Positions 1 through 64,000 of a stretch of 64,000 bases of DNA are shown here, in pieces (position 1 is the stretch's first letter; each line of letters begins with the position of its first letter). The stretch spans positions 1-64,000 of the forward strand of contig JAFYAB010000037.1 in assembly GCA_017540945.1 (NCBI GenBank). The letters are read 5' to 3'. This DNA comes from Oscillospiraceae bacterium (GTDB lineage Bacteria; Bacillota_A; Clostridia; Oscillospirales; Oscillospiraceae). Position numbers and translations under genes: made by a program. The notes beneath the pieces are model-generated. The model did no database searches. It was given only the letters and a program-made list of their open reading frames with translations, and was not told the origin of the DNA.

Positions 1-204
1 AACGCCATGGGACGCCCGGTGCCGAAAATCTCCAACCCCTATTCTGACGTCAGCAACAAGTATTATTACACGCCCGCACTCTGGGCTTATGAGGCCGGTA
101 TTGAGAAGGGCTCCGGCGGGAAATTCAACCCCCACACCAAGTGCACCCGCGCAGCCATCGTCTCCTATCTCTATCGCTTTTATACCGGACGGGACCTGCT
201 GTAA
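1..204 (+). CDS. C-terminal end of an SLH-domain surface protein (5' partial)
   Basis: The reading frame is already open at base 1, so only the last 67 codons are present. The residues form most of one S-layer homology repeat: an F/Y-S/T-D-V-like start (NPYSDV), YYY..ALWAYEAGIEKG, then F.P...CTRA and YLYRFY. SLH repeats bind secondary cell-wall polymers and hold exported proteins on the Gram-positive surface. An SLH repeat at the extreme C-terminus is the usual arrangement, and the SLH protein at 40747-42879 has the same layout. The catalytic or structural part lies outside the window, so no function beyond wall anchoring can be assigned. Confidence 0.8.
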   Translation, partial: NAMGRPVPKISNPYSDVSNKYYYTPALWAYEAGIEKGSGGKFNPHTKCTRAAIVSYLYRFYTGRDLL

Positions 205-270
205 GCAAACGGCCGACAGCGCTCCGGGCACAGCGATCAGGTCTGGGACAAGGTGATCCTCCGGCTATGC

Positions 271-309
271 AAAAAGCCAACGACGGCAAATCGCTGTCGT
301 TGGCTTTTT
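271..309. terminator. Bidirectional intrinsic terminator
   Basis: A perfect 14-bp inverted repeat (271-284 with 296-309) has AAAAAGCC/GGCTTTTT ends and an 11-nt loop. It lies between two convergent genes, the SLH tail and glnA, and has a T-run on either strand, so it can end both transcripts. Confidence 0.9.
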
Positions 310-322
310 GTTGACTGCTGTC

Positions 323-1747
323 TTACAGATTGAAATATTTCTCGAACTCGGCGGGATGGGGGATCTTCGCCAGCTCGCCGCATTCGGCGCGCTTACGCTT
401 CAGGAAGTTCCGGATCAGGCCCTCGGGGAAAACGCCGCCCTTGGTCAGGTAGTCGTGATCGGCCTCCAGCGCGTCCAGGGCATCCTCGAGTCGGGTGGGC
501 AGAGAATGCAGCTTGGCCTTCTCCTCCTCGGGCAGATCAAAGAGATTGCAGTCGTAGGGGCCCCAGCCGTTGGCATGGGGGTCGATCTGATTCTCGATGC
601 CGTCCAGACCGGCCATGAGGATGGCCGCGTAGCAGAAATAGGGGTTGCAGGTGGCGTCTGGATTCCGCAGCTCGAAGCGGCGCAGCTTGGGGCTCTTGGC
701 GTAGGCGGGGATGCGAATGACGGCGCTGCGGTTGGAGGTGGCGTAGCCCACGGTGACAGGGGCCTCAAAGCCGGGGACCAGGCGCTTGAAGGAGTTGGTG
801 GAGGGATTGGTGATGGCGCAGAGGGAGGCGATGTGCTTCAGCAGGCCGCCGATAAACCAGTGGGCTTCTTTGGACAGATGGGAATATCCCTCGTCGTCGG
901 AAAACACGGGCTCGCCGTCCTTGAGCAGGAGCATGTGGACGTGCATGCCGCTGCCGGCCTCGCCGTAGACGGGCTTGGGCATCAGGGTGGCTGCCAGGCC
1001 GTACTTCCGGGCCACGTTGTGGATGATATACTTGACCATCATGGAGCCGTCCGCCATCTTGGTCATCTCGCCCAGCAGGGGCTCGATCTCAAACTGTCCG
1101 GCGCCGCCCACCTCGGGATGGTGGTACTTGACGGGAATGCCGGCCTTCTCGATCTCCATGCACATCTCGCTGCGGGCCTCGTAGGTGGTGTCCAGGGGCT
1201 TGGCGATGTGGTAGTTCTTCTGGAAGGGGACCACATTGCCGCTGCCCTCCACCTCACTGTTCCAATAGGCCTGCTGGGTGTCCACAGCGAAGGCGACGCG
1301 ATTGTTCTCCACGGTCCAGCCCACCTGGTCGAAGAGATAGAACTCAAATTCAGGAAGGATCAGCATGGTATCGGCAACGCCGGTGGCCTTCATGTAGTCC
1401 ACGGCGGCCTTGACGATATTGCGGGGATACTGGGGCAGGGGCCGGTTCTCGGGGTAGTCGATAATCATGGCGTTGCCGATCATGGAGAGCGTCTTGACCT
1501 CGCAGAAGGGATCGATGGCGGCGGTATCCAGGTCGGGAATGTAGACCATGTCGGACTTCTCCACCACGGCGTAGCCGTAGTTGGAGGCGTCGAAGCCGAT
1601 GCCGTTGACCATGGTTTCCTCGTTGAAATGTACCGCGGGAATGGTGACGTGGCGGAACTGACCGTTGATGTCCACAACCTTGAAGTCCACCATCTTGATG
1701 TCCTCGTCCCGGATAAGCTTCATGATGTCCTGTGCTGTTCTTGCCAT
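323..1747 (-). CDS. glnA: Glutamine synthetase, type I
   Basis: ATP-dependent ligation of ammonia to glutamate, the main cytoplasmic entry point for nitrogen. The 474-residue product has the GSI signatures: a beta-Grasp N-terminal domain, the metal-ligand strand LPEFEFYLFD, GGAGQFEIE, GSGMHVHML, and the ATP/glutamate loop NPSTNSFKRLVPG followed by NRSAVIRIP. Length matches the family. The frame stays open well upstream, but the ATG at 1747 is chosen because a GAGGTG ribosome site sits 7 nt before it and homology begins there. A promoter lies upstream and a terminator downstream, so it is probably a single-gene unit. The Tyr-adenylylation site typical of proteobacterial GSI was not assessed. 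Confidence 0.95.
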   Translation of the reverse strand: MARTAQDIMKLIRDEDIKMVDFKVVDINGQFRHVTIPAVHFNEETMVNGIGFDASNYGYAVVEKSDMVYIPDLDTAAIDPFCEVKTLSMIGNAMIIDYPENRPLPQYPRNIVKAAVDYMKATGVADTMLILPEFEFYLFDQVGWTVENNRVAFAVDTQQAYWNSEVEGSGNVVPFQKNYHIAKPLDTTYEARSEMCMEIEKAGIPVKYHHPEVGGAGQFEIEPLLGEMTKMADGSMMVKYIIHNVARKYGLAATLMPKPVYGEAGSGMHVHMLLLKDGEPVFSDDEGYSHLSKEAHWFIGGLLKHIASLCAITNPSTNSFKRLVPGFEAPVTVGYATSNRSAVIRIPAYAKSPKLRRFELRNPDATCNPYFCYAAILMAGLDGIENQIDPHANGWGPYDCNLFDLPEEEKAKLHSLPTRLEDALDALEADHDYLTKGGVFPEGLIRNFLKRKRAECGELAKIPHPAEFEKYFNL

Positions 1748-1805
1748 AATTGCACACCTCGTGTTCGTTGTATTGGGAGTCCGGAAATGCCCCGCTCTCA
1801 GTCTC

Positions 1806-1834
1806 ATCATACACGAATGTTTTACAAAAGTAAA
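1806..1834 (-). promoter_or_regulatory. glnA promoter
   Basis: On the minus strand, TTTACT (1834-1829), a 17-nt spacer and TATGAT (1811-1806) lie about 60 nt upstream of the glnA start. No other feature explains them. Confidence 0.6.
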
Positions 1835-1882
1835 GGCGAAAGCGGAAAACATTTTGTGAATTCCGTCATAAGCACGGCTTAC

Positions 1883-1911
1883 TTGACAGGCTGTCGGGAG
1901 GGGGGTATAAT
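1883..1911 (+). promoter_or_regulatory. Consensus promoter for the MmcQ/YjbR gene
   Basis: TTGACA at 1883-1888, a 17-nt spacer and TATAAT at 1906-1911. Transcription from here gives a leader of about 150 nt that contains the palindromic repeat at 1952-2025. Confidence 0.75.
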
Positions 1912-1951
1912 GGATTTGAAGATCGGGATTTGTAGGGATGTTGCGAAAACG

Positions 1952-2025
1952 CCCGTAGGGGCCGATGCCCACATCGGCCCTTTCCCGTATCGGTGTGAGG
2001 GCCGATGTGGGCATCGGCCCCTACG
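1952..2025. repeat. GTAGGGG-type palindromic repeat (copy 1)
   Basis: An imperfect long inverted repeat. The left arm begins GTAGGGGCCGATGCCC and reads on to CATCGGCCC, and the right arm is its reverse complement ending in GGCCCCTAC, around a spacer of roughly 18 nt. A near-identical element is at 53186-53257, and looser relatives are near 21776, 55120-55192 and 63128. It lies in the 5' leader of the next gene. It resembles REP/MITE-type non-coding repeats, and there is no transposase nearby. Confidence 0.75.
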
Positions 2026-2068
2026 AAAGAAAGATCCCGACAAATCCGAATTATGAGAGGTAAACGAA

Positions 2069-2422
2069 ATGGACCCGAACGCATTGGCCGGATGGATCCG
2101 GGAGACCTACGGCGCCGAGCCAGAATATCTCTGGCCTGATTCCCCGAAGGCCTTTATCTTTCGCCATGCCAAAAACCGCAAATGGTTCGGCGTGGTGATG
2201 GAGGTGGAACGCTCCAAGCTGGGGCTGTCGGGGTCGGGGAAGCTCTGGCTTCTGGACGTGAAAACCGGTCCTCTGCTGGGCGGTTCCTATTTGGGCCAGC
2301 CGGGGATCGTCCGGGCCTGGCATATGAACAAAAGCCATTGGCTGGGGGTTTTGCTGGACGGCTCGGCGCCGGCGGAAACCGTTCGGGAGCTGGTGGATCT
2401 GAGTTTTACTCTGACAGAATGA
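2069..2422 (+). CDS. MmcQ/YjbR family protein
   Basis: A 117-residue protein of the MmcQ/YjbR (CyaY-like fold) family. Recognisable features are an N-terminal helix, the Y..EPEYLWPDSP..FIFRH segment, a KWFGVVM strand, and the C-terminal PGIVRAWHMNKSHWLGVLLDG motif with the conserved MNK.HW. Members are small cytoplasmic proteins often annotated as DNA-binding, with little experimental support. A GAGAGG ribosome site precedes the ATG. The next gene starts 19 nt downstream on the same strand, so the two probably share a transcript. Confidence 0.85.
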   Translation: MDPNALAGWIRETYGAEPEYLWPDSPKAFIFRHAKNRKWFGVVMEVERSKLGLSGSGKLWLLDVKTGPLLGGSYLGQPGIVRAWHMNKSHWLGVLLDGSAPAETVRELVDLSFTLTE

Positions 2423-2441
2423 AACGGAAGGGAGCTTTTTC

Positions 2442-3065
2442 ATGACCCGATCGAAGCTGCTATGTTCTCTCGCCTGCAATCTCTTTGTGCTTGTTTCCGT
2501 TGTCGTCTGTGTGGGCGCCTTTTTTGTCCGCGGCGGCAAGGGCAATATGGACGAAACGGCCAAACGCGCCTTTATGTATTTCACCGTGGACTCCAACATC
2601 CTCTGCGCCGCCGCCTGTCTGGGCCTCATCATTTTCGACGTCCATGCGCTCCTTCGCGGGGGCGAAGCCCTGCCCCGTTGGCTGGATCTGTTCAAGCTGA
2701 TGGGCGCCTCCGCTGTGGGCCTCACCTTCTTGACGGTGATCCTATATCTGCTCCCCGTCTCCCATTTCGATTTCAAGCTCATGTACGCGGGGCGGAATCT
2801 GTTCCTGCACGCCCTCTGCCCCCTGGCCGCCATGCTCTCCTGGGCCTTCCTGGAACAAAGCGGCGCCATTGCCCTTCCCTGGACCCTGCTGGCCTTGATC
2901 CCGACGGCTCTCTACGGAGCGCTTTACGGGTGGATGGTCCTTGTGCGGAAGCTCTGGCCGGATTTTTACAGCTTCAACGTCGGGGGCAAATGGTATCTCT
3001 CCTATGCGGTGATGCTGGCCTTGAGCCTTTTGATCGCCGAGGGGCTTCGGGCGCTGCGCCGATAA
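2442..3065 (+). CDS. Six-helix integral membrane protein (Pr6Pr-like)
   Basis: A 207-residue hydrophobic protein with about six predicted membrane spans. The first is at residues 8-29, others follow around 50-70, 85-105, 120-140, 145-165 and 180-203. The pattern YFTVDSNIL after the first loop, a conserved His in LFLHALCPL and Tyr/Phe-rich WPDFYSFN recall the Pr6Pr (FAR-17a/AIG1-like) membrane family, whose function is unknown. The start has a GGAAGGGAG ribosome site. It ends just before a strong terminator. The family call is from pattern memory only. Confidence 0.6.
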   Translation: MTRSKLLCSLACNLFVLVSVVVCVGAFFVRGGKGNMDETAKRAFMYFTVDSNILCAAACLGLIIFDVHALLRGGEALPRWLDLFKLMGASAVGLTFLTVILYLLPVSHFDFKLMYAGRNLFLHALCPLAAMLSWAFLEQSGAIALPWTLLALIPTALYGALYGWMVLVRKLWPDFYSFNVGGKWYLSYAVMLALSLLIAEGLRALRR

Positions 3066-3082
3066 CCTCATATCAATCTATG

Positions 3083-3123
3083 AAAGCGTCTCCGCCGGGC
3101 TGAAAGCCTGTTGGAGACGCTTT
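3083..3123 (+). terminator. Intrinsic terminator
   Basis: AAAGCGTCTCC (3083-3093) pairs with GGAGACGCTTT (3113-3123) and is followed by a T-run. It ends the 2069-3065 unit. Confidence 0.9.
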
Positions 3124-3127
3124 TTCT

Positions 3128-3230
3128 TATACGGATATTTGTTAATAAGGTCAGAAGTTTTTTTCCGGCATCCGCTTTCTGTGGATGCCGCCCCGGGCAA
3201 AGCCCGGGGAATTATGCCGTACAATATCTA
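3128..3230 (+). repeat. Two-hairpin dispersed repeat (copy 1)
   Basis: A block of about 100 bp matching the reverse complement of 19437-19552. It contains hairpin A (GGCATCCGC at 3167-3175 with GTGGATGCC at 3181-3189), hairpin B (CCCCGGGC at 3191-3198 with GCCCGGGG at 3202-3209, loop AAA) and a conserved end reading ATGCCGTACAATATCTAT. Hairpin A differs from copy 2 at one pair (G-T here, G-C there) yet still pairs. The element ends against the addA stop codon. Confidence 0.8.
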
Positions 3231-6200
3231 TTATAGCGCAATGAAGCAGTCCGTCGCAAAAAAGTACAGCAGCCGCTTTGTCACGGGCAAACTGAAAATG
3301 CGGGAAAGGGCGCTTGCATAGGCGTCCAGCTGCGGCCGGTAGCGGGCCGCGGCCTCCGCTTCCCCGCCGGGCGCGACCCGATCGGTCTTGAAGTCGATGA
3401 CCGTGATGGCTCCCTCCCGGAACAGGCAGCAGTCGGTGACGCCCTGGAGCATGATCTGATCTCCCGCGGCGGCGGGCTCGTAATCTCCTGCGTCGCTCAG
3501 TATGGAGAATTTGAACTCCCGCAGCACCTGGTCCGCCTCCCGCAGCATCGTACCAAGAGGACCGCGGAAAACCCGCAGCAGCTTTTCCGGGTCCACCGCC
3601 GCGGCCTGGGCCGGGGTCAGGAAGGCGTCCCGCTCCATCTCCTTCAGCTGCTGCCTGATCTGATCCAGGCTCCCGGTCCGTCCAAAGTCCAGGAACTGCA
3701 TGGCCTGGTGGACGGCCACGCCCCTTTGGGCGGGCGTCAGAGGCCGCTCCGCGTCCATGAGGCCGGGCTTTCGGAGCTTGAGCCGGAAATAATCCTCCCG
3801 TGGTGCGCCGTCGTCCGCCTCCCGGTCCAACTGCCGCCCCTTAAGCTGGGTTGCGGTCAGCTTGGCGGGCAGGGTCTGGGCCGCGGGATGGGGATACCGG
3901 AACTGTAACTGCTCCCTCAGCGCGGAGAAATCCGGCCGATTGACCGGGGCGGCTTGCTCCGCCCTGACCGGCAGCGCGGTCTGGTCCGCCGTCAGATCGT
4001 GCCATTCGATGCGCCAGGGCAGCTCGGATCGTTCGCAGTCCCCCGGCTTGCCCGCCACGGCGTGAAGGGCTCCGGCCTCCGTCCGAAGCAGGGCGGTCAT
4101 CAGGATCCAATCCGCGGGACAGGAGACCTGGGCGGCGGTGAGCTTCGCCGTTCGCTTCGTCAGGCAGAGGGACAGATCCGTCAGATGCTTTTCCAGAGAA
4201 TCGCCGCAGCAGCTCATGATCAGCATATCCCGGGCCCGGGTCATGGCCACGTAGAGGATCCGCAGCTCCTCGGAGAGGTTCTCCGCCCTGGTCTGGCGGC
4301 TGATGGCTGCCTTTGCGATGGAGTTGAAGCGGGTATGGGTCTCGGGATCGTAGACCGCGCAGCCGGCCCCCAGGCGGCTGTGGAACTGGACCGGTGTCTT
4401 CAGGTCCTCCTGGTTGAAGCGCCGGGTCAGACCACAGAGAAAGACCACGGGGTATTCCAGCCCCTTGGACTTGTGGACGCTCATGACCGTCACTGCGTCG
4501 GATTGGGGTCTTTGCAGCGTCAGGCCCTCCCGCCCCTGCAGCTGCTCCAAATGCTTCAGAAATTGATGCAGGCTCTTGACGCCGCCCTCAGACCAGGAGG
4601 CGGCCATGGCGCAGAAGGCCCGCAGGTTGCGGACCCGGGCCGCGCCGCCGTCCATAGCGGCGTAGACGGCCTCCAGATCCACGCGCTGCTGGATCCGCTC
4701 CAGAAGGCTGTACAGGGGCAGGGTCTGGGCGGCCTCCCGCAGCTCCGTGATGGTTTGGATCGCCTGCCGCAGGGTCGGTTCGTGGGAAGCGGCAAGATCG
4801 TCCCAGAGATCTCCTTGTTTTCCGCCGCTCCGGGCACGGGCCAGGGCCGCCGCCTCCACCCCGAAAATGGGGCTCAGCAGGGCTCCGGTCAGGGGGATGT
4901 CCTGATGGGCGTTGTCCAATACCCGCAGCAGACAGATCAGCGCCTGGACCTCTGCGGCGTCCAAAATGCTCTCTCCGGCGTCGCCGGCCGCGGGGATTCC
5001 CAGGCGCTGCAGCGCCTCCAGATAGTAGCCCGCGGTGTTCTGGGGGGAGCGAAGCAGAATCACGATGTCCTCCGGCCGGACCGGCCGCGTGCCATTTTCG
5101 CCGCGGACCAGCGCAGGGCCGTCCAGCAGCTCCCGGATCCGGCGGGCGACGAACTGTGCCTCCGCCCGGTTCTTCTCCGGCGTCTCCAGCTCCTCGTCCT
5201 CCTGTCGGGTGCAGAGGCAGTGCAGCTCCACTTGGGTCTGCGGCAGGGGCGTCATGCTCCGCCCCGGGCGAAGCGCCTCGTCCTCGCCATAGTCCAGTCC
5301 TCCCGCCTCTTTCGACATACAAAGGCGAAACACAGCGTTTACCGCTTCCAGCACAGCCTCGCCGGAGCGGAAGTTGTGAGACAGCAGGATCCGCTGACGC
5401 CCGGACGGCTCTGTGGTTTCAGCATCCGGATAACGATTGTATTTTTGCAGGAAGATCTCGGGATCCGCCAACCGGAAACGGTAGATGGACTGCTTCACAT
5501 CTCCCACCATGAAGCGGTTTGCGCCCTCCTGGGAGACGGCCCGGAAAATGGCGTCCTGGACCTGGTTGGTGTCCTGGTACTCGTCCACCATGATCTCCCG
5601 GTAGCGCTCACTGATCCGGCGGGCCAGCTCCGTGGGGGTCCTTCCGTCGGGTTCCAGCAGCAGACGGAGGGCATGGTGCTCCAAATCGCCGAAATCCAGC
5701 GCGTGAAGGCGGCGTTTCTCCGCATCAAAGCGTCGGGTAAACTCCCGGGTCAGAGCAAAGAGGGCGCGGAGCATGGAGGCGTTGTCGGACAGATCCGCCA
5801 GCACCTCCTCTGAGGGGCCGTAAAACTCCGCGCACCAGCCGCGAATCTGCTCCGCGGCTTGCTTGCGCACTGCCTTGGCCCTGGTTTGGAGATCCGGGTC
5901 ATCGCAATTTCGCACCACCGGCAGGCGGCCGAAATCCGTTGCCTCCGGGATGGCTGCACGGAGCTCGTCCCAGCCCGCGCAGGCCGCCAGCCGCCGCAGC
6001 CGGGCCGCGTTCTCCCCGTAGAGTGGGCAGTATATTTGCAGCGTATCGCTGTGATCCAGCTCCTGCTTGACATCCTCCAGCGCCGCGGCGCAGCGCAGCG
6101 CGCAGTCCCGCAAACCGCGGATCAGGTAGTCCCCCCAGACCGTCTGCTCCGCGCCGCGGAGCTCTCGCAGATTCAGCATGGCCTCGCATTGATCCAGCCA

Positions 6201-6776
6201 GCCCGCCGGATCCAGGCTGCACTGGGCGGTCTGGTAGACCTTCAACAGTAGCTCTGGGATCCTCCTGTCGTCCCGTCCGGCCCCGAGGCCGTCCACCAGC
6301 CTTCGCAGGTCCCGGTCGCTGTCTATGGAGGCATAGCGGTCCTCCAGCAGCTCGTCTGCGATCCTGGCCTTCAGCTCCTCATCCTCCGACTGCTCCAGCA
6401 TGCGAAAATCCGCGGGCAGATCCAGCTCATAGGAGAATTCCCGCAATAAATCCGCGCAGAAGGCGTGGACGGTGGAGATCTGCGTCAGGTAGACGCGGCT
6501 CTGCTGCGTTTGCAGATGCCGGTTCTCGGGATCCTCCGCCAGACGGGCCGCCAGCTCCCTGGCGATCCTGGCCCGCAGCTCCGCGGCGGCCTTCTTGGTG
6601 AAGGTGATGATCAGATAGTCGTTGATGGAGCACTCCCGGTCGCTCCGCAGGATCTGCCGCATAAGTCGCTCCACAATCACCTTGGTCTTGCCGGAGCCGG
6701 CGGCGGCGGCGACCAAAATGGGTCCCCCGGGGCGATCCACCGCCAGCTCCTGGGCTCTTGTCAAGGTATCAGCCAC
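3231..6776 (-). CDS. addA: AddA helicase-nuclease subunit
   Basis: ATP-dependent 3'-5' helicase plus nuclease of the AddAB complex, which resects double-strand breaks for RecA. The 1181 residues carry UvrD/SF1A motifs in order: Walker A AAAAGSGKT (24-31), DEYQDT (about 395), GDVKQSIYRFR, SVHKSKGLEYPVVF (about 765) and YVAMTRARD (about 840), then a RecB-type nuclease with VIDFKTDR (about 1125) and YRPQLDAY. The GTG start is chosen because GGAGG sits 9 nt upstream and homology begins there. Residues further upstream are only addB read in another frame. It overlaps the addB stop by 8 nt, so the two are translationally coupled. Confidence 0.95.
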   Translation of the reverse strand: MADTLTRAQELAVDRPGGPILVAAAAGSGKTKVIVERLMRQILRSDRECSINDYLIITFTKKAAAELRARIARELAARLAEDPENRHLQTQQSRVYLTQISTVHAFCADLLREFSYELDLPADFRMLEQSEDEELKARIADELLEDRYASIDSDRDLRRLVDGLGAGRDDRRIPELLLKVYQTAQCSLDPAGWLDQCEAMLNLRELRGAEQTVWGDYLIRGLRDCALRCAAALEDVKQELDHSDTLQIYCPLYGENAARLRRLAACAGWDELRAAIPEATDFGRLPVVRNCDDPDLQTRAKAVRKQAAEQIRGWCAEFYGPSEEVLADLSDNASMLRALFALTREFTRRFDAEKRRLHALDFGDLEHHALRLLLEPDGRTPTELARRISERYREIMVDEYQDTNQVQDAIFRAVSQEGANRFMVGDVKQSIYRFRLADPEIFLQKYNRYPDAETTEPSGRQRILLSHNFRSGEAVLEAVNAVFRLCMSKEAGGLDYGEDEALRPGRSMTPLPQTQVELHCLCTRQEDEELETPEKNRAEAQFVARRIRELLDGPALVRGENGTRPVRPEDIVILLRSPQNTAGYYLEALQRLGIPAAGDAGESILDAAEVQALICLLRVLDNAHQDIPLTGALLSPIFGVEAAALARARSGGKQGDLWDDLAASHEPTLRQAIQTITELREAAQTLPLYSLLERIQQRVDLEAVYAAMDGGAARVRNLRAFCAMAASWSEGGVKSLHQFLKHLEQLQGREGLTLQRPQSDAVTVMSVHKSKGLEYPVVFLCGLTRRFNQEDLKTPVQFHSRLGAGCAVYDPETHTRFNSIAKAAISRQTRAENLSEELRILYVAMTRARDMLIMSCCGDSLEKHLTDLSLCLTKRTAKLTAAQVSCPADWILMTALLRTEAGALHAVAGKPGDCERSELPWRIEWHDLTADQTALPVRAEQAAPVNRPDFSALREQLQFRYPHPAAQTLPAKLTATQLKGRQLDREADDGAPREDYFRLKLRKPGLMDAERPLTPAQRGVAVHQAMQFLDFGRTGSLDQIRQQLKEMERDAFLTPAQAAAVDPEKLLRVFRGPLGTMLREADQVLREFKFSILSDAGDYEPAAAGDQIMLQGVTDCCLFREGAITVIDFKTDRVAPGGEAEAAARYRPQLDAYASALSRIFSLPVTKRLLYFFATDCFIAL

Positions 6777-9700
6777 GGTCCTTCGCCTCCTTTTCCAAAG
6801 CCTGCCAGAATTCCGCCCGATTGACGGCGCGGAGCTTTCGCAGGGGGATCTCGCCGCTGTCCACCCGGCAGACGGCCCGATAAGGGCACCAGAGACAGGC
6901 GTTGTGCTGCTCGCCCCGCCAATAGGGATCCGGAGCGATGGTGCCGGAGACAAGGGTGTCCGCCAGGTCCCCCAGCGCACGGCGCACGTGCCGCTCGATC
7001 AGATCCATCTGCCTGGGATCGGCCAGGTCGCCGGAGCGGGTCCCCGTTTTCGCGGAGATCTTATAGGGCAGATACACCGGCTCGTCCCCGGGCTCCATGG
7101 CCTGGAGGATCTCCTCGTCGTCCAGCAGCAGTCCCTTGCGGCGCAGCTTCTTTCTGTGCTGCTTCTCCGCCTCCTCCCGGGAAACGTGGCCCTTGGTCTG
7201 CTCCACGTCGTAGCGGGCCGGGAAATAGAGCACGCCGGCGGGCTCCAGACTGCGGCCGTAGTAGTGGGCCGCCTCCCGGGTCAGGGCAAAGAGATAGATC
7301 AGCATTTGCAGGCCCATGCCGCTGAGGATGTCCGTATAGTCAAAATCCTTGCGGCCTGTTTTGTAATCCACAACCCGAAGATATGTTTTTCCGCTGGCGG
7401 TGCTGTATAGGTCCACCCGGTCCACCACACCCATCAGAGCGCCCACCGCCAGATTGCCGGTGATGGGGATTGCGGTCTGGTCCCGGAAGGCCTGTTCGAA
7501 GTAGGTGGGAATGAAGCGGGAGGACGCCAGTTCCCGGCGCAGATCCCGTACCACCTGCTCCACCTCGCCAAAGCTGCGCTCCAGCAGATAGGAGCCGCGG
7601 CTGGTGTAGTCCGCGAGACCTCCAAGGACCTCGCTGACAAAGCGATCGTACCAGCTTCTGGCCAACATCAAAACCCGCTCCTCCGGGACCGCCGCAAAGC
7701 CGCCTTCGCTCTCCACATCCTCCACGGTATGCTGCAGCACATAGTGGACCAGGGTGCCGTACATGGCGGGATCCACCACGGCCTGCTTCCGCTCCCGCAG
7801 CCTCAGGCCGTATTGGAGGAAGTAGCCGAATTTGCAGGCCGCCAGCTTGTCGATCTTGGAGGCTGACAGACTCAGCTTGTCTCCGTATAGCCCGGAGACG
7901 GTCTCCCGGTCCAGCCGCCCGGGAATATAGGCCGCCCGCCGCTGCAGCTCCCATGCCGCGCTCTTCAGCTCCGGCAGCTGGTCCAGCGCCTCTCTGCCCG
8001 CATCGCCCTGCCCGATGAGAAGGGCAGCGGCTTCCGCCTCGTTCGCGGGCAGAGGCAGGATCCTCGGGTCGCTTCGATGGGGAAAGATCGTCTCCAAACG
8101 CGTGAAAAGGTAGCTGGGGGCCTGCCGGTCGCAGCAGATCATCAGGGATTCTGTCGGAGCTGTGAGTACCGTGTAGGCGGTCAGCAGCTCCCGGTCGATG
8201 CGTTCCTCTCCGTTGGGGGCGGCGGGAAGGCCCGCGGCCTTCATGCGCCGACGCTCCGCGTCGCTGATGAGGCCGCTTCCCGCCTGCCAGCTTGGCAGCA
8301 GGCCGTCGGAAGCCCCCAGGAGGATCAGATGGGCAGCTTTGATATGGCGCATATCCGTTAACTGTCCCACCCGCAGGCAGTCCACCGCGGCGGGAATGGT
8401 GCCGACGGCGTTTTGCGTCAACGCCGCCCGGAAAAAGCGGCAGAAATCCTCCGGACTCCGGCTGCCCTTCCCCAGCACGCCATAAATCTGTTCCATCGTG
8501 GACAGCAGGATCTCATAGAGCTGGGTCAGGGCCTGCGCGCTCTGCCGGTCCCCAGCCTCCGCCAGGGACTTCGCCTGCTCCGTCAGTCTTTGCTCCAGGC
8601 CGATGCGTTCCAGAAAGCCCTCCAGAGCCTTCAGTTGACCGGCGGTATCCGCAGCGGCGCGGAGTCCGTCCCGAAGCTCCAGCAGCGGAACCACAGCGGC
8701 CTCCCGGGCCCTCTTCAGCGGCGCCAGCCTCTCTGAAAGCAGCTCCGGGGACAAGGCTTCCAGCGTGGGCCCGTCGGGATTCCGGTCAAAGGGCGCGTCC
8801 CAGCGGGAGCCCCGCAGATCCCAGATATAGATATAGTTTTCCAGTCGGTCCGCCTCGTCCCGGGTCAGCGGCGCGCAGCCGGAGCGCAGGTACTCGCAGA
8901 CCGCGTCCGCCTCCATACCGCAGGCCGCGGCTTCCAGCGCGTAGACCACAGCCCGGATCAGCCCGTGCCGCAGCAGATCCCGGCTGCCGGAAAAGAACGC
9001 CGGGATCTGCCAGCGGTCCAGCAGCGTCTCCAGCAGGGGTCCGTAAACAGCGGCGTCTGTATAGGCCACGGCGATGTCCCGCCAGCGGGCGCCTTTGCGC
9101 ACCAGCGTCTGGATGCGTCCGATGGCCAGTCCGCACTCCTCCACGGCGTCCGCCGCGGACAGCAGACTCACCCGCTCTGTTTCTTCGTCCCAGGGCGCAG
9201 GCCGGGGCGCAAACAGACTGCGGGCCAGATGCTCCATCAAATCGCCATGCTTTTCCGCAGGCCGGGCAAGATCCCGAAAGCGGATCTCCGCCCGCCGCGC
9301 CAGATCCCGCAGACTCTGCGCCGTCTGTCTGGGAACGGCAAAAACGCTCTGGCCGCCCCGCAGGCTGTCGCAGCAGAGCCAGACCGTCACCTGTGCCGCC
9401 TGACGGCTCAGGGCTTCCAAAACCGCCAGCTCCTGCGCGGTAAAGTCCGTAAAGCCCTCCACCACCACATGCAGGCCCTTGGCATAGTCGCTTTCTTCCA
9501 GCGCGTCCCGCAGCCGGTCCAGCCGGGTGGAGGGGTCCAGGGCCGCCTTGGCGCAGACCGCGTCGTAGAGCTCCAAAATCAGACAGAGCTCCTCCAGCTT
9601 TTCCGAGAGGGCATCCGTCAGCTCTGTTTTGGCCCGGCGCACGGCCTGCGCGTCGAGCCCGTAGGCATGGAACTCGTCCACCAGCTGCAGCAGCTGCTCC

Positions 9701-10044
9701 AGAAATTCCGGCTTGGCGATGTGGGAGCCGTAGAGCCGCAGCTTGGGCCGCAGCAGCTCCAGGGCGCCGGCCATGGCTACCAGGCGTCCGCTCTTGTCCA
9801 GAACGGGGGTCGCGGCCCCGCCCACCGCGGAGAAAACCCGGGCAGCCAGCCGCGTAAAGCTCAAGACCTCCGCCCGTCGGCTGATCCCATCCCCGCCCCG
9901 TACGCAGAGCTCCCATTCGGCGTCGAAGGAATTCTGCTCCGGAACGATCAGGATCCCGCGGCTGCCTTCCGGCAGCGCGCAGACGGCCTCGACGGCCAGG
10001 CGGGCATTCATTTTCCAATCCGGGCTGTAATAAACTGTCAGCAT
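6769..10044 (-). CDS. addB: AddB nuclease subunit
   Basis: The second subunit of AddAB, with a C-terminal RecB-like nuclease (VVDYKTGRKDF about 891, then LQMLIYLFAL) and an inactive helicase-like core. Four cysteines fit the Fe-S staple: one in KLAACKFGYF (about 735) and three in NACLWCPYRAVC (about 1046-1057). At 1091 residues it is slightly short of the Bacillus protein. The N-terminus (YYSPDWKMNARLA) occupies the place where Bacillus AddB has a GxSGSGKT P-loop, so the Walker A motif is missing. The VPEQNSFDAEWEL strand after it is conserved. First gene of the addB-addA operon. Confidence 0.93.
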   Translation of the reverse strand: MLTVYYSPDWKMNARLAVEAVCALPEGSRGILIVPEQNSFDAEWELCVRGGDGISRRAEVLSFTRLAARVFSAVGGAATPVLDKSGRLVAMAGALELLRPKLRLYGSHIAKPEFLEQLLQLVDEFHAYGLDAQAVRRAKTELTDALSEKLEELCLILELYDAVCAKAALDPSTRLDRLRDALEESDYAKGLHVVVEGFTDFTAQELAVLEALSRQAAQVTVWLCCDSLRGGQSVFAVPRQTAQSLRDLARRAEIRFRDLARPAEKHGDLMEHLARSLFAPRPAPWDEETERVSLLSAADAVEECGLAIGRIQTLVRKGARWRDIAVAYTDAAVYGPLLETLLDRWQIPAFFSGSRDLLRHGLIRAVVYALEAAACGMEADAVCEYLRSGCAPLTRDEADRLENYIYIWDLRGSRWDAPFDRNPDGPTLEALSPELLSERLAPLKRAREAAVVPLLELRDGLRAAADTAGQLKALEGFLERIGLEQRLTEQAKSLAEAGDRQSAQALTQLYEILLSTMEQIYGVLGKGSRSPEDFCRFFRAALTQNAVGTIPAAVDCLRVGQLTDMRHIKAAHLILLGASDGLLPSWQAGSGLISDAERRRMKAAGLPAAPNGEERIDRELLTAYTVLTAPTESLMICCDRQAPSYLFTRLETIFPHRSDPRILPLPANEAEAAALLIGQGDAGREALDQLPELKSAAWELQRRAAYIPGRLDRETVSGLYGDKLSLSASKIDKLAACKFGYFLQYGLRLRERKQAVVDPAMYGTLVHYVLQHTVEDVESEGGFAAVPEERVLMLARSWYDRFVSEVLGGLADYTSRGSYLLERSFGEVEQVVRDLRRELASSRFIPTYFEQAFRDQTAIPITGNLAVGALMGVVDRVDLYSTASGKTYLRVVDYKTGRKDFDYTDILSGMGLQMLIYLFALTREAAHYYGRSLEPAGVLYFPARYDVEQTKGHVSREEAEKQHRKKLRRKGLLLDDEEILQAMEPGDEPVYLPYKISAKTGTRSGDLADPRQMDLIERHVRRALGDLADTLVSGTIAPDPYWRGEQHNACLWCPYRAVCRVDSGEIPLRKLRAVNRAEFWQALEKEAKDRG

Positions 10045-10119
10045 GCGATATCATCTCGCTTTCTGTTCCCATCATAGCATATTTTTGTCTCAAAGAACAG
10101 CATTATTTTATTTCCACCC

Positions 10120-10148
10120 TTGTCACAGCGGTTTTTTTCGTTTATAAT
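10120..10148 (+). promoter_or_regulatory. Promoter of the flavoprotein operon
   Basis: TTGTCA (10120-10125), a 17-nt spacer and TATAAT (10143-10148), about 28 nt upstream of the first flavoprotein start and divergent from addB. Confidence 0.7.
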
Positions 10149-10176
10149 AAAAAAAAAGCAAAGGAAGGGTCTGCCT

Positions 10177-11385
10177 ATGAAACTTGCGATCATCGGCGCC
10201 GGTGCGTCGGGCATGGCTGCTGCCATCACCGCCGCAGCTTCCGGCCGCAACGAAATCCTGCTCTTCGAGCGGCAGGCCCGGGTGGGGCGAAAGCTCCTGG
10301 CTACCGGCAACGGCCGCTGCAATCTGACAAACCGCCAGACAAATCCGGGCCGCTACCACGGCGCGTACCCGGAATTTGTCCGTCCCGCCCTGGACGCCTA
10401 CCCGGTGGACTCCGTGCTGGACTTCTTCCAGACCCTGGGGCTTTATACCGTGACGGAGGACAACGGACGGGTCTATCCCTATTCCGACCAGGCAAATTCC
10501 GTGGTGGACGTGCTGCGCTTTGCTTTGGAGCGGAAAAACATTCAGCTTCTCACCGGGACCGAAATCGCCGGGGTCAAGAAAACCGCCGAGGGCTTTCTGT
10601 TGAAGGACACGGCGGGCGCTTGCTGGGAGGCGGAACGCCTGATCGTGGCCTGCGGCGGCGCCGCGGGCACAAAGCTGGGCGGGGGGCTTTCCGGTTATCA
10701 GCTGCTCCGGAGCCTGGGCCACCACTGCACAAAGCTCTATCCCTCTCTGGTCCAGCTGAAAACAAGACCCGTTTTGGTTCGGGGCTTAAAGGGAATCCGG
10801 GCCAACGCCGCATTGAAGCTGACTGTCCGCGACGCGGTGCTGGCCACCGCTTACGGAGAAGTTCAATTTACGGATTACGGCGTCTCCGGCCCCGCCGTCT
10901 TTGAGCTCTCCCGGGTCGCCGCCTCTGCGGAGGACGCGGTGCTGCATCTGGATCTGCTGCCCGGCTACCGGGTGGAGGATCTGCTTTCTGCCCTCTGCAT
11001 CCGTATCGCCCGCTTCCCTGCTCTGAAGGCCGGGGATCTGCTGACCGGGATCCTCCACAATCGGCTGGGCCGGATGCTGGTCACGGCCTGCGGCGTCGGT
11101 CAGGACACACCTATGAGCTCCCTGAACTGGAAACAGCTCACCCAGCTGGTGGAGCTCTGCCACGAATGGCCCCTGCCCATCACCGGGAATATGGGCATGG
11201 AGGGAGCGCAGGTCACCGCCGGCGGCATCGTCACCATGGAATTCGACCCGGAAACTCTGCAGAGCCGGATCGTTCCGGGACTCTACGCGGCGGGCGAGGT
11301 GCTGGACGTGGACGGCGACTGCGGCGGCTTCAACCTGCAGTGGGCCTGGGCCTCCGGCTTATTGGCCGGGAGCCAAAAAGGATGA
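10177..11385 (+). CDS. NAD(P)/FAD-dependent oxidoreductase, BaiN/RdsA (HI0933) family
   Basis: A 402-residue flavoprotein. The N-terminal dinucleotide fold MKLAIIGAGASGMAAAI is followed by RVGRKLLATGNGRCN, typical of the HI0933/YhiN group, and the C-terminus has MGMEGAQVTAGGI and the FAD-contacting GEVLDVDGDCGGFNLQWAWASG. Some family members reduce bile-acid or flavonoid intermediates; the substrate cannot be told here. The ATG at 10177 is used because AAGGAAGGG precedes it and homology starts there. Only 3 nt separate it from the next flavoprotein gene. Confidence 0.88.
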   Translation: MKLAIIGAGASGMAAAITAAASGRNEILLFERQARVGRKLLATGNGRCNLTNRQTNPGRYHGAYPEFVRPALDAYPVDSVLDFFQTLGLYTVTEDNGRVYPYSDQANSVVDVLRFALERKNIQLLTGTEIAGVKKTAEGFLLKDTAGACWEAERLIVACGGAAGTKLGGGLSGYQLLRSLGHHCTKLYPSLVQLKTRPVLVRGLKGIRANAALKLTVRDAVLATAYGEVQFTDYGVSGPAVFELSRVAASAEDAVLHLDLLPGYRVEDLLSALCIRIARFPALKAGDLLTGILHNRLGRMLVTACGVGQDTPMSSLNWKQLTQLVELCHEWPLPITGNMGMEGAQVTAGGIVTMEFDPETLQSRIVPGLYAAGEVLDVDGDCGGFNLQWAWASGLLAGSQKG

Positions 11386-11388
11386 ACC

Positions 11389-13008
11389 ATGATAACGATA
11401 CGTGATATCATTTTACCGTACAAGTCCGATCCGTCGATGCTGTACTATCTGGCGGCGAAGGAACTGGGGATTCAGAGCTCGCAGATCGCGGAGCTGAAGA
11501 TCCGCAGGCGTTCACTGGACGCCCGGAGAAAGCCGGAGCTGCGATGGATCTACACCGTGGACGTGGCGACCCGGAGGAGTGAGAAGCAAATCCTGCGAGG
11601 CTGCCGGAACCCGAAGGTCGGACCGGCGAAGGATCTGTGGTACAAGCCGCCAAAGACGACGGCGATCCCCACGGACCGTCCCGTGGTGGTGGGCTTCGGT
11701 CCCGCCGGCATGTTCGCCGCCCTGGCCCTGGCTATGGCCGGTCTGCGTCCCATCGTGCTGGAACGGGGGCAGGACGCCCAGACCCGCCACCGGGCTGTGG
11801 AACATTTTTGGCAGACCGGGACCCTGGACCCGGAAAACAACGTCCAGTTCGGCGAGGGCGGCGCCGGAACCTTTTCTGACGGAAAGCTCAACACCGGCAC
11901 CAAAAACGAGCGTCAGGGCTGGATCCTCCGGCAGCTGGTGCAGTTTGGGGCGGACGAGAGCATCCTCTGGGACGCCAAGCCCCATGTGGGCACCGACGTG
12001 CTGCTGAACGTGGTACAAAACCTTCGGCACCAGCTGGAAGCTCTCGGCGGCGAAGTACGCTTTGGCGCGAAGCTTACCGGCATCCGGGCCGAAGACGGCG
12101 CTCTGGCCGCTCTGGAATATGTCCGGGACGGCGGAGCGGAACTCCTCCCCTGCCGCCAGCTGATCCTGGCTCCGGGACACAGCGCCAGAGACACCTTCCG
12201 GATGCTGGAGGGCTTCGGCGTCGCAATGGAGCCCAAGCCCTTCTCCATGGGGGTGCGGGTGGAGCATCTGCAATCCAGGATCAACGCGGCACAGTATGGG
12301 ACGCAGACAGAGCCAGTCCCCTGCGCGGATTATAAGCTCAACGTCCGGCTGCCGGACGGGAGCTCGGCCTACACCTTCTGCATGTGCCCCGGCGGCTATG
12401 TCGTGGGGGCCGCTTCCGAGCCCGGCCGGGTGGTAACCAACGGCATGAGCAACTTCGCCCGGGAGGGTGAAAACGCAAACGCCGCGCTGCTGGTGACCCT
12501 GGAGCCCGCTGATTTTCCCGACAAATCCACTCTGGGCGGCATGTATTGGCAGCAGGAGATCGAGGCCGCGGCTTTTCGCGCAGGCGGCGGGGATTACGCC
12601 GCTCCCGCCCAGCGGATCGGGGATTTCCTGGCGCGGCAGACTACGACGGCCTGGGGCGCCGTCAAGCCCACTTATCGCCCCGGTGTGCGCCCCTGCGAGC
12701 TCCACGCGCTGCTGCCGGAACGGCTGACTCGGGTTTTGGAAGGCGCGATTCCCGCCCTCGGTAAGCTCCTGAAGGGCTACGACGATCCGGACGCGGTGAT
12801 GACCGCCCCGGAAACCCGCAGCTCCTCCCCGGTCCGCATCCTGCGGGACGACAGGAGGCAGTCCCCCAGTCTCCCGGGGCTTTATCCCTGCGGCGAAGGC
12901 GCCGGCTACGCGGGCGGGATCCTCTCCGCCGCCGTGGACGGCCTGCTCTGCGCGGAAGCTTTGATCGCGGAGCTCGATAACAGGAATAATTCCCTTCAAA
13001 CAGAATGA
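11389..13008 (+). CDS. FAD-dependent dehydrogenase (COG2509-type)
   Basis: A 539-residue flavoprotein. An N-terminal alpha/beta domain of about 95 residues (MITIRDIILPYKSD..., KIRRRSLDAR) precedes the FAD-binding fold VVVGFGPAGMFAALALAMAG (about 100-120). Further signatures are FGEGGAGTFSDGKLNTG, KPFSMGVRVEH, CMCPGGYVV and the C-terminal GEGAGYAGGILSAAVDGL. This matches the uncharacterised FAD-dependent dehydrogenase group common in Firmicutes and Bacteroidetes, often annotated as a nucleotide-disulphide-type oxidoreductase. Substrate unknown. Second gene of a probable three-gene operon; the Ser/His-rich membrane protein gene starts 19 nt after it. Confidence 0.85.
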   Translation: MITIRDIILPYKSDPSMLYYLAAKELGIQSSQIAELKIRRRSLDARRKPELRWIYTVDVATRRSEKQILRGCRNPKVGPAKDLWYKPPKTTAIPTDRPVVVGFGPAGMFAALALAMAGLRPIVLERGQDAQTRHRAVEHFWQTGTLDPENNVQFGEGGAGTFSDGKLNTGTKNERQGWILRQLVQFGADESILWDAKPHVGTDVLLNVVQNLRHQLEALGGEVRFGAKLTGIRAEDGALAALEYVRDGGAELLPCRQLILAPGHSARDTFRMLEGFGVAMEPKPFSMGVRVEHLQSRINAAQYGTQTEPVPCADYKLNVRLPDGSSAYTFCMCPGGYVVGAASEPGRVVTNGMSNFAREGENANAALLVTLEPADFPDKSTLGGMYWQQEIEAAAFRAGGGDYAAPAQRIGDFLARQTTTAWGAVKPTYRPGVRPCELHALLPERLTRVLEGAIPALGKLLKGYDDPDAVMTAPETRSSSPVRILRDDRRQSPSLPGLYPCGEGAGYAGGILSAAVDGLLCAEALIAELDNRNNSLQTE

Positions 13009-13027
13009 CATTCTTGGAGGTTCAATC

Positions 13028-14689
13028 ATGCCAAGTTCGCACAGCGGGAGCTCCCACAGCAGCAGCTCCCATTCCAGCTCCTCGCACTCTTCGGGAGGCT
13101 TTTCCTCCCACTCCTCGTCCAGCCATTCCAGCAGCTCTCACAGCTCCTGGTCCTCCGGCAGCTCCAGCTGGAGCTCCGGCTCCGGCAGCTCCTCCTGGGG
13201 TTCCTCCCGCAGCAGCAATTCCGGCCGCCGTTCCTCCGGCCCCTCCCGGCACAGCTCCAGCAGCCGCAGCGCGGCGACGAAATACCGCTCCAGCTACGTT
13301 CGCAGCGGCTCCATGGCGGGCAGCATCATTCCCCGGACCCGGTACAATCAGCCGCGGGGTTATGTCGCGGGCAATCACTATAACATCAACCCGATTCCCC
13401 ATTACTGTGTCCACCACAACTATTACTATTATCCCTTCAGTTGGACCGACGAAGCCTCCGGGCGGGAATACAAAAAGGGATACTACGACGAGGAAGGAAA
13501 ATATTACGAGAACGTCGTATTCCGGACCAACGGGACCTATAAGAACGTCATCTGCAAATGCGAATACTGCGACACCATCACCAAAATCGACTGGACAGAG
13601 GGCGGTCCCCTGATATGTCCCCAGTGCGGCGGTACCCTGACCATTGTTTCCGCCCTGGACGAGTACACCCAGGACCCCAATTATGAAAAGGTCCGGACCC
13701 GCGCCGACTACGTGGATTATGCCGACCGAGAAGAGGACGACAGCGGCGAAGACATCGATACGACGATCAGCTCGTTTTTCAGATTCCTCGCCATCATCGT
13801 GGTTTCTGTCATTGCCATCTTCACTCTGATCGCCGGACAGAAGGAACGGAATTCCGAACCCTTTTCCCACAATGACGATTACAATGTGGGATATCGTACG
13901 GAGGATGGTTGGGTTTACCTGGGTAACGGCGCCTGGGGCAAATATGGGACCTGGGATGATAACCAACACCAATGGAACCCCAACAACGGACAGAACGGCG
14001 ACTCCCCCAGCAACCCGGAGCTCTTCAACGATGTGATCTATCTGAACGATATAAAGCCCGGGCTCTGTGTGATCACCGGAGACCCCGATCATGACCGGGA
14101 GCTGGTCTGGGATGAGGAGGAGCAGAGCTATCACGACCAAGCCTCTGACCTCTGGGCCTGGTACAATACGGAAGTCTCTCCGCCTCTTTGGCAGTACTGG
14201 TACGAGCCCATTTCCCAGGATTACGGAGACTTTGGCTGGATGGAATATCAGGACGGGACCTGGTACATCGAAGCCGAGGAAAGCAACTGGATCCCCCTTC
14301 CCGATTCCTATGACAGCGCTCCGCTGTGGCACATAGCCGACGGCAGCAGCTCCAATCCGGAGCTCTTCGGCGAGACAATCCGCCTGGTCAGCATCGACCC
14401 GCTCAGCTATCGGATCACCGACACGGAGGATTACGACCTGCAAATTCAGTGGGATTCGAATGAGGACTGCTATTTCGATGAAGCGCTCCAATACAGTCTG
14501 TGGTATAACACGGACGTAAACCCGCCCCTCTGGCAGTATTGGTACCCGCCCATTTCCGGCGACTTCGGAGATTTCGGCTGGATGGAATATGAGAACGGAA
14601 CCTGGTTCATCGAGGTTTCCCAGGGCGAGTGGATCGAGCTGCCGGAGGAATACGACACGTCCTCCCTGTGGCACATAGAAACCAACTGA
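13028..14689 (+). CDS. Ser/His-rich zinc-ribbon membrane protein with duplicated Trp-rich domain
   Basis: A 553-residue protein of unknown function. Residues 1-90 are mostly Ser with regularly spaced His (HSSSSHSS units). Residues 91-170 are Tyr/Asn/His-rich. A zinc-ribbon-like cluster has cysteines 176, 178, 181 and 197, 200 (CKCEYC...CPQC). One membrane span follows at about 250-270. The C-terminal half holds two copies of a roughly 112-residue domain (328-440, 441-553), each beginning SNPELF and sharing PPLWQYWY, GDFGWMEY, GTW and LWHI. GGAGG lies 7 nt before the ATG. Proteins with Ser/His-rich N-termini occur in other Clostridia; I do not recognise this combination. Orientation in the membrane is uncertain because no signal peptide precedes the ribbon. 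Confidence 0.7.
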   Translation: MPSSHSGSSHSSSSHSSSSHSSGGFSSHSSSSHSSSSHSSWSSGSSSWSSGSGSSSWGSSRSSNSGRRSSGPSRHSSSSRSAATKYRSSYVRSGSMAGSIIPRTRYNQPRGYVAGNHYNINPIPHYCVHHNYYYYPFSWTDEASGREYKKGYYDEEGKYYENVVFRTNGTYKNVICKCEYCDTITKIDWTEGGPLICPQCGGTLTIVSALDEYTQDPNYEKVRTRADYVDYADREEDDSGEDIDTTISSFFRFLAIIVVSVIAIFTLIAGQKERNSEPFSHNDDYNVGYRTEDGWVYLGNGAWGKYGTWDDNQHQWNPNNGQNGDSPSNPELFNDVIYLNDIKPGLCVITGDPDHDRELVWDEEEQSYHDQASDLWAWYNTEVSPPLWQYWYEPISQDYGDFGWMEYQDGTWYIEAEESNWIPLPDSYDSAPLWHIADGSSSNPELFGETIRLVSIDPLSYRITDTEDYDLQIQWDSNEDCYFDEALQYSLWYNTDVNPPLWQYWYPPISGDFGDFGWMEYENGTWFIEVSQGEWIELPEEYDTSSLWHIETN

Positions 14690-14707
14690 GGCATATTCCC
14701 AACACAC

Positions 14708-14749
14708 AAAAACAGCCCGCGTTTCCCAAGGGAAGCGCGAGCTGTTTTT
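14708..14749. terminator. Bidirectional intrinsic terminator
   Basis: AAAAACAGC...GTTTCCC (14708-14727) pairs with GGGAAGC...GCTGTTTTT (14730-14749), with one asymmetry in the middle. It lies between the convergent Ser/His-rich gene and the ygfK-side small gene and serves both. Confidence 0.85.
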
Positions 14750-14763
14750 TTCGGATTTGGATC

Positions 14764-14931
14764 CTATACCTTCAAGACAAAGAACAGGATGGCGGCAAGG
14801 ATCAGGATAAAGCCGACGGTCTTGAGAATGGATTTGCCGACCTTCAGCCCCACGATGATCAGGATCACGGCAATGACAGAGGTGGGCAGGGCGGCGGTAT
14901 AGGTTTTGAAGAGTTCTATGATTTTGTCCAT
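14764..14931 (-). CDS. Small two-span membrane protein (55 aa)
   Basis: Reads MDKIIELFKTYTAALP..., then two hydrophobic segments (residues about 17-30 and 36-54) separated by a short basic turn (GLKVGKS), ending FFVLKV and TAG. GGAAAGGAA precedes the ATG by 6 nt. It starts 35 nt after the ygfK stop on the same strand and ends just before a terminator, so it is probably the last gene of the ssnA-ygfK transcript. No homology is recognised. The ribosome site, hydrophobic pattern and tight packing argue that it is real. Confidence 0.6.
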   Translation of the reverse strand: MDKIIELFKTYTAALPTSVIAVILIIVGLKVGKSILKTVGFILILAAILFFVLKV

Positions 14932-14965
14932 GTCAGATTCCTTTCCATTTATTCACGCTGCGGCG

Positions 14966-17926
14966 TTACGCTGTCACAAGGTACGCATACCGGCTGCGAA
15001 CGGCTTCGATCAGCTCGAGAAGCTGCGCAGGCACGGTTTCCCGCGCGGCGTCGTCCAGCTCCCTGATACCGTCAAACAGGCGAATCAGGATCTTTCCGTC
15101 GGGGAGCAGGACAAAGCCCTTGTTCTCGGAGTTCCGGAAGGCCGCTTCGGTGTGGAAGAGGGTCAGTTTGTCCTTACAGGGCTCAGAGGCGTAGGGACAG
15201 AAGGCGGTGCAGTTGCCGCATTCGTTGCACAGAGCGTCCAGATGCAGGATCTGAACGGAGCCGTCCGCCAGGGTGACAGGCACGTTGGCCCGGTTGGGAC
15301 AGACGTCCACGCAGTTTTCGCAGACGGTATTGCAGCGCAGACAGCGCTCCGGCTCTGCTTCCGCGGCGCCTGCGGCTGCCAGGATCCCCTTCCTGGCGGC
15401 GGCTTGCTTCCGGGCGGGGCGGGCGGCGTCGGGGATCTCATATCTGTGCTGCGCTCCGAGCACTTCCTCCGCGAAGCGGGCGGCGTCGGCGATGCCCTCC
15501 ACGACGGTGGCGGGGCCCCGCAGAGCGTCGCCGCCGGCATATACGTTCTCCAGATTGGTACGGAAGGCGGGACGGCCCTTGGCGTTCAGCTCCACGCCGG
15601 AGGCGGCAAAGGCGGCGGAGTTGATCTGCTCTCCCACGGCGGAGATCACCAGATCACAGGGCAGCTCCGCAAAATCACCCGTCGGAACCGGGCTGCGGCG
15701 GCCGGAGGCGTCGGGCTCGCCCAGCTTCATCCTTTCATAGAGCAGCTTTCCGTTCTCCTGCTTCACAGGGGCGGCCAACTCCAGGAAGCTGACGCCGTCC
15801 GCCGTCGCAAGCTCCAGCTCCTGGGGATCGGCGGGCATCCAGCGTTTGGTGCGGCGGTAGACCAGGGTGACAGATTTGGCGCCGCTGCGCTTCGCCAGCC
15901 GTGCCGCGTCCATGGCGGTGTTGCCGCCGCCAATCACGGCCACATGGCCCAGAGCTTCTGTGTCTGTTCCCGCCTTGCGGCCTTCCATCCAGGGGATGAC
16001 CGGCAGTACACGGCCGGGGATATCCAGCCTGCCGGGCTTCCAGGCGCCCACGGCATAAAAGACATGGGTATAGCCCAGGGCTTTGAGCTCCGCGACGGTG
16101 GGCGCCTCGGTATTGAGACGGATCTCCGCGCCGTAGGCGGCGATCAGAGCCGCGTCCTTGTCGATGGCCTCGTCCCCGATCCGAAAAGCGGGAATGACCC
16201 GGCGGACGACGCCGCCCAGCTTCGCGCCGCGCTCAAAAATCGTACAGGCAACGCCGGCCCGACCCAGGAAATAGGCGGCTGCCATACCGGTGGGACCGCC
16301 GCCGATGATGGCGGCCTTCTTGCCGGGAACCGGCGCCGGTCTTTGGATCGCGGCCATCAGCGCCTCATATCCCCGTTCCGCGGCCAGCAGCTTCACGGCG
16401 CGGATATGAACGGGATCATCGTAGAAGCTCCGGGTGCATTTGCCCATGCAGCGATGGGCGCAGATGGTGCCGGTGATGAAGGGCAGCGGATTTTTCTCTG
16501 TGATCAGCCGAAGCGCCTCCGCAAAGCGTCCCTGCTCGCAGAGCTCCAGATACTCGGGGATGTCCTGGCGGATGGGACAGCCGCCCTCACAGGGGGCAGT
16601 AAAGCAGTCGAACCAGGGAACCGGCTCCTCCGATTTCCGGCTGGGCAGGGGCTTCACAGCCTTTGTATGGCGCGGATCGCTGCGGCAGGACTCGCTCAGC
16701 GCCGCTATGGCCGCCGTATCGGTCCCGGCAAAGGGCGTAAAGGGCAGCTTCTCGACCTTTTCGCAGAGCTGTGCCAGGCGATTGTAGCCGCCGGGCTTGA
16801 GGATGGTGGTGGCAACTGTGATGGGCCAGATCCCGGCGGTGAAGAGCTTGTCGCAGTTGAACCAGTCGGCGCCGCCGGCAAAGGAGATCTTCATGGTGCC
16901 GTCGAACTGCCGGGAGATCCGGCTGCACATCTCGATGGTCAGAGGGAAGAGGGCGCGGCCGGACATGTACATCTCATCATTGGGCAGCTCGCCCCGGGTG
17001 GTGTCCACAGGGAAGGTGTTGGAGAGCTTCAGGCCGAATTCCAGGCCCCTCTCCCCCGCCAGAGTCCGCAGCCGCTGGAACATGGGCACGGCGTCCTTCC
17101 ACTGCAGGTCCTCGTTGAAGTGGTGCTCGTCAAAGACGATATAATCATAGCCCATGGCGTCCAGAGTATCCCGTGCGGTGCGATAACCCAGGATGGTGGG
17201 GTTGCACTTGACAAAGGTGTGGAGCTTCTTTTCGGTGATCAGATAGGTGGCGATGCGTTCGATCTCGTCGGGAGGACAGCCATGGAGGGTGGACAGGGTC
17301 ACGGAGCGGGACACATGGGGAGAGATCCCGTCAATGTAGGCGTCATGACCCGGGAACAGCTCCTTCAGCACCCGTTTGCACTGGGCGAACTGGGCGGTAC
17401 CGGAGGCGTCCTTCATGGCCTCAATGTAGCCGTCCACCTTTTCGCCCTGAATGCCCTCCAGATCGTAGCCCACGGACATGTTGAACACAAAGCCGTCAGG
17501 ATTGCCAAGGCCCAGCAGACCGGACAGGACCTTCAGCGCGCACCAGGCCTTGATATATTCATCCCGGGCCTGGGCTACGGTGAGCTCGGTGGACCATTCC
17601 TGATTGTAGCCCTCGTCGTCCGCCAGGATGCAGGGACGGGGCACACAGCGGGCCAGGTCCTCGCCGTCCATCTTCTGGACGGTCTTCACCTCGAAAAAGC
17701 GGGCGCCTGCCACATAGGCAGCGATGATGTTCTGGGCCAGCTGGCTGTTTGGCCCGGCGGCCGGACCAAAGGGCGTCTCGATGGTCTCGCCGAAGATGGG
17801 AAGGGTTTTGGCGGGATCGGCTCTGTAAAAGCGTCGGACGCCGAAAACCGTGCCCTCCTGTTTCCACTCCTGCAAAACCCAGCCCATCAGCCGGTCAAAG
17901 GGAATGGGATACATTGTTTCTGACAT
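14966..17926 (-). CDS. ygfK: YgfK-type putative oxidoreductase, Fe-S/FAD subunit
   Basis: A 986-residue redox protein. The N-terminal 450 residues resemble a dihydropyrimidine/dihydroorotate-dehydrogenase-like barrel (TPFGPAAGPNSQLAQN, FFEVKTVQ, SVGYDLEGI). The C-terminal half is a GltD-like module: a Cys cluster (CEGGCPIRQDIPEY, CAHRCMGKCTR), FAD fold IIGGGPTGMAAAYFLGRAG, NAD(P)H fold VIGGGNTAMDAARLAKRSG, and a two-cluster ferredoxin-like end (CLRCNTVCENCVDVCP, CNECGNCTAFCP). This is the YgfK architecture, annotated in enterobacteria as a putative selenate reductase subunit and linked to anaerobic purine/urate catabolism loci. GGAGG lies 8 nt before the ATG. It follows ssnA by 44 nt, the usual pairing. 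Confidence 0.92.
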   Translation of the reverse strand: MSETMYPIPFDRLMGWVLQEWKQEGTVFGVRRFYRADPAKTLPIFGETIETPFGPAAGPNSQLAQNIIAAYVAGARFFEVKTVQKMDGEDLARCVPRPCILADDEGYNQEWSTELTVAQARDEYIKAWCALKVLSGLLGLGNPDGFVFNMSVGYDLEGIQGEKVDGYIEAMKDASGTAQFAQCKRVLKELFPGHDAYIDGISPHVSRSVTLSTLHGCPPDEIERIATYLITEKKLHTFVKCNPTILGYRTARDTLDAMGYDYIVFDEHHFNEDLQWKDAVPMFQRLRTLAGERGLEFGLKLSNTFPVDTTRGELPNDEMYMSGRALFPLTIEMCSRISRQFDGTMKISFAGGADWFNCDKLFTAGIWPITVATTILKPGGYNRLAQLCEKVEKLPFTPFAGTDTAAIAALSESCRSDPRHTKAVKPLPSRKSEEPVPWFDCFTAPCEGGCPIRQDIPEYLELCEQGRFAEALRLITEKNPLPFITGTICAHRCMGKCTRSFYDDPVHIRAVKLLAAERGYEALMAAIQRPAPVPGKKAAIIGGGPTGMAAAYFLGRAGVACTIFERGAKLGGVVRRVIPAFRIGDEAIDKDAALIAAYGAEIRLNTEAPTVAELKALGYTHVFYAVGAWKPGRLDIPGRVLPVIPWMEGRKAGTDTEALGHVAVIGGGNTAMDAARLAKRSGAKSVTLVYRRTKRWMPADPQELELATADGVSFLELAAPVKQENGKLLYERMKLGEPDASGRRSPVPTGDFAELPCDLVISAVGEQINSAAFAASGVELNAKGRPAFRTNLENVYAGGDALRGPATVVEGIADAARFAEEVLGAQHRYEIPDAARPARKQAAARKGILAAAGAAEAEPERCLRCNTVCENCVDVCPNRANVPVTLADGSVQILHLDALCNECGNCTAFCPYASEPCKDKLTLFHTEAAFRNSENKGFVLLPDGKILIRLFDGIRELDDAARETVPAQLLELIEAVRSRYAYLVTA

Positions 17927-17970
17927 AGGAATAACCTCCGTCTATTTTTTTCAGCGCAAGGCCTTGTGTT

Positions 17971-19329
17971 TCAAACTTCGCCGTCCGCGTCGTAGCGGCA
18001 GCCGTTGAGGGCGCCCCAGAGCTTGCAGGCGTCCTCCAGGATATGGGCGTTCTCGGCCTGCTCGTCAATGCCAACCAGCTCTCCGTCCTTCATCAGGACC
18101 TTTCCGGCTGCGATGGTGGTCCGGCACTGGCGGCCTGTCATGCCAAAGAGGATGTGTCCGTCGATGTTGGCGTCGGAGAAGGGAGTGAAGGGCTTGTAAT
18201 CCATGACGATGACGTCGGCGGAGGCGCCGGGCTTCAGGACGCCCAGCTCGTCCGGGAAGTATTTGCCGCCGATCTTCGCGTTGTTTTTGAAGAGCATGTC
18301 CGTGACCTCGCACCAGCCCACGTTGGGCAGACAGGCGTTCTGCTTCTGGGCGATCAGCGCCACCTTGACGGACTCCAGCATGTCGTTGGTGTAGGCGTCG
18401 GTGCCCAGGCCCAGAAGGATGCCGTTCTTGTAGAGCTGGAGCACGGGGCAGGTGCCCACGGCGTTGCCCATATTGGACTCCGGGTTGTTGACCACCATGG
18501 TACCGGTATTCTTGATGAGCTCGATCTCGGCGGAATTCACGTGGATGCAGTGACCCAGAATGGTTTTCGGCCCCAGGATGCCGTGGTCGTGGAGCCGCTG
18601 GACGGGACGGCGGCCGTAGTTTTGCAGGCTGTCATAGACGTCGTTCATGCCCTCAGACACATGGATATGGTAGCCGGTGCGGCCATTGTTGGCAGCCGCC
18701 ATACGCTCAAAGGTCTTGTCGGAGATGGTGAACAGGGCGTGACCTCCGAACATGGCCGCCAGCATGGGATCCTTCCGCTGCTCGCATTCGGTGATGAAAT
18801 CTGCGTTCTCCTGCACGGCCTGGAGAGCCTTTTCCTCCCCGTCCCGGTCGGAGACCTCATAGCAGAGGCAGGCGCGAATGCCGAATTTCTTGGCGGATTC
18901 GGCGATGGTGTGCAGGCTGCCGGGGATTTCGCCGAAGGAGGCGTGGTGGTCAAAGATCGTGGTGACGCCCTGCTTGATGCAGTCGATCATCAGGGCGTTG
19001 GCCGATGCGCAGGTACCGCTGAGGGTCAGCTTTCGGTCCATGGCCCACCACATGCCGTCCAGGACCTCGTAGAAGTTCGTGGCATTGTAGCCCTTGATGG
19101 AAAGCCCCCGGGCCAGGGCGGAATAGATATGCGTATGGGCGTTGATAAAGGCCGGCATGATGACGCCGCCCCGGGCGTCCAGAAATTCCGCGTCCGGATA
19201 TTGGGCCCGCAGCTCCGCAGTGGTCCCGAGCTGCTTGATCTGTCTGCCCTCAATGGCGACGCCTCCGTCTTTGATGTAGCCCCGGGCGGGGTCCCGGGTG
19301 ATCAGTCTGCCGTTTGCGAGCAAATACAT
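17971..19329 (-). CDS. ssnA: SsnA putative aminohydrolase
   Basis: A 452-residue amidohydrolase-superfamily enzyme. Metal ligands appear in order: NAHTHIY (HxH about 65), the mid-barrel His in HIHVSEG, HCIHVNS, and LGTDAYTND (Asp about 310). FDHHASFGEIPGS and NNPESNMGNAVG match SsnA, which belongs with guanine deaminase-like and TrzN-type hydrolases. The substrate is not established; its invariable partnership with ygfK in purine-degradation clusters suggests a nitrogen heterocycle intermediate. GGAAAGGAGAG precedes the ATG. First gene of the operon, behind a long structured leader. The usual neighbours (xdh, ygeX, ygeY, hyuA) are not within this window. Confidence 0.92.
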   Translation of the reverse strand: MYLLANGRLITRDPARGYIKDGGVAIEGRQIKQLGTTAELRAQYPDAEFLDARGGVIMPAFINAHTHIYSALARGLSIKGYNATNFYEVLDGMWWAMDRKLTLSGTCASANALMIDCIKQGVTTIFDHHASFGEIPGSLHTIAESAKKFGIRACLCYEVSDRDGEEKALQAVQENADFITECEQRKDPMLAAMFGGHALFTISDKTFERMAAANNGRTGYHIHVSEGMNDVYDSLQNYGRRPVQRLHDHGILGPKTILGHCIHVNSAEIELIKNTGTMVVNNPESNMGNAVGTCPVLQLYKNGILLGLGTDAYTNDMLESVKVALIAQKQNACLPNVGWCEVTDMLFKNNAKIGGKYFPDELGVLKPGASADVIVMDYKPFTPFSDANIDGHILFGMTGRQCRTTIAAGKVLMKDGELVGIDEQAENAHILEDACKLWGALNGCRYDADGEV

Positions 19330-19360
19330 ACAGTTCTCTCCTTTCCTGTAATACGATTAT

Positions 19361-19435
19361 TTGATGAAACGGTTATAATCCGTTTTCATCAACCGCAGCA
19401 AAGCTGCGGTTCGCAAGTCCATTTGGATTTGCAAT
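19361..19435. promoter_or_regulatory. Run of three hairpins in the ssnA leader
   Basis: Palindrome TTGATGAAACGG (19361-19372) with CCGTTTTCATCAA (19380-19392; one extra T) lies 32 nt upstream of the ssnA ATG. CCGCAGC-AAA-GCTGCGG (19393-19409) follows, then GCAAGTCC-ATTT-GGATTTGC. Together with the two hairpins of the dispersed repeat next to it, five stem-loops sit in a row. They could form an operator, an mRNA structure or a composite repeat. Confidence 0.55.
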
Positions 19436-19436
19436 C

Positions 19437-19552
19437 ATAGATATTGTACGGCATATTTCCTTGGGCTTTGCCCAGGGCGGCATCCGCAGAAAGCGGATGC
19501 CGGATAAAAAAGTATCGAACTCTTTTATCAAATATTCGTATAAAAACAAAAG
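19437..19552 (-). repeat. Two-hairpin dispersed repeat (copy 2)
   Basis: Reverse-orientation copy of the 3128-3230 element. CCTTGGGC-TTT-GCCCAGGG lies at 19459-19477 and GGCATCCGC (19479-19487) pairs with GCGGATGCC (19493-19501). The flank TATACGAATATTTGATAA on the minus strand also matches copy 1. It lies inside the predicted ssnA leader. Confidence 0.8.
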
Positions 19553-19657
19553 CCGGAAACGCAGGTAGTACCCTCATTTCCAGCCCGTGCGCTAAGCACT
19601 CCGTTTCAGCTGCGTATTCAATTGGATCCAAGCCCTGCCGCTCAAATCTTCATGTAT

Positions 19658-19686
19658 ATTATACAAGAAAACGGATCGTTTTGCAA
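19658..19686 (-). promoter_or_regulatory. Predicted ssnA promoter
   Basis: Minus strand: TTGCAA (19686-19681), a 17-nt spacer and TATAAT (19663-19658). A transcript from here has a leader of about 320 nt before the ssnA ATG. Apart from this promoter, the repeat and the hairpins, I see nothing in 19330-19748. Confidence 0.65.
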
Positions 19687-19748
19687 TGCCTTTGCCCTGT
19701 AAAACCCTCCAAAAAAACATAATCGCTTTTGTGTGGATTGACGAAAAA

Positions 19749-19776
19749 AGACAGGCAGCGCAAGCGCTGCCTGTCT
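19749..19776 (-). terminator. glyA terminator
   Basis: Perfect 13-bp stem AGACAGGCAGCGC/GCGCTGCCTGTCT with a 2-nt centre, followed on the minus strand by TTTTTTCG. It begins 23 nt past the glyA stop. Confidence 0.9.
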
Positions 19777-19798
19777 GCTCTTGTTCTTTTAGGCTGGA

Positions 19799-21046
19799 TT
19801 ATCGGTAGATGGGATACTTCTCGGTGAGCTTGACGACCTCGGCGCGGATGTAATCCTTCTGGTTCTCGAAGTCGCGGATGGCCAGGTCGATGAGCTCGGC
19901 CAGCTTCTCCATATCGGCCTCCTTCAGGCCGCGGGTGGTGACGGCGGGAGTGCCGATGCGGATGCCGGAGGTGACGAAGGGGCTTCTGGGCTCGCCGGGA
20001 ACGGTGTTCTTGTTGACGGTGATGTAGACCTCGTCCAGACGGTTCTGCAGCTCCTTGCCGGTGACCTCGAGACCGATCAGGTCGAGGAGCATCAGGTGGT
20101 TGTCGGTGCCGCCGGAGACGATCTTCTGGCCTCTCGCCATCAGGCCGTTGGCCAGGGCCTTGGCGTTGCGGACCACCTGCTCCTGGTAGGCCTTGAACTC
20201 GGGCTTGAGGGCTTCGCCGAAGGCCACGGCCTTGCCGGCGATCACGTGCATCAGGGGGCCGCCCTGGATGCCGGGGAAGATGGCCTTGTTGAAGTTGAAC
20301 TTATCGGCAGCTTCCTTGTTGGCCAGGATCAGGCCGCCGCGGGGTCCGCGGAGGGTCTTGTGGGTGGTGGAGGTGACCACATCCGCATAGGGGAAGGGAT
20401 TGGGATGCACGCCCGCGGCCACGAGGCCCGCGATGTGGGCCATATCCACCATCAGCACCGCGCCGACCTCGTCGCAGATCTCGCGGAACTTGGGGAAATC
20501 AATGGTGCGGCAGTAGGCAGAGGCGCCGGCCACGATCAGCTTGGGGTGATGCTCCAGAGCCTTATTCCGGACGTCCTCATAGTCGATGACGCCGTTGGCG
20601 TCCACGCCGTAGGAGACGCACTTGAAATACTTGCCGGACATATTGACGGGGCTGCCGTGGGTCAGGTGGCCGCCGTTGGAGAGGTCCATGCCCATGAAGG
20701 TATCGCCGGGATTCAGAATGGCAAAGAAGACCGCCATATTGGCCTGGGCGCCGGAATGGGGCTGCACGTTGGCATAGTCACAGCCAAAGAGCTTTTTGGC
20801 GCGGTCAATGGCGATGTTCTCCACCACGTCCACGCACTCGCAGCCGCCGTAGTAGCGCTTGCCGGGATAGCCCTCGGCATACTTGTTGGTCAGGACGCTT
20901 CCCATGGCCATCATGACTTCTTCGGAAACGATGTTCTCAGACGCGATCAGCTCCAGATTTCTGCTCTGTCTGGCGAACTCGGCCTGCATGGCCTCGCCGA
21001 CTTCGGGATCATAGCAAGCGATTCTGTCCAGGTTTTCTTTCAGCAT
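19799..21046 (-). CDS. glyA: Serine hydroxymethyltransferase
   Basis: PLP-dependent interconversion of serine and glycine with transfer of a one-carbon unit to tetrahydrofolate, in the cytoplasm. The 415 residues are full length: [36 protein letters not shown] split by the usual loop, QPHSGAQAN, and the PLP lysine in [24 protein letters not shown] lies a few nt before the ATG. It has its own promoter and terminator, but sits directly after the folD/cyclo-ligase pair on the same strand, giving a functional one-carbon folate block. Confidence 0.97.
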
Positions 21047-21113
21047 GGTATCTCCTCCGTTTTGATGATTTCAATACAGTTTTTGTTAATTTGCGCCGTT
21101 ACGCACTATGATA

Positions 21114-21142
21114 AATGTACCACAAGAAGAAAGGAAAGTCAA
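21114..21142 (-). promoter_or_regulatory. glyA promoter
   Basis: Minus strand: TTGACT (21142-21137), a 17-nt spacer and TACATT (21119-21114). The -35 lies inside one arm of the adjacent hairpin at 21130-21168. Confidence 0.6.
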
Positions 21143-21168
21143 CCGATTTCCGGTATCGACTTTCCTTT
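21130..21168 (-). terminator. Terminator of the folD unit overlapping the glyA -35
   Basis: AAAGGAAAGTC (21130-21140) pairs with GACTTTCCTTT (21158-21168), beginning 9 nt after the cyclo-ligase stop. On the minus strand a T-rich CTTTCTTCTT follows. The promoter-proximal arm carries the TTGACT of glyA. Confidence 0.65.
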
Positions 21169-21176
21169 ACCCGTTA

Positions 21177-21755
21177 TTACATTTCCTTTTGATAGACCGC
21201 AGCTTCCGTGAAGACCATTTCCACAGATTGATCCCAAGGATCTACGGGTAAACGGTCGACCTTCTGGATCTCGAAGGCGGCCATTACGATATGAGCGTTG
21301 ACGCAGCGGGGCAGATACCGGTCGTAGTAGCCGCCCCCCATGCCCATGCGATTGCAGGCTGGGTCGAAGGCCGTGCCGGGGCAGACCACCAGGTCGATCT
21401 CCTCCGGCGGGACCTCCTCGGACAGCTCCCGCACCGGCTCCCGGATGCCGTAGGCGCCGGGCTTCCAGGCGCCGGGGACCATGGCAATCATCTCCGTTTT
21501 GCTCACAACCAGGGGGTAGCAGAAACGCTTCCCTGCGGCGGCGGGGTGGGTCAGCAGGGAATCCAGAGAGAGCTCGCCGCCCACGTGGTCGTAGATCATC
21601 ACGGTGTTCGCGGCGCGGAAGGCCTCGGAGGCGGCGATCCGGTCCACGGCCTTGGCGGATTTCTCCTCGCGCTCGGCGGTCGTGAGACTGCTGCGGGCCT
21701 GTTTCTTCTCTTTGCGGATTTTGGCGCGTTCTTCGCTTCGATTGGTTTCAGCCAT
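21177..21755 (-). CDS. 5-formyltetrahydrofolate cyclo-ligase
   Basis: ATP-dependent conversion of 5-formyl-THF to 5,10-methenyl-THF, which rescues the inhibitory folate that SHMT makes as a side product. The 192 residues show the basic N-terminal helix (KIRKEKKQARSSLT), FCYPLVV, and the ligase signature DLVVCPGTAFDPACNRMGMGGGYYDRYL. The frame is open further upstream, but those residues come from a GTAGGGGCG repeat; the ATG at 21755 has GAGGAA before it and is used. It lies 66 nt after folD and 130 nt before glyA, so its product acts beside both. Confidence 0.9.
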   Translation of the reverse strand: MAETNRSEERAKIRKEKKQARSSLTTAEREEKSAKAVDRIAASEAFRAANTVMIYDHVGGELSLDSLLTHPAAAGKRFCYPLVVSKTEMIAMVPGAWKPGAYGIREPVRELSEEVPPEEIDLVVCPGTAFDPACNRMGMGGGYYDRYLPRCVNAHIVMAAFEIQKVDRLPVDPWDQSVEMVFTEAAVYQKEM

Positions 21756-21775
21756 TTGATTTCGTTCCTCGTGCG

Positions 21776-21834
21776 GGCGCTCAATGAGCGCCCCTACGGC
21801 GTATTTGTCACTTGTCACCTGTCACTTTTCCCTT
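21776..21834. repeat. Gene-border repeat: GTAGGGGCG hairpin plus GTGACA tract
   Basis: On the minus strand the folD stop codon opens a tract AAGTGACAGGTGACAAGTGACA, shown here as GTGACA units at 21806-21834. It is followed by CGCCGTAGGGGCGCTCATTGAGCGCCC (units at 21776-21800), which forms a GGGCGCTCA/TGAGCGCCC stem. A similar GTGACA tract abuts the proS stop at 55039. Confidence 0.55.
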
Positions 21835-22685
21835 GCGATTGCGCGCTTCGCGGCCTCCACGACGTGCTTGCAGAGAACGGCGGAGGTGACGCTGCCGACG
21901 CCCCCGGGAACGGGGGTAATGGCTGCCACGATTGGCTCGGCCTCTTCAAAGCGGACGTCGCCGCAGAGCTTCTGCTTGGCCTCATTCCAGCCGATGCCCA
22001 CGTCGATGACGGTCTGGCCGGGACGCAGGTACTCCGCGCCCACGCTCTCCATCTGGCCGGAGGCGGCCACAATGATATCGGCCTCCCGGGTCACGGAGGG
22101 AACGTCCACGGTCCTGGTGTGGCAAACTGTGACGGTAGCGTTGGCGTGCATCAGCATCATTGCAACGGGTCGTCCGATCACCAGAGATCTGCCGATCACC
22201 GTCACCCGTTTCCCCTTCAGTTCAACACCGTAATGCCGAAGGATCTCCATGGCCGCCTGGGCTGTGCAGGGCGGAAAGCCCAGAGGCGTATTGGTAAAGA
22301 CCCCCGCCAGGGAACCGTCGGTGCAGCCGTCCACATCCTTCTCCGGGGCCAGCATTTTGCGGGCCTTCTCGCCGTCCAGCTGCTTGGGCAGGGGCCGGAA
22401 CATCAGAATCCCATGGACCGCGGGGTCGGCGTTCAGGCCCTCCAGGGTGGAGAAGAAGGTCTCGCTGTCCACGTCCGCGGGCAGCACTACGTTCCGAGGC
22501 TCCACGCCCACCAAGGCACAGCGCTTCATGGCTCCACGCTCATAGGCCAGGTCATCGTCCCGCTGTCCGACCCGCAGGATCGCCAGGACGGGAACGATCC
22601 CTTTCTGCTTCAATTCAGCCACGTCAGCCGTCAGCTTCTCGCTCAGCGCAGCTGCCACCGGCGCGCCCTTCATGAGTTCCGCCAT
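21822..22685 (-). CDS. folD: Bifunctional methylene-THF dehydrogenase / methenyl-THF cyclohydrolase
   Basis: Oxidises methylene-THF with NAD(P)+ and hydrolyses methenyl-THF to 10-formyl-THF. The 287 residues include LAILRVGQRDDDLAYERGAMKRC, MFRPLPKQLD, PEKDVDGCTDGSLAGVF, the Rossmann GRSLVIGRPVAMML and the C-terminal TPVPGGVGSVTSAVL. In typical FolD the catalytic Lys lies four residues after the Tyr (YVxxK); here that position is Ala in YERGAMK and a Lys lies six after. I recall the same YERGAMK form in other clostridial FolD proteins. GGAGGATACCAAA precedes the ATG. First gene of the folate block. Confidence 0.93.
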   Translation of the reverse strand: MAELMKGAPVAAALSEKLTADVAELKQKGIVPVLAILRVGQRDDDLAYERGAMKRCALVGVEPRNVVLPADVDSETFFSTLEGLNADPAVHGILMFRPLPKQLDGEKARKMLAPEKDVDGCTDGSLAGVFTNTPLGFPPCTAQAAMEILRHYGVELKGKRVTVIGRSLVIGRPVAMMLMHANATVTVCHTRTVDVPSVTREADIIVAASGQMESVGAEYLRPGQTVIDVGIGWNEAKQKLCGDVRFEEAEPIVAAITPVPGGVGSVTSAVLCKHVVEAAKRAIAREK

Positions 22686-22689
22686 TTTG

Positions 22690-22836
22690 GTATCCTCCTA
22701 TTTCCTCTTGCGTCGTCATCGTGATCGGGTTCCGGAATTGATCCTTCGCTTCCTGCAGAAGCATCGCAATGGGAACTTGGCATTCTGCAAGGCATCAACG
22801 AATCATCCGCGGCTCCAAGCCGCGCTCCCGGAAATC
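22690..22836 (-). promoter_or_regulatory. Structured 5' leader of folD (candidate)
   Basis: About 150 nt between the predicted transcription start and folD. It holds a 7-bp GC hairpin (CGCGGCT/AGCCGCG, 22808-22824), a TGCAGAA/TTCTGCA stem around a 22-nt region, and longer-range GGATGATTCG with CGAAGGATCAATTCC pairing. The gene identity invites a folate-sensing role, but I could not match it confidently to the THF riboswitch on either strand. Confidence 0.4.
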
Positions 22837-22842
22837 GATGTC

Positions 22843-22870
22843 ATTATATCATAAATACGGGAAAAAGCAA
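22843..22870 (-). promoter_or_regulatory. folD promoter
   Basis: Minus strand: TTGCTT (22870-22865), a 16-nt spacer and TATAAT (22848-22843). The stretch 22881-23200 beyond it holds only a short direct repeat (TTTTCAGCCGGAC at about 22878 and 22902) and no gene I can support. Confidence 0.65.
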
Positions 22871-23258
22871 GCCGGGTTTTTCAGCCGGACATACAGCCTG
22901 TTTTCAGCCGGACCATAAAGACAAGGGCTTGTAGATCTATTGGCTTGCAAGCGGCCAGAGCATGTGTGATACCGGTTTCGCTGCAAGCTGATTTGTCAGG
23001 GGGAGCCGGGGATCTGTCACGCATCTCATGAAAGAGCTCGTCATGGATTCTTGACAAGTCGGAAGCTCTGTGACCGGATGATGCCGCAGCAAGGATTCCG
23101 TGCCGGGCCGCGCTGCCTTTCCCCGGCAGACAGTCCTTCTTTTTTTGCAAAACGGGAAATCAAATCGACAAATTGTGAAACAGCCGGGCATCCGCCCGAA
23201 AAGCTGGTACAATGCAGGCAGCGGACCCCGAAAAAAACAAAAAAAGGAGAAACAACTC

Positions 23259-24047
23259 ATGAAAAAAGGAAAAGCGGGTCTCGGCCTGGTATTGACCGCC
23301 ATTCTGCTGGCTGTGATGATCGCGTTCGGCTGCGTGGTGAACACCTATGCCGAACAAATCAGTTACTGGTGGAGCGGCACCTTCACCGAGCCCATGACGA
23401 AAGCGGAATACAGCGCTGACGACGCGCTCGAAAACGGCCGCGCCGTTTCCATCGAGCAGGTCAACGAGGGCGTCGTTCTCCTGGAGAACAAAAACGATAC
23501 CCTGCCGCTGAAGGACAGCGAGCGCAGCGTCTCCCTGATCGGCTACGGCTCCCACAACCCCGTCTACTGCGGCGCGGGCTCCGTGAGCTGGAACACCACC
23601 GGCGACCGCTCCGACTTCTACGACGCCTTCGGCTACTACGGCTTCACGGTCATCGAGGCGCTGAAGAACTACTACGTCAAGAACTTCGGCGACCGCGACA
23701 CCAAGGAAAGCCAGTCCGAAATGACCGGCGGCGACTTCACCATCTATGACCGCGAGATCAACGAGTATGAGGACCTCCTCAAGTCCGGCGGCGCTGCCGG
23801 CGACGTCGCGATCGTCACCCTCTCCCGTATGGGCGGCGAAAACAACGACCTGCCCATGGACATGGGCGACTCCGAGCTGCTGGGCGGCGACGATCTCTGC
23901 GACCGCAAGAACAGCTTCGGCGACCCCGGCAAGAGCTACCTGGAGCTCCAGGACACCGAGCTGGCCCTGAAGGCCGCCCGTGAGAACTACTCCAAGGTCA
24001 TCGTCCTGCTGAACACCTGCAACGCCATGGAGTGCGGCCCCTGTTAG
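23259..24047 (+). pseudogene. Truncated GH3 glycosidase
   Basis: An N-terminal anchor (MKKGKAGLGLVLTAILLAVM) is followed by a GH3_C-type domain: VNEGVVLLENKNDTLPL, GAGSVSWNTTGD, and VIVLLNTCNAMECGP, where homology stops. The frame then runs into a foreign Cys codon and TAG. Membrane-anchored clostridial GH3 proteins with the C-domain first normally continue with the catalytic GH3 domain carrying the Asp nucleophile; that whole part is missing. Its promoter, GGAGA ribosome site and 5' coding region look intact. The cut coincides with an IS21-like terminus at 24042. The remainder is not found after the mobile genes, so either a deletion followed insertion or the contig is joined wrongly. Confidence 0.8.
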
Positions 24048-24110
24048 CGTCCAGTGAAAATCGCCATTTCGGGATCGGCGAAAATCGCCAAAATGGGGCC
24101 ACTCAAAAAA
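24042..24110. mobile_element. IS21-like terminal sequence remnant
   Basis: Begins TGTTAGCG exactly where GH3 homology ends. It holds two direct repeats GTGAAAATCGCCA (24054-24066) and GCGAAAATCGCCA (24078-24090), then AAAATGGGGCCAC. IS21-family ends start with TG and carry repeated motifs of this look. No istA or istB is present, so only an end survives. The family call is from memory of similar ends. Confidence 0.45.
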
Positions 24111-24172
24111 GCCAAATGAAATAAATCAGCCATTCCAATTGTGCGTTCAATATCATTCCAGAGCGCACGCCC

Positions 24173-25426
24173 ATGAACGTCCATTTCAAATCTCCGACCG
24201 GCACCTACGAGGAAACCTTCGACGCGCTGGAACAGGCAAACGTCATTTCCACCTGGGGTATGAAGCCCAACTCCACCAAAATGTGCGAGCTGATCTTCGA
24301 CGTCAATTCCGCTTACTTTTACAATCACGGCGGGTATGAATTCGCAAAACAGTTTTATGCAAACGCTTATCAAGCGGCGATCAAAATCGTCGGCGGCGAG
24401 CAGTATATCCTCTCCGCCGTCATGCACGCAGATGAACGGAACAAGGGAATGTCGGAGGCGCTGGGCGAGGACGTTTACCATTATCATCTGCATGTGGTCT
24501 ACGTTCCCGTGGTGGAAAAGGAGGTCCGCTGGACAAAGCGCTGCAAGGACCCGTCGCTGGTCGGCACGGTCAAAGAAGTGAAGCACCAGGTCAGTCGCAC
24601 GAAGAAATGGGATTCCAAGCAGGCGGTGGACGAAAATGGGGAGCTCATGTTCGACGCCAAGGGCAAGAAGGTTCTTCGGCCTTCCTACTCCGTGTTGCAG
24701 GATGATTTCTACAATTTCATGCACAACGCCGGGTACACGGATTTGCAGCGAGGCGAGCGCGGCAGCAGCGAAGAGCATCTGACCGTGACGCAGTTCAAGG
24801 TGGAAAAGGAACAGCAGCGGCTTGCTTCTCTCCAGGCGGAATCCCGTGAAAAGGAAATGGCCATCCTCGGCTTGGAGGAATTGAAAGCCCGGGCCGAGGG
24901 AGAACTGGAAGACACCAACCTGGAGGTGAGCATCGCCCAGGATCGACTGAACGACCTGACGCCGCGGATCAAGGATGCGGAGGCTTTCATCGAAAAGCAT
25001 CTCGGGAAACCGGAGGCCCTGCTTCCAGCGTCGAGCGTGGTCGAACGCGGCAACCATTACCGTGAGGAGAAGGCAATGCCGATTCTGAAAAAGCTGTGGC
25101 AGGCGGCACTGTCCCTGTATCACAGACTCCAGGATCTGCGCCGGGATTTCCAGAACTTGCAGCGAAAGTTTGAGTCCGTTTCCCGGGACCGCGACATTTA
25201 CAAACGCCGCTGGGAAAAGGCCGGCGAAGAAAACGAAACGCTCAAAACGGAGCTTCAGGATTATGCTCGCGTGAAGCAGGAGCTCGGCCCCGACCAGGTT
25301 CACCTGTTGATTACGCTCTCAAAGGCCAAAGAATCCGCTGAACGGGAGCGCAGAGCGGCCGAAAAGGAAGCGCAAAAGGCTGCCAAACGTGCCGCCCGTT
25401 CCCGGTACGATTTGGATGCCCGATAA
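24173..25426 (+). CDS. Mob/Pre-type relaxase, N-terminally truncated
   Basis: A MobV/MobL-like plasmid recombination and mobilisation enzyme that would nick at oriT. It keeps the metal-binding core (SAVMHADE, then YHYHLHVVYVPV) and RGERGSSEEHLTVTQF, followed by a long coiled coil (about residues 185-400, Glu/Lys/Arg-rich). The same frame is open from 24125 (reading through CAFNIIPERTP into the ATG), and that part also looks family-like, but a stop lies just before it. The usual start and first motif are therefore missing. 417 residues from the first ATG. No convincing ribosome site precedes it. It is probably inactive. Confidence 0.75.
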   Translation: MNVHFKSPTGTYEETFDALEQANVISTWGMKPNSTKMCELIFDVNSAYFYNHGGYEFAKQFYANAYQAAIKIVGGEQYILSAVMHADERNKGMSEALGEDVYHYHLHVVYVPVVEKEVRWTKRCKDPSLVGTVKEVKHQVSRTKKWDSKQAVDENGELMFDAKGKKVLRPSYSVLQDDFYNFMHNAGYTDLQRGERGSSEEHLTVTQFKVEKEQQRLASLQAESREKEMAILGLEELKARAEGELEDTNLEVSIAQDRLNDLTPRIKDAEAFIEKHLGKPEALLPASSVVERGNHYREEKAMPILKKLWQAALSLYHRLQDLRRDFQNLQRKFESVSRDRDIYKRRWEKAGEENETLKTELQDYARVKQELGPDQVHLLITLSKAKESAERERRAAEKEAQKAAKRAARSRYDLDAR

Positions 25427-25532
25427 TCCCGTTTTGATCTGGCAAAATCGCAAATTATCCAATAGCGGCAGCCTCAATGATACAACGGGTCATTGGGGCT
25501 GCTTCTATCGAAAAATCGGCCTCTTTTTTCAG

Positions 25533-25543
25533 GTCTTGACCTG
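25533..25543 (+). repeat. GTCTTGACCTG repeat 1 of 4
   Basis: Eleven bases found in every long non-coding gap of the mobile element: here after the relaxase, then 27307-27317, 27424-27434, and as GTTTTGACCTG at 28916-28926 after int. None lies in a coding region of the element that I can see. Confidence 0.6.
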
Positions 25544-25588
25544 GACGCAGAGGGCCGAAAAACACTACTTTTTTGAAAGGAAATGAAA

Positions 25589-25891
25589 ATGAATAAAAAG
25601 CAAAAGTTCACCCAGGCTTACTTCAACGAAGCCGAGCCTATGATGGAAATCACCACCCATAACACCGATCTCAAGCGTCGGCTGCGTGCCTTCGCAGTTG
25701 AGCACCCTGACCTTTGCCGGATCACCGAAATCGACGAAGGACGCATGAGTGTGGAGATTGACAAGCGCCGCTGCGCCTTCCGTCTGACCGCACCCTATTC
25801 TGAGAAGCGGAAGCGGCAGCTCCGTGAAAGCGGAAAGGCGCAGGGCATCCACACCCGTCTGAAAGAGGAAGGAAGTGAGGTCGATGGCTGA
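25589..25891 (+). CDS. Small mobile-element protein (100 aa), unknown function
   Basis: Starts at the second of two adjacent ATGs because GAAAGG is 8 nt upstream. The protein is charged (KRRLRAFAVEHPDLCRITEIDEGRMSVEIDKRRCAFRLTAPYSEKRK). It looks like a small alpha/beta protein rather than a helix-turn-helix. Genes of this type commonly sit directly before the primase/helicase in clostridial mobilizable elements; I know no function for them. It overlaps the helicase start by 8 nt. Confidence 0.65.
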   Translation: MNKKQKFTQAYFNEAEPMMEITTHNTDLKRRLRAFAVEHPDLCRITEIDEGRMSVEIDKRRCAFRLTAPYSEKRKRQLRESGKAQGIHTRLKEEGSEVDG

Positions 25892-27209
25892 ACAGCGCAG
25901 TCAGCCGACCGGACTCAGATCGGCGGAGCTGCCGGATTGGTACGATGGCAAGAAGATTGATGAAGTTGCTTTCTGTCAGGAATTTCTTACGGAACACCCT
26001 ATGATCTGCGTCAAAGGCAGCTTCTTCACCGTGGATGGCAGAATTACCGACGAAGAAGGGCTGCGAAAGCAGATCTATGAAAAGCTAAGTCCGTTTGTGA
26101 AAACCGGGCTCTCCCGCCGGGTAGACGGGCTTCTGAACACCTTAAAGGTGGAGGCCTACCAGCCCGACCTTCCCATTCAGACAGACCGTATCCACGTCGC
26201 CAACGGCACCCTATTCCTGGACGGAACCTTTACCACGGAGAAAGAATACTGCCGAAATCGTCTTCCGGTGCGCTATGATCCCGACGCCTGTTTCCCTCCG
26301 GAGTGGATCATGTTTCTGGATCAGCTCTTGGAGACGAAGGACATCTACACCCTGCAGGAGTTCATGGGCTACTGCCTCATTCCCACCACCAAAGCCCAGA
26401 AGATGCTGATGATCGTGGGCCAGGGCGGCGAGGGGAAATCCCGTGTCGGCGTGGTCATGCGCGCCATCTTCGGGGACAGCATGGTCAACGGCAACCTGGC
26501 GAAAGTGGAAACCAACCGCTTCGCTCGGGCTGACTTGGAGCACGTTCTGGTCATGGTGGACGACGACATGAAGATGGAAGCCCTGCCCGACACGAATTAC
26601 CTCAAGCTCATCATCACCGCGGAGCTGCCGCTGGATCTGGAAAAGAAGGGCAAGCAGAGTTACCAAGGTGAGGTTTATGCACGCTTCATCGGTTTCGGGA
26701 ACGGTACCATCAAGGCGTTGTATGACCGCAGCCACGGTTTCTTTCGTCGGCAGATCATCCTTTCCGCCAAGAAGAAGGACCCGAACCGGATCGACGATCC
26801 GAACCTATCCGAGAAGCTGACGGCAAACCCGGAGGGGCTCTTTCTTTGGTGCTTTTACGGGCTGCAAAGCCTCATTACACAGAACTATCTGTTTACGATC
26901 AGCGAGCAGACGCAGGCCAACATGGACGCCGCAGTTTCCGATGGCAACAACGTGGTAGAGTTCATGCAATCCAAGGGCTATATCGCGTTCTTTTCGGAAG
27001 CGGAAGCCAGCACAAAGGAGCTCTATGCCGCTTATAAGCTGTGGTGTGATGACAACTTGCTCAAGCCATTGTCCTGCAGCAGCTTCAGCAGGCACCTGAA
27101 TGAGAACCAGGAGCTCTATCACATCCGCTACAGCAACAACATCTATATCAACGGCAGGCGTGTGCGCGGCTACATCGGAATTGAGCCAGACCACAGGCTG
27201 CCGATCTGA
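25884..27209 (+). CDS. Phage/plasmid primase-helicase (P4/D5 type, SF3)
   Basis: A 441-residue replication helicase. A D5-N-like region (DGTFTTEKEYCRNRLPVRYDPDA, LQEFMGYCLIPTTKAQKMLMIVG) precedes Walker A GQGGEGKSRVG and Walker B LVMVDDDMKME, with the SF3 motif C region TAELPLDLEKKG and arginine finger area SHGFFRRQI. A C-terminal winged-helix-like part ends at PDHRLPI. No N-terminal polymerase domain is present. The ATG at 25884 has AGGAAGG 11 nt upstream; a GTG at 25875 is an alternative. It would replicate the element, possibly from the GTAC-rich region just downstream. Confidence 0.85.
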   Translation: MAEQRSQPTGLRSAELPDWYDGKKIDEVAFCQEFLTEHPMICVKGSFFTVDGRITDEEGLRKQIYEKLSPFVKTGLSRRVDGLLNTLKVEAYQPDLPIQTDRIHVANGTLFLDGTFTTEKEYCRNRLPVRYDPDACFPPEWIMFLDQLLETKDIYTLQEFMGYCLIPTTKAQKMLMIVGQGGEGKSRVGVVMRAIFGDSMVNGNLAKVETNRFARADLEHVLVMVDDDMKMEALPDTNYLKLIITAELPLDLEKKGKQSYQGEVYARFIGFGNGTIKALYDRSHGFFRRQIILSAKKKDPNRIDDPNLSEKLTANPEGLFLWCFYGLQSLITQNYLFTISEQTQANMDAAVSDGNNVVEFMQSKGYIAFFSEAEASTKELYAAYKLWCDDNLLKPLSCSSFSRHLNENQELYHIRYSNNIYINGRRVRGYIGIEPDHRLPI

Positions 27210-27252
27210 ACAAGCGTTCTCCCTGCGAAAAAGTGGGGAGAACTTCCCTTTT

Positions 27253-27485
27253 GCCCGTACATCCGTACGGTCTGTACGCCAGCCACTGGAAAACAGGAAT
27301 AATCAAGTCTTGACCTGAGCCTTGTCCTCAAAAGCAGGGCTTGTACGCTTTCCATGTACAGTCTGACCTTCGGGGTTCGTACAAAAGGAACCGTACAGGA
27401 ATCATCAAACGCCGATTCTCTGTGTCTTGACCTGTAAAATCCTTGTGTTCAGGCTCCAGCGTACGCTTTGTACGGATGTACGGGC
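27253..27485. repeat. GTAC-rich region bounded by 27-nt inverted arms (candidate origin or control site)
   Basis: Outer arms GCCCGTACATCCGTAC (27253-27268) and GTACGGATGTACGGGC (27470-27485) are perfect inverted repeats. Inside each, after five unmatched bases, GTACGC/GCGTAC also matches. Between them are further TGTACG, TGTACA and CGTACA motifs, about ten GTAC cores in 235 bp, plus two GTCTTGACCTG copies. It occupies most of the 319-nt gap between helicase and xis. Such iterated palindromic boxes suggest initiator, partition or regulator binding. Confidence 0.65.
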
Positions 27486-27528
27486 TTTTTGCAACATCAC
27501 GCCAATTTTTTATCAAAGGAGGATATCT

Positions 27529-27753
27529 ATGTTTTCACAATACCCGGACATTATGTCCGTCAATGATCTCAGAACCGCGCTCTGCATCGGGCGCACAAAA
27601 GCCTATGAGCTGGTCAATTCCGGCCAAATCAGATCTATCAAAGTCGGCAACGCGATCCGCATTCCGAAGAAATCTCTGCTTGATTATCTCGGCCTCGGCG
27701 GGTATAATCATAGCGAAGTGGATGGCTGCCTGAACGCAAAGGAGGTTCAATGA
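27529..27753 (+). CDS. xis: Excisionase-type helix-turn-helix protein
   Basis: A 74-residue MerR/excisionase-like DNA-binding protein: MSVNDLRTALCIGRTKAYELVNSG is the helix-turn-helix and IRSIKVGNAIRIPKKSLLDYLG the wing, the typical layout of small Xis proteins. AAAGGAGG lies 7 nt before the ATG. It overlaps int by 4 nt (ATGA). In the family it bends DNA at the element ends and pushes the integrase toward excision. Confidence 0.85.
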   Translation: MFSQYPDIMSVNDLRTALCIGRTKAYELVNSGQIRSIKVGNAIRIPKKSLLDYLGLGGYNHSEVDGCLNAKEVQ

Positions 27754-28910
27754 ATATTACAGGCAGCCTGCAAATCAGAAAAGGCACTTATTATATGATG
27801 GTCCGCATTCCGAATGAGGACGGCGGATACACGCAGAAATCCAAAACGACCAAAATCAAAGCAGAAGGCAAGAACCAAAGGGAAGCCAGGCACAATAAGC
27901 TGGCCGCTGACAAAATGCTGGCACAGTGGATTGAGGAGCTGGCCAAGAATTTCGGCCTTGCTAACCAAAAACTGTTGATTGTCGCCATTGAAGAGTGGCT
28001 GGAGCGGAAGAAACGGAGTCTGCGCCAGGACAGCTATGAGGCATATTACTGCAATTACAAATGCCACATTAAGCCGTATTTCGAGCCCAAGGGCCTTCGA
28101 ATGTGCGACGTCACGCCGCGTATCATCCAGCGCTATGTGGACACCAAAGAAACGGAAGGGCAATCCCCAGGCAGTGTAAAGAAGCACTTGGTGATTCTTA
28201 ACGGTGTATTCAATGACGCCATCAAGATGCAGGAGCTGACCTTCAATCCCTGCTCCAGAATCAGCCCCTCCAGAGGAGAGAAGTTCTGCGGTCAAGCCTA
28301 CACTGCGGAAGAAGCTCGCCAACTGCTCACAGCGGTGGAAGGCGATCCTGTCGAACCGGCAGTCTATTTGGGGCTCTATCTCGGCCTGCGGCGCTCAGAG
28401 GTGGCCGGTCTTCGTTGGATGGACGTGGACTTTGACAACGATCAGGTACACATCCGCAATACGATTGTCCGGTTCAGCACACTTTCAGAGCAGGAGAAGA
28501 CAAAGAGCAAAGCCAGCAAGCGGGACCTGTTTCTGCCATCTGGCTTGAAATCCTATCTGCTGACCCTGAAAGAAAAGCAAAAGGGTAATCACAGTTTCCT
28601 GGGCTTGGAGTTCTCGGAGGAAAGCCATGTTTGCCAATGGACAGACGGAAAAGCGTATCATCCGGACTATATCAGCGTCCGTTTCCGGGAAATCCTGGAA
28701 CGGCGTGGTCTGCCGAAGATTCGCTTTCACGACCTGCGGCACACGGCTGGCAGCCTGCTGATCAATCAGGGTCAGTCGGTCAAGCAGGTGCAGGAATTCC
28801 TGGGCCATGAGCAGTCCTCTACGACGCTGGACATCTACACCCACCTGAACAACGAGAGCAGAATGGATACGGCCTTGGCAATTGATTCGCTCCTCTCAGC
28901 GGCAGGATAA
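27750..28910 (+). CDS. int: Tyrosine integrase
   Basis: A 386-residue tyrosine recombinase. It has an N-terminal arm-binding domain (GSLQIRKGTYYMMVRI), a SAM-like core-binding domain (about 75-165), and a catalytic domain with Arg in LGLRRSEVAGLRW (about 212), Lys in SKASKRD, HDLRHTAG (about 326) and the nucleophile in LGHEQSSTTLDIYTH (about 363). All catalytic residues are present and the gene looks intact. It points toward tRNA-Leu, whose 3' end faces it 178 nt away, the usual geometry of an integrase next to its attachment site. Confidence 0.92.
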   Translation: MNITGSLQIRKGTYYMMVRIPNEDGGYTQKSKTTKIKAEGKNQREARHNKLAADKMLAQWIEELAKNFGLANQKLLIVAIEEWLERKKRSLRQDSYEAYYCNYKCHIKPYFEPKGLRMCDVTPRIIQRYVDTKETEGQSPGSVKKHLVILNGVFNDAIKMQELTFNPCSRISPSRGEKFCGQAYTAEEARQLLTAVEGDPVEPAVYLGLYLGLRRSEVAGLRWMDVDFDNDQVHIRNTIVRFSTLSEQEKTKSKASKRDLFLPSGLKSYLLTLKEKQKGNHSFLGLEFSEESHVCQWTDGKAYHPDYISVRFREILERRGLPKIRFHDLRHTAGSLLINQGQSVKQVQEFLGHEQSSTTLDIYTHLNNESRMDTALAIDSLLSAAG

Positions 28911-28967
28911 CCCCTGTTTTGACCTGTGGTTTCCCGCAACACCTTCGATACAAAGCAATATCTGGAA

Positions 28968-29027
28968 AAGCGCAAATCCTGTTATCATTTTTGTTATCAC
29001 TCGGTTCTAATGGCCGGGTTTGCGCTT
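28968..29027. repeat. Candidate right terminus: GTTATCA pair in an inverted repeat
   Basis: AAGCGCAAA (28968-28976) and TTTGCGCTT (29019-29027) flank two direct GTTATCA copies (28981-28987, 28993-28999). This lies between int and tRNA-Leu, where arm-type integrase sites are expected. No matching left-end copy was found near 24042. Confidence 0.4.
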
Positions 29028-29050
29028 CAAAAAACGGGCAAAAGGTTAGA

Positions 29051-29084
29051 AAAATGCCCGAAATCTCACGATTTCGGGCATTTT
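29051..29084 (-). terminator. tRNA-Leu terminator
   Basis: A 15-bp perfect stem AAAATGCCCGAAATC/GATTTCGGGCATTTT with a 4-nt loop, directly after the tRNA 3' end. Confidence 0.85.
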
Positions 29085-29087
29085 CTT

Positions 29088-29175
29088 TGGTGCGCGAGGC
29101 GGGAGTTGAACCCGCACGTCCGGAGTGGACACTAGAACCTGAATCTAGCGAGTCTACCAATTCCACCACTCGCGC
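29088..29175 (-). tRNA. tRNA-Leu (CAG)
   Basis: Read on the minus strand: acceptor GCGCGAG/CTCGCGC with encoded CCA, a D-arm with GGTAGA, anticodon stem CTAGA/TCTAG around TTCAGGT (anticodon CAG), a long class II variable arm, and T-arm GCGGG-TTCAACT-CCCGC. 88 nt including CCA. Confidence 0.95.
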
Positions 29176-29290
29176 GTTTCGCAATCTCTCGACTGCCCCG
29201 ATATAGTAGCACAGATTTTTCCGTTTGTCAACTGTTTTTTTCAGTTTTTTCCGGGCATTTGATTTGTCCTGTGCTTTGCCGTTTTTCGCA

Positions 29291-29328
29291 TTGGGAGCGC
29301 GGGGCGTCTTTCATCCCCGCGCTCCCAA
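29291..29328 (-). terminator. Hairpin downstream of the lipoprotein gene
   Basis: TTGGGAGCGCGGGG (29291-29304) pairs perfectly with CCCCGCGCTCCCAA (29315-29328). It lacks a clear T-run on the minus strand, so termination may be weak or factor-assisted. Nothing else is seen between tRNA-Leu and 29358. Confidence 0.6.
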
Positions 29329-29357
29329 CGAAAGGATCTGCCTTCGATCCGTTATGC

Positions 29358-29963
29358 TTAGTCAAATACGTCGTAAACAACTTCGTTGCCGTCAGCGTAG
29401 CGAAGGGTCCAGACCGTAAATCCGTTGTATTCCAGCAAACCGTCTTCGGCGTCAGGATCTTCGCAGCTGGGAGCGTAGCTGGCAGCGTTGGGCTTTCCGA
29501 TCAGCTTATACAGCTCATTGACAGACTTTCCGATGCAGTTCCTTGCCTGCTCAATCGGATTTGCAGGCTGTGTAGGTGCAGGCTCCGTGGGCTTGGGCTC
29601 TGTGGGCTTGGGCTCCGTGGGCTTGGGCTCTGTGGGCTTGGGCTCCGTGGGCTTGGGCTCCGTGGGCTTGGGTTCCGTGGGCTTGGGCTCTGTGGGCTTT
29701 TCGGTGGGTGCCTCTGTTGGCGCCTCTGTCGCTTCCGTAACCGGCTCTGTGGTCACTGCCTCTGTCGCCGCGGATTCCGTGGAAGTAACCGGTTCCTCTG
29801 TGGTCTGAACCGGCACGGCCGCGGTGGTCTGTATTGCAGTGTCCGTTTCGGGAACGGTGGTGACAGCTCCGGTCTCCGCCTCTGCGGAGCCGCATCCTGA
29901 CAGCAGGCACAACAGCAGCGTCAGAACAAGGATTTGAGCAAACAGCTTGTTCAATCTTTTCAT
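29358..29963 (-). CDS. Lipoprotein with Pro/Thr/Glu linker and C-terminal SmpA-like domain
   Basis: A 201-residue exported lipoprotein. The signal peptide ends in the lipobox LLSGC (Cys about 24). A Thr/Glu/Ala-rich stretch leads into seven KPTEP pentads and then APTQP, a stiff wall-spanning linker. The last 65 residues form a small domain (IGKSVNELYKLIGKP, LLEYNGFTVWTLRYADGNEVVYDVFD) that resembles the SmpA/OmlA or KxYKxGKxW-type beta fold; the match is loose. It is last in the MBOAT operon, 43 nt after the AlgJ-like gene, so it may be an accessory surface factor. Confidence 0.7.
   Translation of the reverse strand: MKRLNKLFAQILVLTLLLCLLSGCGSAEAETGAVTTVPETDTAIQTTAAVPVQTTEEPVTSTESAATEAVTTEPVTEATEAPTEAPTEKPTEPKPTEPKPTEPKPTEPKPTEPKPTEPKPTEPKPTEPAPTQPANPIEQARNCIGKSVNELYKLIGKPNAASYAPSCEDPDAEDGLLEYNGFTVWTLRYADGNEVVYDVFD
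29576..29710. repeat. 15-bp coding minisatellite (KPTEP)
   Basis: Tandem 15-bp units alternating GGGCTCCGTGGGCTT and GGGCTCTGTGGGCTT forms encode seven KPTEP repeats in the lipoprotein on the minus strand. Copy number is likely to vary by slippage. Confidence 0.85.
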
Positions 29964-30006
29964 ATTGTACTCCTTCTTCGTTCGATACCCGGATCAGCGG
30001 GCTGAA

Positions 30007-31419
30007 TTACGGGGTCACAAGCTCCGTCGGCGAAGCACAGAGGTCGCCGCCTGTGAGACAGAGGACGCGGATCGTCCGGGAGGGCTGGGGCAAATAAGCC
30101 GTGAAGCTCCGCTCAGTCTCCCCCACGGGACTGGCCTCATAAACCGTACCATCCGCCTCGATCCATACAGGCGAACAGGTATCCGGGTTCATGGCCAGCT
30201 CGCCGCTCACGCGGAAAAAGCCGGTTTCGTCCTCCTCCGCCGTCACGGGGATGGTCTCCCCTGTCCGTGCCACGGACTGCTCCAGATTTTGAATCGGCGC
30301 AGGCAGGATCGGCGGGCGCTTGGCGAGCCAGGACAGATGCCGCTCCGTGATCTCGAGCAGCAGGACGTCGGGATGGGCGGCCTCAAAAAGCCGCAGATCA
30401 TAGGGCATCAGGCGAGAGAAGCAGGCCTCGGCAAAATCCTCCGCCAGGAAGCTGTGCAGCGTATTGCCAAAGGAGTCCCGGAACATCAGCAGCGCTCCGT
30501 TCCCGGTCTCGCAGCTGGTATTGATCCGCAGATCTTCTGTGGTGCGAATCGGCCGCACATAGCTGAAGCGCGGCTCCCTGAGCGCTTCGTATTGCAGATC
30601 TCGCTCCGTGCCGGCGGGATAGAGCATGGTGTAGAGATCCGGTACGTGATCCCGTACCGCCTGAAAACCAGTCGGATCAAAGGCCCGTTCCGCGCCGCCG
30701 ATCTGCCTGAGCTTCTCTGCTCCGGTCTTTACGGCGCTTTGTTGGATGGCGTCGAGTATCAGGTCGTTCGCCAGAGCGGCGCCGAGATTGTTCCAATGGG
30801 AATCCAGCCTTTGATAGAGCTGGACCTCCTTTTTCTTGTCCAAAAACGGCTCCAGCAGATCCACAACGGCGACGCCCTCCGCCCGGCAGGCGTCCAGCAG
30901 TCGGTCATAATCCGATTGATCCTGGGTTTTGTCGGCGCTTTTCGGCATATACTCGCCATAGACGCTGTTTTTGTTGGGGACCGGGATGAACCAGGTCTCC
31001 GCGCCCTGGGACAGGGCGTAATCGCGAATCAGACGGAGGCTGTGGGCGGCGGCCCAGAGCTGACGGGCGCTCAGCTGGTTTTGCCCCTGATAGGAATCCA
31101 GCGTCTCAGCGTAGAAGAGCCAGCCCTCCCGACCGAGGACCACTTTCGGGGAGGCGGATTCGTCGAACACCGCGGCCTCCAACACCGCGTTGGCGGTGAT
31201 CAGCTCCTGCCGCAGCCAAAAGCGGTCACTCAGGTAGTCGGAAGCATCGTTCAGCACCCTCTGATTGAACTTTCCCTCCCCGTCCGTCAGCGACGGGGGC
31301 AGGGCGAGATATTCCTTCGCGGCGGGCTCCGCCGGGCCAAAAATCAGCATACCCGCGGCGGGTGCCAACGCCATCAGAAGAAAGATCGCAATAAAAAGGA
31401 TCGCTCCTGTTTTTTTCAT
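30007..31419 (-). CDS. AlgJ/AlgX-like (DHHW) protein, partner of MBOAT acyltransferase
   Basis: A 470-residue protein with an N-terminal anchor (AILFIAIFLLMALAP), the FNQRVLND..SDRFWLRQ region, VLGREGWLFY, a TWFIPVPNKNSVYGEY strand and the LDSHWNNLGA motif typical of AlgJ/AlgX and DHHW proteins (SGNH-like fold, Asp-His dyad). Family members accept acetyl groups from an MBOAT membrane protein and transfer them to exported polysaccharide. The ATG at 31419 has GAGGAGG 8 nt upstream. It lies 13 nt after the MBOAT gene, which supports the pairing. The polysaccharide is unknown. Confidence 0.88.
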   Translation of the reverse strand: MKKTGAILFIAIFLLMALAPAAGMLIFGPAEPAAKEYLALPPSLTDGEGKFNQRVLNDASDYLSDRFWLRQELITANAVLEAAVFDESASPKVVLGREGWLFYAETLDSYQGQNQLSARQLWAAAHSLRLIRDYALSQGAETWFIPVPNKNSVYGEYMPKSADKTQDQSDYDRLLDACRAEGVAVVDLLEPFLDKKKEVQLYQRLDSHWNNLGAALANDLILDAIQQSAVKTGAEKLRQIGGAERAFDPTGFQAVRDHVPDLYTMLYPAGTERDLQYEALREPRFSYVRPIRTTEDLRINTSCETGNGALLMFRDSFGNTLHSFLAEDFAEACFSRLMPYDLRLFEAAHPDVLLLEITERHLSWLAKRPPILPAPIQNLEQSVARTGETIPVTAEEDETGFFRVSGELAMNPDTCSPVWIEADGTVYEASPVGETERSFTAYLPQPSRTIRVLCLTGGDLCASPTELVTP

Positions 31420-31432
31420 TGCACCACCCTCC

Positions 31433-32824
31433 TCAGAACCGGAAATAAATGAAGGGATTGAAGGTGGCAGAGGCCAGCCGCAGACAGCAAAGGCCAAACA
31501 GCAGCAAACAGGCCGCGTAGCTCAGTGTGCGGGCTGCGGCGCTTTGCTCCAGCTTCACCGCCAGGGGCTTATGCAAACCAGGCGCGGCGACGCAGCCAAC
31601 GGCCAGCGCTGCCCAGACCTTCGGCGTCATGGCAGCCCGAAGCAGGAGCGTCCCGTTCCGGTCCAGACCCCAGCCCGTGAACAGGCCGCAGATGATCCGC
31701 AGGGCCTGGCTGAAATCATCCGCCCGGAAGAGGGCAAAGCCCATCGCAACGATCAGCAGGGTGTAGGCATGGCCCACCGCCTTCCCGGAAATCTTTTTCA
31801 GCGGGGTGGTACGTTCCAGGATGGACCAGAAGCCGTGCCATAGACCCCAGGCCACAAAGGTCCAGTTGGCTCCGTGCCAGAGGCCTGTCAGGAAGAAGAC
31901 CAGCAGCAGATTCCAGCAGGTCCGAGCCTGGCCCCGGCGATTGCCCCCCAGGGGAATGTAAACGTATTCCTTGAACCAGGAGGAGAGGGAGATATGCCAG
32001 CGGCGCCAGAACTCCCGGATGGAGGAAGCGCAGTAGGGATAGTTGAAGTTCTCATGGAAGCGGAAGCCGAACATGCGCCCCATGCCGATGGCCATATCGC
32101 TGTAGCCGCTGAAGTCAAAATAGATCTGCAGACAGTAGCAAATCATGGCGAGGGCGGAAAGCCGAACGTCGCTTACAGCGGCCTGACCGTAGATTTTGTC
32201 CACCGCCAGAGCCAGAATGTCCGCCAGCAGGAGCTTTTTGGAAAGGCCCACCAGGAAGCGGCGCAGGCCGAGGGCGCTGTCCTCCGCAGTGGTGCTGCGG
32301 CTGCGGATCTGTTGGGCGACATCGTGGTACTTGACAATGGGTCCGGCGATCAGCTGCGGGAAAAAGGAGAGATAGAGCAGCGCTTCCAGGAAATTCCTGG
32401 TGCCGGAATCCGGATCGCGGTAGGTGTCGATGGCGTAAGACAGACCCTGAAAAGTAAAAAAGGAGATGCCGATGGGCAGAGCCAGACCGGGAAGCGGCAG
32501 GCCAAAGCCGAAGACGTCGTTCAGCGTGCCCGCAAAGAAATCCAGATACTTAAAGGCAGCCAGGGCGCCCAGATTCAGGATCAGCGTCAGGATCAGGACG
32601 ACACGATTTCCCTGCCGGCGGCCGCGGAACCAAAGCCCCGCCAGATAATTCACCAGGGCGACGCCCAGAAGCAGGGGCAGGTGGACCAGGGAGCCCGCGT
32701 TGTAGAAAATCAGGCTGAATAGCAGCAGAAGCAGGTTTTTCCCCTTATGCCAGGGAATCAGCCGATAGAGCAGGAACACCACCGGCAAAAAAACAAAGAC
32801 AAAGGCCGGGGAACTGAAGGCCAT
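31433..32824 (-). CDS. MBOAT-family O-acyltransferase
   Basis: A 463-residue polytopic membrane enzyme of the AlgI/PatA/DltB class. Diagnostic motifs are the early YRLIPWHKGKNLLLLLFSLIFYN segment, GISFFTFQGLSYAIDTYR, IAGPIV, QIYFDFSGYSDMAIGMGRMFGF, FWRRWHISLSSWFKEYVYIPLGG and the catalytic His in GLWHGANWTFVAWG. It moves an acyl group, usually acetyl, across the membrane to an extracytoplasmic acceptor. Between the SLH-transglutaminase and AlgJ-like genes on one strand, with 13-27 nt spacings. Confidence 0.93.
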   Translation of the reverse strand: MAFSSPAFVFVFLPVVFLLYRLIPWHKGKNLLLLLFSLIFYNAGSLVHLPLLLGVALVNYLAGLWFRGRRQGNRVVLILTLILNLGALAAFKYLDFFAGTLNDVFGFGLPLPGLALPIGISFFTFQGLSYAIDTYRDPDSGTRNFLEALLYLSFFPQLIAGPIVKYHDVAQQIRSRSTTAEDSALGLRRFLVGLSKKLLLADILALAVDKIYGQAAVSDVRLSALAMICYCLQIYFDFSGYSDMAIGMGRMFGFRFHENFNYPYCASSIREFWRRWHISLSSWFKEYVYIPLGGNRRGQARTCWNLLLVFFLTGLWHGANWTFVAWGLWHGFWSILERTTPLKKISGKAVGHAYTLLIVAMGFALFRADDFSQALRIICGLFTGWGLDRNGTLLLRAAMTPKVWAALAVGCVAAPGLHKPLAVKLEQSAAARTLSYAACLLLFGLCCLRLASATFNPFIYFRF

Positions 32825-32851
32825 GGTCGGATTCCTCCATTACAGGAACAT

Positions 32852-34846
32852 TCAGGGCAGATAATATGGCCAGGAGACTTGATTGTAGGGTTTCATGAAC
32901 AAATTTCCGGGCTCGAGGCCTCTGGTTTTGACATAATTGGAATAATCCGCGCGGGGATCGCAGAGGTATACAGTTCCGTCCTGTTCGATCTCAACCCAGC
33001 CATGATCAGAGTTCCTGGCATAGATTCCGCCGGAGACCGCCCGGGCCTGCCAATAGCCTAAGCGGCGTGCCAGATAATAGAATTCGGAGGCAAAGCAGTA
33101 ACAATTGCCTTTGCCGTTGCTGATGAGGCGAAGCATATAGGTCTCCGCCCAGAGGCTGCAGTCCTGACCGCGGGGCACATGATTGTTGTTGGGGTAATAA
33201 TTCGCCAAGTGGTAGGAGACATAGCTGTAGCAGGCGCGCAGCTTTTCCTCTCTTGACATGCTGCTGTTCGTCTTTTCCGCAATGATCGCGTCCACATATT
33301 GATCGATGGTTGCGTTGCCGGAGCTGTATTTGCAGTCATTGCCGAAATGCAGCGTGTTCCAATCAGCGTTGCGAAGCATCTTGCCGTCCTTGGCGGCATA
33401 ATACAAAGCGCCTGAGATCTCATACAGTCCGGCTGTCTGATCGATCTGTCCATTTTTGATATGCCAGCGGTCACCGTTTACATCCCGCAGCAGCTCTGTC
33501 TGGACCGTACAGACGCCGCTGCTTCCCTTACATTGATACTTGACGCCGCCGAGGGTGCCGCTGACCGCCTTATGAACCAGGCTCCCGTTTACTGCCGCGT
33601 AAATCTTTGCGCTGCGGATATAGTATCCGTTGAGATACTTGCCGGGCAGGTAAAGCGGTTCCCCGTCTTTCAACAGGATCAGCTCGCCGTCCGCCAGAGC
33701 CAGGACCTGACCCTCGACGCAGCAGACGCCGCTCGCGCCGGTACAGGTAAACGCAGTACCGTTCAAGGTTCCGCTCTGGGCTGTGTGCATGAAGTCGCCG
33801 TTCCGCGCTGCGTAAAGCTTGCCTTCGATGCAGTAAAAGCCGTCCTTCAGATTGGCGGAGATAAACACAACATTCTGCCAGCTCTCGGGGGATTCCGGCG
33901 TGTCGTAATGAGCGGTATGCTCTGCGGTCGCCTCCATGACGGCATAGTAGTACCAGCTGCCGGGCTTCACATCGGGGAAAAAGCGGATATTCACACCGCT
34001 GTCGATGGCGGCGCGATCCGGCGTTCTGCCCAGATAGTTTTTCAGAATGACCGCTGTCTGCGCCCGGGTGACCGGCTGCTTCGGCCGGAAGCTCCCGTCC
34101 GGATAGCCGCTGACCCAGCCCTGTTCCCTGGCTGCCGCAATGGCCTTGGCGGCCCAATAATCCGTCGGCACGTCTGAGAAGCCATCGGGCGTCTCCGTAA
34201 ATATGATCCCGGAGGCGCGGTACAGCAGCGCCGCAAGCTGTGCGCGGGTCAATGGATCAGAGGGGCGGAAGCTGCCGTCGGTATTGCCGCTCAGGATCCC
34301 GGCCGCGGCCAGGGCGTTCACAGCCTTGGAATACCATTTCCCATCCGGAACGTCGGGAAAAACCCGCTCGCCTTCCGGATAGTCCCCCAGCTTGTAGAGG
34401 ATCACAGCCAATTCGGCCCGGGTGACGGATTTGGACGGACGGAAGGTTCCGTCCGTATAGCCGCTGAAGCAGGGCTCGTGGATTTCGTCCTCGCGGGGCT
34501 CCGGCTCCGTAGGCTCCGTAGGTTCCGTGGGCTCCGTGGGTTCTGTGGGTTCCGTGACCTCCGTGGGCTCTGTGACCTCCGTGGGCTCTGTGACCTCCGT
34601 GGGTTCTGTGACCTCCGTGGGTTCCGTGGGCTCCGTGACCTCCGTGGGCTCCGTGGGTTCCGTGGGCTCCGTGACCTCCGTATACGCAGTAGGCTCTATT
34701 GGTTCTGTGGGGTCCGTGGGGTCGGCGGTATCCGTAATCGACACGTTCCCTGTTTCACGAGGCTGCACAGACGGATTTGCGTAAACCATACTTGTCAGCA
34801 GACAAAGCGCCAGCAGCAGAGCGGCCAGTCTCCATGCTCTCCTCAT
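32852..34846 (-). CDS. SLH-anchored protein with transglutaminase-like domain
   Basis: 664 residues. A signal peptide (LAALLLALCLLTSMVYA) is followed by an acidic TEP/TEV repeat linker (about 45-118), three SLH repeats (about 125-305; GYTDGTFRPSKSVTRAEL, GNTDGSFRPSDPLTRAQL, GYPDGSFRPKQPVTRAQT), then a region of repeated short beta units (KLYAARNGDF, KIYAAVNGSL, ALYYAAKDGK), and a C-terminal transglutaminase-like fold. The triad is visible as Cys in GNCYCFASEF (about 582), His in DHGWVEI (about 614) and Asp in LCDPR (about 629). It may crosslink or cleave wall components. First gene of the MBOAT operon, with AGGAA before the ATG. Confidence 0.88.
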   Translation of the reverse strand: MRRAWRLAALLLALCLLTSMVYANPSVQPRETGNVSITDTADPTDPTEPIEPTAYTEVTEPTEPTEPTEVTEPTEPTEVTEPTEVTEPTEVTEPTEVTEPTEPTEPTEPTEPTEPEPREDEIHEPCFSGYTDGTFRPSKSVTRAELAVILYKLGDYPEGERVFPDVPDGKWYSKAVNALAAAGILSGNTDGSFRPSDPLTRAQLAALLYRASGIIFTETPDGFSDVPTDYWAAKAIAAAREQGWVSGYPDGSFRPKQPVTRAQTAVILKNYLGRTPDRAAIDSGVNIRFFPDVKPGSWYYYAVMEATAEHTAHYDTPESPESWQNVVFISANLKDGFYCIEGKLYAARNGDFMHTAQSGTLNGTAFTCTGASGVCCVEGQVLALADGELILLKDGEPLYLPGKYLNGYYIRSAKIYAAVNGSLVHKAVSGTLGGVKYQCKGSSGVCTVQTELLRDVNGDRWHIKNGQIDQTAGLYEISGALYYAAKDGKMLRNADWNTLHFGNDCKYSSGNATIDQYVDAIIAEKTNSSMSREEKLRACYSYVSYHLANYYPNNNHVPRGQDCSLWAETYMLRLISNGKGNCYCFASEFYYLARRLGYWQARAVSGGIYARNSDHGWVEIEQDGTVYLCDPRADYSNYVKTRGLEPGNLFMKPYNQVSWPYYLP
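34500..34690. repeat. 9-bp-based coding minisatellite (TEP/TEV)
   Basis: Tandem CCGTGGGCT / TCCGTGACC type units encode the TEP/TEV linker of the SLH-transglutaminase protein on the minus strand. Units are grouped irregularly. Confidence 0.85.
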
Positions 34847-34941
34847 AACGTACTTCCTTTCCAGAACGGCTCCGAGCGTATGACATTCGCGTCCGTCGGG
34901 ACACGTTTGTCATTTCTTCAGTTTTTGTGTATAAACTTGTT

Positions 34942-34970
34942 ATATTATATATAACTGCTTCTTTTTGCAA
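34942..34970 (-). promoter_or_regulatory. Promoter of the surface operon
   Basis: Minus strand: TTGCAA (34970-34965), a 17-nt spacer and TAATAT (34947-34942), with an overlapping TATAAT at 15 nt. It gives a leader of about 90 nt before the SLH-transglutaminase start. Confidence 0.6.
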
Positions 34971-35030
34971 GCTTTTTCCCTTGGAATTCTTCGAAACAAG
35001 CCTGGAGACCGGATCTTTTCTTCAATTCCC

Positions 35031-35058
35031 TTGCTTTTATTCCGTTTTGTGCTATACT
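35031..35058 (+). promoter_or_regulatory. Promoter of the amidohydrolase gene
   Basis: TTGCTT (35031-35036), a 16-nt spacer and TATACT (35053-35058), 43 nt upstream of the start codon. Confidence 0.6.
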
Positions 35059-35101
35059 GAGATCAAGATTTTGCGGATTATCCGCACGGGAGATGAAGCG
35101 T

Positions 35102-36688
35102 ATGCTGGATCGGATCATACGGGGCGGCACGGTTTTGGACGGCGGCCTCGGCGCGGCGCGGCAGATGGACGTCGGCATCCGGAACGGGAAGATTGTGGCT
35201 CTGGGGGATCTGCATGAGACAGAGGCCGGGGAAATCCTTGACGCGTCCACGCGCACGGTCTGTCCCGGCTTTTTGGATATCCACCGGCACGCAGATCTGG
35301 CCGTCTTCCGGCCGGAGTTCGGTGAGCTGGAGCTGCGGCAGGGTCTCACCACCATTGTCAACGGCAACTGCGGCATGTCCGCGGCTCCCTTCGGACCGGG
35401 CCACCGGACGGAGATCCTCAGCTACCTCTCCCCGGTAATCGGGACGGACGCGCCGGTCTGCCCGGACAGCATGGCGGACTATCTTGACGCCGTGAACGCC
35501 AGACAGCCCCGGATCAATGTGGGCATGCTGGCCGGCTCCGGCGTAATCCGAGCCGACGCGGCGGGCTTCGCCGCAGGGCCCCTGTCGGCGGAGCAGCTTC
35601 GGAATGTGCACAAGAGCATAGAAACCGCCCTGGCGGACGGAGCGCTGGGAATCTCCCTTGGCCTCGGCTACGCGCCGGACTGCTTCTATGACACGAAGGG
35701 CTTGATCGAAGCCCTGGCTCCCCTCCGCAACGGCAGCGTCCCGATCGCGGTCCACATGCGGGACGAGGGCACCAATGTGGACAGATCCGTTGCGGAAATG
35801 CTCACGGTCGCCCGCGCGCTGAACTGTCCGCTGGAGCTCAGCCACTTGAAGGCCATCGGCACAGAGAACTGGCGGCGCAAGATCCCCGCAGTTTTAGAGG
35901 TTTTGGCCCGGGCCAGAAGGGAGGGGCTGCGGGTCCGCTGGGACGCCTATCCCTATACCGCAGGCTCCACCCAGCTGCTGCATGTTTTGCCCCCGGAGGT
36001 GCTGGAGGGCGGCACCGAGGTCCTTACCCGGCGGCTCTTCGATCCCACTGTGCGGGATCACATCCGGAAACGACTGGCGGAGGGCGAGGATTACAACAAT
36101 ATCTCCAAGCTGGTGGGCTGGGAGAACATCATCGTCTCTTCCCTGCGTCAGCCGGAAAACCGGGATGTACTGGGGCTTCGGATTCCTGAGGCCGCGGCGC
36201 TGCGAGGCCAGGACGAAGTGGATTTTACCCTGGACCTGCTTCGCAGTGAGCACTGCATCGTCACCATGATCGACTATATCACCTGCGAGGAGGACATCCA
36301 GGCCATTCTGCGTTCCGATATGGTCAGTGTGATCTCCGACGCCACCTACCCCTCCACCGGACAGCCCCATCCCCGGCTTTACGGAAATTTTGTCCGGATG
36401 ATTGAGCGTTATGTCAACCAGTTGAAGCTGTTGACGCTGCCGGAGGCTGTCCATAAAATGACCCGCTCCCCTGCCGATGCTTTGGGCTTGAAGCGGAAGG
36501 GACGGATCGAAATCGGCGCAGACGCAGATCTGTTGATCTTCGATCCGGCCGCTCTGCACGAAGCCGGCAGCTTCGAGCATCCCGCGCGCTTTGCGACAGG
36601 CATCGAAACGGTGCTGGTCGCAGGTTTGCCGGTTTTGAAAAACGGGATACTCACCGGGGCCGCCCCCGGGCGCGCAGCATCCCGATGA
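35102..36688 (+). CDS. N-acyl-D-amino-acid deacylase family amidohydrolase
   Basis: A 528-residue metal hydrolase of the D-aminoacylase branch. Visible metal-site features are CPGFLDIHRHADL (HxH about 62-64), the bridging Cys in GNCGMSAAP (about 98), HMRDEG, the Ser-His-Leu-Lys of LSHLKAIG, and a late Asp in ISDATYPSTGQPHPRLYG. Family members remove acyl groups from D-amino acids or act on D-amino-acid-containing peptides; a hydantoinase-like role is also possible. The ATG at 35102 is preferred over 35093 because GGGAG then lies 9 nt upstream. It stands alone between a promoter and terminator. Confidence 0.87.
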   Translation: MLDRIIRGGTVLDGGLGAARQMDVGIRNGKIVALGDLHETEAGEILDASTRTVCPGFLDIHRHADLAVFRPEFGELELRQGLTTIVNGNCGMSAAPFGPGHRTEILSYLSPVIGTDAPVCPDSMADYLDAVNARQPRINVGMLAGSGVIRADAAGFAAGPLSAEQLRNVHKSIETALADGALGISLGLGYAPDCFYDTKGLIEALAPLRNGSVPIAVHMRDEGTNVDRSVAEMLTVARALNCPLELSHLKAIGTENWRRKIPAVLEVLARARREGLRVRWDAYPYTAGSTQLLHVLPPEVLEGGTEVLTRRLFDPTVRDHIRKRLAEGEDYNNISKLVGWENIIVSSLRQPENRDVLGLRIPEAAALRGQDEVDFTLDLLRSEHCIVTMIDYITCEEDIQAILRSDMVSVISDATYPSTGQPHPRLYGNFVRMIERYVNQLKLLTLPEAVHKMTRSPADALGLKRKGRIEIGADADLLIFDPAALHEAGSFEHPARFATGIETVLVAGLPVLKNGILTGAAPGRAASR

Positions 36689-36695
36689 TGAAGGC

Positions 36696-36736
36696 AAAAG
36701 TCAAGACCACCGGCTGAACCGATGGTCTTGACTTTT
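36696..36736. terminator. Bidirectional terminator
   Basis: AAAAGTCAAGACCA (36696-36709) pairs with TGGTCTTGACTTTT (36723-36736). It lies between the convergent amidohydrolase and serpin genes. Confidence 0.85.
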
Positions 36737-36789
36737 GTTCGTTCATATGGTTCCCCAGGCCGGCGGCCGATGGCCGCCTCGCCTTTGCA

Positions 36790-38103
36790 TCAGTCCATAA
36801 TCTGGCCCCAGAAGAGCAGCTCGGGAGCGGCGTCTTCCCGGAAGATGACGAACTGGAAGGGACGGTCCGCGGTGAATTCCACGGGCTGCTCGGGATTGGG
36901 CATAGCGGTGTTGCGCATCATGATTACCGCGGTGGCCGCTGCCGCCTCCAAGCCGTTCTCATCCACCTTGACCTTGGCCTTCTGGATAATGTCGTCTACG
37001 TAGATCCCCGCCGTGAACATGGGATCGAATTCGGCAACGCTGTCGATGAACATCTTTCCGCAGCCGACCGCCTTCAGGTACTCCACCAGCTGCTGTTGAT
37101 CAAGCGCTGTTTCTACCTCAAATTTCGGCAGTGACACATGGACCTTTCGGGCCTGCGCGGATTCCAGCTTTTCCTTCATATTTGCCCCGTCGCCCAGGAT
37201 CAGGGCCATGTTGACGCCGCCCTGGAGGGGGATAACCACCAGCTGGCAGCCTTCGTCCTCATAGTAGCGGAATTTTTCGGTTTTCTGGATGAATTCCTTA
37301 TGAACCGTGTTTCCGGCTGCGGTAGTGAAGTCCGTCAGCTCAGATTTCTGGAAGGGCTCGGTCCACTTGGTCTTCAGATAGAGCGCGTTGACCAGAACGC
37401 AGGCTGCGTCGGAGGCATCCTGTACAAGATTGGGGATCATTCCGTTGGTCTGATCTTTGACCCAACTGTTGATGGCTTCCGTGAGGGCCTCCGCAGGATG
37501 CGAGCTGGCCTGGGCTGCCAGGGTCCTGGCCACCAGCTCCTTGTAGCTCTCCCGGAACTCGCCGTCGCAGGCAGCGTTGTGGAAGATGGCGTTGACGACA
37601 CGATAGGCGCAGTCGTCCTTGTCCTTGCCGAAAATGCGGCCGTCGAAATCCGCGACGCCCACCAGCACGGAGGCGTACCAATCGCTCATCTCCTCCACGG
37701 TCTCAAAGCCCAGGGCGTCCAGGATCTGGCGCTGGGTCTCCCCTTCCGCGCCCAGAGCCGTCAGAGCCAGGGCCGCCTTGAAGGACAAGGAGGAAACGGT
37801 GAAGCTTTCGTTCTCCATGCCGTTGGCCCGGAGGTAGGCGATCAGCCGGTTGTCGAGGTCGTTAAAGCCGAGACCCTCGGCGGCGGGGAGATCGGGCACC
37901 ACCGGTACGGGCACCGTGGGCGCGGGCTCGGAGACCGTCTCGTCCAGCCTGCCCTCCGTCAATTCAGAGGCGGTATTGCCGGCGGGAGCGGGCTGATCGG
38001 TGGCGGCAGGCGCGCTGGGATTGGTCCCGGGCTGGGCCTGGCCCTGACAGGCAGTCAAGCCCAGGCAGGCGGCCAGGAGGATCATTAGAAGTCTGCGTTT
38101 CAT
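36790..38103 (-). CDS. Serpin lipoprotein
   Basis: A 437-residue protease inhibitor on the cell surface. A lipobox (LGLTACQG) anchors it, followed by a Pro/Ala/Thr linker to about residue 75. The serpin fold shows FTVSSLSFKAALALTALGAEGET, VNAIFHN, INSWVKDQTNGMIPNLV, LVNALYLKTKWTEPF, and the C-terminal RPFQFVIF. The reactive loop has the hinge GLEAAAATAV with small residues at P12-P9, so it should be inhibitory; counting by the alpha-1-antitrypsin scheme places P2-P1 near Arg-Asn. Gut Eubacterium serpins inhibit host serine proteases. It has its own promoter. Confidence 0.92.
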   Translation of the reverse strand: MKRRLLMILLAACLGLTACQGQAQPGTNPSAPAATDQPAPAGNTASELTEGRLDETVSEPAPTVPVPVVPDLPAAEGLGFNDLDNRLIAYLRANGMENESFTVSSLSFKAALALTALGAEGETQRQILDALGFETVEEMSDWYASVLVGVADFDGRIFGKDKDDCAYRVVNAIFHNAACDGEFRESYKELVARTLAAQASSHPAEALTEAINSWVKDQTNGMIPNLVQDASDAACVLVNALYLKTKWTEPFQKSELTDFTTAAGNTVHKEFIQKTEKFRYYEDEGCQLVVIPLQGGVNMALILGDGANMKEKLESAQARKVHVSLPKFEVETALDQQQLVEYLKAVGCGKMFIDSVAEFDPMFTAGIYVDDIIQKAKVKVDENGLEAAAATAVIMMRNTAMPNPEQPVEFTADRPFQFVIFREDAAPELLFWGQIMD

Positions 38104-38232
38104 ATTGGGTCACTCCTTTTTTCAGATTCGGATCTGTCGAATGAAAAGGTGCAGGGTTCAAGGGATCTGCGAATTTGCACCTCGAATGTCAGCCCGACAA
38201 ATCCTGTTTCTCCGGTTCTGCTTTACAGACGT

Positions 38233-38261
38233 ACTATATACAAAAAAGTTCCGGCGGTCAA
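38233..38261 (-). promoter_or_regulatory. Serpin promoter
   Basis: Minus strand: TTGACC (38261-38256), a 17-nt spacer and TATAGT (38238-38233). Confidence 0.65.
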
Positions 38262-38301
38262 GAAAATTTACAAAAAAGCCATAAATTCCGTTTCGGGGGA
38301 A

Positions 38302-38321
38302 TTGACACGGTATGATATAAT
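38302..38321 (+). promoter_or_regulatory. CobW promoter with compressed TTGACA-TATAAT
   Basis: TTGACA (38302-38307) and TATAAT (38316-38321) are only 8 nt apart. TG one base before TATAAT makes an extended -10, which is probably what sigma uses; the TTGACA may then be an operator or chance. Confidence 0.5.
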
Positions 38322-38358
38322 ATTGCATGGAAAATATTAGAAAAGAAGGTATCTTTCT

Positions 38359-39543
38359 ATGACTGTCATCGACATTTATTCGGGCTTCCTCGGCGCGGGC
38401 AAGACCACTCTCATCAAGAAAATGATCTCCGAGGCCTATCAGGGCCAGAAGCTGGTGCTGATCGAAAACGAATTCGGCGAGATCGGCATTGACGGCGGCT
38501 TCCTCAAAGAGGCCGGCATCCAGATCACCGAGATGAATTCCGGCTGCATCTGCTGCTCCCTGGTGGGCGACTTCGGCGCCGCTTTGAAGCAGGTCATCCA
38601 CGACTATCACCCGGACCGTATCCTGATTGAGCCCTCCGGCGTGGGCAAGCTCTCCGACGTGATGGTGGCCGTGAAGAAGGCCGCCGAGCACGAGGCCGTA
38701 CTGGGCGCCACCGTCGCCGTGGCCGACGCCTCCAAGGTGAAGCTCTATATGAAAAACTTCGGCGAGTTCTACAACAACCAGATCGAGACCGCCGGCTGCA
38801 TCGTTCTGAGCCGGACCCAAAATGTTCCCGAGGCCAAGCTGAAGGCCGCCGTGGAGCTGATCCGTCAGCACAACGACCACGCCACCCTGGTCACCACCCC
38901 CTGGGACGAGCTCACCGGAGAGCAGCTGAAGGAGGCCATGGAGGCCAACCCCACCCTGGATGACATGATGCGGGAGCTGATCGAAGCCCACGAGCGCGAA
39001 GAGGCCGAGCACGAGTCGGAGCACCATCACCACCATCACCATCATGACGAGCATGACGGGGAAGAACACGAGCATCATCATCACCATCATGACGATGAAG
39101 AAGAGCACGAGCATCACCATCACGACGAGGACGAGCATCACCATCACGATCACGATGAGGACGAGCACGAGCATCACCATCATTACGATGAAAACGGCGT
39201 CTGCGAATGCGGTCATCATCATGGCGAGGATGAGGAACACGAGCACCACCATCATCACCACCACGCCGACGAGGTGTTCACCAGCTGGGGCCGCGAGACC
39301 ACGAAGCAGTACACCGAGCAGGAGATCCGCAACGCGCTGGGACAGCTGGACAACGCGCTGGAGTACGGGATCATCCTGCGGGCAAAGGGCATCGTGCCCG
39401 CTGCGGACGGCCGCTGGATCCATTTCGACCACGTACCCGGCGAGATCGACGTACGCTTCGGTCCCGCGGACGTGATCGGCAAGCTCTGCGTCATCGGCTC
39501 CAAGATCGACGAGCAAGCCATCGCCGAGCTCTTCGGCCTGTAA
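38359..39543 (+). CDS. CobW/YjiA-type G3E GTPase with 43-histidine loop
   Basis: A 394-residue metallochaperone-type GTPase. Walker A GFLGAGKTT (about 9-17), the metal-binding GCICC motif (about 63-67), an Asp/Glu switch (LIEPSGVGK) and a degenerate guanine-recognition region (IVLSRTQ, usually NKxD) are seen, followed by the CobW C-terminal domain (WGRETTKQYTEQE, ADGRWIHFDHVPGE). Between them residues about 218-310 contain 43 His with Asp and Glu, and one CECGHHH. Such loops bind Zn, Ni or Co for delivery or storage. It is cotranscribed with a second CobW-like gene 12 nt downstream. The target enzyme is unknown. Confidence 0.92.
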   Translation: MTVIDIYSGFLGAGKTTLIKKMISEAYQGQKLVLIENEFGEIGIDGGFLKEAGIQITEMNSGCICCSLVGDFGAALKQVIHDYHPDRILIEPSGVGKLSDVMVAVKKAAEHEAVLGATVAVADASKVKLYMKNFGEFYNNQIETAGCIVLSRTQNVPEAKLKAAVELIRQHNDHATLVTTPWDELTGEQLKEAMEANPTLDDMMRELIEAHEREEAEHESEHHHHHHHHDEHDGEEHEHHHHHHDDEEEHEHHHHDEDEHHHHDHDEDEHEHHHHYDENGVCECGHHHGEDEEHEHHHHHHHADEVFTSWGRETTKQYTEQEIRNALGQLDNALEYGIILRAKGIVPAADGRWIHFDHVPGEIDVRFGPADVIGKLCVIGSKIDEQAIAELFGL

Positions 39544-39555
39544 GGGGTGGGGACC

Positions 39556-40491
39556 ATGCCCATTCCTGTCTATTCCTTTACCGGCTTTCTGGACGCCGGT
39601 AAGACGAAATTCATCCAGGAAACCCTGGAGGACGAGCGCTTCAACAGCGGCGAGCGGACTCTGGTGCTGATCTGCGAGGAGGGCGAGGAGGAGTACGATC
39701 TCTCCAGCTATCCCCACAAGTCCGTCTATCTCGAGCCGGTGGACCAGGAAACCGTCACCACCGAGGAACTGAAGGCCCTGGAGGAAAAGCATCACGCCAA
39801 ACGCGTCATTCTGGAGCTCAACGGCATGCAGATGATCGAGCCCTTCTACCGCAGACTGCCTGAGGGCTGGGAGCTGGCCCAGGAGGTCATGTTTGCCGAC
39901 GCCAACACGATCCTGAGCTTCAACACGAACCTGCGCTCTCTGGTGGTGGACAAGCTCTCCGGCGCGGAGATGGTGGTTTTCAACCGCATGGACCCCAAGG
40001 CAGACAAGATGCCCCTGCACAAGCTGGCCCGGGCCCTCAACCGCCGTATCGACATTGTCTACGACTATTCAGACGGCACCACGGAATTCGACGACATCCC
40101 CGATCCTCTTCCCTTCGACCTCAACGCCCCCATCGTGACGGTGGAGGACGACGACTACGCCCTGTTCTACCGGGACATCACCGAGGAGCCCCAGAAATAC
40201 GACGGCAAGACCGTCCGCTTCAAGGGCCAGGTGGCCCGGCTCCGCAGCGACAAGCCCGGCATGTTTGCCCCGGGGCGCTTTGTGATGACCTGCTGCGAGG
40301 CGGACATCACCTTCATGGGCCTGCCCTGCAAATACCCCGACTGCAAGAAGCTGGAAATGCGTTCCTGGGTCACGCTGACCGCCAAGGTCCAGATCAAGAA
40401 CCATCCTCTGTTCAAGGGTCAGGGGCCCATCCTGACTGCGATCACCGTGGTCCCGGCGGAAGCGCCCGCGCAGGAAGTGGCGACATTCTGA
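39556..40491 (+). CDS. Degenerate CobW-like GTPase fused to a YcgQ/DUF1980-like domain
   Basis: 311 residues. The N-terminal part has P-loop GFLDAGKTKF and a Walker B-like VILELNGMQM but lacks the CxCC metal motif of its neighbour; FNRMD serves for NKxD. From about residue 200 a second domain follows: KYDGKTVRFKGQV, APGRFVMTCCEADITFMGL and a final strand region, matching the C-terminal half of YcgQ/TIGR03943 proteins, which pair with permeases. A separate YcgR-like permease is not found nearby. GGGGTGGGG precedes the ATG at 39556. It is probably a metal-trafficking partner of the His-rich GTPase. Confidence 0.8.
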   Translation: MPIPVYSFTGFLDAGKTKFIQETLEDERFNSGERTLVLICEEGEEEYDLSSYPHKSVYLEPVDQETVTTEELKALEEKHHAKRVILELNGMQMIEPFYRRLPEGWELAQEVMFADANTILSFNTNLRSLVVDKLSGAEMVVFNRMDPKADKMPLHKLARALNRRIDIVYDYSDGTTEFDDIPDPLPFDLNAPIVTVEDDDYALFYRDITEEPQKYDGKTVRFKGQVARLRSDKPGMFAPGRFVMTCCEADITFMGLPCKYPDCKKLEMRSWVTLTAKVQIKNHPLFKGQGPILTAITVVPAEAPAQEVATF

Positions 40492-40545
40492 ACAGCTTTC
40501 ATCCCGGTATGATACGATTCGAGCCTCTTTTCGGCTTTACAGCAG

Positions 40546-40582
40546 AAAACGCAGATGTCCAAAACGGACATCTGCGTTTTTT
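40546..40582. terminator. Bidirectional terminator
   Basis: A 15-bp stem AAAACGCAGATGTCC/GGACATCTGCGTTTT with loop AAAAC and TT beyond. It ends the CobW pair and, on the other strand, tRNA-Arg. Confidence 0.9.
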
Positions 40583-40657
40583 GGCACGCCGGAAGGGACT
40601 CGAACCCCCAACCCTCAGAACCGGAATCTGATGCTCTATCCATTGAGCCACCGGCGC
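40582..40657 (-). tRNA. tRNA-Arg (CCG)
   Basis: Minus strand: acceptor GCGCCGG/CCGGCGT with encoded CCA, D-arm GCTCAATGGATAGAGC, anticodon loop TTCCGGT between TCAGA and TCTGA, and T-arm GGGGG-TTCGAGT-CCCTT. 76 nt. Confidence 0.95.
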
Positions 40658-40746
40658 GTTTGCGCAAGTATTATATCAGATCGGTTTGAAAAAGTAAAGA
40701 CTTATTTTGTATTTTCGGAAATTATTTATATCTTTTCGAAAACCCT

Positions 40747-42879
40747 CTATCCCAGCTCGACGTATTTTCGCAGGAAGCCCAAAACCTGCTCCCGGGTGCA
40801 GATCTTTTTGGGGGAGAAGGCAGTTTGACTGGTGCCGGCTGCGATCCCCTTCTCCACCGCCCACAGCACAGCCTTGTAGTAATAGGCGTTCTCGCGTACA
40901 TCGGTAAAGGGGCTGAGAGGCTCCTGCGGCTCCGGGTCCGGGGTTTCCCCGTCCTCGGGGGGCTGATCCGGGTCCGGGGTTTCCCCATCCTCGGGAGGCG
41001 GCGCTGGATCCTCCAGATCCGCCAGGACTGTCGGAGTGGGCTTTCCGGCGGCACACCAGAGGAAAGAAATGACCTGCGCCCGATTACAGAGCTCCATCGG
41101 CCCAAATCGTTCCGGGGAATAACCGGCGGTGATCCCGTTTTCCACCGCCCAACAGACAGCCTTGTAGTAATAGCGTTTGGGCGAGACATCCTCGAAGCTC
41201 AGCTCTGTGAGCGTGGGGTCCGGGCGGCCCAGGGCGGCCCAGAGGAAGGTCAGAACCTGCGCCCGCGTGCATTCCTCCTGGGGAGCGAATTTTGTTTCGC
41301 TTACACCGCTGGCAATACCGTTTTCCAGCGCCCAGGTGATGGACTTGTAGGACCAGTGGGATTGCGCCGGCAAATCCGTCAATTTGGTTTTTACATGCTG
41401 CCCGGCACTGTTGATCCAGTAGTGGTCCAGCGCCACCAGGGGCTTTGTATTCGCGCTCAGGGTCCCGGACAGGCTGCTGCTAGCGGCGGCGTTATAGTCC
41501 ACGCCCGCCGCGGTCTTTATGTTCTTGATCTCATATTTCGTGCCCTTCACCCGGGATTCCTTAAAGTCGGTCACGTTGGATTTGTAGAGCGCGCCGTTGA
41601 TCCAGACATCAAAGGTGGCGTATCCGTCGGTCTTTTCCGCACCGGTTCCGTCCAACACGCCGTTGACGTTGATCTCGTATTTGGGATCCGGGGTGGGCGT
41701 TGGCTGAGGGGCCAGCGCAGAAGGCGCCTTCAGCAGAAAGACGAACCAGGCCTTCAGGGTGGAGCGGGCGATGGTCTGGCCCCAGCGGATGATACAGGTG
41801 CCGTTGTAATTGCAGTCGGCGTAGGTCACAGTATCGCCGCTGACAGCGGTAACATAGATGCTGTGGGCGTAGGCGGAGCTGCCGTTCTTGTTGAAACGGA
41901 CGATATCGCCGGCCTTAAGGCTGTTCAGGCTGGAGGAATACCAGAGCTTGGTCCAGCCGGAGGAGGGGTTGTTCTGGGGATCCCGACCGGTGGCGTCGTA
42001 GCCCAGTTTATCGGCGAAGCCCCAGCATTGATAGGACAGCTCTTTGCCGTTGGGAGCATAGCCGTTGCAGGTCTGATAGGCGGTGCCGCAGTAGTTGTTG
42101 TGTTTGTAGCAGGCCTGATTGGTCCAGCCGTTCTGGTTGTTGTAGCTCATGCCGGTGCCGCGCTTGGGCATGTGGTTCCAGTATTTCCCATGGGGAAATT
42201 TCGACTTCAGCCCGGAAAGGCCCAAGACTTGGGGAGCGATCTCATCGCCCGCCGCCTCGTCTGGTAGCGAAGAATGCAGGTTCGGCGCCAGGGTCTCCAC
42301 GCCGGTGGAAAGATCTATGCTGTGCAGCGTCTCCTGATCCCGCAGATAACAGAGGGTATCGGCATCCTCGAGCCAGAATTGCTCCACGCCGCCGGAGAGC
42401 TTTACAGTCCTTTGCCCGTCGACCAGAAGCAGGACAGACGCGCCGCTAAGCACATAGAGTCCTTCCTCTCCCATGGCGAAACGAGCGATCGGGGCTTCAA
42501 AACCTATGGTGTCCAGCACGGCGCCGGTGTCCGGGGACAGCTTCATCAGCTTATCGCCGGCGGATACCAGCAGGCTGCCCTCCCACCAGAGCAGCTGGTC
42601 CACCGGCCAGTCGGTCAGGCGCGTAATGACCAGCTCGTCGTCAAAGGCTCCGGAGCAGCTGGGTTTGGAGGACTGTACCCGGGAGGACGTCAGCACATTG
42701 CCGTTCATGCTATCCGCGTACCAGCAGACCCCGTCATGGGCGGTCTCGACATCGCTGTTGCGGAGCAGGACTGCCTCCTCTTTCATCGTCTCGGCATCCG
42801 CCGCGGCCAGAGCGGAGCCGGGCAAGCAAGACGCAATCAAAAGAAAACAGAGGATCCACGCGGAAAAACGCTTGATCAT
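40747..42879 (-). CDS. SLH-anchored CHAP-like amidase/peptidase
   Basis: A 710-residue surface protein. After a signal peptide (WILCFLLIASCLPGSALA) comes a beta-propeller-like segment (repeats such as ADTLCYLRDQETLHSIDLSTGVE, about 60-210), then a CHAP/NlpC-like domain with Cys in YQCWGFADKLG and His in YAHSIYVTAVSGDTVTYAD (about 285-385), a PTPTPDP linker, a beta domain (420-500), and three SLH repeats (HWSYKSITWALENGIASG, KRYYYKAVCWAVENGI, NAYYYKAVLWAVEKGI). A Pro/Asp/Glu linker separates the last two. GGAGG lies 7 nt before the ATG at 42879. It probably cleaves peptidoglycan stems. Confidence 0.87.
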   Translation of the reverse strand: MIKRFSAWILCFLLIASCLPGSALAAADAETMKEEAVLLRNSDVETAHDGVCWYADSMNGNVLTSSRVQSSKPSCSGAFDDELVITRLTDWPVDQLLWWEGSLLVSAGDKLMKLSPDTGAVLDTIGFEAPIARFAMGEEGLYVLSGASVLLLVDGQRTVKLSGGVEQFWLEDADTLCYLRDQETLHSIDLSTGVETLAPNLHSSLPDEAAGDEIAPQVLGLSGLKSKFPHGKYWNHMPKRGTGMSYNNQNGWTNQACYKHNNYCGTAYQTCNGYAPNGKELSYQCWGFADKLGYDATGRDPQNNPSSGWTKLWYSSSLNSLKAGDIVRFNKNGSSAYAHSIYVTAVSGDTVTYADCNYNGTCIIRWGQTIARSTLKAWFVFLLKAPSALAPQPTPTPDPKYEINVNGVLDGTGAEKTDGYATFDVWINGALYKSNVTDFKESRVKGTKYEIKNIKTAAGVDYNAAASSSLSGTLSANTKPLVALDHYWINSAGQHVKTKLTDLPAQSHWSYKSITWALENGIASGVSETKFAPQEECTRAQVLTFLWAALGRPDPTLTELSFEDVSPKRYYYKAVCWAVENGITAGYSPERFGPMELCNRAQVISFLWCAAGKPTPTVLADLEDPAPPPEDGETPDPDQPPEDGETPDPEPQEPLSPFTDVRENAYYYKAVLWAVEKGIAAGTSQTAFSPKKICTREQVLGFLRKYVELG

Positions 42880-42968
42880 TGAAAACCCTCCTGATTCATT
42901 TGGGAAACACATCTTTATTATCGTAGCACAGTTGACATAATTTTGCAAGCATTTTCCTTTTATTTTTC

Positions 42969-43020
42969 GTAAAAAACCACGAAAAACCCTGAAAAAACAG
43001 GGCTTTTCGTGGTTTTTTAC
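42969..43020. terminator. Long bidirectional terminator
   Basis: A 23-nt arm GTAAAAAACCACGAAAA... (42969-42991) pairs with 42998-43020, broken by one mismatch (A/C). A-runs and T-runs at both ends fit termination of the sigma-serpin unit on the minus strand. Confidence 0.85.
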
Positions 43021-43039
43021 GCTTGGATTCCGTTTTCTG

Positions 43040-44581
43040 TTACGGCTTGGGTGAATTGACGACGCCGATAAAGAGGGGCAGACCGTCCTCGTTGGTGACG
43101 ACGAAGAGGAAGGGGCGGTCAAGCATAAGCTCCACTTCTCTCAATGGATCTTCGGGCACACCCGCGTAAGTCGGCTCAATTTCAGTATAGGCTGCTCCGG
43201 TGACGCCCTTTTTATCGACCAGGATCCGGGCCCCGTGCTTTGCCTCATCAACGCTTATGAGGTTCTCATCATTTGCGACGAGCGGCGAAAAATCCGCACG
43301 ATATTTATCGAAGACTGCCGTAACTCCCAGTATGTTCAACTTATCGATCAAGTCCAGCTGGGAGCTGACGTCGAATTCCGGGATTGCCAGTGTCACAAGG
43401 GCCTGTTCATGGGGTGTAGCATCCCTTCCAACAATACCGTTCAGAAAATCCAGTACGCTTTCGTTCTCTAACAGCGCTTCCGGATCCATCCCTTCCTCCG
43501 GTAAAAGGAAATACATGGAAGATCCGCCAGAGAGCCGCTTTCCGGCAGCGGCAAACCCATCGCCTTCATAATAATCCTGCAGCGTGGATTCCAACATAAA
43601 GTCGCAGTCCTGCTCTCCCGTCGGAGCGTGGAAGACGAGATTGACGGATCTGCAAAACTCCCCTTCCCAGGCTGCCTTGAAATAAACGGTGGTGATCAGG
43701 GCCAGAACCGTATCCGCGGAGGTTTTAATGTCTTGAATCTGGTCCGAAAGCAGTCCCTTCGTCTGTTGGTTCATCCAAGCCTGCAGCGCTTGATTATACG
43801 CCTGACTGCCCATCTCTCCTGAGAAAACCGAGCCGTAATAATTTGACGCAAGCGTTTCAACGGTCTGTCGGTCGTATTTCAGATCGTCCCGCAGCCAAAC
43901 GGAAGCGGCAAGCAAAGCAGTAAGCCGACCGTCATCGCTGTAATTTGCCCGCCACAGCGCGTTGGCCCGAGCTCGCAGGGTCTGGATATCCGGAGCGTGC
44001 AGCAGCGTCAGGAGCTCCTGCCGGCTTTCCCCCGCCGTGGTCTCTGACAGCATTGCCAAAGCCATATAGACATTCATAGGAGATACTACCCGGTTTTCCG
44101 TGCCCGCACCGCTCAGCAAAACCGGCACGGCGTTACGAAGGTATTCGTCCAAGCCTTCTGTATAGTCCGCATCAGAGCGCATCGCCATCCGGCTGTCCAT
44201 CCACTTTTGCAAAGCGTCGCGATAGGCGCTTTGATTTAGCCGTCCCGTTCCATCCTCTATATAATCACTATGAAAGGCATAGGGCGCCATCTTTGGATAT
44301 TCCGCTCCAGCCAAGGTGTAGCTCAGCAGCTCCGCCGGGGGACCTGCGTCAGTGGGTTTTGCGGCGCTGCTTGCGACGGCATCCGTTGACGAAGCTTGTG
44401 AAGGATCGACTGATGGACGCCTCGCAAAGCGCACGGCGCCCAAGATCACGATGGCCAGCACGGCGGCGAGGCTGAGCCAGGGGACCCAACGGATGCCGGT
44501 TCGCCGCAGCTTCCGCTCCCCCTCCAGAACCTGAGCGTCCGGAAGCTCCGTGATCGCATTGTAAAGATCTTCTGAATTCAT
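43040..44581 (-). CDS. Membrane-anchored serpin with anti-sigma-like N-terminus
   Basis: 513 residues. A short cytoplasmic head (MNSEDLYNAITELPDAQVL) and a basic stretch precede one membrane span (WVPWLSLAAVLAIVILGAV, about 33-51), the layout of membrane regulators encoded after ECF sigma factors in Oscillospiraceae. The extracytoplasmic part is a serpin: NRVVSPMNVYMALAMLSETT, WMNQQTKGLLSDQI, TTVYFKAAWEGEF, VTLAIPEFDVSSQ, DRPFLFVVTNEDGLPLF. The reactive-loop region reads KKGVTGAAYTEIEPTYAG, less alanine-rich than in an ideal inhibitory hinge. Its ATG overlaps the sigma stop by 4 nt. It could regulate the sigma factor in response to proteases. Confidence 0.88.
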   Translation of the reverse strand: MNSEDLYNAITELPDAQVLEGERKLRRTGIRWVPWLSLAAVLAIVILGAVRFARRPSVDPSQASSTDAVASSAAKPTDAGPPAELLSYTLAGAEYPKMAPYAFHSDYIEDGTGRLNQSAYRDALQKWMDSRMAMRSDADYTEGLDEYLRNAVPVLLSGAGTENRVVSPMNVYMALAMLSETTAGESRQELLTLLHAPDIQTLRARANALWRANYSDDGRLTALLAASVWLRDDLKYDRQTVETLASNYYGSVFSGEMGSQAYNQALQAWMNQQTKGLLSDQIQDIKTSADTVLALITTVYFKAAWEGEFCRSVNLVFHAPTGEQDCDFMLESTLQDYYEGDGFAAAGKRLSGGSSMYFLLPEEGMDPEALLENESVLDFLNGIVGRDATPHEQALVTLAIPEFDVSSQLDLIDKLNILGVTAVFDKYRADFSPLVANDENLISVDEAKHGARILVDKKGVTGAAYTEIEPTYAGVPEDPLREVELMLDRPFLFVVTNEDGLPLFIGVVNSPKP

Positions 44582-45135
44582 AATTCCACTCCTTCCTGTT
44601 CCAGCCGGGTTCTCAGACTCTGCCGCAGCCGCAGGAGGCGCAAGGTCATGGCGTTCTGCCGAACTCCGGCTTCCTGGGCCAGACGCTTGACCGAAACGCC
44701 GTGCCAGTAGCGACGGACAAAGAGCTGTCGCTGCTCTGCTTCCAGCTCGTTCAGCCAGGCAGACAGCAGTCGAGACAATTCCCGGCTTTCCAGTTCCTGT
44801 TCCAGGCTCCGGGCCGCGGGGATACAGTCCTCCAGTTCGGACAGCAGGATCTCAAGCTCCCGGTAACGTTTTTTCGTATGGAAAAAGCGGAAACGGCTCA
44901 GGGCCAGGTTCCGGGTGATCCGTCCCAGGTAGCTCCGCAGACATGCGGGCTGGCTGGGCGGAATGTCGTTCCATGCAGCCAGCCAGGTGTCATTCAGGAT
45001 CTCTTCGGTGTCCTCCGGGCAGCCCAGGATATTGTTTGCCACAGCGGCGCAGTAGGGGCCGTACTTGCCTGCGGTCTCGGTGACGGCCCGTTGATCCCGC
45101 CGGTTATAGAGCTCCAGAATGTACGTGTCCTCCAT
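44578..45135 (-). CDS. ECF-type sigma-70 family sigma factor
   Basis: A 185-residue sigma factor with region 2 (GPYCAAVANNILGCPEDTEEILNDTWLAAW split, then RSYLGRITRNLALSRFR) and region 4 (LFVRRYWHGVSVKRLAQEAG, then RQNAMTLRLLRLRQSLRTRL). Region 3 is absent, as in ECF factors. GGAGGAA lies before the ATG. It is followed with a 4-nt overlap by the membrane serpin gene. An AAAGG/CCTTT palindrome and a TATAAT (45177-45172) lie upstream, possibly its own promoter, but the -35 is poor. Confidence 0.9.
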   Translation of the reverse strand: MEDTYILELYNRRDQRAVTETAGKYGPYCAAVANNILGCPEDTEEILNDTWLAAWNDIPPSQPACLRSYLGRITRNLALSRFRFFHTKKRYRELEILLSELEDCIPAARSLEQELESRELSRLLSAWLNELEAEQRQLFVRRYWHGVSVKRLAQEAGVRQNAMTLRLLRLRQSLRTRLEQEGVEL

Positions 45136-45256
45136 TCCCGTTCCTCCGTTTCTTTGAAAGGTCCTTTCACTATTATAGACGCCGAAGTGAAAGAAATGTT
45201 ACGCAGGCGAATCAAATCGGCCCCTGCGACCATACGAGTCCGGATTTGTCGTGGTT

Positions 45257-45730
45257 TCACCGTATGACCTGCCAGGCTGCGATCAGGCGGTCCTGGCTCC
45301 AGCTTGCGTTGGCCGGGCTGGTGGAAGGAAGCACAAGCGCAGGGCGGTTCGTTACAGGCTCTGTGTATCTGTGATAGAGCTTTGCAGCAGTCTGACCGTT
45401 GACAAAGATCTCCCGGATCTGAGCGGAATCCAGGATGGGACGCAGATCGTTGACGGCGACGTTGCGGATGGAGGCGTCAGAAGAGCCCCTGATCTCACAG
45501 GATGCGATCACGTCCCAGAGCGCAACGCCATGACGCAGCAGGAAGGCCCTGCGCTCAGCCACCGTTACGGGAACGTCGTCCTCAAAAACGGCGGCCGTCA
45601 CCCGCCAGAAGCGGTTTTGGGGATGGCCATAGAAAAAGCCCTGCTCCCGGGACTTCACCGAGGGGAAGGAACCGAGGATCAGAATGCGGGAATTCCCGTC
45701 ATAGACGGGCGGAATGGGATGGATCAGCAT
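45257..45730 (-). CDS. DNA-deoxyinosine glycosylase (uracil-DNA glycosylase superfamily)
   Basis: A 157-residue base-excision repair enzyme that removes hypoxanthine from DNA. Motifs: ILGSFPSVKSREQGFFYGHPQNRFW, with the catalytic region as in the hypoxanthine-DNA glycosylase/MUG group, ALWDVIASCEIRGSSDASI, and the late LPSTSPANASWS motif. Length matches the family. It runs convergent to nothing nearby and lies between the sigma promoter region and tRNA-Gly; no operon partner is seen. Confidence 0.88.
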   Translation of the reverse strand: MLIHPIPPVYDGNSRILILGSFPSVKSREQGFFYGHPQNRFWRVTAAVFEDDVPVTVAERRAFLLRHGVALWDVIASCEIRGSSDASIRNVAVNDLRPILDSAQIREIFVNGQTAAKLYHRYTEPVTNRPALVLPSTSPANASWSQDRLIAAWQVIR

Positions 45731-45747
45731 AGCGGCCTCCGAAATGA

Positions 45748-45773
45748 AAAACGCACGCTGCGGCGTGCGTTTT
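45748..45773 (-). terminator. tRNA-Gly terminator
   Basis: AAAACGCACGC/GCGTGCGTTTT (11 bp, 4-nt loop), 2 nt past the tRNA 3' end. Confidence 0.85.
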
Positions 45774-45774
45774 C

Positions 45775-45848
45775 TGGAGCGGATAAAGGGAGTCGAACCC
45801 TCCTGTTCAGCTTGGGAAGCTGACGTTCTACCGATGAACTATATCCGC
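45775..45848 (-). tRNA. tRNA-Gly (CCC)
   Basis: Minus strand: acceptor GCGGATA/TATCCGC with encoded CCA, D-arm GTTCATCGGTAGAAC, anticodon stem TCAGC/GCTGA around TTCCCAA, and T-arm GAGGG-TTCGACT-CCCTT. 74 nt. Confidence 0.95.
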
Positions 45849-45951
45849 AGGTCTGTTGTGAAATATATTATAACAGACCAAAAGCAATTTTTCAATAGAA
45901 ATTTGCTGGTTTTTTATTTTTTCTTTTTGGGGGTGAAAACCGGTTCACGAC

Positions 45952-46953
45952 TCACAGCAGAGCCAGCATAATCAGGAACCCCGCCGCGGGCAGCGCAAAT
46001 ACCAGGTTTTTCCTGACCTCGAAGCCCCGGCGCAGGAAATGGACGCCAAAGACCAGGCTGGCCAGGGGAATCGGCAGCAGGAGCAGGGGCTGCCAGGCGC
46101 CCCGGGTTTGCATCCCGCCCTGCCCGTTCGCCAGGGATAGGATCCAAAGCCCCGCCGGTACAGACGCCATGCAGAGCAGGACCAACAGGAAGGACGCTGT
46201 GCGGATCTCATTCTCCGGGGACAAGCCTCGATCCAGCACCTTCCCGACGCCGAAGCAGGCCTTGATCACAGGATTCCCCTCTGCAAGCTCCCGGTCCACC
46301 GCGTAAGTCAAACCGTCCTGGGTGAACAGATAAAGGCTTTCGCACACCGCGCAGCTCCGGGTGCACTCCGGACGCAGCAGAACGGAGCTGACCATGGCGC
46401 CGTCCCTGTGGATCTCAGCGTAGAGCCCTCCGTCCCGCAGGCAGTAGCGATAGCGCTTTTCCTTCAGCTGCGCAAGATCACGGGGGATCCTCCTCAGCTC
46501 CCGATACAGGAAAAACAGGAGGACTGCCGCAAAGACCGCACCCAAGGCCAGCGCCATCTCCGCACGCTTCTCCGCCGGCGCGCCGGCAGCCCCCAAGAGC
46601 GCGCCGAACAGAAAAGCAAGGATCAACAGGATGCCGCCCCGCCGGAACACGCGGCGGCGGCTGTGGCGCATCAGCAGTTCAAGGGTTTCAGGGGTATGGA
46701 CAAACAGGATGGCTTCCTCTCGCGGAGCCGGGTCTCCGCTCGTCACGACAGCGTCATTCTCCCGATCCAGGAGGGCATCCACGGAAATGCCGAAGATCTC
46801 CCGCAGGCGGAGCAGATTGTCCACTGTGGGCATCGTCTGGTCTGTTTCCCAAAGGCTCACGGTCTGACGGCTCACCAGCAGACGTTTTCCGAGCTCCTCC
46901 TGCGAAAGGCCCGCCCGCCGCCGACACTCCAGAAGCTTTTCTCCAAGGGTCAT
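45952..46953 (-). CDS. XRE-type regulator fused to a membrane domain
   Basis: 333 residues. The N-terminal HTH_3 domain (LGEKLLECRRRAGLSQEELGKRLLVSRQTVSLWETDQTMP split, then VDNLLRLREIFGISVDALL) occupies about 1-70. Four hydrophobic spans follow (about 105-125, 132-148, 255-275, 290-310 and a last one near 320), and between spans 2 and 3 lies a YcxB-like soluble region (RYRYCLRDGGLYAEI, CTRSCAVCESLYLFTQDGLTYAV). This DNA-binding plus membrane layout is common in Clostridia; a signal across the membrane may control DNA binding. GGAGGGAGC precedes the ATG. Confidence 0.82.
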   Translation of the reverse strand: MTLGEKLLECRRRAGLSQEELGKRLLVSRQTVSLWETDQTMPTVDNLLRLREIFGISVDALLDRENDAVVTSGDPAPREEAILFVHTPETLELLMRHSRRRVFRRGGILLILAFLFGALLGAAGAPAEKRAEMALALGAVFAAVLLFFLYRELRRIPRDLAQLKEKRYRYCLRDGGLYAEIHRDGAMVSSVLLRPECTRSCAVCESLYLFTQDGLTYAVDRELAEGNPVIKACFGVGKVLDRGLSPENEIRTASFLLVLLCMASVPAGLWILSLANGQGGMQTRGAWQPLLLLPIPLASLVFGVHFLRRGFEVRKNLVFALPAAGFLIMLALL

Positions 46954-47000
46954 TGAGCTCCCTCCTTCCGGAATGATTTTATCGGATCATTGCCTGTTTT

Positions 47001-47040
47001 GCAAGCAAATCCCGCTTGATTCCTGTCAAGCGGGACTTGC
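47001..47040 (-). terminator. Terminator-like hairpin after sdaA
   Basis: CCCGCTTGA (47011-47019) pairs with TCAAGCGGG (47026-47034), extended by GCAAG/CTTGC at the ends. The T-run is weak on either strand. A second loose hairpin with CTGTC/GACAG ends (47067-47099) lies closer to sdaA. Confidence 0.5.
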
Positions 47041-47154
47041 GGCACGAGATTTCACAAGAATTTACTGTCAGGCGCGAGGCCGCCGTCCTCCGGACAGCTC
47101 TTCCCCAAGGGAAAGAGCTATATCCGCCTGCGGTAGAGACGGGCCAGGCCGCCC

Positions 47155-48327
47155 TCAGGTCTCGCGGAAGGCCTTGGCGATGTTGATGCCCGTCTGGTAC
47201 ATGGTTTTGACGCACATGTCGAAGCTGATGGACTGGGTCTCGTAGAGGAAGTAGGCCAGGTTCAGGCAGTTCATGGCCCGCATGGCCGCCACGGCGTTGC
47301 GCTCGATGCAGGGGATCTGCACCAGGCCGCAGATGGGGTCGCAGGTCAGGCCCAGGTGGTGCTCCAGGGCTATTTCAGCGGCGAACTCGATCTGGTCCAG
47401 GTTCATATCGCAGAGCTCCGCCAGGGCCGCGGAGGCCATGGAGCAGGCCGCGCCGATCTCCGCCTGACAGCCGCACTCAGCTCCGGAGACGGAGGCGTTA
47501 TGCTTGATGAGATTGCCGATGATGCCGCCCACGGCCAGGGCGTGGAGGATCTTCTCGTCGGAGAAGCCATGGTCCTCCTGCATATAGCGCAGGACCGCGG
47601 GCAGGACGCCGCAGCTGCCGCAGGTGGGGGCGGTGACGATGGTGCCGTTATCGGCGTTCTGCTCGGAGACGGCGAAGGCGTAGGCGCAGATCACGCGGGT
47701 CTCCTTGATCTGGACCATCTGGTTCTTGGTCGCCTGCTCATAGAGCAGCTTCGCCTTCCGCTCCAGCTGCAGGCCGCCGGGCAGGATGCCCTCCGCGTGG
47801 AGTCCGTCCGCGATGGCCCAGCGCATGGCCTTCCATACCTTGGCAAGGTAGGTCCAGATCTCCGGCCCTTCGGTCATCTCCACATATTCCCAGATCCGGA
47901 CCTTGCGCCACTGGCAGAAGCGGATGACCTCCGCTAGGGAGTTCTCGGGATAGATCTCCTCTTCGTCCTTGCCGGGAGCCCGTCCCTCGATCACGATGTC
48001 ACCGCCGCCCACAGACTGAACCCGCATTCGGGGGCTTTCGACGCCGTTCTCCACAGCGAAAAAGTCCAGGGTGTTGGGATGGGGCAGGTCGGGGGGATCC
48101 TGCTGAGAAAAGACGATTTCGGTGGGCGTGGGTCCCAGGACCTCCCGCAGCACCCGGTCGGTGCCGTGGCCAACGCCGGTCTTCGCCAGAGAATCATAGA
48201 GTACCACCCGATAGCGCTCCGCGTCGGGGTGCTCCTCCTTGAAGATCCGCGCCGCCCGCTCCGGCCCCATGGTATGGGACGAGGACGGACCCTTGCCGAT
48301 CTTGTAGATATCACGAATGGAACGCAT
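47155..48327 (-). CDS. sdaA: L-serine ammonia-lyase (Fe-S, single chain)
   Basis: Converts L-serine to pyruvate and ammonia with a 4Fe-4S cluster. 390 residues join the N-terminal beta-type domain (SIRDIYKIGKGPSSSHTMGP, VLYDSLAKTGVGHGTD, HPNTLDFFA) to the alpha domain (TAPTCGSCGVLPAVL, GNLIKHNASVSGAECGCQAEIG, HHLGLTCDPICGLVQIPCIERN). Cysteines for the cluster are all visible. The ATG at 48327 has GGGAGG 8 nt upstream and homology begins there. It is divergent from sbcD; both leaders carry the same structured element. Together with glyA it touches serine metabolism, though it is not linked to it. Confidence 0.95.
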   Translation of the reverse strand: MRSIRDIYKIGKGPSSSHTMGPERAARIFKEEHPDAERYRVVLYDSLAKTGVGHGTDRVLREVLGPTPTEIVFSQQDPPDLPHPNTLDFFAVENGVESPRMRVQSVGGGDIVIEGRAPGKDEEEIYPENSLAEVIRFCQWRKVRIWEYVEMTEGPEIWTYLAKVWKAMRWAIADGLHAEGILPGGLQLERKAKLLYEQATKNQMVQIKETRVICAYAFAVSEQNADNGTIVTAPTCGSCGVLPAVLRYMQEDHGFSDEKILHALAVGGIIGNLIKHNASVSGAECGCQAEIGAACSMASAALAELCDMNLDQIEFAAEIALEHHLGLTCDPICGLVQIPCIERNAVAAMRAMNCLNLAYFLYETQSISFDMCVKTMYQTGINIAKAFRET

Positions 48328-48387
48328 GGTCGCAGCCTCCCTCTGTAGTGACAAGCATTGCTTGTCCGCCGTCTCCCCAGGTACTGA

Positions 48388-48453
48388 GGAGTTGAGAATT
48401 GAGAACTAAGAATTGCGAATTGTCGGTGTCGTTCAAATTGCCATTTGAACGAC
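48388..48453 (-). promoter_or_regulatory. Leader element A (sdaA side): hairpin plus AATTCT tract
   Basis: Hairpin 48428-48453: stem GTCGTTCAAAT/ATTTGAACGAC around TGCC. In the sdaA transcript it is followed by an ACCGACAATTC start and repeated AATTCT/CTCAATT units (48427-48388). Element B in the sbcD leader has the same order relative to its own transcript. Confidence 0.7.
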
Positions 48454-48478
48454 GGAAAACGATGCTTATTCTACCTTA

Positions 48479-48506
48479 ATTATAGCATTTGACAGTCGGA
48501 AATCAA
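48479..48506 (-). promoter_or_regulatory. sdaA promoter
   Basis: Minus strand: TTGATT (48506-48501), a 16-nt spacer and TATAAT (48484-48479). Confidence 0.65.
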
Positions 48507-48518
48507 TAGGAAAGTTGC

Positions 48519-48547
48519 TTGCGTACAGGATAATTATATGGTAAAAT
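48519..48547 (+). promoter_or_regulatory. sbcD promoter
   Basis: TTGCGT (48519-48524), a 17-nt spacer and TAAAAT (48542-48547), giving a leader of about 115 nt. Confidence 0.55.
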
Positions 48548-48588
48548 ATACAAGCAAAGGACCCTGTCCCCCGCCCCATTTGATTCCC

Positions 48589-48655
48589 GTTTTGCAGATG
48601 GCGATCTGCAAAACACCACAATTCTTAATTCTCCATTCTCAATTCTCAATTCACA
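48589..48655 (+). promoter_or_regulatory. Leader element B (sbcD side): hairpin plus AATTCT tract
   Basis: Hairpin 48589-48614: stem GTTTTGCAGAT/ATCTGCAAAAC. It is followed by ACCACAATTC and repeated AATTCT/CTCAATT units to 48655, 12 nt before the sbcD ATG. Compared with element A, four stem pairs differ on both sides and all remain paired. Confidence 0.7.
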
Positions 48656-48667
48656 GAGGTATGCGTA

Positions 48668-49993
48668 ATGAAGTTTATCCATATCGCCGACCTGCACCTG
48701 GGCAAATCCCTCCACGGCGTCAACCTGCTGGAATCCGGGGATCAGCCCCACTGGGTTGATCGCTTTCTTGCTCTTGCAGAATCTGTCCTGCCGGACGCGG
48801 TGCTGATCGCGGGGGACGTCTATGACCGGGGAGCGCCGGCAGCGGGGGCGGTGGCGCTGCTGAGCCGTCTGCTCACTGGCTTGGCGGAGCTGGAAATTCC
48901 GGTGCTGCTGATTCCCGGCAACCACGACTCCCCCCAGCGCCTGGCCTTCGGACGGGAGCTGCTGGCCCGGGAGCGCCTGCACATCGCCCCGCCGTTGGAG
49001 TCCCCCGGACTGCTGCGCCGGGTGACGCTGACGGACGAATATGGGCCGGTGGATTTCTGGCTCATGCCCTATCTCTTCCCCGCTCTGGCCTCCGAGGCTC
49101 TGGGGGTGGAGCTGCGGGACTATGACACGGCAGTCCGGGCTCTGCTGGCCGCTCAGCCCATTGACGAGTCTCGTCGGAACGTACTGATCGCCCACCAAAA
49201 TGTGACCGTCGGCGGAGCCGAGGGTGAACGCGGCGGCTCCGAGACCATGGTAGGCGGCGTGGGCCAGGTGGACTTCACAGCCTTCAACGCCTTTGATTAC
49301 ACCGCCCTGGGCCACATTCACGCGGGCTATCCCGTGGGACGAGCTGAGGTCCGCTACGCCGGTTCTCCCCTTTGCTACCACTTCAACGAGACCCGGCAGG
49401 CGGCCAAGGCTCCTCTGCTGGTGGAGCTGGGTCCGAAAGGGGCCCCGGTCCGGACCGGGCCGCTGCCCATCGAGCCCCTGCATCGCCTGCGGGCCATGGA
49501 GGGCAGATACGACGAAATCCGTGCGGAGCTGGCAACTGCAGCGCCCCAGGCAGCGGGGGACTATCTCAGTGTGACCCTGACTGACCAGAGGGTGACGCCG
49601 GAGCTGGCAGAGGAGCTGCGGAGTCTCTGCGAGGCCCGGGGCTGCCTCTTGATGGAGCTGAGCTCCTCCTGGCAGGAGGCTCGGAGCGAGGGGACGCTGA
49701 GCGCGGCCGCCCTCCGGGAAAAAGGGCTGGCGGAGCTCTTCGCGGATTTCTATGCCCAGCGAAACGCAGGCGCCGAGCCGGAACAGGCGGAGCTGCACCT
49801 GCTGCAGAGCGCCGCCGAGCTGGCCGAGCATGCGGACTACCGAAATGAACCCACGGCAGAGCAGATCTCCCGGCTGGTGAACGCTGCCGTAACGGCGCAC
49901 AGTGAGCGCCGCATCGGTAACGCTGCGGAACATGGCGCGCAATGTGGGCCGCTGGCGGGTGATCGCGCACCGAAAAAGGAGGGGGTGACGTGA
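48668..49993 (+). CDS. sbcD: SbcD nuclease subunit
   Basis: Mn-dependent nuclease partner of SbcC, which opens hairpins and trims DNA ends. 441 residues with the calcineurin-like motifs IADLHLGK, AGDVYDRG, PGNHDSPQR, LIAHQNV and GHIHAGY. The capping domain and a C-terminal SbcC-interacting helix follow. The ATG has GAGG 9 nt upstream. Its stop overlaps the SbcC start (GTGA), so the two are translationally coupled. Confidence 0.95.
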   Translation: MKFIHIADLHLGKSLHGVNLLESGDQPHWVDRFLALAESVLPDAVLIAGDVYDRGAPAAGAVALLSRLLTGLAELEIPVLLIPGNHDSPQRLAFGRELLARERLHIAPPLESPGLLRRVTLTDEYGPVDFWLMPYLFPALASEALGVELRDYDTAVRALLAAQPIDESRRNVLIAHQNVTVGGAEGERGGSETMVGGVGQVDFTAFNAFDYTALGHIHAGYPVGRAEVRYAGSPLCYHFNETRQAAKAPLLVELGPKGAPVRTGPLPIEPLHRLRAMEGRYDEIRAELATAAPQAAGDYLSVTLTDQRVTPELAEELRSLCEARGCLLMELSSSWQEARSEGTLSAAALREKGLAELFADFYAQRNAGAEPEQAELHLLQSAAELAEHADYRNEPTAEQISRLVNAAVTAHSERRIGNAAEHGAQCGPLAGDRAPKKEGVT

Positions 49994-52900
49994 AACCTCT
50001 AAGACTGGAATTAACGGCCTTCGGCTCCTACGCGGAACCTACCGTCGTTCCCTTTGACGAGCTGGAGCAGGGCCTCTATCTGGTCACCGGCGATACCGGC
50101 GCGGGCAAGACCACGATCTTTGACGCCATTGTCTTCGCCCTCTACGGCAAGGCCAGCGGCAAGGACCGCTCGCCGGAAATGATGCACTGCGATCTGACGG
50201 ACAAGTCGGTGGATACCGTCGTGAGCCTGCGCTTCTCCCAAAATGACCGCGTCTGTACCGTCACCCGGAGCATCCATTTCCCCAGGAAACGGGGCGTCGA
50301 GGGCGGTTTCGGGGCGCCGGACATCCAGGCCGTTCTGACCGGCGAGGGTCTGACGCCGGTGGAAGGCGCCTCCCGCGTCAGCGCCGCCTGCGAGAGCCTG
50401 CTGGGTCTCAACGCGGAGCAATTCCGCAAAATCGTGATGCTGGCGCAGGGAGAGTTCCGGGATTTTCTGAAGGCCGACAGCGAGAAGAAAACCGAGATCC
50501 TGGGCAAGCTTTTTGACAGCTCCGCCTATGTCTGGTATCAAAGGCTGCTGGAGGGCGCCTGGAAAAAGCTGGAGCAGGAGCGGCTGGGAGAACGGGAGCG
50601 GCTGCGGCTGCTGCTGGAAAACAATCTGCGCCTGCCCGAGGACGCGGACCCTGCCCGCTTCCTTCCGGGAGAGCCCGCGCTGCTGGAGAACCTGGATCAA
50701 CTGCTGACGGAGGGTCGGCGCCGCGGCGACGAGCTGAAGCTGAAGCTCTCTGAGGCGGAAAGCAGTCGGGACGCCCTGCTGATTCAAAAGACCGCCGGCA
50801 AGACAACGAACGCCGCCTTGGACAGACTCGAGCACTGCGAGGCCCGCGCCGCCGTCCTGGAAGGCCAGGCCCCGGCCATGGACCAGCGACGGGCTCTGCT
50901 GGAACGGGCGGAGCCCGCCCTGCACCGGGTCATGCCCGCCATTCGGGAAGCGGAGCGCAGCATCCGGGAGCGGGACGCCGCCCGGGATGCTCTGGACCAG
51001 CTTCTGCGCAGGAGCGACGAGCGGGAAAAGGCCTACCGTCAGGCCCAGGAAAGCCGGACCGGAGACGAGGCTCTGGTCCGGCGAAAGGAAGAGATCACCG
51101 GTCTGCTGGCGGAAACCCGAAAGCAGCTGGAGCTCTTTTCCGCGCTGAAGCAGGCGGAGGAGGCGCGGGTCCGGGCCCAGGTCGGGCGGGAGGCCTGTCT
51201 CGCACGCCAAAACCTTGTCTGCCGGGACATTGCCGACAAAGAGGCGACGCGCAGATCCGTGTCAGAACGCCTGGACGCCCTTCGGGACGCAGATCGTCTG
51301 GCGGCGGAGGCTCTGCAGGAGGCGGAGAACGCCGGTCGGATCTATACCGCCATCGCCGGCGTCGGCGGCATCCGGGAACGTGTCCGGGAACTGACAGAGC
51401 GGGAGAAGGCCCTGACGGCCAACGACACAGCCTTCCAGTCCTTCACCGAGAGGGTCTTGGAGGCAAAAGAACGCTATGACCTCCTTTACAGTCGTTTCCT
51501 CTCCGGGCAGGCCGGCCTGTTGGCTACGGAGCTTCGTCAGAATGTAGAGGCCTCCGGCTTCGGTCTCTGCCCCGTCTGCGGCAGCAGACTGGACCGGAGC
51601 GGGCTTTGCCATCTGGCGCCGGAGAACGCGGAGACCCCAAGCCAGGAGGCCGTGGACACCGCAAAGGCGACGGCTGAAGGCTTGGAGCAGGAGCGTCAGA
51701 AAAAGAAGGAACAGCTGGACCGGGCCCACAATCAGCAGCTTGCCAAACGGGACATGCTGCTGCATACAGCGACGGAGCTCATACCCGGCTGTGACAGCTG
51801 GGAAGCCCTCCTGGCTCCCGGTTACCTGCCCCGGATCGAGGAACAGGCCCGTCAACGCAGCGCCGCCGCCCGGGAGACTCTGCAGAAACGCCGGGAGCAG
51901 GTGGCGGAGCGGGACGCCCTTCGGGAGTCTTCCGCCGCCGCGGAGCAGACGCTGGACGCTCTGCGGGCCGCCCTGGAAACGCTCCGGGCGGAGATCTCTC
52001 AGCGGGAGCAGGCCTTCGGCGCCGCTGAGCAGGGCGCCGCCGTTCTGCGACAGCAGCTTCATTATAAGTCGGAGCAGGACGCAAAAGACGCGCTTTCGGC
52101 ACTGCAGAGCGAAAACGCAAAGATCAGCAATCTCCTGACCGCCCACGAGTCCCACGAGCGCCAGTGCAAGGAGCGTCTGGATCAGGTTCAAGGCCAGCTG
52201 CGCAGCGCCCGACAGAGCCTGGAATCGCGGGAAGACGCCGTGGTGAGCGCCGCGCTGGGGCAGGAAAACGCTCTTCGAAATGCGGGTTTCTCCAGCCTCG
52301 AAGCCGTGCGGGAAGCTCTGGCTCTCTGCCGCGGCACGGATCCCGAGCGCTGGCTGCAGGCGGAGCAGAATACCCTTTCGGATTATGAGCACGAACGCAA
52401 AGCCCTGTCTGAGACCCTGGCGGAGCTGCGTAAGCAGACCGCCGGGCAGCGTCGGGCGGACCTGGACGCTCTGGACGCCGCCTTCCAAAAAACGGACGCT
52501 GCCTGTCAGGCTCTGCGTCAGGATAGTCGGCGTCACAGCCAATGGCTGGAAAGCTGCAGTCAGGTGCGGGACCGGGTCGCGGAGCATCTGTCTGCCCTGC
52601 GCGCCACGGAAAGCGCCTGGACTCGTTTGAGCCGTCTCGGCGCTCTGGCGGCGGGCTCCACCGGACAGGGCGGCAAGCTGAGCTTTGAGCGCTATGTTAT
52701 GGGCGCGGTCTTCCGGGAAATCCTCGACATGGCCAATCGCCGGCTGGATCTCATGAGCGGCGGCCGCTATCAGTTGGAGCACAAGACGGCCGCCAACCGG
52801 GCCAGCGCAAAAGCCGGACTGGAGATCGAGATTCTGGACCTGACCACCGGAAAGCGGCGTCCCTCCGCCAGTCTCTCCGGCGGCGAGGCCTTTTACACCT

Positions 52901-53163
52901 CCCTGGCTCTGGCCCTGGGCCTGTCCGATGTGGTCCAGAGCCATGCGGGCGGGATCCGGCTGGAAGCCCTGTTTATCGACGAGGGCTTCGGCAGCCTGGA
53001 TGACGACATGCTGGACAACGCGCTGTCTGTCCTCAGCGATCTGACCCGCGGCGACCGGCTGGTCGGCATCATCTCCCACGTGGATAAATTGGGCGCCAGC
53101 ATTCCCCAGAAGATCATCGTCAAAAACGGCCCCAAGGGAAGCAGCCTTCGGGTAGTGGTTTGA
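49990..53163 (+). CDS. sbcC: SbcC ATPase subunit
   Basis: Rad50-like ATPase of the SbcCD complex. 1057 residues: Walker A GDTGAGKTT (about 35-43), Q-loop LAQGEFRDFL (about 155), long antiparallel coiled coils (about 180-500 and 560-900) that meet at the zinc hook CPVC (527-530), the signature LSGGEAFYTSLALALGL (about 962) and Walker B ALFIDEGFGSLDDD (about 992). GTG start, with AAGGAGG upstream, overlapping the sbcD stop by 4 nt. Slightly longer than the E. coli protein. Confidence 0.95.
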   Translation: MKPLRLELTAFGSYAEPTVVPFDELEQGLYLVTGDTGAGKTTIFDAIVFALYGKASGKDRSPEMMHCDLTDKSVDTVVSLRFSQNDRVCTVTRSIHFPRKRGVEGGFGAPDIQAVLTGEGLTPVEGASRVSAACESLLGLNAEQFRKIVMLAQGEFRDFLKADSEKKTEILGKLFDSSAYVWYQRLLEGAWKKLEQERLGERERLRLLLENNLRLPEDADPARFLPGEPALLENLDQLLTEGRRRGDELKLKLSEAESSRDALLIQKTAGKTTNAALDRLEHCEARAAVLEGQAPAMDQRRALLERAEPALHRVMPAIREAERSIRERDAARDALDQLLRRSDEREKAYRQAQESRTGDEALVRRKEEITGLLAETRKQLELFSALKQAEEARVRAQVGREACLARQNLVCRDIADKEATRRSVSERLDALRDADRLAAEALQEAENAGRIYTAIAGVGGIRERVRELTEREKALTANDTAFQSFTERVLEAKERYDLLYSRFLSGQAGLLATELRQNVEASGFGLCPVCGSRLDRSGLCHLAPENAETPSQEAVDTAKATAEGLEQERQKKKEQLDRAHNQQLAKRDMLLHTATELIPGCDSWEALLAPGYLPRIEEQARQRSAAARETLQKRREQVAERDALRESSAAAEQTLDALRAALETLRAEISQREQAFGAAEQGAAVLRQQLHYKSEQDAKDALSALQSENAKISNLLTAHESHERQCKERLDQVQGQLRSARQSLESREDAVVSAALGQENALRNAGFSSLEAVREALALCRGTDPERWLQAEQNTLSDYEHERKALSETLAELRKQTAGQRRADLDALDAAFQKTDAACQALRQDSRRHSQWLESCSQVRDRVAEHLSALRATESAWTRLSRLGALAAGSTGQGGKLSFERYVMGAVFREILDMANRRLDLMSGGRYQLEHKTAANRASAKAGLEIEILDLTTGKRRPSASLSGGEAFYTSLALALGLSDVVQSHAGGIRLEALFIDEGFGSLDDDMLDNALSVLSDLTRGDRLVGIISHVDKLGASIPQKIIVKNGPKGSSLRVVV

Positions 53164-53185
53164 TTTAAGGTCTTCGACCTCGTTC

Positions 53186-53257
53186 GTAGGGGCCGACGCC
53201 CACATCGGCCCTTTCCCCGGACGACACGGAGGGCCGATGTGGTCATCGGCCCCTTCA
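53186..53257. repeat. GTAGGGG-type palindromic repeat (copy 2)
   Basis: GTAGGGGCCGACGCCC...CATCGGCCC (left arm) and GGGCCGATGTGGTCATCGGCCCC (units of the right arm) around a 19-nt spacer. Arms and order match 1952-2025 closely. It lies 20 nt after sbcC and before a small minus-strand gene. Confidence 0.75.
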
Positions 53258-53266
53258 GCAATACTT

Positions 53267-53443
53267 TTACATCTTGCTTTCCCGCATCCGTTCCGCCCTC
53301 GCCAGGGCGTTCAGGGACAACTCTCCCGCCAACTTGAAGAGGGCGTCGGCCAGTACCGTCTCCGTCCTGCGTTCCGCTTCCGCAGCGACTTTTGTGTAAA
53401 ACTCGGCGGTTTTCTCGTCGAGCAGGATCATGTATGGAACCAT
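53267..53443 (-). CDS. Small protein (58 aa), unknown function
   Basis: Reads MVPYMILLDEKTAEFYTKVA, then AAEAERRTETVLADALFKLAG and ends ERMRESKM. It is highly helical and charged, with no membrane segment. A very strong GGAGGGAGGAA lies 3-4 nt before the ATG, which is the best evidence that it is translated. It is divergent from proS and ends 10 nt from the GTAGGGG repeat. It may be a small DNA- or protein-binding helix pair. No family recognised. Confidence 0.6.
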   Translation of the reverse strand: MVPYMILLDEKTAEFYTKVAAEAERRTETVLADALFKLAGELSLNALARAERMRESKM

Positions 53444-53483
53444 ATCTTCCTCCCTCCATGAGGGTCGATCACAAAAAAGAGCG

Positions 53484-53513
53484 ATCGGGGACCCGGCTCA
53501 GCGGGTCCCCGAT
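53484..53513. terminator. GC-rich hairpin with minus-strand T-run
   Basis: ATCGGGGACCCG (53484-53495) pairs with CGGGTCCCCGAT (53502-53513). On the minus strand CGCTC and TTTTTT follow, a good terminator, but no minus-strand gene precedes it except proS antisense. It may insulate the 53267-53443 gene or be transcribed as a leader. Confidence 0.6.
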
Positions 53514-53530
53514 TTATCCTATGCGGGGGC

Positions 53531-53549
53531 TTGACAGATGTGTTATAAT
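53531..53549 (+). promoter_or_regulatory. proS promoter with compressed TTGACA-TATAAT
   Basis: TTGACA (53531-53536) and TATAAT (53544-53549) are 7 nt apart, too close for a normal -35/-10 pair. No better -35 is seen 16-18 nt upstream. The CobW promoter at 38302 has the same oddity. Confidence 0.5.
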
Positions 53550-53589
53550 ATATGGGCAAATCAAGCCAGTCTGAAAGGAAGAAACGGAA

Positions 53590-55038
53590 ATGGCAAAGGA
53601 TAAGAAAATGGACAAAAAAGTGGAGCAGATCACCGATATGGAGGTGGATTTTGCCCAGTGGTTCACCGACGTGTGCAAGAAGGCGGAGCTCATCGACTAC
53701 TCCTCCATCAAGGGCATGTTCATCTACCGGCCCTACGGCTACGCGATCTGGGAAAACATCCAGAGAATCATGGACGCCGAGTTCAAGAAGAACGGCGTTG
53801 AGAACGTCTATATGCCCATGCTGATCCCCGAGTCTCTGCTGCAGAAGGAAAAGGATCACGTGGAGGGCTTCGCCCCCGAGTGCGCCTGGGTCACCATGGG
53901 CGGCTCCGAGAAGCTGGAGGAGCGCTACTGCGTGCGCCCCACCTCCGAGACGCTCTTCTGCGAGCACTTCAAAAACGTCATCCAGTCCCACCGGGATCTG
54001 CCCAAGCTCTATAACCAGTGGTGCTCCGTGCTCCGCTGGGAGAAGACCTCCCGCCCCTTCCTGCGCCATCGGGAATTCCTGTGGCAGGAGGGCCACACCA
54101 TGCACGCCAGCGCCGAGGATGCCCAGGAGTTCACCATCCGGATGCTGAACGTCTACGCCGACTTCTGCGAGAAGGTGCTGGCCATGCCCGTCACCCGGGG
54201 CCAGAAGACCGACAAGGAGAAGTTCAACGGCGCCGAGGCCACCTACACCATCGAGTGCATGATGCACGACCGCAAGGCTCTGCAGGCCGGCACCTCCCAC
54301 TTCTTCGGCGACGGCTTCGCCAAGGCCTTCGACATCACCTTCACCTCCAAGGACAATCAGCGGGTCAACCCCTTCCAGACCTCCTGGGGCGTGTCCACCC
54401 GTCTGATCGGCGGCATCATCATGACCCACGGCGACAACAACGGTCTGGTCCTGCCCCCGAAGATCGCCCCTGTTCAGGTCATCGTGGTCCCCGTGGCCCA
54501 GCACAAGCCCGGCGTCATTGAGGGCGCCGCCGCACTGATGGATCGCCTGCAGAAGGCCGGCGTGCGGGTGAAGATGGACGACTCCGACAACTCCCTGGGC
54601 TGGAAGTGCGCCGAGTACGAGATGAAGGGCGTGCCTCTGCGCCTGGAGATGGGCCCCCGGGACCTGGAAAACGGCCAGTGCGTCCTGGTCCGCCGGGACA
54701 ACGGCGAGAAGACTGTCATCTCCGTGGAGGAGCTGGAATCCAAGGCGGAAGAGCTGCTGCAGGCCGTCCATGACGGACTGTTCGAGCGGGCCAAGAAAAA
54801 TCTGGACGAGCACATCTACGAGGCCCACAGCCTGGCCGAGGCCAAGCAGCTCCAGGAGGAGCACGGCGGCTTCATCAAGACCATGTGGTGCGGCGACGAG
54901 GCCTGCGAGATCAAGATGAAGGAAGAGGCCGGGATGTCCTCCCGCTGCATGCCCTTTGCCCAGGAGCACATCGACGAGGTCTGCCCCGTCTGCGGCAGAC
55001 CGGCTGTGAAGAGCATCCTCTGGGGCGTGGCGTATTAA
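53590..55038 (+). CDS. proS: Prolyl-tRNA synthetase, type 3
   Basis: Class II synthetase charging tRNA-Pro. 482 residues: motif 1 region ([19 protein letters not shown]), motif 2 ([12 protein letters not shown], then [22 protein letters not shown]), motif 3 ([20 protein letters not shown]), the anticodon-binding domain, and a C-terminal zinc domain (CGDEAC, CMPF, CPVCGRP) ending in Tyr. This is the archaeal/eukaryote-like form without the editing insertion, common in Clostridia. Start at the first Met after GAAAGGAAGAAACGG. Confidence 0.96.
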
Positions 55039-55192
55039 GTGACAGGTGGCAAGTGACAATGAAAACCCGGGGCGGCTCTGAACCGGTCCGGGTTTTCATA
55101 TTCGGATTTGCTGAACCGCAGGGGCCGGGTCTCCCGGCCCGCCCATCCTATCGCAAATGGAGAATGTGGGACGGGGAACCCGTCCCCTACGG
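55039..55192. repeat. GTGACA tract and relaxed GTAGGGG-type repeat after proS
   Basis: Directly after the proS stop, GTGACAGGTGGCAAGTGACA repeats the tract seen at the folD stop. It is followed by GGGGCGG hairpin-like sequence and, at 55120-55192, AGGGGCCGGG...CCCGGCCC and GGGACGGGGAACCCGTCCCCTAC. No gene is seen in 55039-55213. Confidence 0.5.
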
Positions 55193-55213
55193 AGCTGCAA
55201 ATCCCGATCTGCA

Positions 55214-56488
55214 TTACCGCTCATAGTCGAACTCAAAATCGTAGATCGAGACCGTGTCGCCGTCCTGGATGCCCATTCCTTCGAGCTTGTCGAAGAGGCC
55301 GGACTTGCGGAGCTGGCGGTCAAAGTAGTTGCGGCTCTCGTAGTCCGCAAAATTGATATCGTTGATGAGGCGGGCCAGCCACGGACCGGAGACCACCCAA
55401 GTGTCTCCAAAATGCTGGATCTCCAGCTCGTCGGATTCACCGGCCTCAGCCAGGGGCTTCACATACTCGGGCTCGTATACCGTCACGGGCGGCAACTCCC
55501 GCAGCCTGCCGGCGATGGTGCGGACCAACTGCTTCGTGCCCTGGGTGGTGGCGGCGGAGATCTCATAAAGCTCCAGCCCCAGGCTCTCCACATGTGCGCG
55601 GAGCCGGGCCAGGTTGTCGCTGTCGGGGGCCAGGAGGTCCAGCTTGTTGGCGGCCACGATCATGGGCCGGGCGGCCAGCTCGGGGCTGTACTCCGCCAGC
55701 TCCCGGTTGATCTTCTCGAAATCCTCCACCGGGTCCCGATCCTCGGAGCCGGAGACGTCCACCACGTGGACGATGAGGCGGCAGCGGTCGATGTGCCGCA
55801 GGAAGTCGTGGCCCAGGCCGGCTCCTTCGGCGGCGCCCTCAATGATGCCGGGGATGTCCGCCATGACGAAGGAAACGCCCTCCTCCACCCAGATGACGCC
55901 CAGATTGGGGTAGAGGGTGGTAAAGTGATAGTTGGCGATCTTCGGATGGGCGTTGGAGGTCACGGAGAGCAGAGTGGATTTGCCCACATTGGGGAAGCCC
56001 ACCAGCCCCACGTCCGCCAGAAGCTTCAGCTCCAGGATCACCTCGTGCTCCTCCCCGGGCAGGCCCGCCTTGGCGAAGCGGGGGACCTGGCGGGTCGGCG
56101 TGGCGAAATGCTTGTTGCCCCAGCCGCCCCGGCCGCCCTTGCAGAGAACGTACTCGTCCAGCTCGGACATATCCTGGATCACCGCTCCGGTCTCGGCATC
56201 CTTGATGACGGTGCCCCGGGGGACCTTGATGATCAGATCCTCTCCCCGCTTGCCGGCCCGGCGGCCGCCCTCGCCGGGCATTCCCGCAGGCGCCTGGTAC
56301 TTGCGCTTGTAGCGGAAGTCCATCAGGGTGGAGAGATTGTCGTCCACCTTTACCACCACGGAGCCGCCGTGTCCGCCGTCGCCGCCGTCGGGACCGCCCG
56401 CGGCCACATATTTTTCCCGATGGAACGCCACCGCGCCGTTGCCGCCGGCGCCGGCTTTCACAAAGATTTTTACTTTATCAACAAACAT
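55214..56488 (-). CDS. obg: Obg GTPase
   Basis: Essential GTPase for 50S ribosome assembly. 424 residues: the Gly-rich Obg fold (VKAGAGGNGAVAFHREKYVAAGGPDGGDGGHGG split across turns), G1 GFPNVGKST (about 166), G3 DIPGIIEGA, G4 NKLD, and the Obg C-terminal domain (ARLINDINFADYESRNYFDR, GDTVSIYDFEFDYE). AGGAGG precedes the ATG. Gene order rplU-prp-rpmA-obg is the usual Firmicutes arrangement; here a hairpin separates rpmA from obg. Confidence 0.96.
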   Translation of the reverse strand: MFVDKVKIFVKAGAGGNGAVAFHREKYVAAGGPDGGDGGHGGSVVVKVDDNLSTLMDFRYKRKYQAPAGMPGEGGRRAGKRGEDLIIKVPRGTVIKDAETGAVIQDMSELDEYVLCKGGRGGWGNKHFATPTRQVPRFAKAGLPGEEHEVILELKLLADVGLVGFPNVGKSTLLSVTSNAHPKIANYHFTTLYPNLGVIWVEEGVSFVMADIPGIIEGAAEGAGLGHDFLRHIDRCRLIVHVVDVSGSEDRDPVEDFEKINRELAEYSPELAARPMIVAANKLDLLAPDSDNLARLRAHVESLGLELYEISAATTQGTKQLVRTIAGRLRELPPVTVYEPEYVKPLAEAGESDELEIQHFGDTWVVSGPWLARLINDINFADYESRNYFDRQLRKSGLFDKLEGMGIQDGDTVSIYDFEFDYER

Positions 56489-56520
56489 TTGCTTGCGCCT
56501 CCTTTGTCAGGGATACGCCA

Positions 56521-56549
56521 AAGGCCGGAACAGTTGTTGTTCCGGCCTT
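56521..56549 (-). terminator. Hairpin between rpmA and obg
   Basis: AAGGCCGGAACA (56521-56532) pairs with TGTTCCGGCCTT (56538-56549), 11 nt past the rpmA stop. There is no T-run on the minus strand, so attenuation or partial read-through into obg is likely. Confidence 0.55.
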
Positions 56550-56559
56550 GTGACTGTTC

Positions 56560-56841
56560 TTACTGCTCTGCGTAGACGGAGCACATCTTGCGATCCTTGC
56601 CCATGCGCTCGAACTTGACCTTACCGTCAATGAGAGCAAACAGGGTGTCGTCGCTGCCGATCCCGACGTTGTGACCGGGATGGATGTGGGTGCCTCTCTG
56701 GCGGACCAAAATGTTGCCGGCCAGGACGAACTGACCGTCAGCCCGCTTCACGCCAAGCCGCTTGGACTCGGAATCACGGCCGTTCTTGGTGGAGCCGCCG
56801 CCCTTCTTGTGAGCGAAGAACTGTAAACCGATGTTCAGCAT
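56560..56841 (-). CDS. rpmA: Ribosomal protein L27, N-terminally extended
   Basis: 93 residues. The extension MLNIGLQFF precedes [15 protein letters not shown], the start of mature L27. The LQFF|A junction is the Prp cleavage site known from Firmicutes, and prp is the adjacent gene. The remainder ([37 protein letters not shown]) is standard L27 at the peptidyl-transferase centre. Confidence 0.97.
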
Positions 56842-56844
56842 TTG

Positions 56845-57180
56845 TTACACCTCCATAACTTCGATATAATCAGGATTTTCATCCCGCAGCGTGCTGAGGG
56901 TGAGCATCATGCCGTCCAGAATGGCCTGGACCGCATCTTCCTCCTCATAATGTGCGGGAAGCTTCAGGGTGACAGAGGCGGTGAAGTTCTCACTGTCCTC
57001 TTCGACCCTTGTTTTGGCGCAGACGCCCAATACATCATTGAGCGTAGCCTCCACACAGCGCACAATCCCAGTGATTGCGGCGCAGACAATGTCTTCGCCG
57101 GGCTCTGCCTTTTCGCTGTGTCCGACGACGGAAAAACCGGTCCGCCGTCCGTCTTGACTGAAAAAGCTAACGTGTGTCAT
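56845..57180 (-). CDS. prp: Ribosomal-processing cysteine protease Prp
   Basis: 111 residues. Cleaves the N-terminal extension of L27. Catalytic His21 in VVGHSEKAEPGED and Cys33 in IVCAAITGI match the His/Cys dyad of the Staphylococcus enzyme. It sits 2 nt from rplU and 3 nt from rpmA, in the conserved order. Confidence 0.95.
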   Translation of the reverse strand: MTHVSFFSQDGRRTGFSVVGHSEKAEPGEDIVCAAITGIVRCVEATLNDVLGVCAKTRVEEDSENFTASVTLKLPAHYEEEDAVQAILDGMMLTLSTLRDENPDYIEVMEV

Positions 57181-57182
57181 AC

Positions 57183-57494
57183 TTACGCGTGGATCTTTTC
57201 AATCTTGACCTTGGTGTAGGGCTGTCTGTGGCCGCGGATGGACTTGCTGTCCTTCTTGGGACGGTACTTGAAGACGGTGACCTTCTTGGCCTTGCCGTTC
57301 TTCAGAACCTTGGCTTCGACGGAAGCGCCATCCACCACGGGAGTCCCGAAACGGGAATTCTCGCCGTCCACAATGGCCAGCACCTGATCGAAGGTGACAG
57401 TCTCGTCGGCGTTGACGTTCAGCTTCTCAATAAAGAGCTCGTCGCCCTCGCTGACGTTGTACTGCTTACCACCGGTAACAATAATCGCCTGCAT
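57183..57494 (-). CDS. rplU: Ribosomal protein L21
   Basis: 103 residues: [20 protein letters not shown] at the start, [17 protein letters not shown] in the middle and [25 protein letters not shown] at the end, the L21 signature split as usual. First gene of the rplU-prp-rpmA operon. Confidence 0.97.
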
Positions 57495-57575
57495 TTGTTT
57501 CTCTACCTTTCTGTAGTCTCGCTCTGGGGGTGAGAGGACGCGCCTCTGCTTCAGACCCTTTCAATGCGGCCCATA
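57495..57575 (-). ncRNA. Candidate L21 leader
   Basis: About 80 nt between the promoter and rplU, beginning GGGCCGCATTGAAAGGGTCTG. Firmicutes rplU transcripts often start with an autoregulatory L21 leader of this length. The match is by position and general look, not by a full structure. Confidence 0.45.
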
Positions 57576-57576
57576 A

Positions 57577-57605
57577 ATTATAACACAGGACAAACGAAAA
57601 GTCAA
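57577..57605 (-). promoter_or_regulatory. rplU operon promoter
   Basis: Minus strand: TTGACT (57605-57600), a 17-nt spacer and TATAAT (57582-57577). Confidence 0.75.
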
Positions 57606-57653
57606 ATCATTTTTTGCGTTTTTTATCAATTTTTTTCGTATTTTTCCCGGGTT

Positions 57654-58529
57654 TTACGCCTCGCCGCCGCGTTTCCACCAGAAACGGAAGACCCGGTCCT
57701 GAACGAATCCAAGCTTACGATAGAATTCCTGGTCGGAGAGCACATAGGCCTGTCTTGCGCCCAGAGCCCGAGCCCGACAGGCGGCCTCATAGAGCAGCGC
57801 CTTGGCCAGTCCCCGGCCCCGGTGCGCCGGGACGGTGCAGACCGGCTCCACATAGGCATAGTCCGTGTCCGGATGAAGCCACAGGCAGCAACAGGCTGCC
57901 AGGCTGCCGTCGGGAGAAACGGCGGCCAAGCCCAGCTGTTGGTTGAAGTGGGGGCGGAGCCGGGCCGCGACGGGCTCCTGCCGCTCGAATTCCGCCCGGT
58001 CAGAGCCGTGATCAAAGCCCTGCCAGAACAGCCAGGCCATTGCTTCCGCGTCCCGGATCGGATCCGGCTCCGTCAGGGTATATCCCACAGGCAGCGCCAA
58101 ATGCTCGACGCAGTCCAGGGGAAGCCGCATCATTGGTTCCTTCTGTTCGACCGGAACAAAGCCCGCCGCCCGGGCCGCGTCGAGCGCCGGCCTGTCGGCT
58201 TCGCTTAGGGCGATCCCCAGGCCGTTTTCGTCCCGCAGGGCTTGCCAAGCGTAGTCCAGAATCTCCGGGTACAGCGCCTCGTATCCCGGCAGCGCCCCGC
58301 AGAAGGCTTCTCCAAAGTACATGTCATAGATGGCGGCCCCGACCACACGATCTCCATCCCACCACAGACCGATGGCGCCTTCTTCGGACTTGTTGAATTC
58401 CGGGTGTTCGTACATCCACTCGAAGCGGGCCCAGTTCCAGTTGATATGGGCGCCGCAGTCCCGGTTCAGGGCGATCAGAAAGCCGCAGACGGCTTCATAG
58501 TCTCCATCCCGGAAGCCTCTGAATTTCAT
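57654..58529 (-). CDS. GNAT-family acetyltransferase, two-domain
   Basis: 291 residues. The C-terminal half is a GNAT domain with acetyl-CoA pocket VPAHRGRGLAKALLYEA and FYRKLGFVQDRVFRF. The N-terminal half is a second, degenerate GNAT-like fold (GFRDGDYEAVCGFLIALN, EGAIGLWWDGDRVVGAAIY). Substrate unknown. Its ATG overlaps the stop of the upstream PfkB gene by 4 nt, so they are cotranslated; acetylation of a metabolite of that kinase's pathway is possible. Confidence 0.85.
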   Translation of the reverse strand: MKFRGFRDGDYEAVCGFLIALNRDCGAHINWNWARFEWMYEHPEFNKSEEGAIGLWWDGDRVVGAAIYDMYFGEAFCGALPGYEALYPEILDYAWQALRDENGLGIALSEADRPALDAARAAGFVPVEQKEPMMRLPLDCVEHLALPVGYTLTEPDPIRDAEAMAWLFWQGFDHGSDRAEFERQEPVAARLRPHFNQQLGLAAVSPDGSLAACCCLWLHPDTDYAYVEPVCTVPAHRGRGLAKALLYEAACRARALGARQAYVLSDQEFYRKLGFVQDRVFRFWWKRGGEA

Positions 58530-59458
58530 ACCTGCCCCTCCTCCAGCCGAGCTTCGAGCTCCCGCTCCGTGCAGAAGCCCTTCGATGCGCCGTTGTACCC
58601 GATTTTGACGCCCGCGAACACCACCGCCCGACGCAGGGCCGCCTCAGCGTCCATGCCCTTGGCATAGTAGTGCAGAAAGGCGGAAAAGAGGGCGTCGCCT
58701 GCGCCCACGGTGTTGACAACCGGTCCGGCGTTCCAGGCGGGTACGATCAGCGGCTCTCCCCTGCGGGCGTCCAGGAGCATGGCGCCTCTTTCCCCCATGC
58801 CGAGTACGATCACGCGATTGTGATAACGCCGGTACAGGCGTCGGAGGAAGTCCGCCGGGGCGCAGGGCAGGGCCTCGTCGCTGAGGAAAAGTATGTCCGC
58901 GCATTCCATAAAGTCCCGGTTGTAATCGTCCTCCACGCTGCCCAGCACGTGGACGTCCGTAGCTGTTACAACGCCCATTCGCCGGGCTTCCCGGATCAGG
59001 GCCCGGTTGAAGTTGATGTTGCAGAGGGCGGCAATGTCACAGCCTAGCAGCGTTTCCTCCAAGTCAGCGGGGTCCAGCTTTTGCTCCTGGATATCCTTCA
59101 GATCGCAGTAGATCTGCCGACGGCCTTGGGGCTCATAGAGCACCACGGAGACCGGCGTGCGGCGCAGGCCGGAAGAGATCCGCCCCGTGGGGATGGCGTC
59201 CTCCCGAAGCTGCTCCAGGATCCGCTTTCCCTCGGCGTCCCGGCCCAGACAGGAGACCAACTCCACCTGATCGCCCAGGGTCGCGAGGGCCTTGGCCAGA
59301 TTGTAGCCCACGCCGGAGACGGCCGAATCCACGCCGAAAAACGGATAATCGATGGGATAGTATTGGATCGGAAAGCCTCTGACCGCCGCCGTGGTCTCCA
59401 CGTTCAGCAGGCCGGATACCAGGATTCTTGTACGCTTATCGTGTTCCTTCATCATCAT
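58526..59458 (-). CDS. PfkB-family carbohydrate kinase
   Basis: 310 residues from the first of three consecutive ATGs. Signatures: an N-terminal VSGLLNVETTAAV strand, SAVSGVGYNLAKALATLG (substrate loop), and the PfkB box NTVGAGDALFSAFLHYYAKG with the catalytic Asp. The sugar is unknown. A consensus promoter lies 11-39 nt upstream, so the mRNA would start only a few bases before the ATG and have no ribosome site. Residues read further upstream would come from inside the promoter and are excluded. Confidence 0.85.
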   Translation of the reverse strand: MMMKEHDKRTRILVSGLLNVETTAAVRGFPIQYYPIDYPFFGVDSAVSGVGYNLAKALATLGDQVELVSCLGRDAEGKRILEQLREDAIPTGRISSGLRRTPVSVVLYEPQGRRQIYCDLKDIQEQKLDPADLEETLLGCDIAALCNINFNRALIREARRMGVVTATDVHVLGSVEDDYNRDFMECADILFLSDEALPCAPADFLRRLYRRYHNRVIVLGMGERGAMLLDARRGEPLIVPAWNAGPVVNTVGAGDALFSAFLHYYAKGMDAEAALRRAVVFAGVKIGYNGASKGFCTERELEARLEEGQV

Positions 59459-59468
59459 CACCGATTCT

Positions 59469-59497
59469 ATCATAAACCAGAGTCCTCTTGCTGTCAA
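59469..59497 (-). promoter_or_regulatory. Promoter of the PfkB-GNAT operon (leaderless candidate)
   Basis: Minus strand: TTGACA (59497-59492), a 17-nt spacer and TATGAT (59474-59469). The expected start of transcription, near 59462, is within 5 nt of ATG 59458 and next to GTG 59461. Confidence 0.65.
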
Positions 59498-59559
59498 GTC
59501 AATGTATAATCGACCGCCGGAGCAAGTCCCGTTTGTTCACAATTCATTCATATTTCGTT

Positions 59560-59589
59560 TTGATTTCGTTCAGAAATCAGCGCTATAAT
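59560..59589 (+). promoter_or_regulatory. Promoter of the PlsC-PAP2 operon
   Basis: TTGATT (59560-59565), an 18-nt spacer and TATAAT (59584-59589). Confidence 0.6.
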
Positions 59590-59624
59590 GGCATTTAACG
59601 AAATCATCCAACGGAGGCGATCAC

Positions 59625-60383
59625 ATGGGACAGGCCGCGGAGCGCTGTTATCGGATCATCAAGGGCACGCTCGATCTGTTCTATCGAAAATACAGCGTCG
59701 AGGGATTGGAACTCCTTCCTTCGGAAGCTGTGATTCTTGTGGGCAATCACAGCCAGGTCCACGGTCCGTTGGTGGGCGAGCTGCGTCTTCCCTTCCCACG
59801 CAAGACCTGGTGCGCTTCGGAGATGATGGAGCGGGACAAAGTGGCGGAATATGCCTTCCGGGATTTCTGGTCCCAGAATCCCAAATGGACCCACCCCTTC
59901 TACAGGGCTCTGGCCCACTCCATCGTTCCCCTGTCGGTGCTCCTGTTCAACCACGCGGAGACCATCCCGGTCTACCGGGACAACCGGGTTCTTTCTACCT
60001 TCCGGACCACGGTCCAAACCCTGGAGGCCGGGACCAGCGTGCTAATCTTCCCGGAGCATGACGTACGCTTCAATCACATTCTGGACGATTTCCAGGACCA
60101 TTTCATCGATCTTGCAAAGCTCTGTTACAAGCGCAGCGGCAAGGCCCTGGCCTTTGTGCCCATGTACATCTGTCCCGCCCTGGGTAAAGTCTGTTTCGGA
60201 GAGCCTGTTCGTTATGATCCGACAGCGCCTATGGACGCCGAGCGGGTCCGGATCAAGCAGGCTTTGGCGGAACGCATCACGGCGCTGGCAGACGCCCTGC
60301 CCCGGCATCGGGTGGTTCCCTACCGGCCCCAGCCGAAAAAGAACTGGCCCTATAATCGACCAAAGGAGGCGGAGAAAGCATGA
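59625..60383 (+). CDS. PlsC-like lysophospholipid acyltransferase
   Basis: 252 residues. Acyltransferase motifs: NHSQVHGPL where the family has NHxxxxD, so the usual Asp is replaced by Gly; the substrate region IPVYRDNRVLSTFR; and LIFPEHDVRFNH in the place of FPEGTRS. FVPMYICPALGKVCFGEPV follows. I recall a clostridial subgroup lacking the same Asp next to PAP2 genes. No membrane span is obvious. GGAGG precedes the ATG, and the gene overlaps the PAP2 gene by 4 nt, so lipid phosphate metabolism is likely. Confidence 0.8.
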   Translation: MGQAAERCYRIIKGTLDLFYRKYSVEGLELLPSEAVILVGNHSQVHGPLVGELRLPFPRKTWCASEMMERDKVAEYAFRDFWSQNPKWTHPFYRALAHSIVPLSVLLFNHAETIPVYRDNRVLSTFRTTVQTLEAGTSVLIFPEHDVRFNHILDDFQDHFIDLAKLCYKRSGKALAFVPMYICPALGKVCFGEPVRYDPTAPMDAERVRIKQALAERITALADALPRHRVVPYRPQPKKNWPYNRPKEAEKA

Positions 60384-61039
60384 GGAAGCCCGCGGTCGAT
60401 TACAAACAGCTGCGCCTGTCCAACATTACCAGCCCCGAATATCGGCACGTCCTGCTGCTGGGCGGCTGGATCGTCTATTTCTCCCTCTATTTCCTGACGG
60501 AGAATCTGATTCCTTACGAGCGCTGCCATGTGATCCACAGCCGTCTGGACGAGCTGATCCCCTTCTGCGAGCTCTTTGTGGTTCCCTATCTGCTGTGGTT
60601 CTTCCTGGTGGCGGGTTCCCTGCTGTATCTGCTGCTCTACGACATTCCGGCTTTCCGGAAGCTCTGCATCTACATCATGATCACCCAGGCGGGCGCCATG
60701 CTGGTCTACATCCTCTGGCCCAATATTCAGCTGCTGCGGCCCGAGACCATGCCCCGGAACAACTTTTTCACCTGGGTGCTGTCCTTTGTCTATTCCTTCG
60801 ATACCCCCACCGGGGTCCTGCCGTCCCTCCATGCAGCCTACTCCATCGCCATCCTGTCGGTCTTCGAGCACCGAAAGAATACCGCGCTATGGTGGAGGAT
60901 TCTGCTGCCGATCTTCGTGGCAACCATCATCGCGGCGACCTTTCTCGTCAAGCAGCACTCCGTTCTGGACGCCCTGGCGGCGATCCCGCTGTGCCTGATC
61001 GGGGAAGCGCTGATCTATTGGTTCAAGCTGCTTAAGTAA
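60380..61039 (+). CDS. PAP2-family membrane phosphatase
   Basis: 219 residues with about six spans. Phosphatase motifs: PTGVLPSLHAAYSIAILS (motif 2, catalytic His) and KQHSVLDALAAIP (motif 3); the motif 1 KxxxxxxRP is only loosely seen as LLRPETMPR. It could dephosphorylate phosphatidate or an undecaprenyl or inositol-type lipid. Last gene of the PlsC-PAP2 unit; its stop codon lies inside the terminator. Confidence 0.85.
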   Translation: MRKPAVDYKQLRLSNITSPEYRHVLLLGGWIVYFSLYFLTENLIPYERCHVIHSRLDELIPFCELFVVPYLLWFFLVAGSLLYLLLYDIPAFRKLCIYIMITQAGAMLVYILWPNIQLLRPETMPRNNFFTWVLSFVYSFDTPTGVLPSLHAAYSIAILSVFEHRKNTALWWRILLPIFVATIIAATFLVKQHSVLDALAAIPLCLIGEALIYWFKLLK

Positions 61040-61089
61040 ACGAAAAAACGAAAAAGAGGCGTTCGAGCCTCTTTTTCGTTTTTTCGTTT
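61038..61089. terminator. Long bidirectional terminator
   Basis: A perfect 23-bp stem (61038-61060 with 61067-61089; ends AAACGAAAAAACG and CGTTTTTTCGTTT) with loop GTTCGA. It sits between convergent PAP2 and S9 peptidase genes. Confidence 0.92.
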
Positions 61090-61095
61090 TCTCGA

Positions 61096-63084
61096 TTATT
61101 TTGCGTGCTTCTCGAACCAGTCGGTGATCTCTTTGAGTCGGCGCTGGCGGTGCTTGGGCTTGCCGGAGCGGGAGAGCTCATGGGTCTCGCCGTGGAAGAG
61201 GCAGAGCCTGGCCTCCACGCCGCGGTCCACCAGGGCGGCGTACATCTGGATGCCCTCCGCCATGGGGCAGCGGTAGTCCTGGTCGGAGTGGATAAAGAGG
61301 GTGGGCGTTTTCACGTTCTTCGCGTATTTCAGCGGAGACTGTTCCCAAAGCTTTTCGGGGGTCTCGTAGATGTCCCCGTCGGTCTGGTCTCCGGCAAAGT
61401 AGAAGCCGATATCCGACATGCCGTAGAAGCCCAGCCAGTTGGCGATGGAGCGCTGGGAGGCGGCGCAGCAGAAACGGTCCGTGTGTCCGATGATCCAGTT
61501 GGTCATGAAGCCGCCGTAGCTGCCGCCGGTCTCGCAGAGCCGATCCTTGTCGATCTGGGGGTATTTCTCCAGCACCGCGTCGGTGAAGTCCATGAGGTTC
61601 TGATAGTCTGTATCACCGTAATGGCCGCGGATGTCCATGAACTTGTTGTCCCGGCCGTCGCTGCCCATGGGATTGCAGAAGAAGACGAAGTAGCCCATCG
61701 ACGCCCAGAGCTGCATCTCGTGGTAGAAGACGGGCCCGTAGACGGTCTTGGGGCCGCCGTGGACGTCCAGGACAGCGGGATATTTCTTCGCCGGGTCGAA
61801 GTCCCTGGGCCTGAGGACCCAGCCGCCGATCTCCCAGCCCCGGCTCTGTATGGTGATGGGCTCGGGCTTTGCCACGTAGCGTCCCTCCAAGGCATCGTCG
61901 TTAAAGTGGGATACCCGGGTCAGTTTCGTATCGCCCAGCTTCGCGGCGTAGAGCTCCTGGGGCCGCATATCGTAGAGGCCCACGCAGAGCAGCTGCCCAT
62001 TCGCCACGTCGAAGCAGTCCATGGCGCCCTCGCCGGAAAAGACCGCTTCATCCGTGCCATCGGGGCGGAGCAGGTGGAGCACGGCGTTCCCCTCCCGGGT
62101 CGCCAGGTGATAAATACCCTCCGGAGCCCCCACGGCCTGACGGCCTCCGCCCAGGCGACAGTCGGAGCCCACGGAATTGTACATGTTGTACTCCTCCTGC
62201 CGCAGCAGCTCGATGCTTCCGACAGCGGGATCCACGGTGTAGACCCAGGCGTTTTCATTGATGCCATGGCGCAGGGCTTCAGTGCCCAGAAGATAGACCC
62301 TGTCCCCCGCGACCTCCATGGCGTGTGCGGAAAGTCCGGGATGCTCCAGGACCTCCCGGCGCGCCCCGGTCCTCCAGTTGACGGCACGAAGGCGGAAGCC
62401 GCGGATCGGACGCTTGGCGGTCCAGCTGTGATAGGCCAGCAGAACCTCATCCTTCAGGACCGTCATGCTGCAAAGGTCCTCCGGAGCCTCCATCAGAGGG
62501 GTAATCTCCATGGGCTCCCGCCGGACCAGATAGGCCAGCCTGCGTCTGCCGTTGACGACGCCCGCGCCGTTGGACCAGAAGGGCAGCTCGGTGAAGACCT
62601 CATAGTCCTTGTCCTCGTCCTTCTGCTTGCGGTAGGTCTTTTTCTCCTCCTCGGAGGCGGCGTAGAGCAGAGGCGCGTCCTTGTCCACCGCGGCGGTGAC
62701 CAGAAAGCAGCCCTCGTCCAGCAGGCGGATGGACTGGACAGCAAAGGGCAGGGTTATGAAGGGCAGGGCCTCGCCGCCCTCCAGATCGAGGACGTAGTAG
62801 GCGGTAAAGGGCTCCTTGGCCTCGCTGCGTTTCTTTTCCTTTGCCGAGCGCACCGCCGGGAAGATCAGCCGGTGATCATCCAGCCAGAGGAAGCTTCCCT
62901 CCTTGCCCAGATCCGTGAGCTGACGCAGGCCGCCGTTCTCATAGAGCCACAGGCGGCGCTCGTAGTCGTTCTCCTCCTCGTTGGAGTTGGCGACGACAAA
63001 AGCGGCGTGCTCCCCGTCAGGAGAAAAACGAACGCCAGAGAGGAATTTGTATTGTAAAAGGTCACCTTGTGTAATCGGTTCCAT
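61096..63084 (-). CDS. S9-family serine peptidase (acylaminoacyl-peptidase-like)
   Basis: 662 residues, cytoplasmic. A beta-propeller (about 1-400) precedes an alpha/beta hydrolase domain with AVLDVHGGPKTVYG, the nucleophile in CETGGSYGGFMTNWIIG, and the last His in LFHGETHELSRSGKP. Cleaves short peptides or acylated N-termini. The ATG at 63084 with AGGAG upstream is preferred over the earlier one. No signal peptide. With the M42 enzyme next to it, it suggests peptide salvage. Confidence 0.92.
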   Translation of the reverse strand: MEPITQGDLLQYKFLSGVRFSPDGEHAAFVVANSNEEENDYERRLWLYENGGLRQLTDLGKEGSFLWLDDHRLIFPAVRSAKEKKRSEAKEPFTAYYVLDLEGGEALPFITLPFAVQSIRLLDEGCFLVTAAVDKDAPLLYAASEEEKKTYRKQKDEDKDYEVFTELPFWSNGAGVVNGRRRLAYLVRREPMEITPLMEAPEDLCSMTVLKDEVLLAYHSWTAKRPIRGFRLRAVNWRTGARREVLEHPGLSAHAMEVAGDRVYLLGTEALRHGINENAWVYTVDPAVGSIELLRQEEYNMYNSVGSDCRLGGGRQAVGAPEGIYHLATREGNAVLHLLRPDGTDEAVFSGEGAMDCFDVANGQLLCVGLYDMRPQELYAAKLGDTKLTRVSHFNDDALEGRYVAKPEPITIQSRGWEIGGWVLRPRDFDPAKKYPAVLDVHGGPKTVYGPVFYHEMQLWASMGYFVFFCNPMGSDGRDNKFMDIRGHYGDTDYQNLMDFTDAVLEKYPQIDKDRLCETGGSYGGFMTNWIIGHTDRFCCAASQRSIANWLGFYGMSDIGFYFAGDQTDGDIYETPEKLWEQSPLKYAKNVKTPTLFIHSDQDYRCPMAEGIQMYAALVDRGVEARLCLFHGETHELSRSGKPKHRQRRLKEITDWFEKHAK

Positions 63085-63125
63085 ACGATTCTCCTTTTCA
63101 GAAAACAATTATCTTTCCCGTCACG

Positions 63126-63228
63126 CCGTAGGGGGCTGCCACGGGCGGGCGGACACGATGACCGCCCCTACCGGGGGAGACGGCGGGCAGATTGCCCGCG
63201 CTGCATTCTATCTTTTACTTTTTACTTC
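63126..63228. repeat. Gene-border repeat between M42 and S9 genes
   Basis: CGTAGGGGGCTGCCACGGGC, then CGGACACGATGACCGCCCC and TAC form a relaxed GTAGGGG-type element. GCGGGCAG-ATT-style CTGCCCGC pairing is also seen. The tract TTTTACTTTTTACTTCTCAC at 63212-63231 reads on the minus strand as GTGAGAAGTAAAAAG starting at the M42 stop. Confidence 0.45.
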
Positions 63229-64000
63229 TCACTGAATGTAACCAACCAGGACTTTGAGGGTGTTTTCGACCCCGTCCTTGTGGCTGCGCTCGTAGCCGTG
63301 GGAGGCGTAGACGCCGGGTCCGATGAGACCGTGGCGCAGATCCCAGCCGGCGCCCAGAGTGGCCTCCACGTCGGAACCGTAATGGGGATAGACGTCCACC
63401 GCGTAGTCCGCCTTCTCAGCCTTGGCGGCGGCGATCAGCTTCTTGACGATCTCATAGCTGTAGGGACCGCCGCTGTCCTTGGCGCAGATAGAGACCTGAT
63501 GCTCGGTGCACTGCAGGCCGCTGCCCACGCAGCCCATATCCACGGAGATGGCCTCCGTAACGCCGGCGGGCACGGAGCCTGCGCCGCCGTGACCCACCTC
63601 CTCGTAGACGGTGAAGTGGAGGTATATCCTGCGGGCGGGTCGCAGGCCCTCGTCCTTCAGATACTTCGCCAGGGCGATCAGAATGCCCGCAGAGAGCTTG
63701 TCGTCCAGGAAGCGGCTCTTGATATACCCCTTCTCCGTGACCTTGGTACGGGGATCAAAGCAGACCACGTCGCCCACGCCGATGCCCAGCGCCTTCAGCT
63801 CGTCGACGGAGCCGACGGGCTCATCCAGGACGATCTCCGTATTGTCATAGTCCGGCACGGTCTTGCGCAGCTCGCCGTTGACGTGGGTGGAGGCGTTGCA
63901 GATCTGCAGAGTGCCTTCATAGATACCGTCAAATTTGGTGACGACCCGGACGTTTTCGGTGTTCACCATCACAGCGGGCAGTCCCCCCAGGGGGACGACG
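63229..64000 (-). CDS. M42-family metallo-aminopeptidase (5' partial)
   Basis: Open to the window edge: before the first internal Met the frame reads VVPLGGLPAV, typical of M42 enzymes, so the start lies beyond 64000. The remaining 257 codons include SRFLDDKLSAGILIALA (metal Asp), YEEVGHGGAGSVP (catalytic Glu), SVDMGCVGSG, and HGYERSHKDGVENTLKVL with a late metal His. Dinuclear aminopeptidase acting on short peptides. It is transcribed toward S9 on the same strand, about 145 nt apart. Confidence 0.88.
   Translation of the reverse strand, partial: VVPLGGLPAVMVNTENVRVVTKFDGIYEGTLQICNASTHVNGELRKTVPDYDNTEIVLDEPVGSVDELKALGIGVGDVVCFDPRTKVTEKGYIKSRFLDDKLSAGILIALAKYLKDEGLRPARRIYLHFTVYEEVGHGGAGSVPAGVTEAISVDMGCVGSGLQCTEHQVSICAKDSGGPYSYEIVKKLIAAAKAEKADYAVDVYPHYGSDVEATLGAGWDLRHGLIGPGVYASHGYERSHKDGVENTLKVLVGYIQ

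What the first reader, a model, noticed from the sequence alone, without database searches (positions are those of the whole stretch)
48388..48667. Divergent sdaA and sbcD leaders carry one hairpin-plus-tract element with compensated stem changes
Both leaders contain, in the same order relative to their own transcript, a 26-nt hairpin, then ACC(G)ACAATTC, then repeated AATTCT/CTCAATT units. The hairpins (48428-48453, 48589-48614) have equal length and a GCC loop. They differ at four stem pairs (C-G/T-A, G-C/T-A, T-A/G-C, A-T/G-C), and every change is compensated. This argues for a selected RNA or DNA structure, either a regulatory leader or a structured mobile repeat.
Basis: partly seen in the sequence, partly recalled or inferred. 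Interest (0 to 1): 0.75.

Follow-up and report, generated by a model that had tools for sequence, protein, structure and literature searches.

The report
Hairpin-ended mobile repeat flanking divergent promoters
The two matching hairpin-plus-repeat motifs look like the two ends of a small mobile DNA repeat present in many copies across one genus of gut and rumen bacteria, here sitting on either side of two back-to-back gene promoters, rather than a shared genetic switch.

Summary
The sdaA and sbcD leaders each carry a 26-nt hairpin (11-bp stem), an ACC tag and about five 7-nt repeats, in the same order relative to their transcripts; the stems differ at four pairs, all compensated.

It is not a dedicated leader. 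Of 14 genomes with divergent sdaA/sbcD, only G001 shares the pair. The unit belongs to a dispersed family: 22 of 23 genomes of the G001 genus have 1-129 matches, against 6 of 101 in a family sample. Of 76 neighbouring units within 700 nt, 63 face each other, hairpins inward, so the inverted pair is the element. Two end types, alpha and beta, pair in 19 of 23 class II elements with clear hairpins. The window pair is alpha plus beta, so its hairpins are different ends, not diverged copies. Gene orientation is unbiased. Stem changes are two-sided in 202 cells, one-sided in 4, without G-U excess, fitting a DNA palindrome better than RNA.

Best reading: a REPIN/MITE-like element with heptad-repeat termini, bracketing native divergent promoters. 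The enzyme is unknown; 11 RAYT loci viewed carry GTAG palindromes.

The parts
48388..48423 (-). heptad tract of the alpha unit (about five AATTCTC-like 7-mers), outer end on the sdaA side
48424..48427 (-). tag next to the hairpin (ACCG on the transcript strand, CGGT on the other)
48428..48453 (-). alpha hairpin GTCGTTCAAAT-GGCA-ATTTGAACGAC, identical in G001
48454..48464 (+). inner flank of alpha (GGAAAACGATG), resembling the inner flank of other alpha ends
   Evidence: compared by eye
48476..48548 (.). native divergent promoter DNA of sdaA and sbcD, aligned with relatives L226 (G008) and L227 (G004) that lack the pair
   Evidence: local score 55 and 57 against maxima of 24 and 26 in 200 shuffles
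48479..48506 (-). sdaA promoter-like site TTGATT-16-TATAAT with TG before the -10
   Evidence: consensus match only
48519..48547 (+). sbcD promoter-like site TTGCGT-17-TAAAAT (not listed by the scan; named by eye)
   Evidence: inference
48577..48588 (+). inner flank of beta (CATTTGATTCCC), resembling other beta ends
   Evidence: compared by eye
48589..48614 (+). beta hairpin GTTTTGCAGAT-GGCG-ATCTGCAAAAC
48615..48617 (+). tag ACC
48618..48652 (+). heptad tract of the beta unit, ending 2 nt before the sbcD Shine-Dalgarno-like AGAGG
48345..48369 (+). GTAG-type palindromic repeat (GTAGTGACAAGCATTGCTTGTCC) in the sdaA leader, a separate REP family
47155..48327 (-). sdaA (L-serine dehydratase)
   Evidence: name recalled from the sequence and the finding, not tested
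48668..49993 (+). sbcD
   Evidence: name recalled from the sequence and the finding, not tested

Best explanation
The two motifs are the left (alpha) and right (beta) ends of a small non-autonomous mobile repeat, REPIN/MITE-like in build: heptad tract, tag, hairpin, variable core, hairpin, tag, heptad tract, the two halves inverted. Shown: dispersed, inward-facing pairs, mostly intergenic, genus-restricted in the samples searched, palindromes kept by paired changes, whole units (ends plus core) repeated at different loci. Inferred: an enzyme that reads each end as a folded DNA hairpin plus its tag mobilises the unit, and the heptad arrays are the outermost part of each end. In the window the alpha and beta ends bracket the native sdaA/sbcD promoters, so both hairpins lie in 5' leaders and should be transcribed, but leader regulation is not the reason the family exists. 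Whether this pair is one element that came to contain host promoter DNA or two insertions is not settled; alpha units are rare alone (3 of 45 solo units with clear hairpins), which leans to one element.
For: Family and range. Inward-facing pairs 63 of 76 neighbours within 700 nt. Alpha plus beta in 19 of 23 class II pairs with clear hairpins (4 further class II pairs had no clear hairpin); of 11 class III pairs with clear hairpins (4 more unclear) only the window and its G001 ortholog are alpha/beta, 9 are beta/beta. Whole-unit copies at different loci of one genome, 85% over 239 nt and ending near the element borders (L206/L210, G004). Stem covariation in 9 of 11 pairs, 202 two-sided to 4 one-sided cells. 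Heptad period: lag-7 match 0.70 against 0.28 further out; commonest length five heptads, 84 of 156. 6 of 133 elements wholly inside a called gene and 7 at contig edges, with 86% of bases in called genes. Sister genomes without the pair and element-poor orthologous sites.
Against: No transposase with these ends was found. No target-site duplication could be read in five comparisons. Left and right tracts of one element are no more alike than tracts of different elements of the same genome for class II (0.74 vs 0.78) and class III (0.73 vs 0.73), only marginally for class I (0.69 vs 0.63, 107 of 2000 permutations as high), unusual for freshly copied terminal inverted repeats. In the window the alpha unit (hairpin 26 of 26, tract plus tag about 36 of 39 by eye against G001) is more conserved than fourfold silent sites beside it (37 of 51 and 32 of 54), which could mean local function.
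Confidence: 0.68

Rival explanations
1. A cis-regulatory RNA leader shared by sdaA and sbcD: hairpin plus pyrimidine-rich tract controls translation or decay.
For: Both units lie between promoter and Shine-Dalgarno in the same sense; leader RNAs fold better than shuffles (z -3.65 and -2.21); alpha unit conserved in G001.
Against: 13 of 14 genomes with divergent sdaA/sbcD lack it; copies are not biased to 5' ends; no G-U excess (A-C 16, G-T 6 in stems with at least 9 Watson-Crick pairs); units are found beside many other genes in 22 of 23 genus genomes.
Confidence: 0.07
2. A dispersed DNA site bound by a host protein (nucleoid, segregation or replication factor) that reads palindrome plus heptad array; copies persist because the host needs them.
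For: DNA-level palindromes, mostly intergenic, in 22 of 23 genus members; elements kept at orthologous loci between species.
Against: 39 different left arms among stems with at least 10 of 11 pairs; copy number 0 to 129 between genus members, one with none.
Confidence: 0.12
3. Passive palindromes perfected by template switching during replication (quasipalindrome correction) or by conversion from other copies explain the compensated changes; no selection on structure and no dedicated enzyme at present.
For: Two-sided changes with almost no intermediates; 4 to 6 compensated changes at three of seven orthologous loci, against one broken pair and one hairpin that lost a base at two others.
Against: Does not explain inward pairing, end types, heptad arrays or dispersal; distant inverted tracts are not homogenised within elements.
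Confidence: 0.13
4. The window pair is two independent single-unit insertions that happen to face each other around the promoters.
For: Native promoter DNA lies between them; solo units exist (45 with clear hairpins); the sbcD leader of G004 carries a hairpin (of the GTAG kind) with a heptad remnant on the sbcD side alone, a weak model match (16.9 bits, E 0.067).
Against: Solo alpha units are rare, 3 of 45; correct alpha/beta pairing and inward orientation are both needed; none of the 13 relatives without the pair has an alpha or beta hairpin of this family in the interval (by eye).
Confidence: 0.4

Closest known systems
REPINs / REP HH dimers (PMC3116915, PMC3733652, PMC8266576; passages read)
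   Same: Short palindromes with a tag at one foot, paired as inverted dimers with tags outside, hetero-dimers, spacers of similar length but varying sequence, compensatory stem changes, intergenic.
   Different: Tag is mostly GG(T/A)G or TGTG, not GTAG; each dimer is flanked by inverted arrays of about five 7-mers; the 11 RAYT loci viewed are flanked by GTAG palindromes instead.
TIR repeats of TIRYT genes (PMC3733652, passages read)
   Same: Long terminal inverted repeats, some self-complementary, dispersed as dimers or clusters.
   Different: No Y1 transposase flanked on both sides by these ends was found here; heptad arrays are not mentioned in the passages read.
SDR elements in heptameric repeats of cyanobacteria (Elhai et al. 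2008; recalled, paper not held, only its reference entry seen)
   Same: As recalled: 21-27 nt hairpins with compensatory changes, often set in tandem heptamers or minitransposons.
   Different: Different phylum; here the heptads are inverted either side of the hairpin pair. No comparison could be made.
Inverted (GGGAATC)n heptad repeats of Xanthomonas (PMC4692102, passages and section 10 read)
   Same: Mostly intergenic heptad tracts, commonly of four units, often as two convergent tracts close together.
   Different: G-rich, read there as quadruplex formers; no conserved hairpin between them is described in that section.
Bacterial MITEs (general knowledge; only listings seen)
   Same: Short, non-coding, inverted termini, dispersed.
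   Different: No parent insertion sequence and no target duplication found here.

Membership tests
REP/REPIN | palindrome preceded by GTAG (or a close variant) | tested here: not met
   second base after the hairpin is C in 96% of 156 units and the third C in 61%; on the other strand this gives tags such as GGTG, GGAG, TGTG, not GTAG
REP/REPIN | inverted doublets with tags outside | tested here: met
   63 of 76 neighbours within 700 nt face inward; anatomy
REP/REPIN | cognate RAYT flanked by the same palindromes | tested here: not met
   11 RAYT loci viewed, all with GTAG-type palindromes beside them. Model matches (E up to 0.1) lie somewhere within the fetched flanks of 5 of 23 Y1 loci (L257, L258, L260, L297, L298), not as a bracketing pair; in L260 one abuts the RAYT frame and another lies about 1.2 kb off beyond a further gene. 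Not compared with chance density
REP/REPIN | compensatory stem changes, intergenic location | tested here: met
MITE | terminal inverted repeats | tested here: met
   arms only about 0.7 alike
MITE | target-site duplication | tested here: inconclusive
   five element/empty alignments, none clean enough to read
MITE | parent element with the same ends and a transposase | tested here: inconclusive
   only the Y1 family was searched; others not searched
cis-regulatory RNA leader | conserved before orthologous genes, fixed orientation | tested here: not met
cis-regulatory RNA leader | match to a described RNA family | tested here: not met
   four matches in the window at gathering score, none here
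SDR (cyanobacteria) | 21-27 nt hairpin in tandem heptamers | not testable with these tools
   defining paper not held; definition recalled

The most novel reading that the evidence does not exclude
A new class of hairpin-ended mobile DNA whose termini are arrays of a 7-nt unit with a fixed period and usual number (five) but changeable letters, and whose alpha and beta ends can bracket host DNA, here a divergent promoter; it would be moved by an enzyme that reads DNA hairpins plus heptads and is neither a RAYT nor a classical insertion-sequence transposase.
Probability: 0.25. Interest if true: 0.72.

Novelty: new variant of a known kind. Interest (0 to 1): 0.46.

Why it matters
It shows a genus of gut and rumen Clostridia whose intergenic DNA is strongly shaped by a REPIN-like family with heptad-array ends, alongside classical GTAG REPs with their RAYTs. 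It gives a natural test of what the heptads do and of which enzyme reads the ends, and a caution that compensated hairpins in leaders need not be RNA regulators.

Tried and rejected
Shared regulatory leader: rejected on distribution, orientation and lack of G-U pairs. Long tract-tract stem kept by covariation: not supported. RAYT of the genus as the mover: the 11 loci viewed carry GTAG palindromes, though elements lie within the flanks of 5 of 23 Y1 loci, so it is unlikely rather than excluded. Viral carriage: two exact patterns gave no match in viral contigs; an earlier exact heptad pattern gave 25 places, none with the hairpin by eye and one (L095) with a short heptad-like run. Plasmids and phages: matches to 11-16% of the query, in the beta tract, in 2 and 1 records. 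Target duplications: not readable. The first gene caller mis-called proS and was replaced; it had put 12 elements mostly inside and 20 partly inside called genes, and one search counts only elements wholly inside, so partial overlaps are not in the figure of 6. Core folding is only slightly better than mononucleotide shuffles (mean z -0.69, n 24). The count of distinct hairpins did not merge class I double readings well and is not used. The script missed loci in reverse orientation; one search replaces it.

Limits: model R1 was built from 10 copies that I chose after inspection; later hits are selected by that model, which may disfavour G-U pairs, and A2 is aligned to it; the DNA fetched lay around high-scoring hits; relatives are mostly metagenome bins; genus, family and order members are unnamed; match counts per genome are capped by 150 scored candidates, or by 37 and 53 with stricter filters.

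Full report
Observation. The sequence is as described. In the sdaA leader (minus strand) the order is hairpin 48453-48428, ACCG, heptads down to 48388; in the sbcD leader (plus strand) hairpin 48589-48614, ACC, heptads to 48652. Stems are 11 bp, loops GGCA and GGCG on the transcript strand; four stem pairs differ and all are compensated. Each hairpin folds better than all 200 shuffles as RNA or DNA. Rfam has no family here at gathering score.

The locus in relatives. sbcD loci were collected. Of 18 loci inspected in both orientations, 14 (one per genome) have sdaA divergent from sbcD; only G001 has the pair, at the same places as the window, and the other 13 lack it; 4 loci have no sdaA start in front. 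The covariance model agrees: in 17 loci its two strong matches in the interval are those of G001; G004 gives a weak one (16.9 bits, E 0.067) where its sbcD leader holds a GTAG palindrome and a heptad remnant; matches in the G003 loci (L003, L225) lie outside the interval. The interior of the window pair contains the native promoter block: alignments to L227 and L226 score 57 and 55 against maxima of 26 and 24 in 200 shuffles and cover 48476-48548 and 48479-48548; L229, L230 and L231 also exceed all shuffles; L233, L236 and L239 do not (8 loci).

The family. A heptad pattern with up to 3 mismatches hits all 9 relatives searched, 68 to 343 times in six of them and 1 to 16 in three; matches overlap within a tract, and the backward control is 0-25 per strand, high only in G002 (21 and 25 against 29 and 39). 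A covariance model of ten copies finds 1-125 matches in 9 of 10 genomes, 1-129 in 22 of 23 genomes of the G001 genus, and matches in 6 of 101 of a family sample (G001 53, the others 1-6) and 6 of 147 of an order sample (G001 37, G109 9, the others 1-2). In these samples it is essentially a genus-level family. In 853 kb fetched around hits plus the window there are 196 matches at E up to 0.001 (97 and 99; 190 when searched in one call).

The unit is an inverted pair. Of 76 neighbouring matches within 700 nt, 63 face each other with hairpins inward, 6 face outward and 7 run the same way. Gaps between the two matches fall into classes: overlapping on a single hairpin (class I, 21 pairs); up to 100 nt, mostly 28-39 and 84-94 (class II, 27); longer (class III, 15). 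Two stem types recur: alpha (RTCGTTCAAAT) and beta (GTTTTGCAGAT, GTTTTTCAAAT, TGTTTTCAAAT and kin). Class II with clear hairpins: 19 of 23 alpha/beta, 2 beta/beta, 2 undecided; 4 more unclear. Class III with clear hairpins: 9 beta/beta and 2 alpha/beta, those two being the window and its G001 ortholog; 4 unclear. Class I: 20 beta/beta, 1 unclear. Solo units with clear hairpins are 40 beta, 3 alpha, 2 undecided. So the window pair carries the two ends of an alpha/beta element, and its two hairpins differ because they are different ends.

Mobility. Whole elements, core included, recur at different loci of one genome: L206_871 and L210_914 in G004 share 85% over 239 nt, ending near the element borders; long G009 elements share interiors. 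Some elements sit at orthologous loci of two species. At the ffh-rpsP interval (names by eye) G001 holds only a heptad tract where G003 and G008 hold a full class II element. No clean target duplication could be read in the five comparisons made.

Placement. With the improved gene caller, 6 of 133 elements lie wholly inside a called gene and 7 at contig edges, while 86% of bases are called coding. Outer ends of pairs adjoin a gene 5' end 61 times and a 3' end 65 times; the tract side of solo units 25 and 32 times. Of 120 elements between genes, 88 are between co-directional genes, 19 convergent, 13 divergent, divergent intervals holding 26,868 of 134,076 background intergenic bases. There is no 5'-leader preference.

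DNA or RNA. On 148 distinct sequences of A2, 95.0% of 1,597 cells pair, 9 of 11 pairs have two-sided changes, 202 cells changed on both sides and 4 on one side; none of 500 shuffles reaches any of the five measures. In stems with at least 9 Watson-Crick pairs, G-T cells are 6 and A-C cells 16, and G-T is 0.34% of standard pairs, against 7.5% G-U (16 of 213) in stems of 10 tRNAs from the same DNA; inner pairs alone give G-T 3, A-C 8 (p 0.23). That points to a DNA palindrome. Caution: hits were chosen by a model without G-U pairs, the tRNA control is small, and a slight preference on the opposite strand (16 to 6) cannot be excluded. At seven orthologous element pairs, hairpins at three loci differ by compensated changes (1, 2, and 1 or 3 depending on which neighbour is the ortholog), the beta stem of G001 at this locus has one broken pair, and one G008 hairpin has lost a base; the remaining two loci are unchanged. 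Template switching or conversion from other copies could give the same.

Tracts. Lag-7 match is 0.70 against 0.28 in the control stretch; 84 of 156 tracts have five heptads by the rule used; commonest heptads vary by genome (AATTCTC, AATTTTC, AACTTTC, AATTGTC, ATTATTC). Left and right tracts of one element are not more alike than chance within a genome for classes II and III (1879 and 499 of 2000 permutations as high) and marginally so for class I (107 of 2000).

Enzyme. Y1 transposases occur in 12 of 23 genus members and were not found, for example, in G008 and G014, which have 55 and 91 matches; these are bins and may be incomplete. Eleven RAYT loci viewed have GTAG palindromes of several kinds beside them, not a bracketing pair of these ends. 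Against a clean separation: model matches lie within the fetched flanks of 5 of 23 Y1 loci, and in L260 an element lies at the 5' end of a RAYT reading frame. The mover is unknown.

Conservation at this locus. Against G001 the alpha hairpin is 26 of 26, the alpha tract plus tag about 36 of 39 (by eye), the beta hairpin 24 of 26, 48481-48523 of the promoter block identical, while the sbcD leader spacer is poorly alignable. Fourfold sites are 0.54 identical in sbcD, 0.56 in sbcC, 0.58 in the gene at 45257, 0.75 in sdaA, 0.87 in the part of proS compared; near the leader 37 of 51 and 32 of 54. This leaves room for some local function or for conversion, and is the best remaining point for the leader reading.

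Known relatives. REPINs and REP HH dimers share the build (passages of PMC3116915, PMC3733652, PMC8266576), as do inverted heptad pairs in Xanthomonas (PMC4692102, passages and section 10) and, from recall only, cyanobacterial SDR elements. Membership in REP fails on the GTAG tag and on the RAYT association. Searches of the held library listed no paper that I could recognise, from title and start of abstract, as describing this family; that is not proof of absence from print.

Noticed in passing
1954-2025 and 53185-53254: GTAG-type palindromic doublets (GTAGGGGCCGATGCCCACATCGGCCC and its inverse), REPIN-like, two sites 51 kb apart.
   Followed up: partly
L257, L258, L260-L265, L296, L301, L302: RAYT-like Y1 transposases in this genus, each beside its own GTAG palindrome type; the passages read of PMC3733652 name Proteobacteria, Cyanobacteria, Chloroflexi and PVC for GTAG repeats, and the word Firmicutes does not occur in that text.
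   Followed up: partly
L107 and L115 (G004, G009): A heptad tract alone inside what looks by eye like truB, apparently in frame.
   Followed up: no
L260, about 1770-1885: Element variant with heptads of another sequence (TAGATAA-like) but the same period, at the 5' end of a RAYT reading frame.
   Followed up: no
3158-3237 and 19431-19510: 80-nt inverted repeat pair, 90% complementary, 16 kb apart.
   Followed up: no
19572-19619 (minus): Rfam match to the ssnA RNA motif (42.2 bits), about 60 nt from the 19431-19510 repeat.
   Followed up: no
39013-39276: Long run of repeats made of CAC/CAT and GAC/GAG words, giving a His- and acid-rich stretch if read on the plus strand.
   Followed up: no
61038-61089: Perfect 23-bp hairpin with A/T-rich arms between called genes 60380-61039 (+) and 61096-63084 (-), probably a two-way terminator.
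   Followed up: no
G009 contigs C108 and C111 (L165-L170): Very dense nested repeats between housekeeping genes: these ends with GTAG palindromes and other repeats inside one another.
   Followed up: partly
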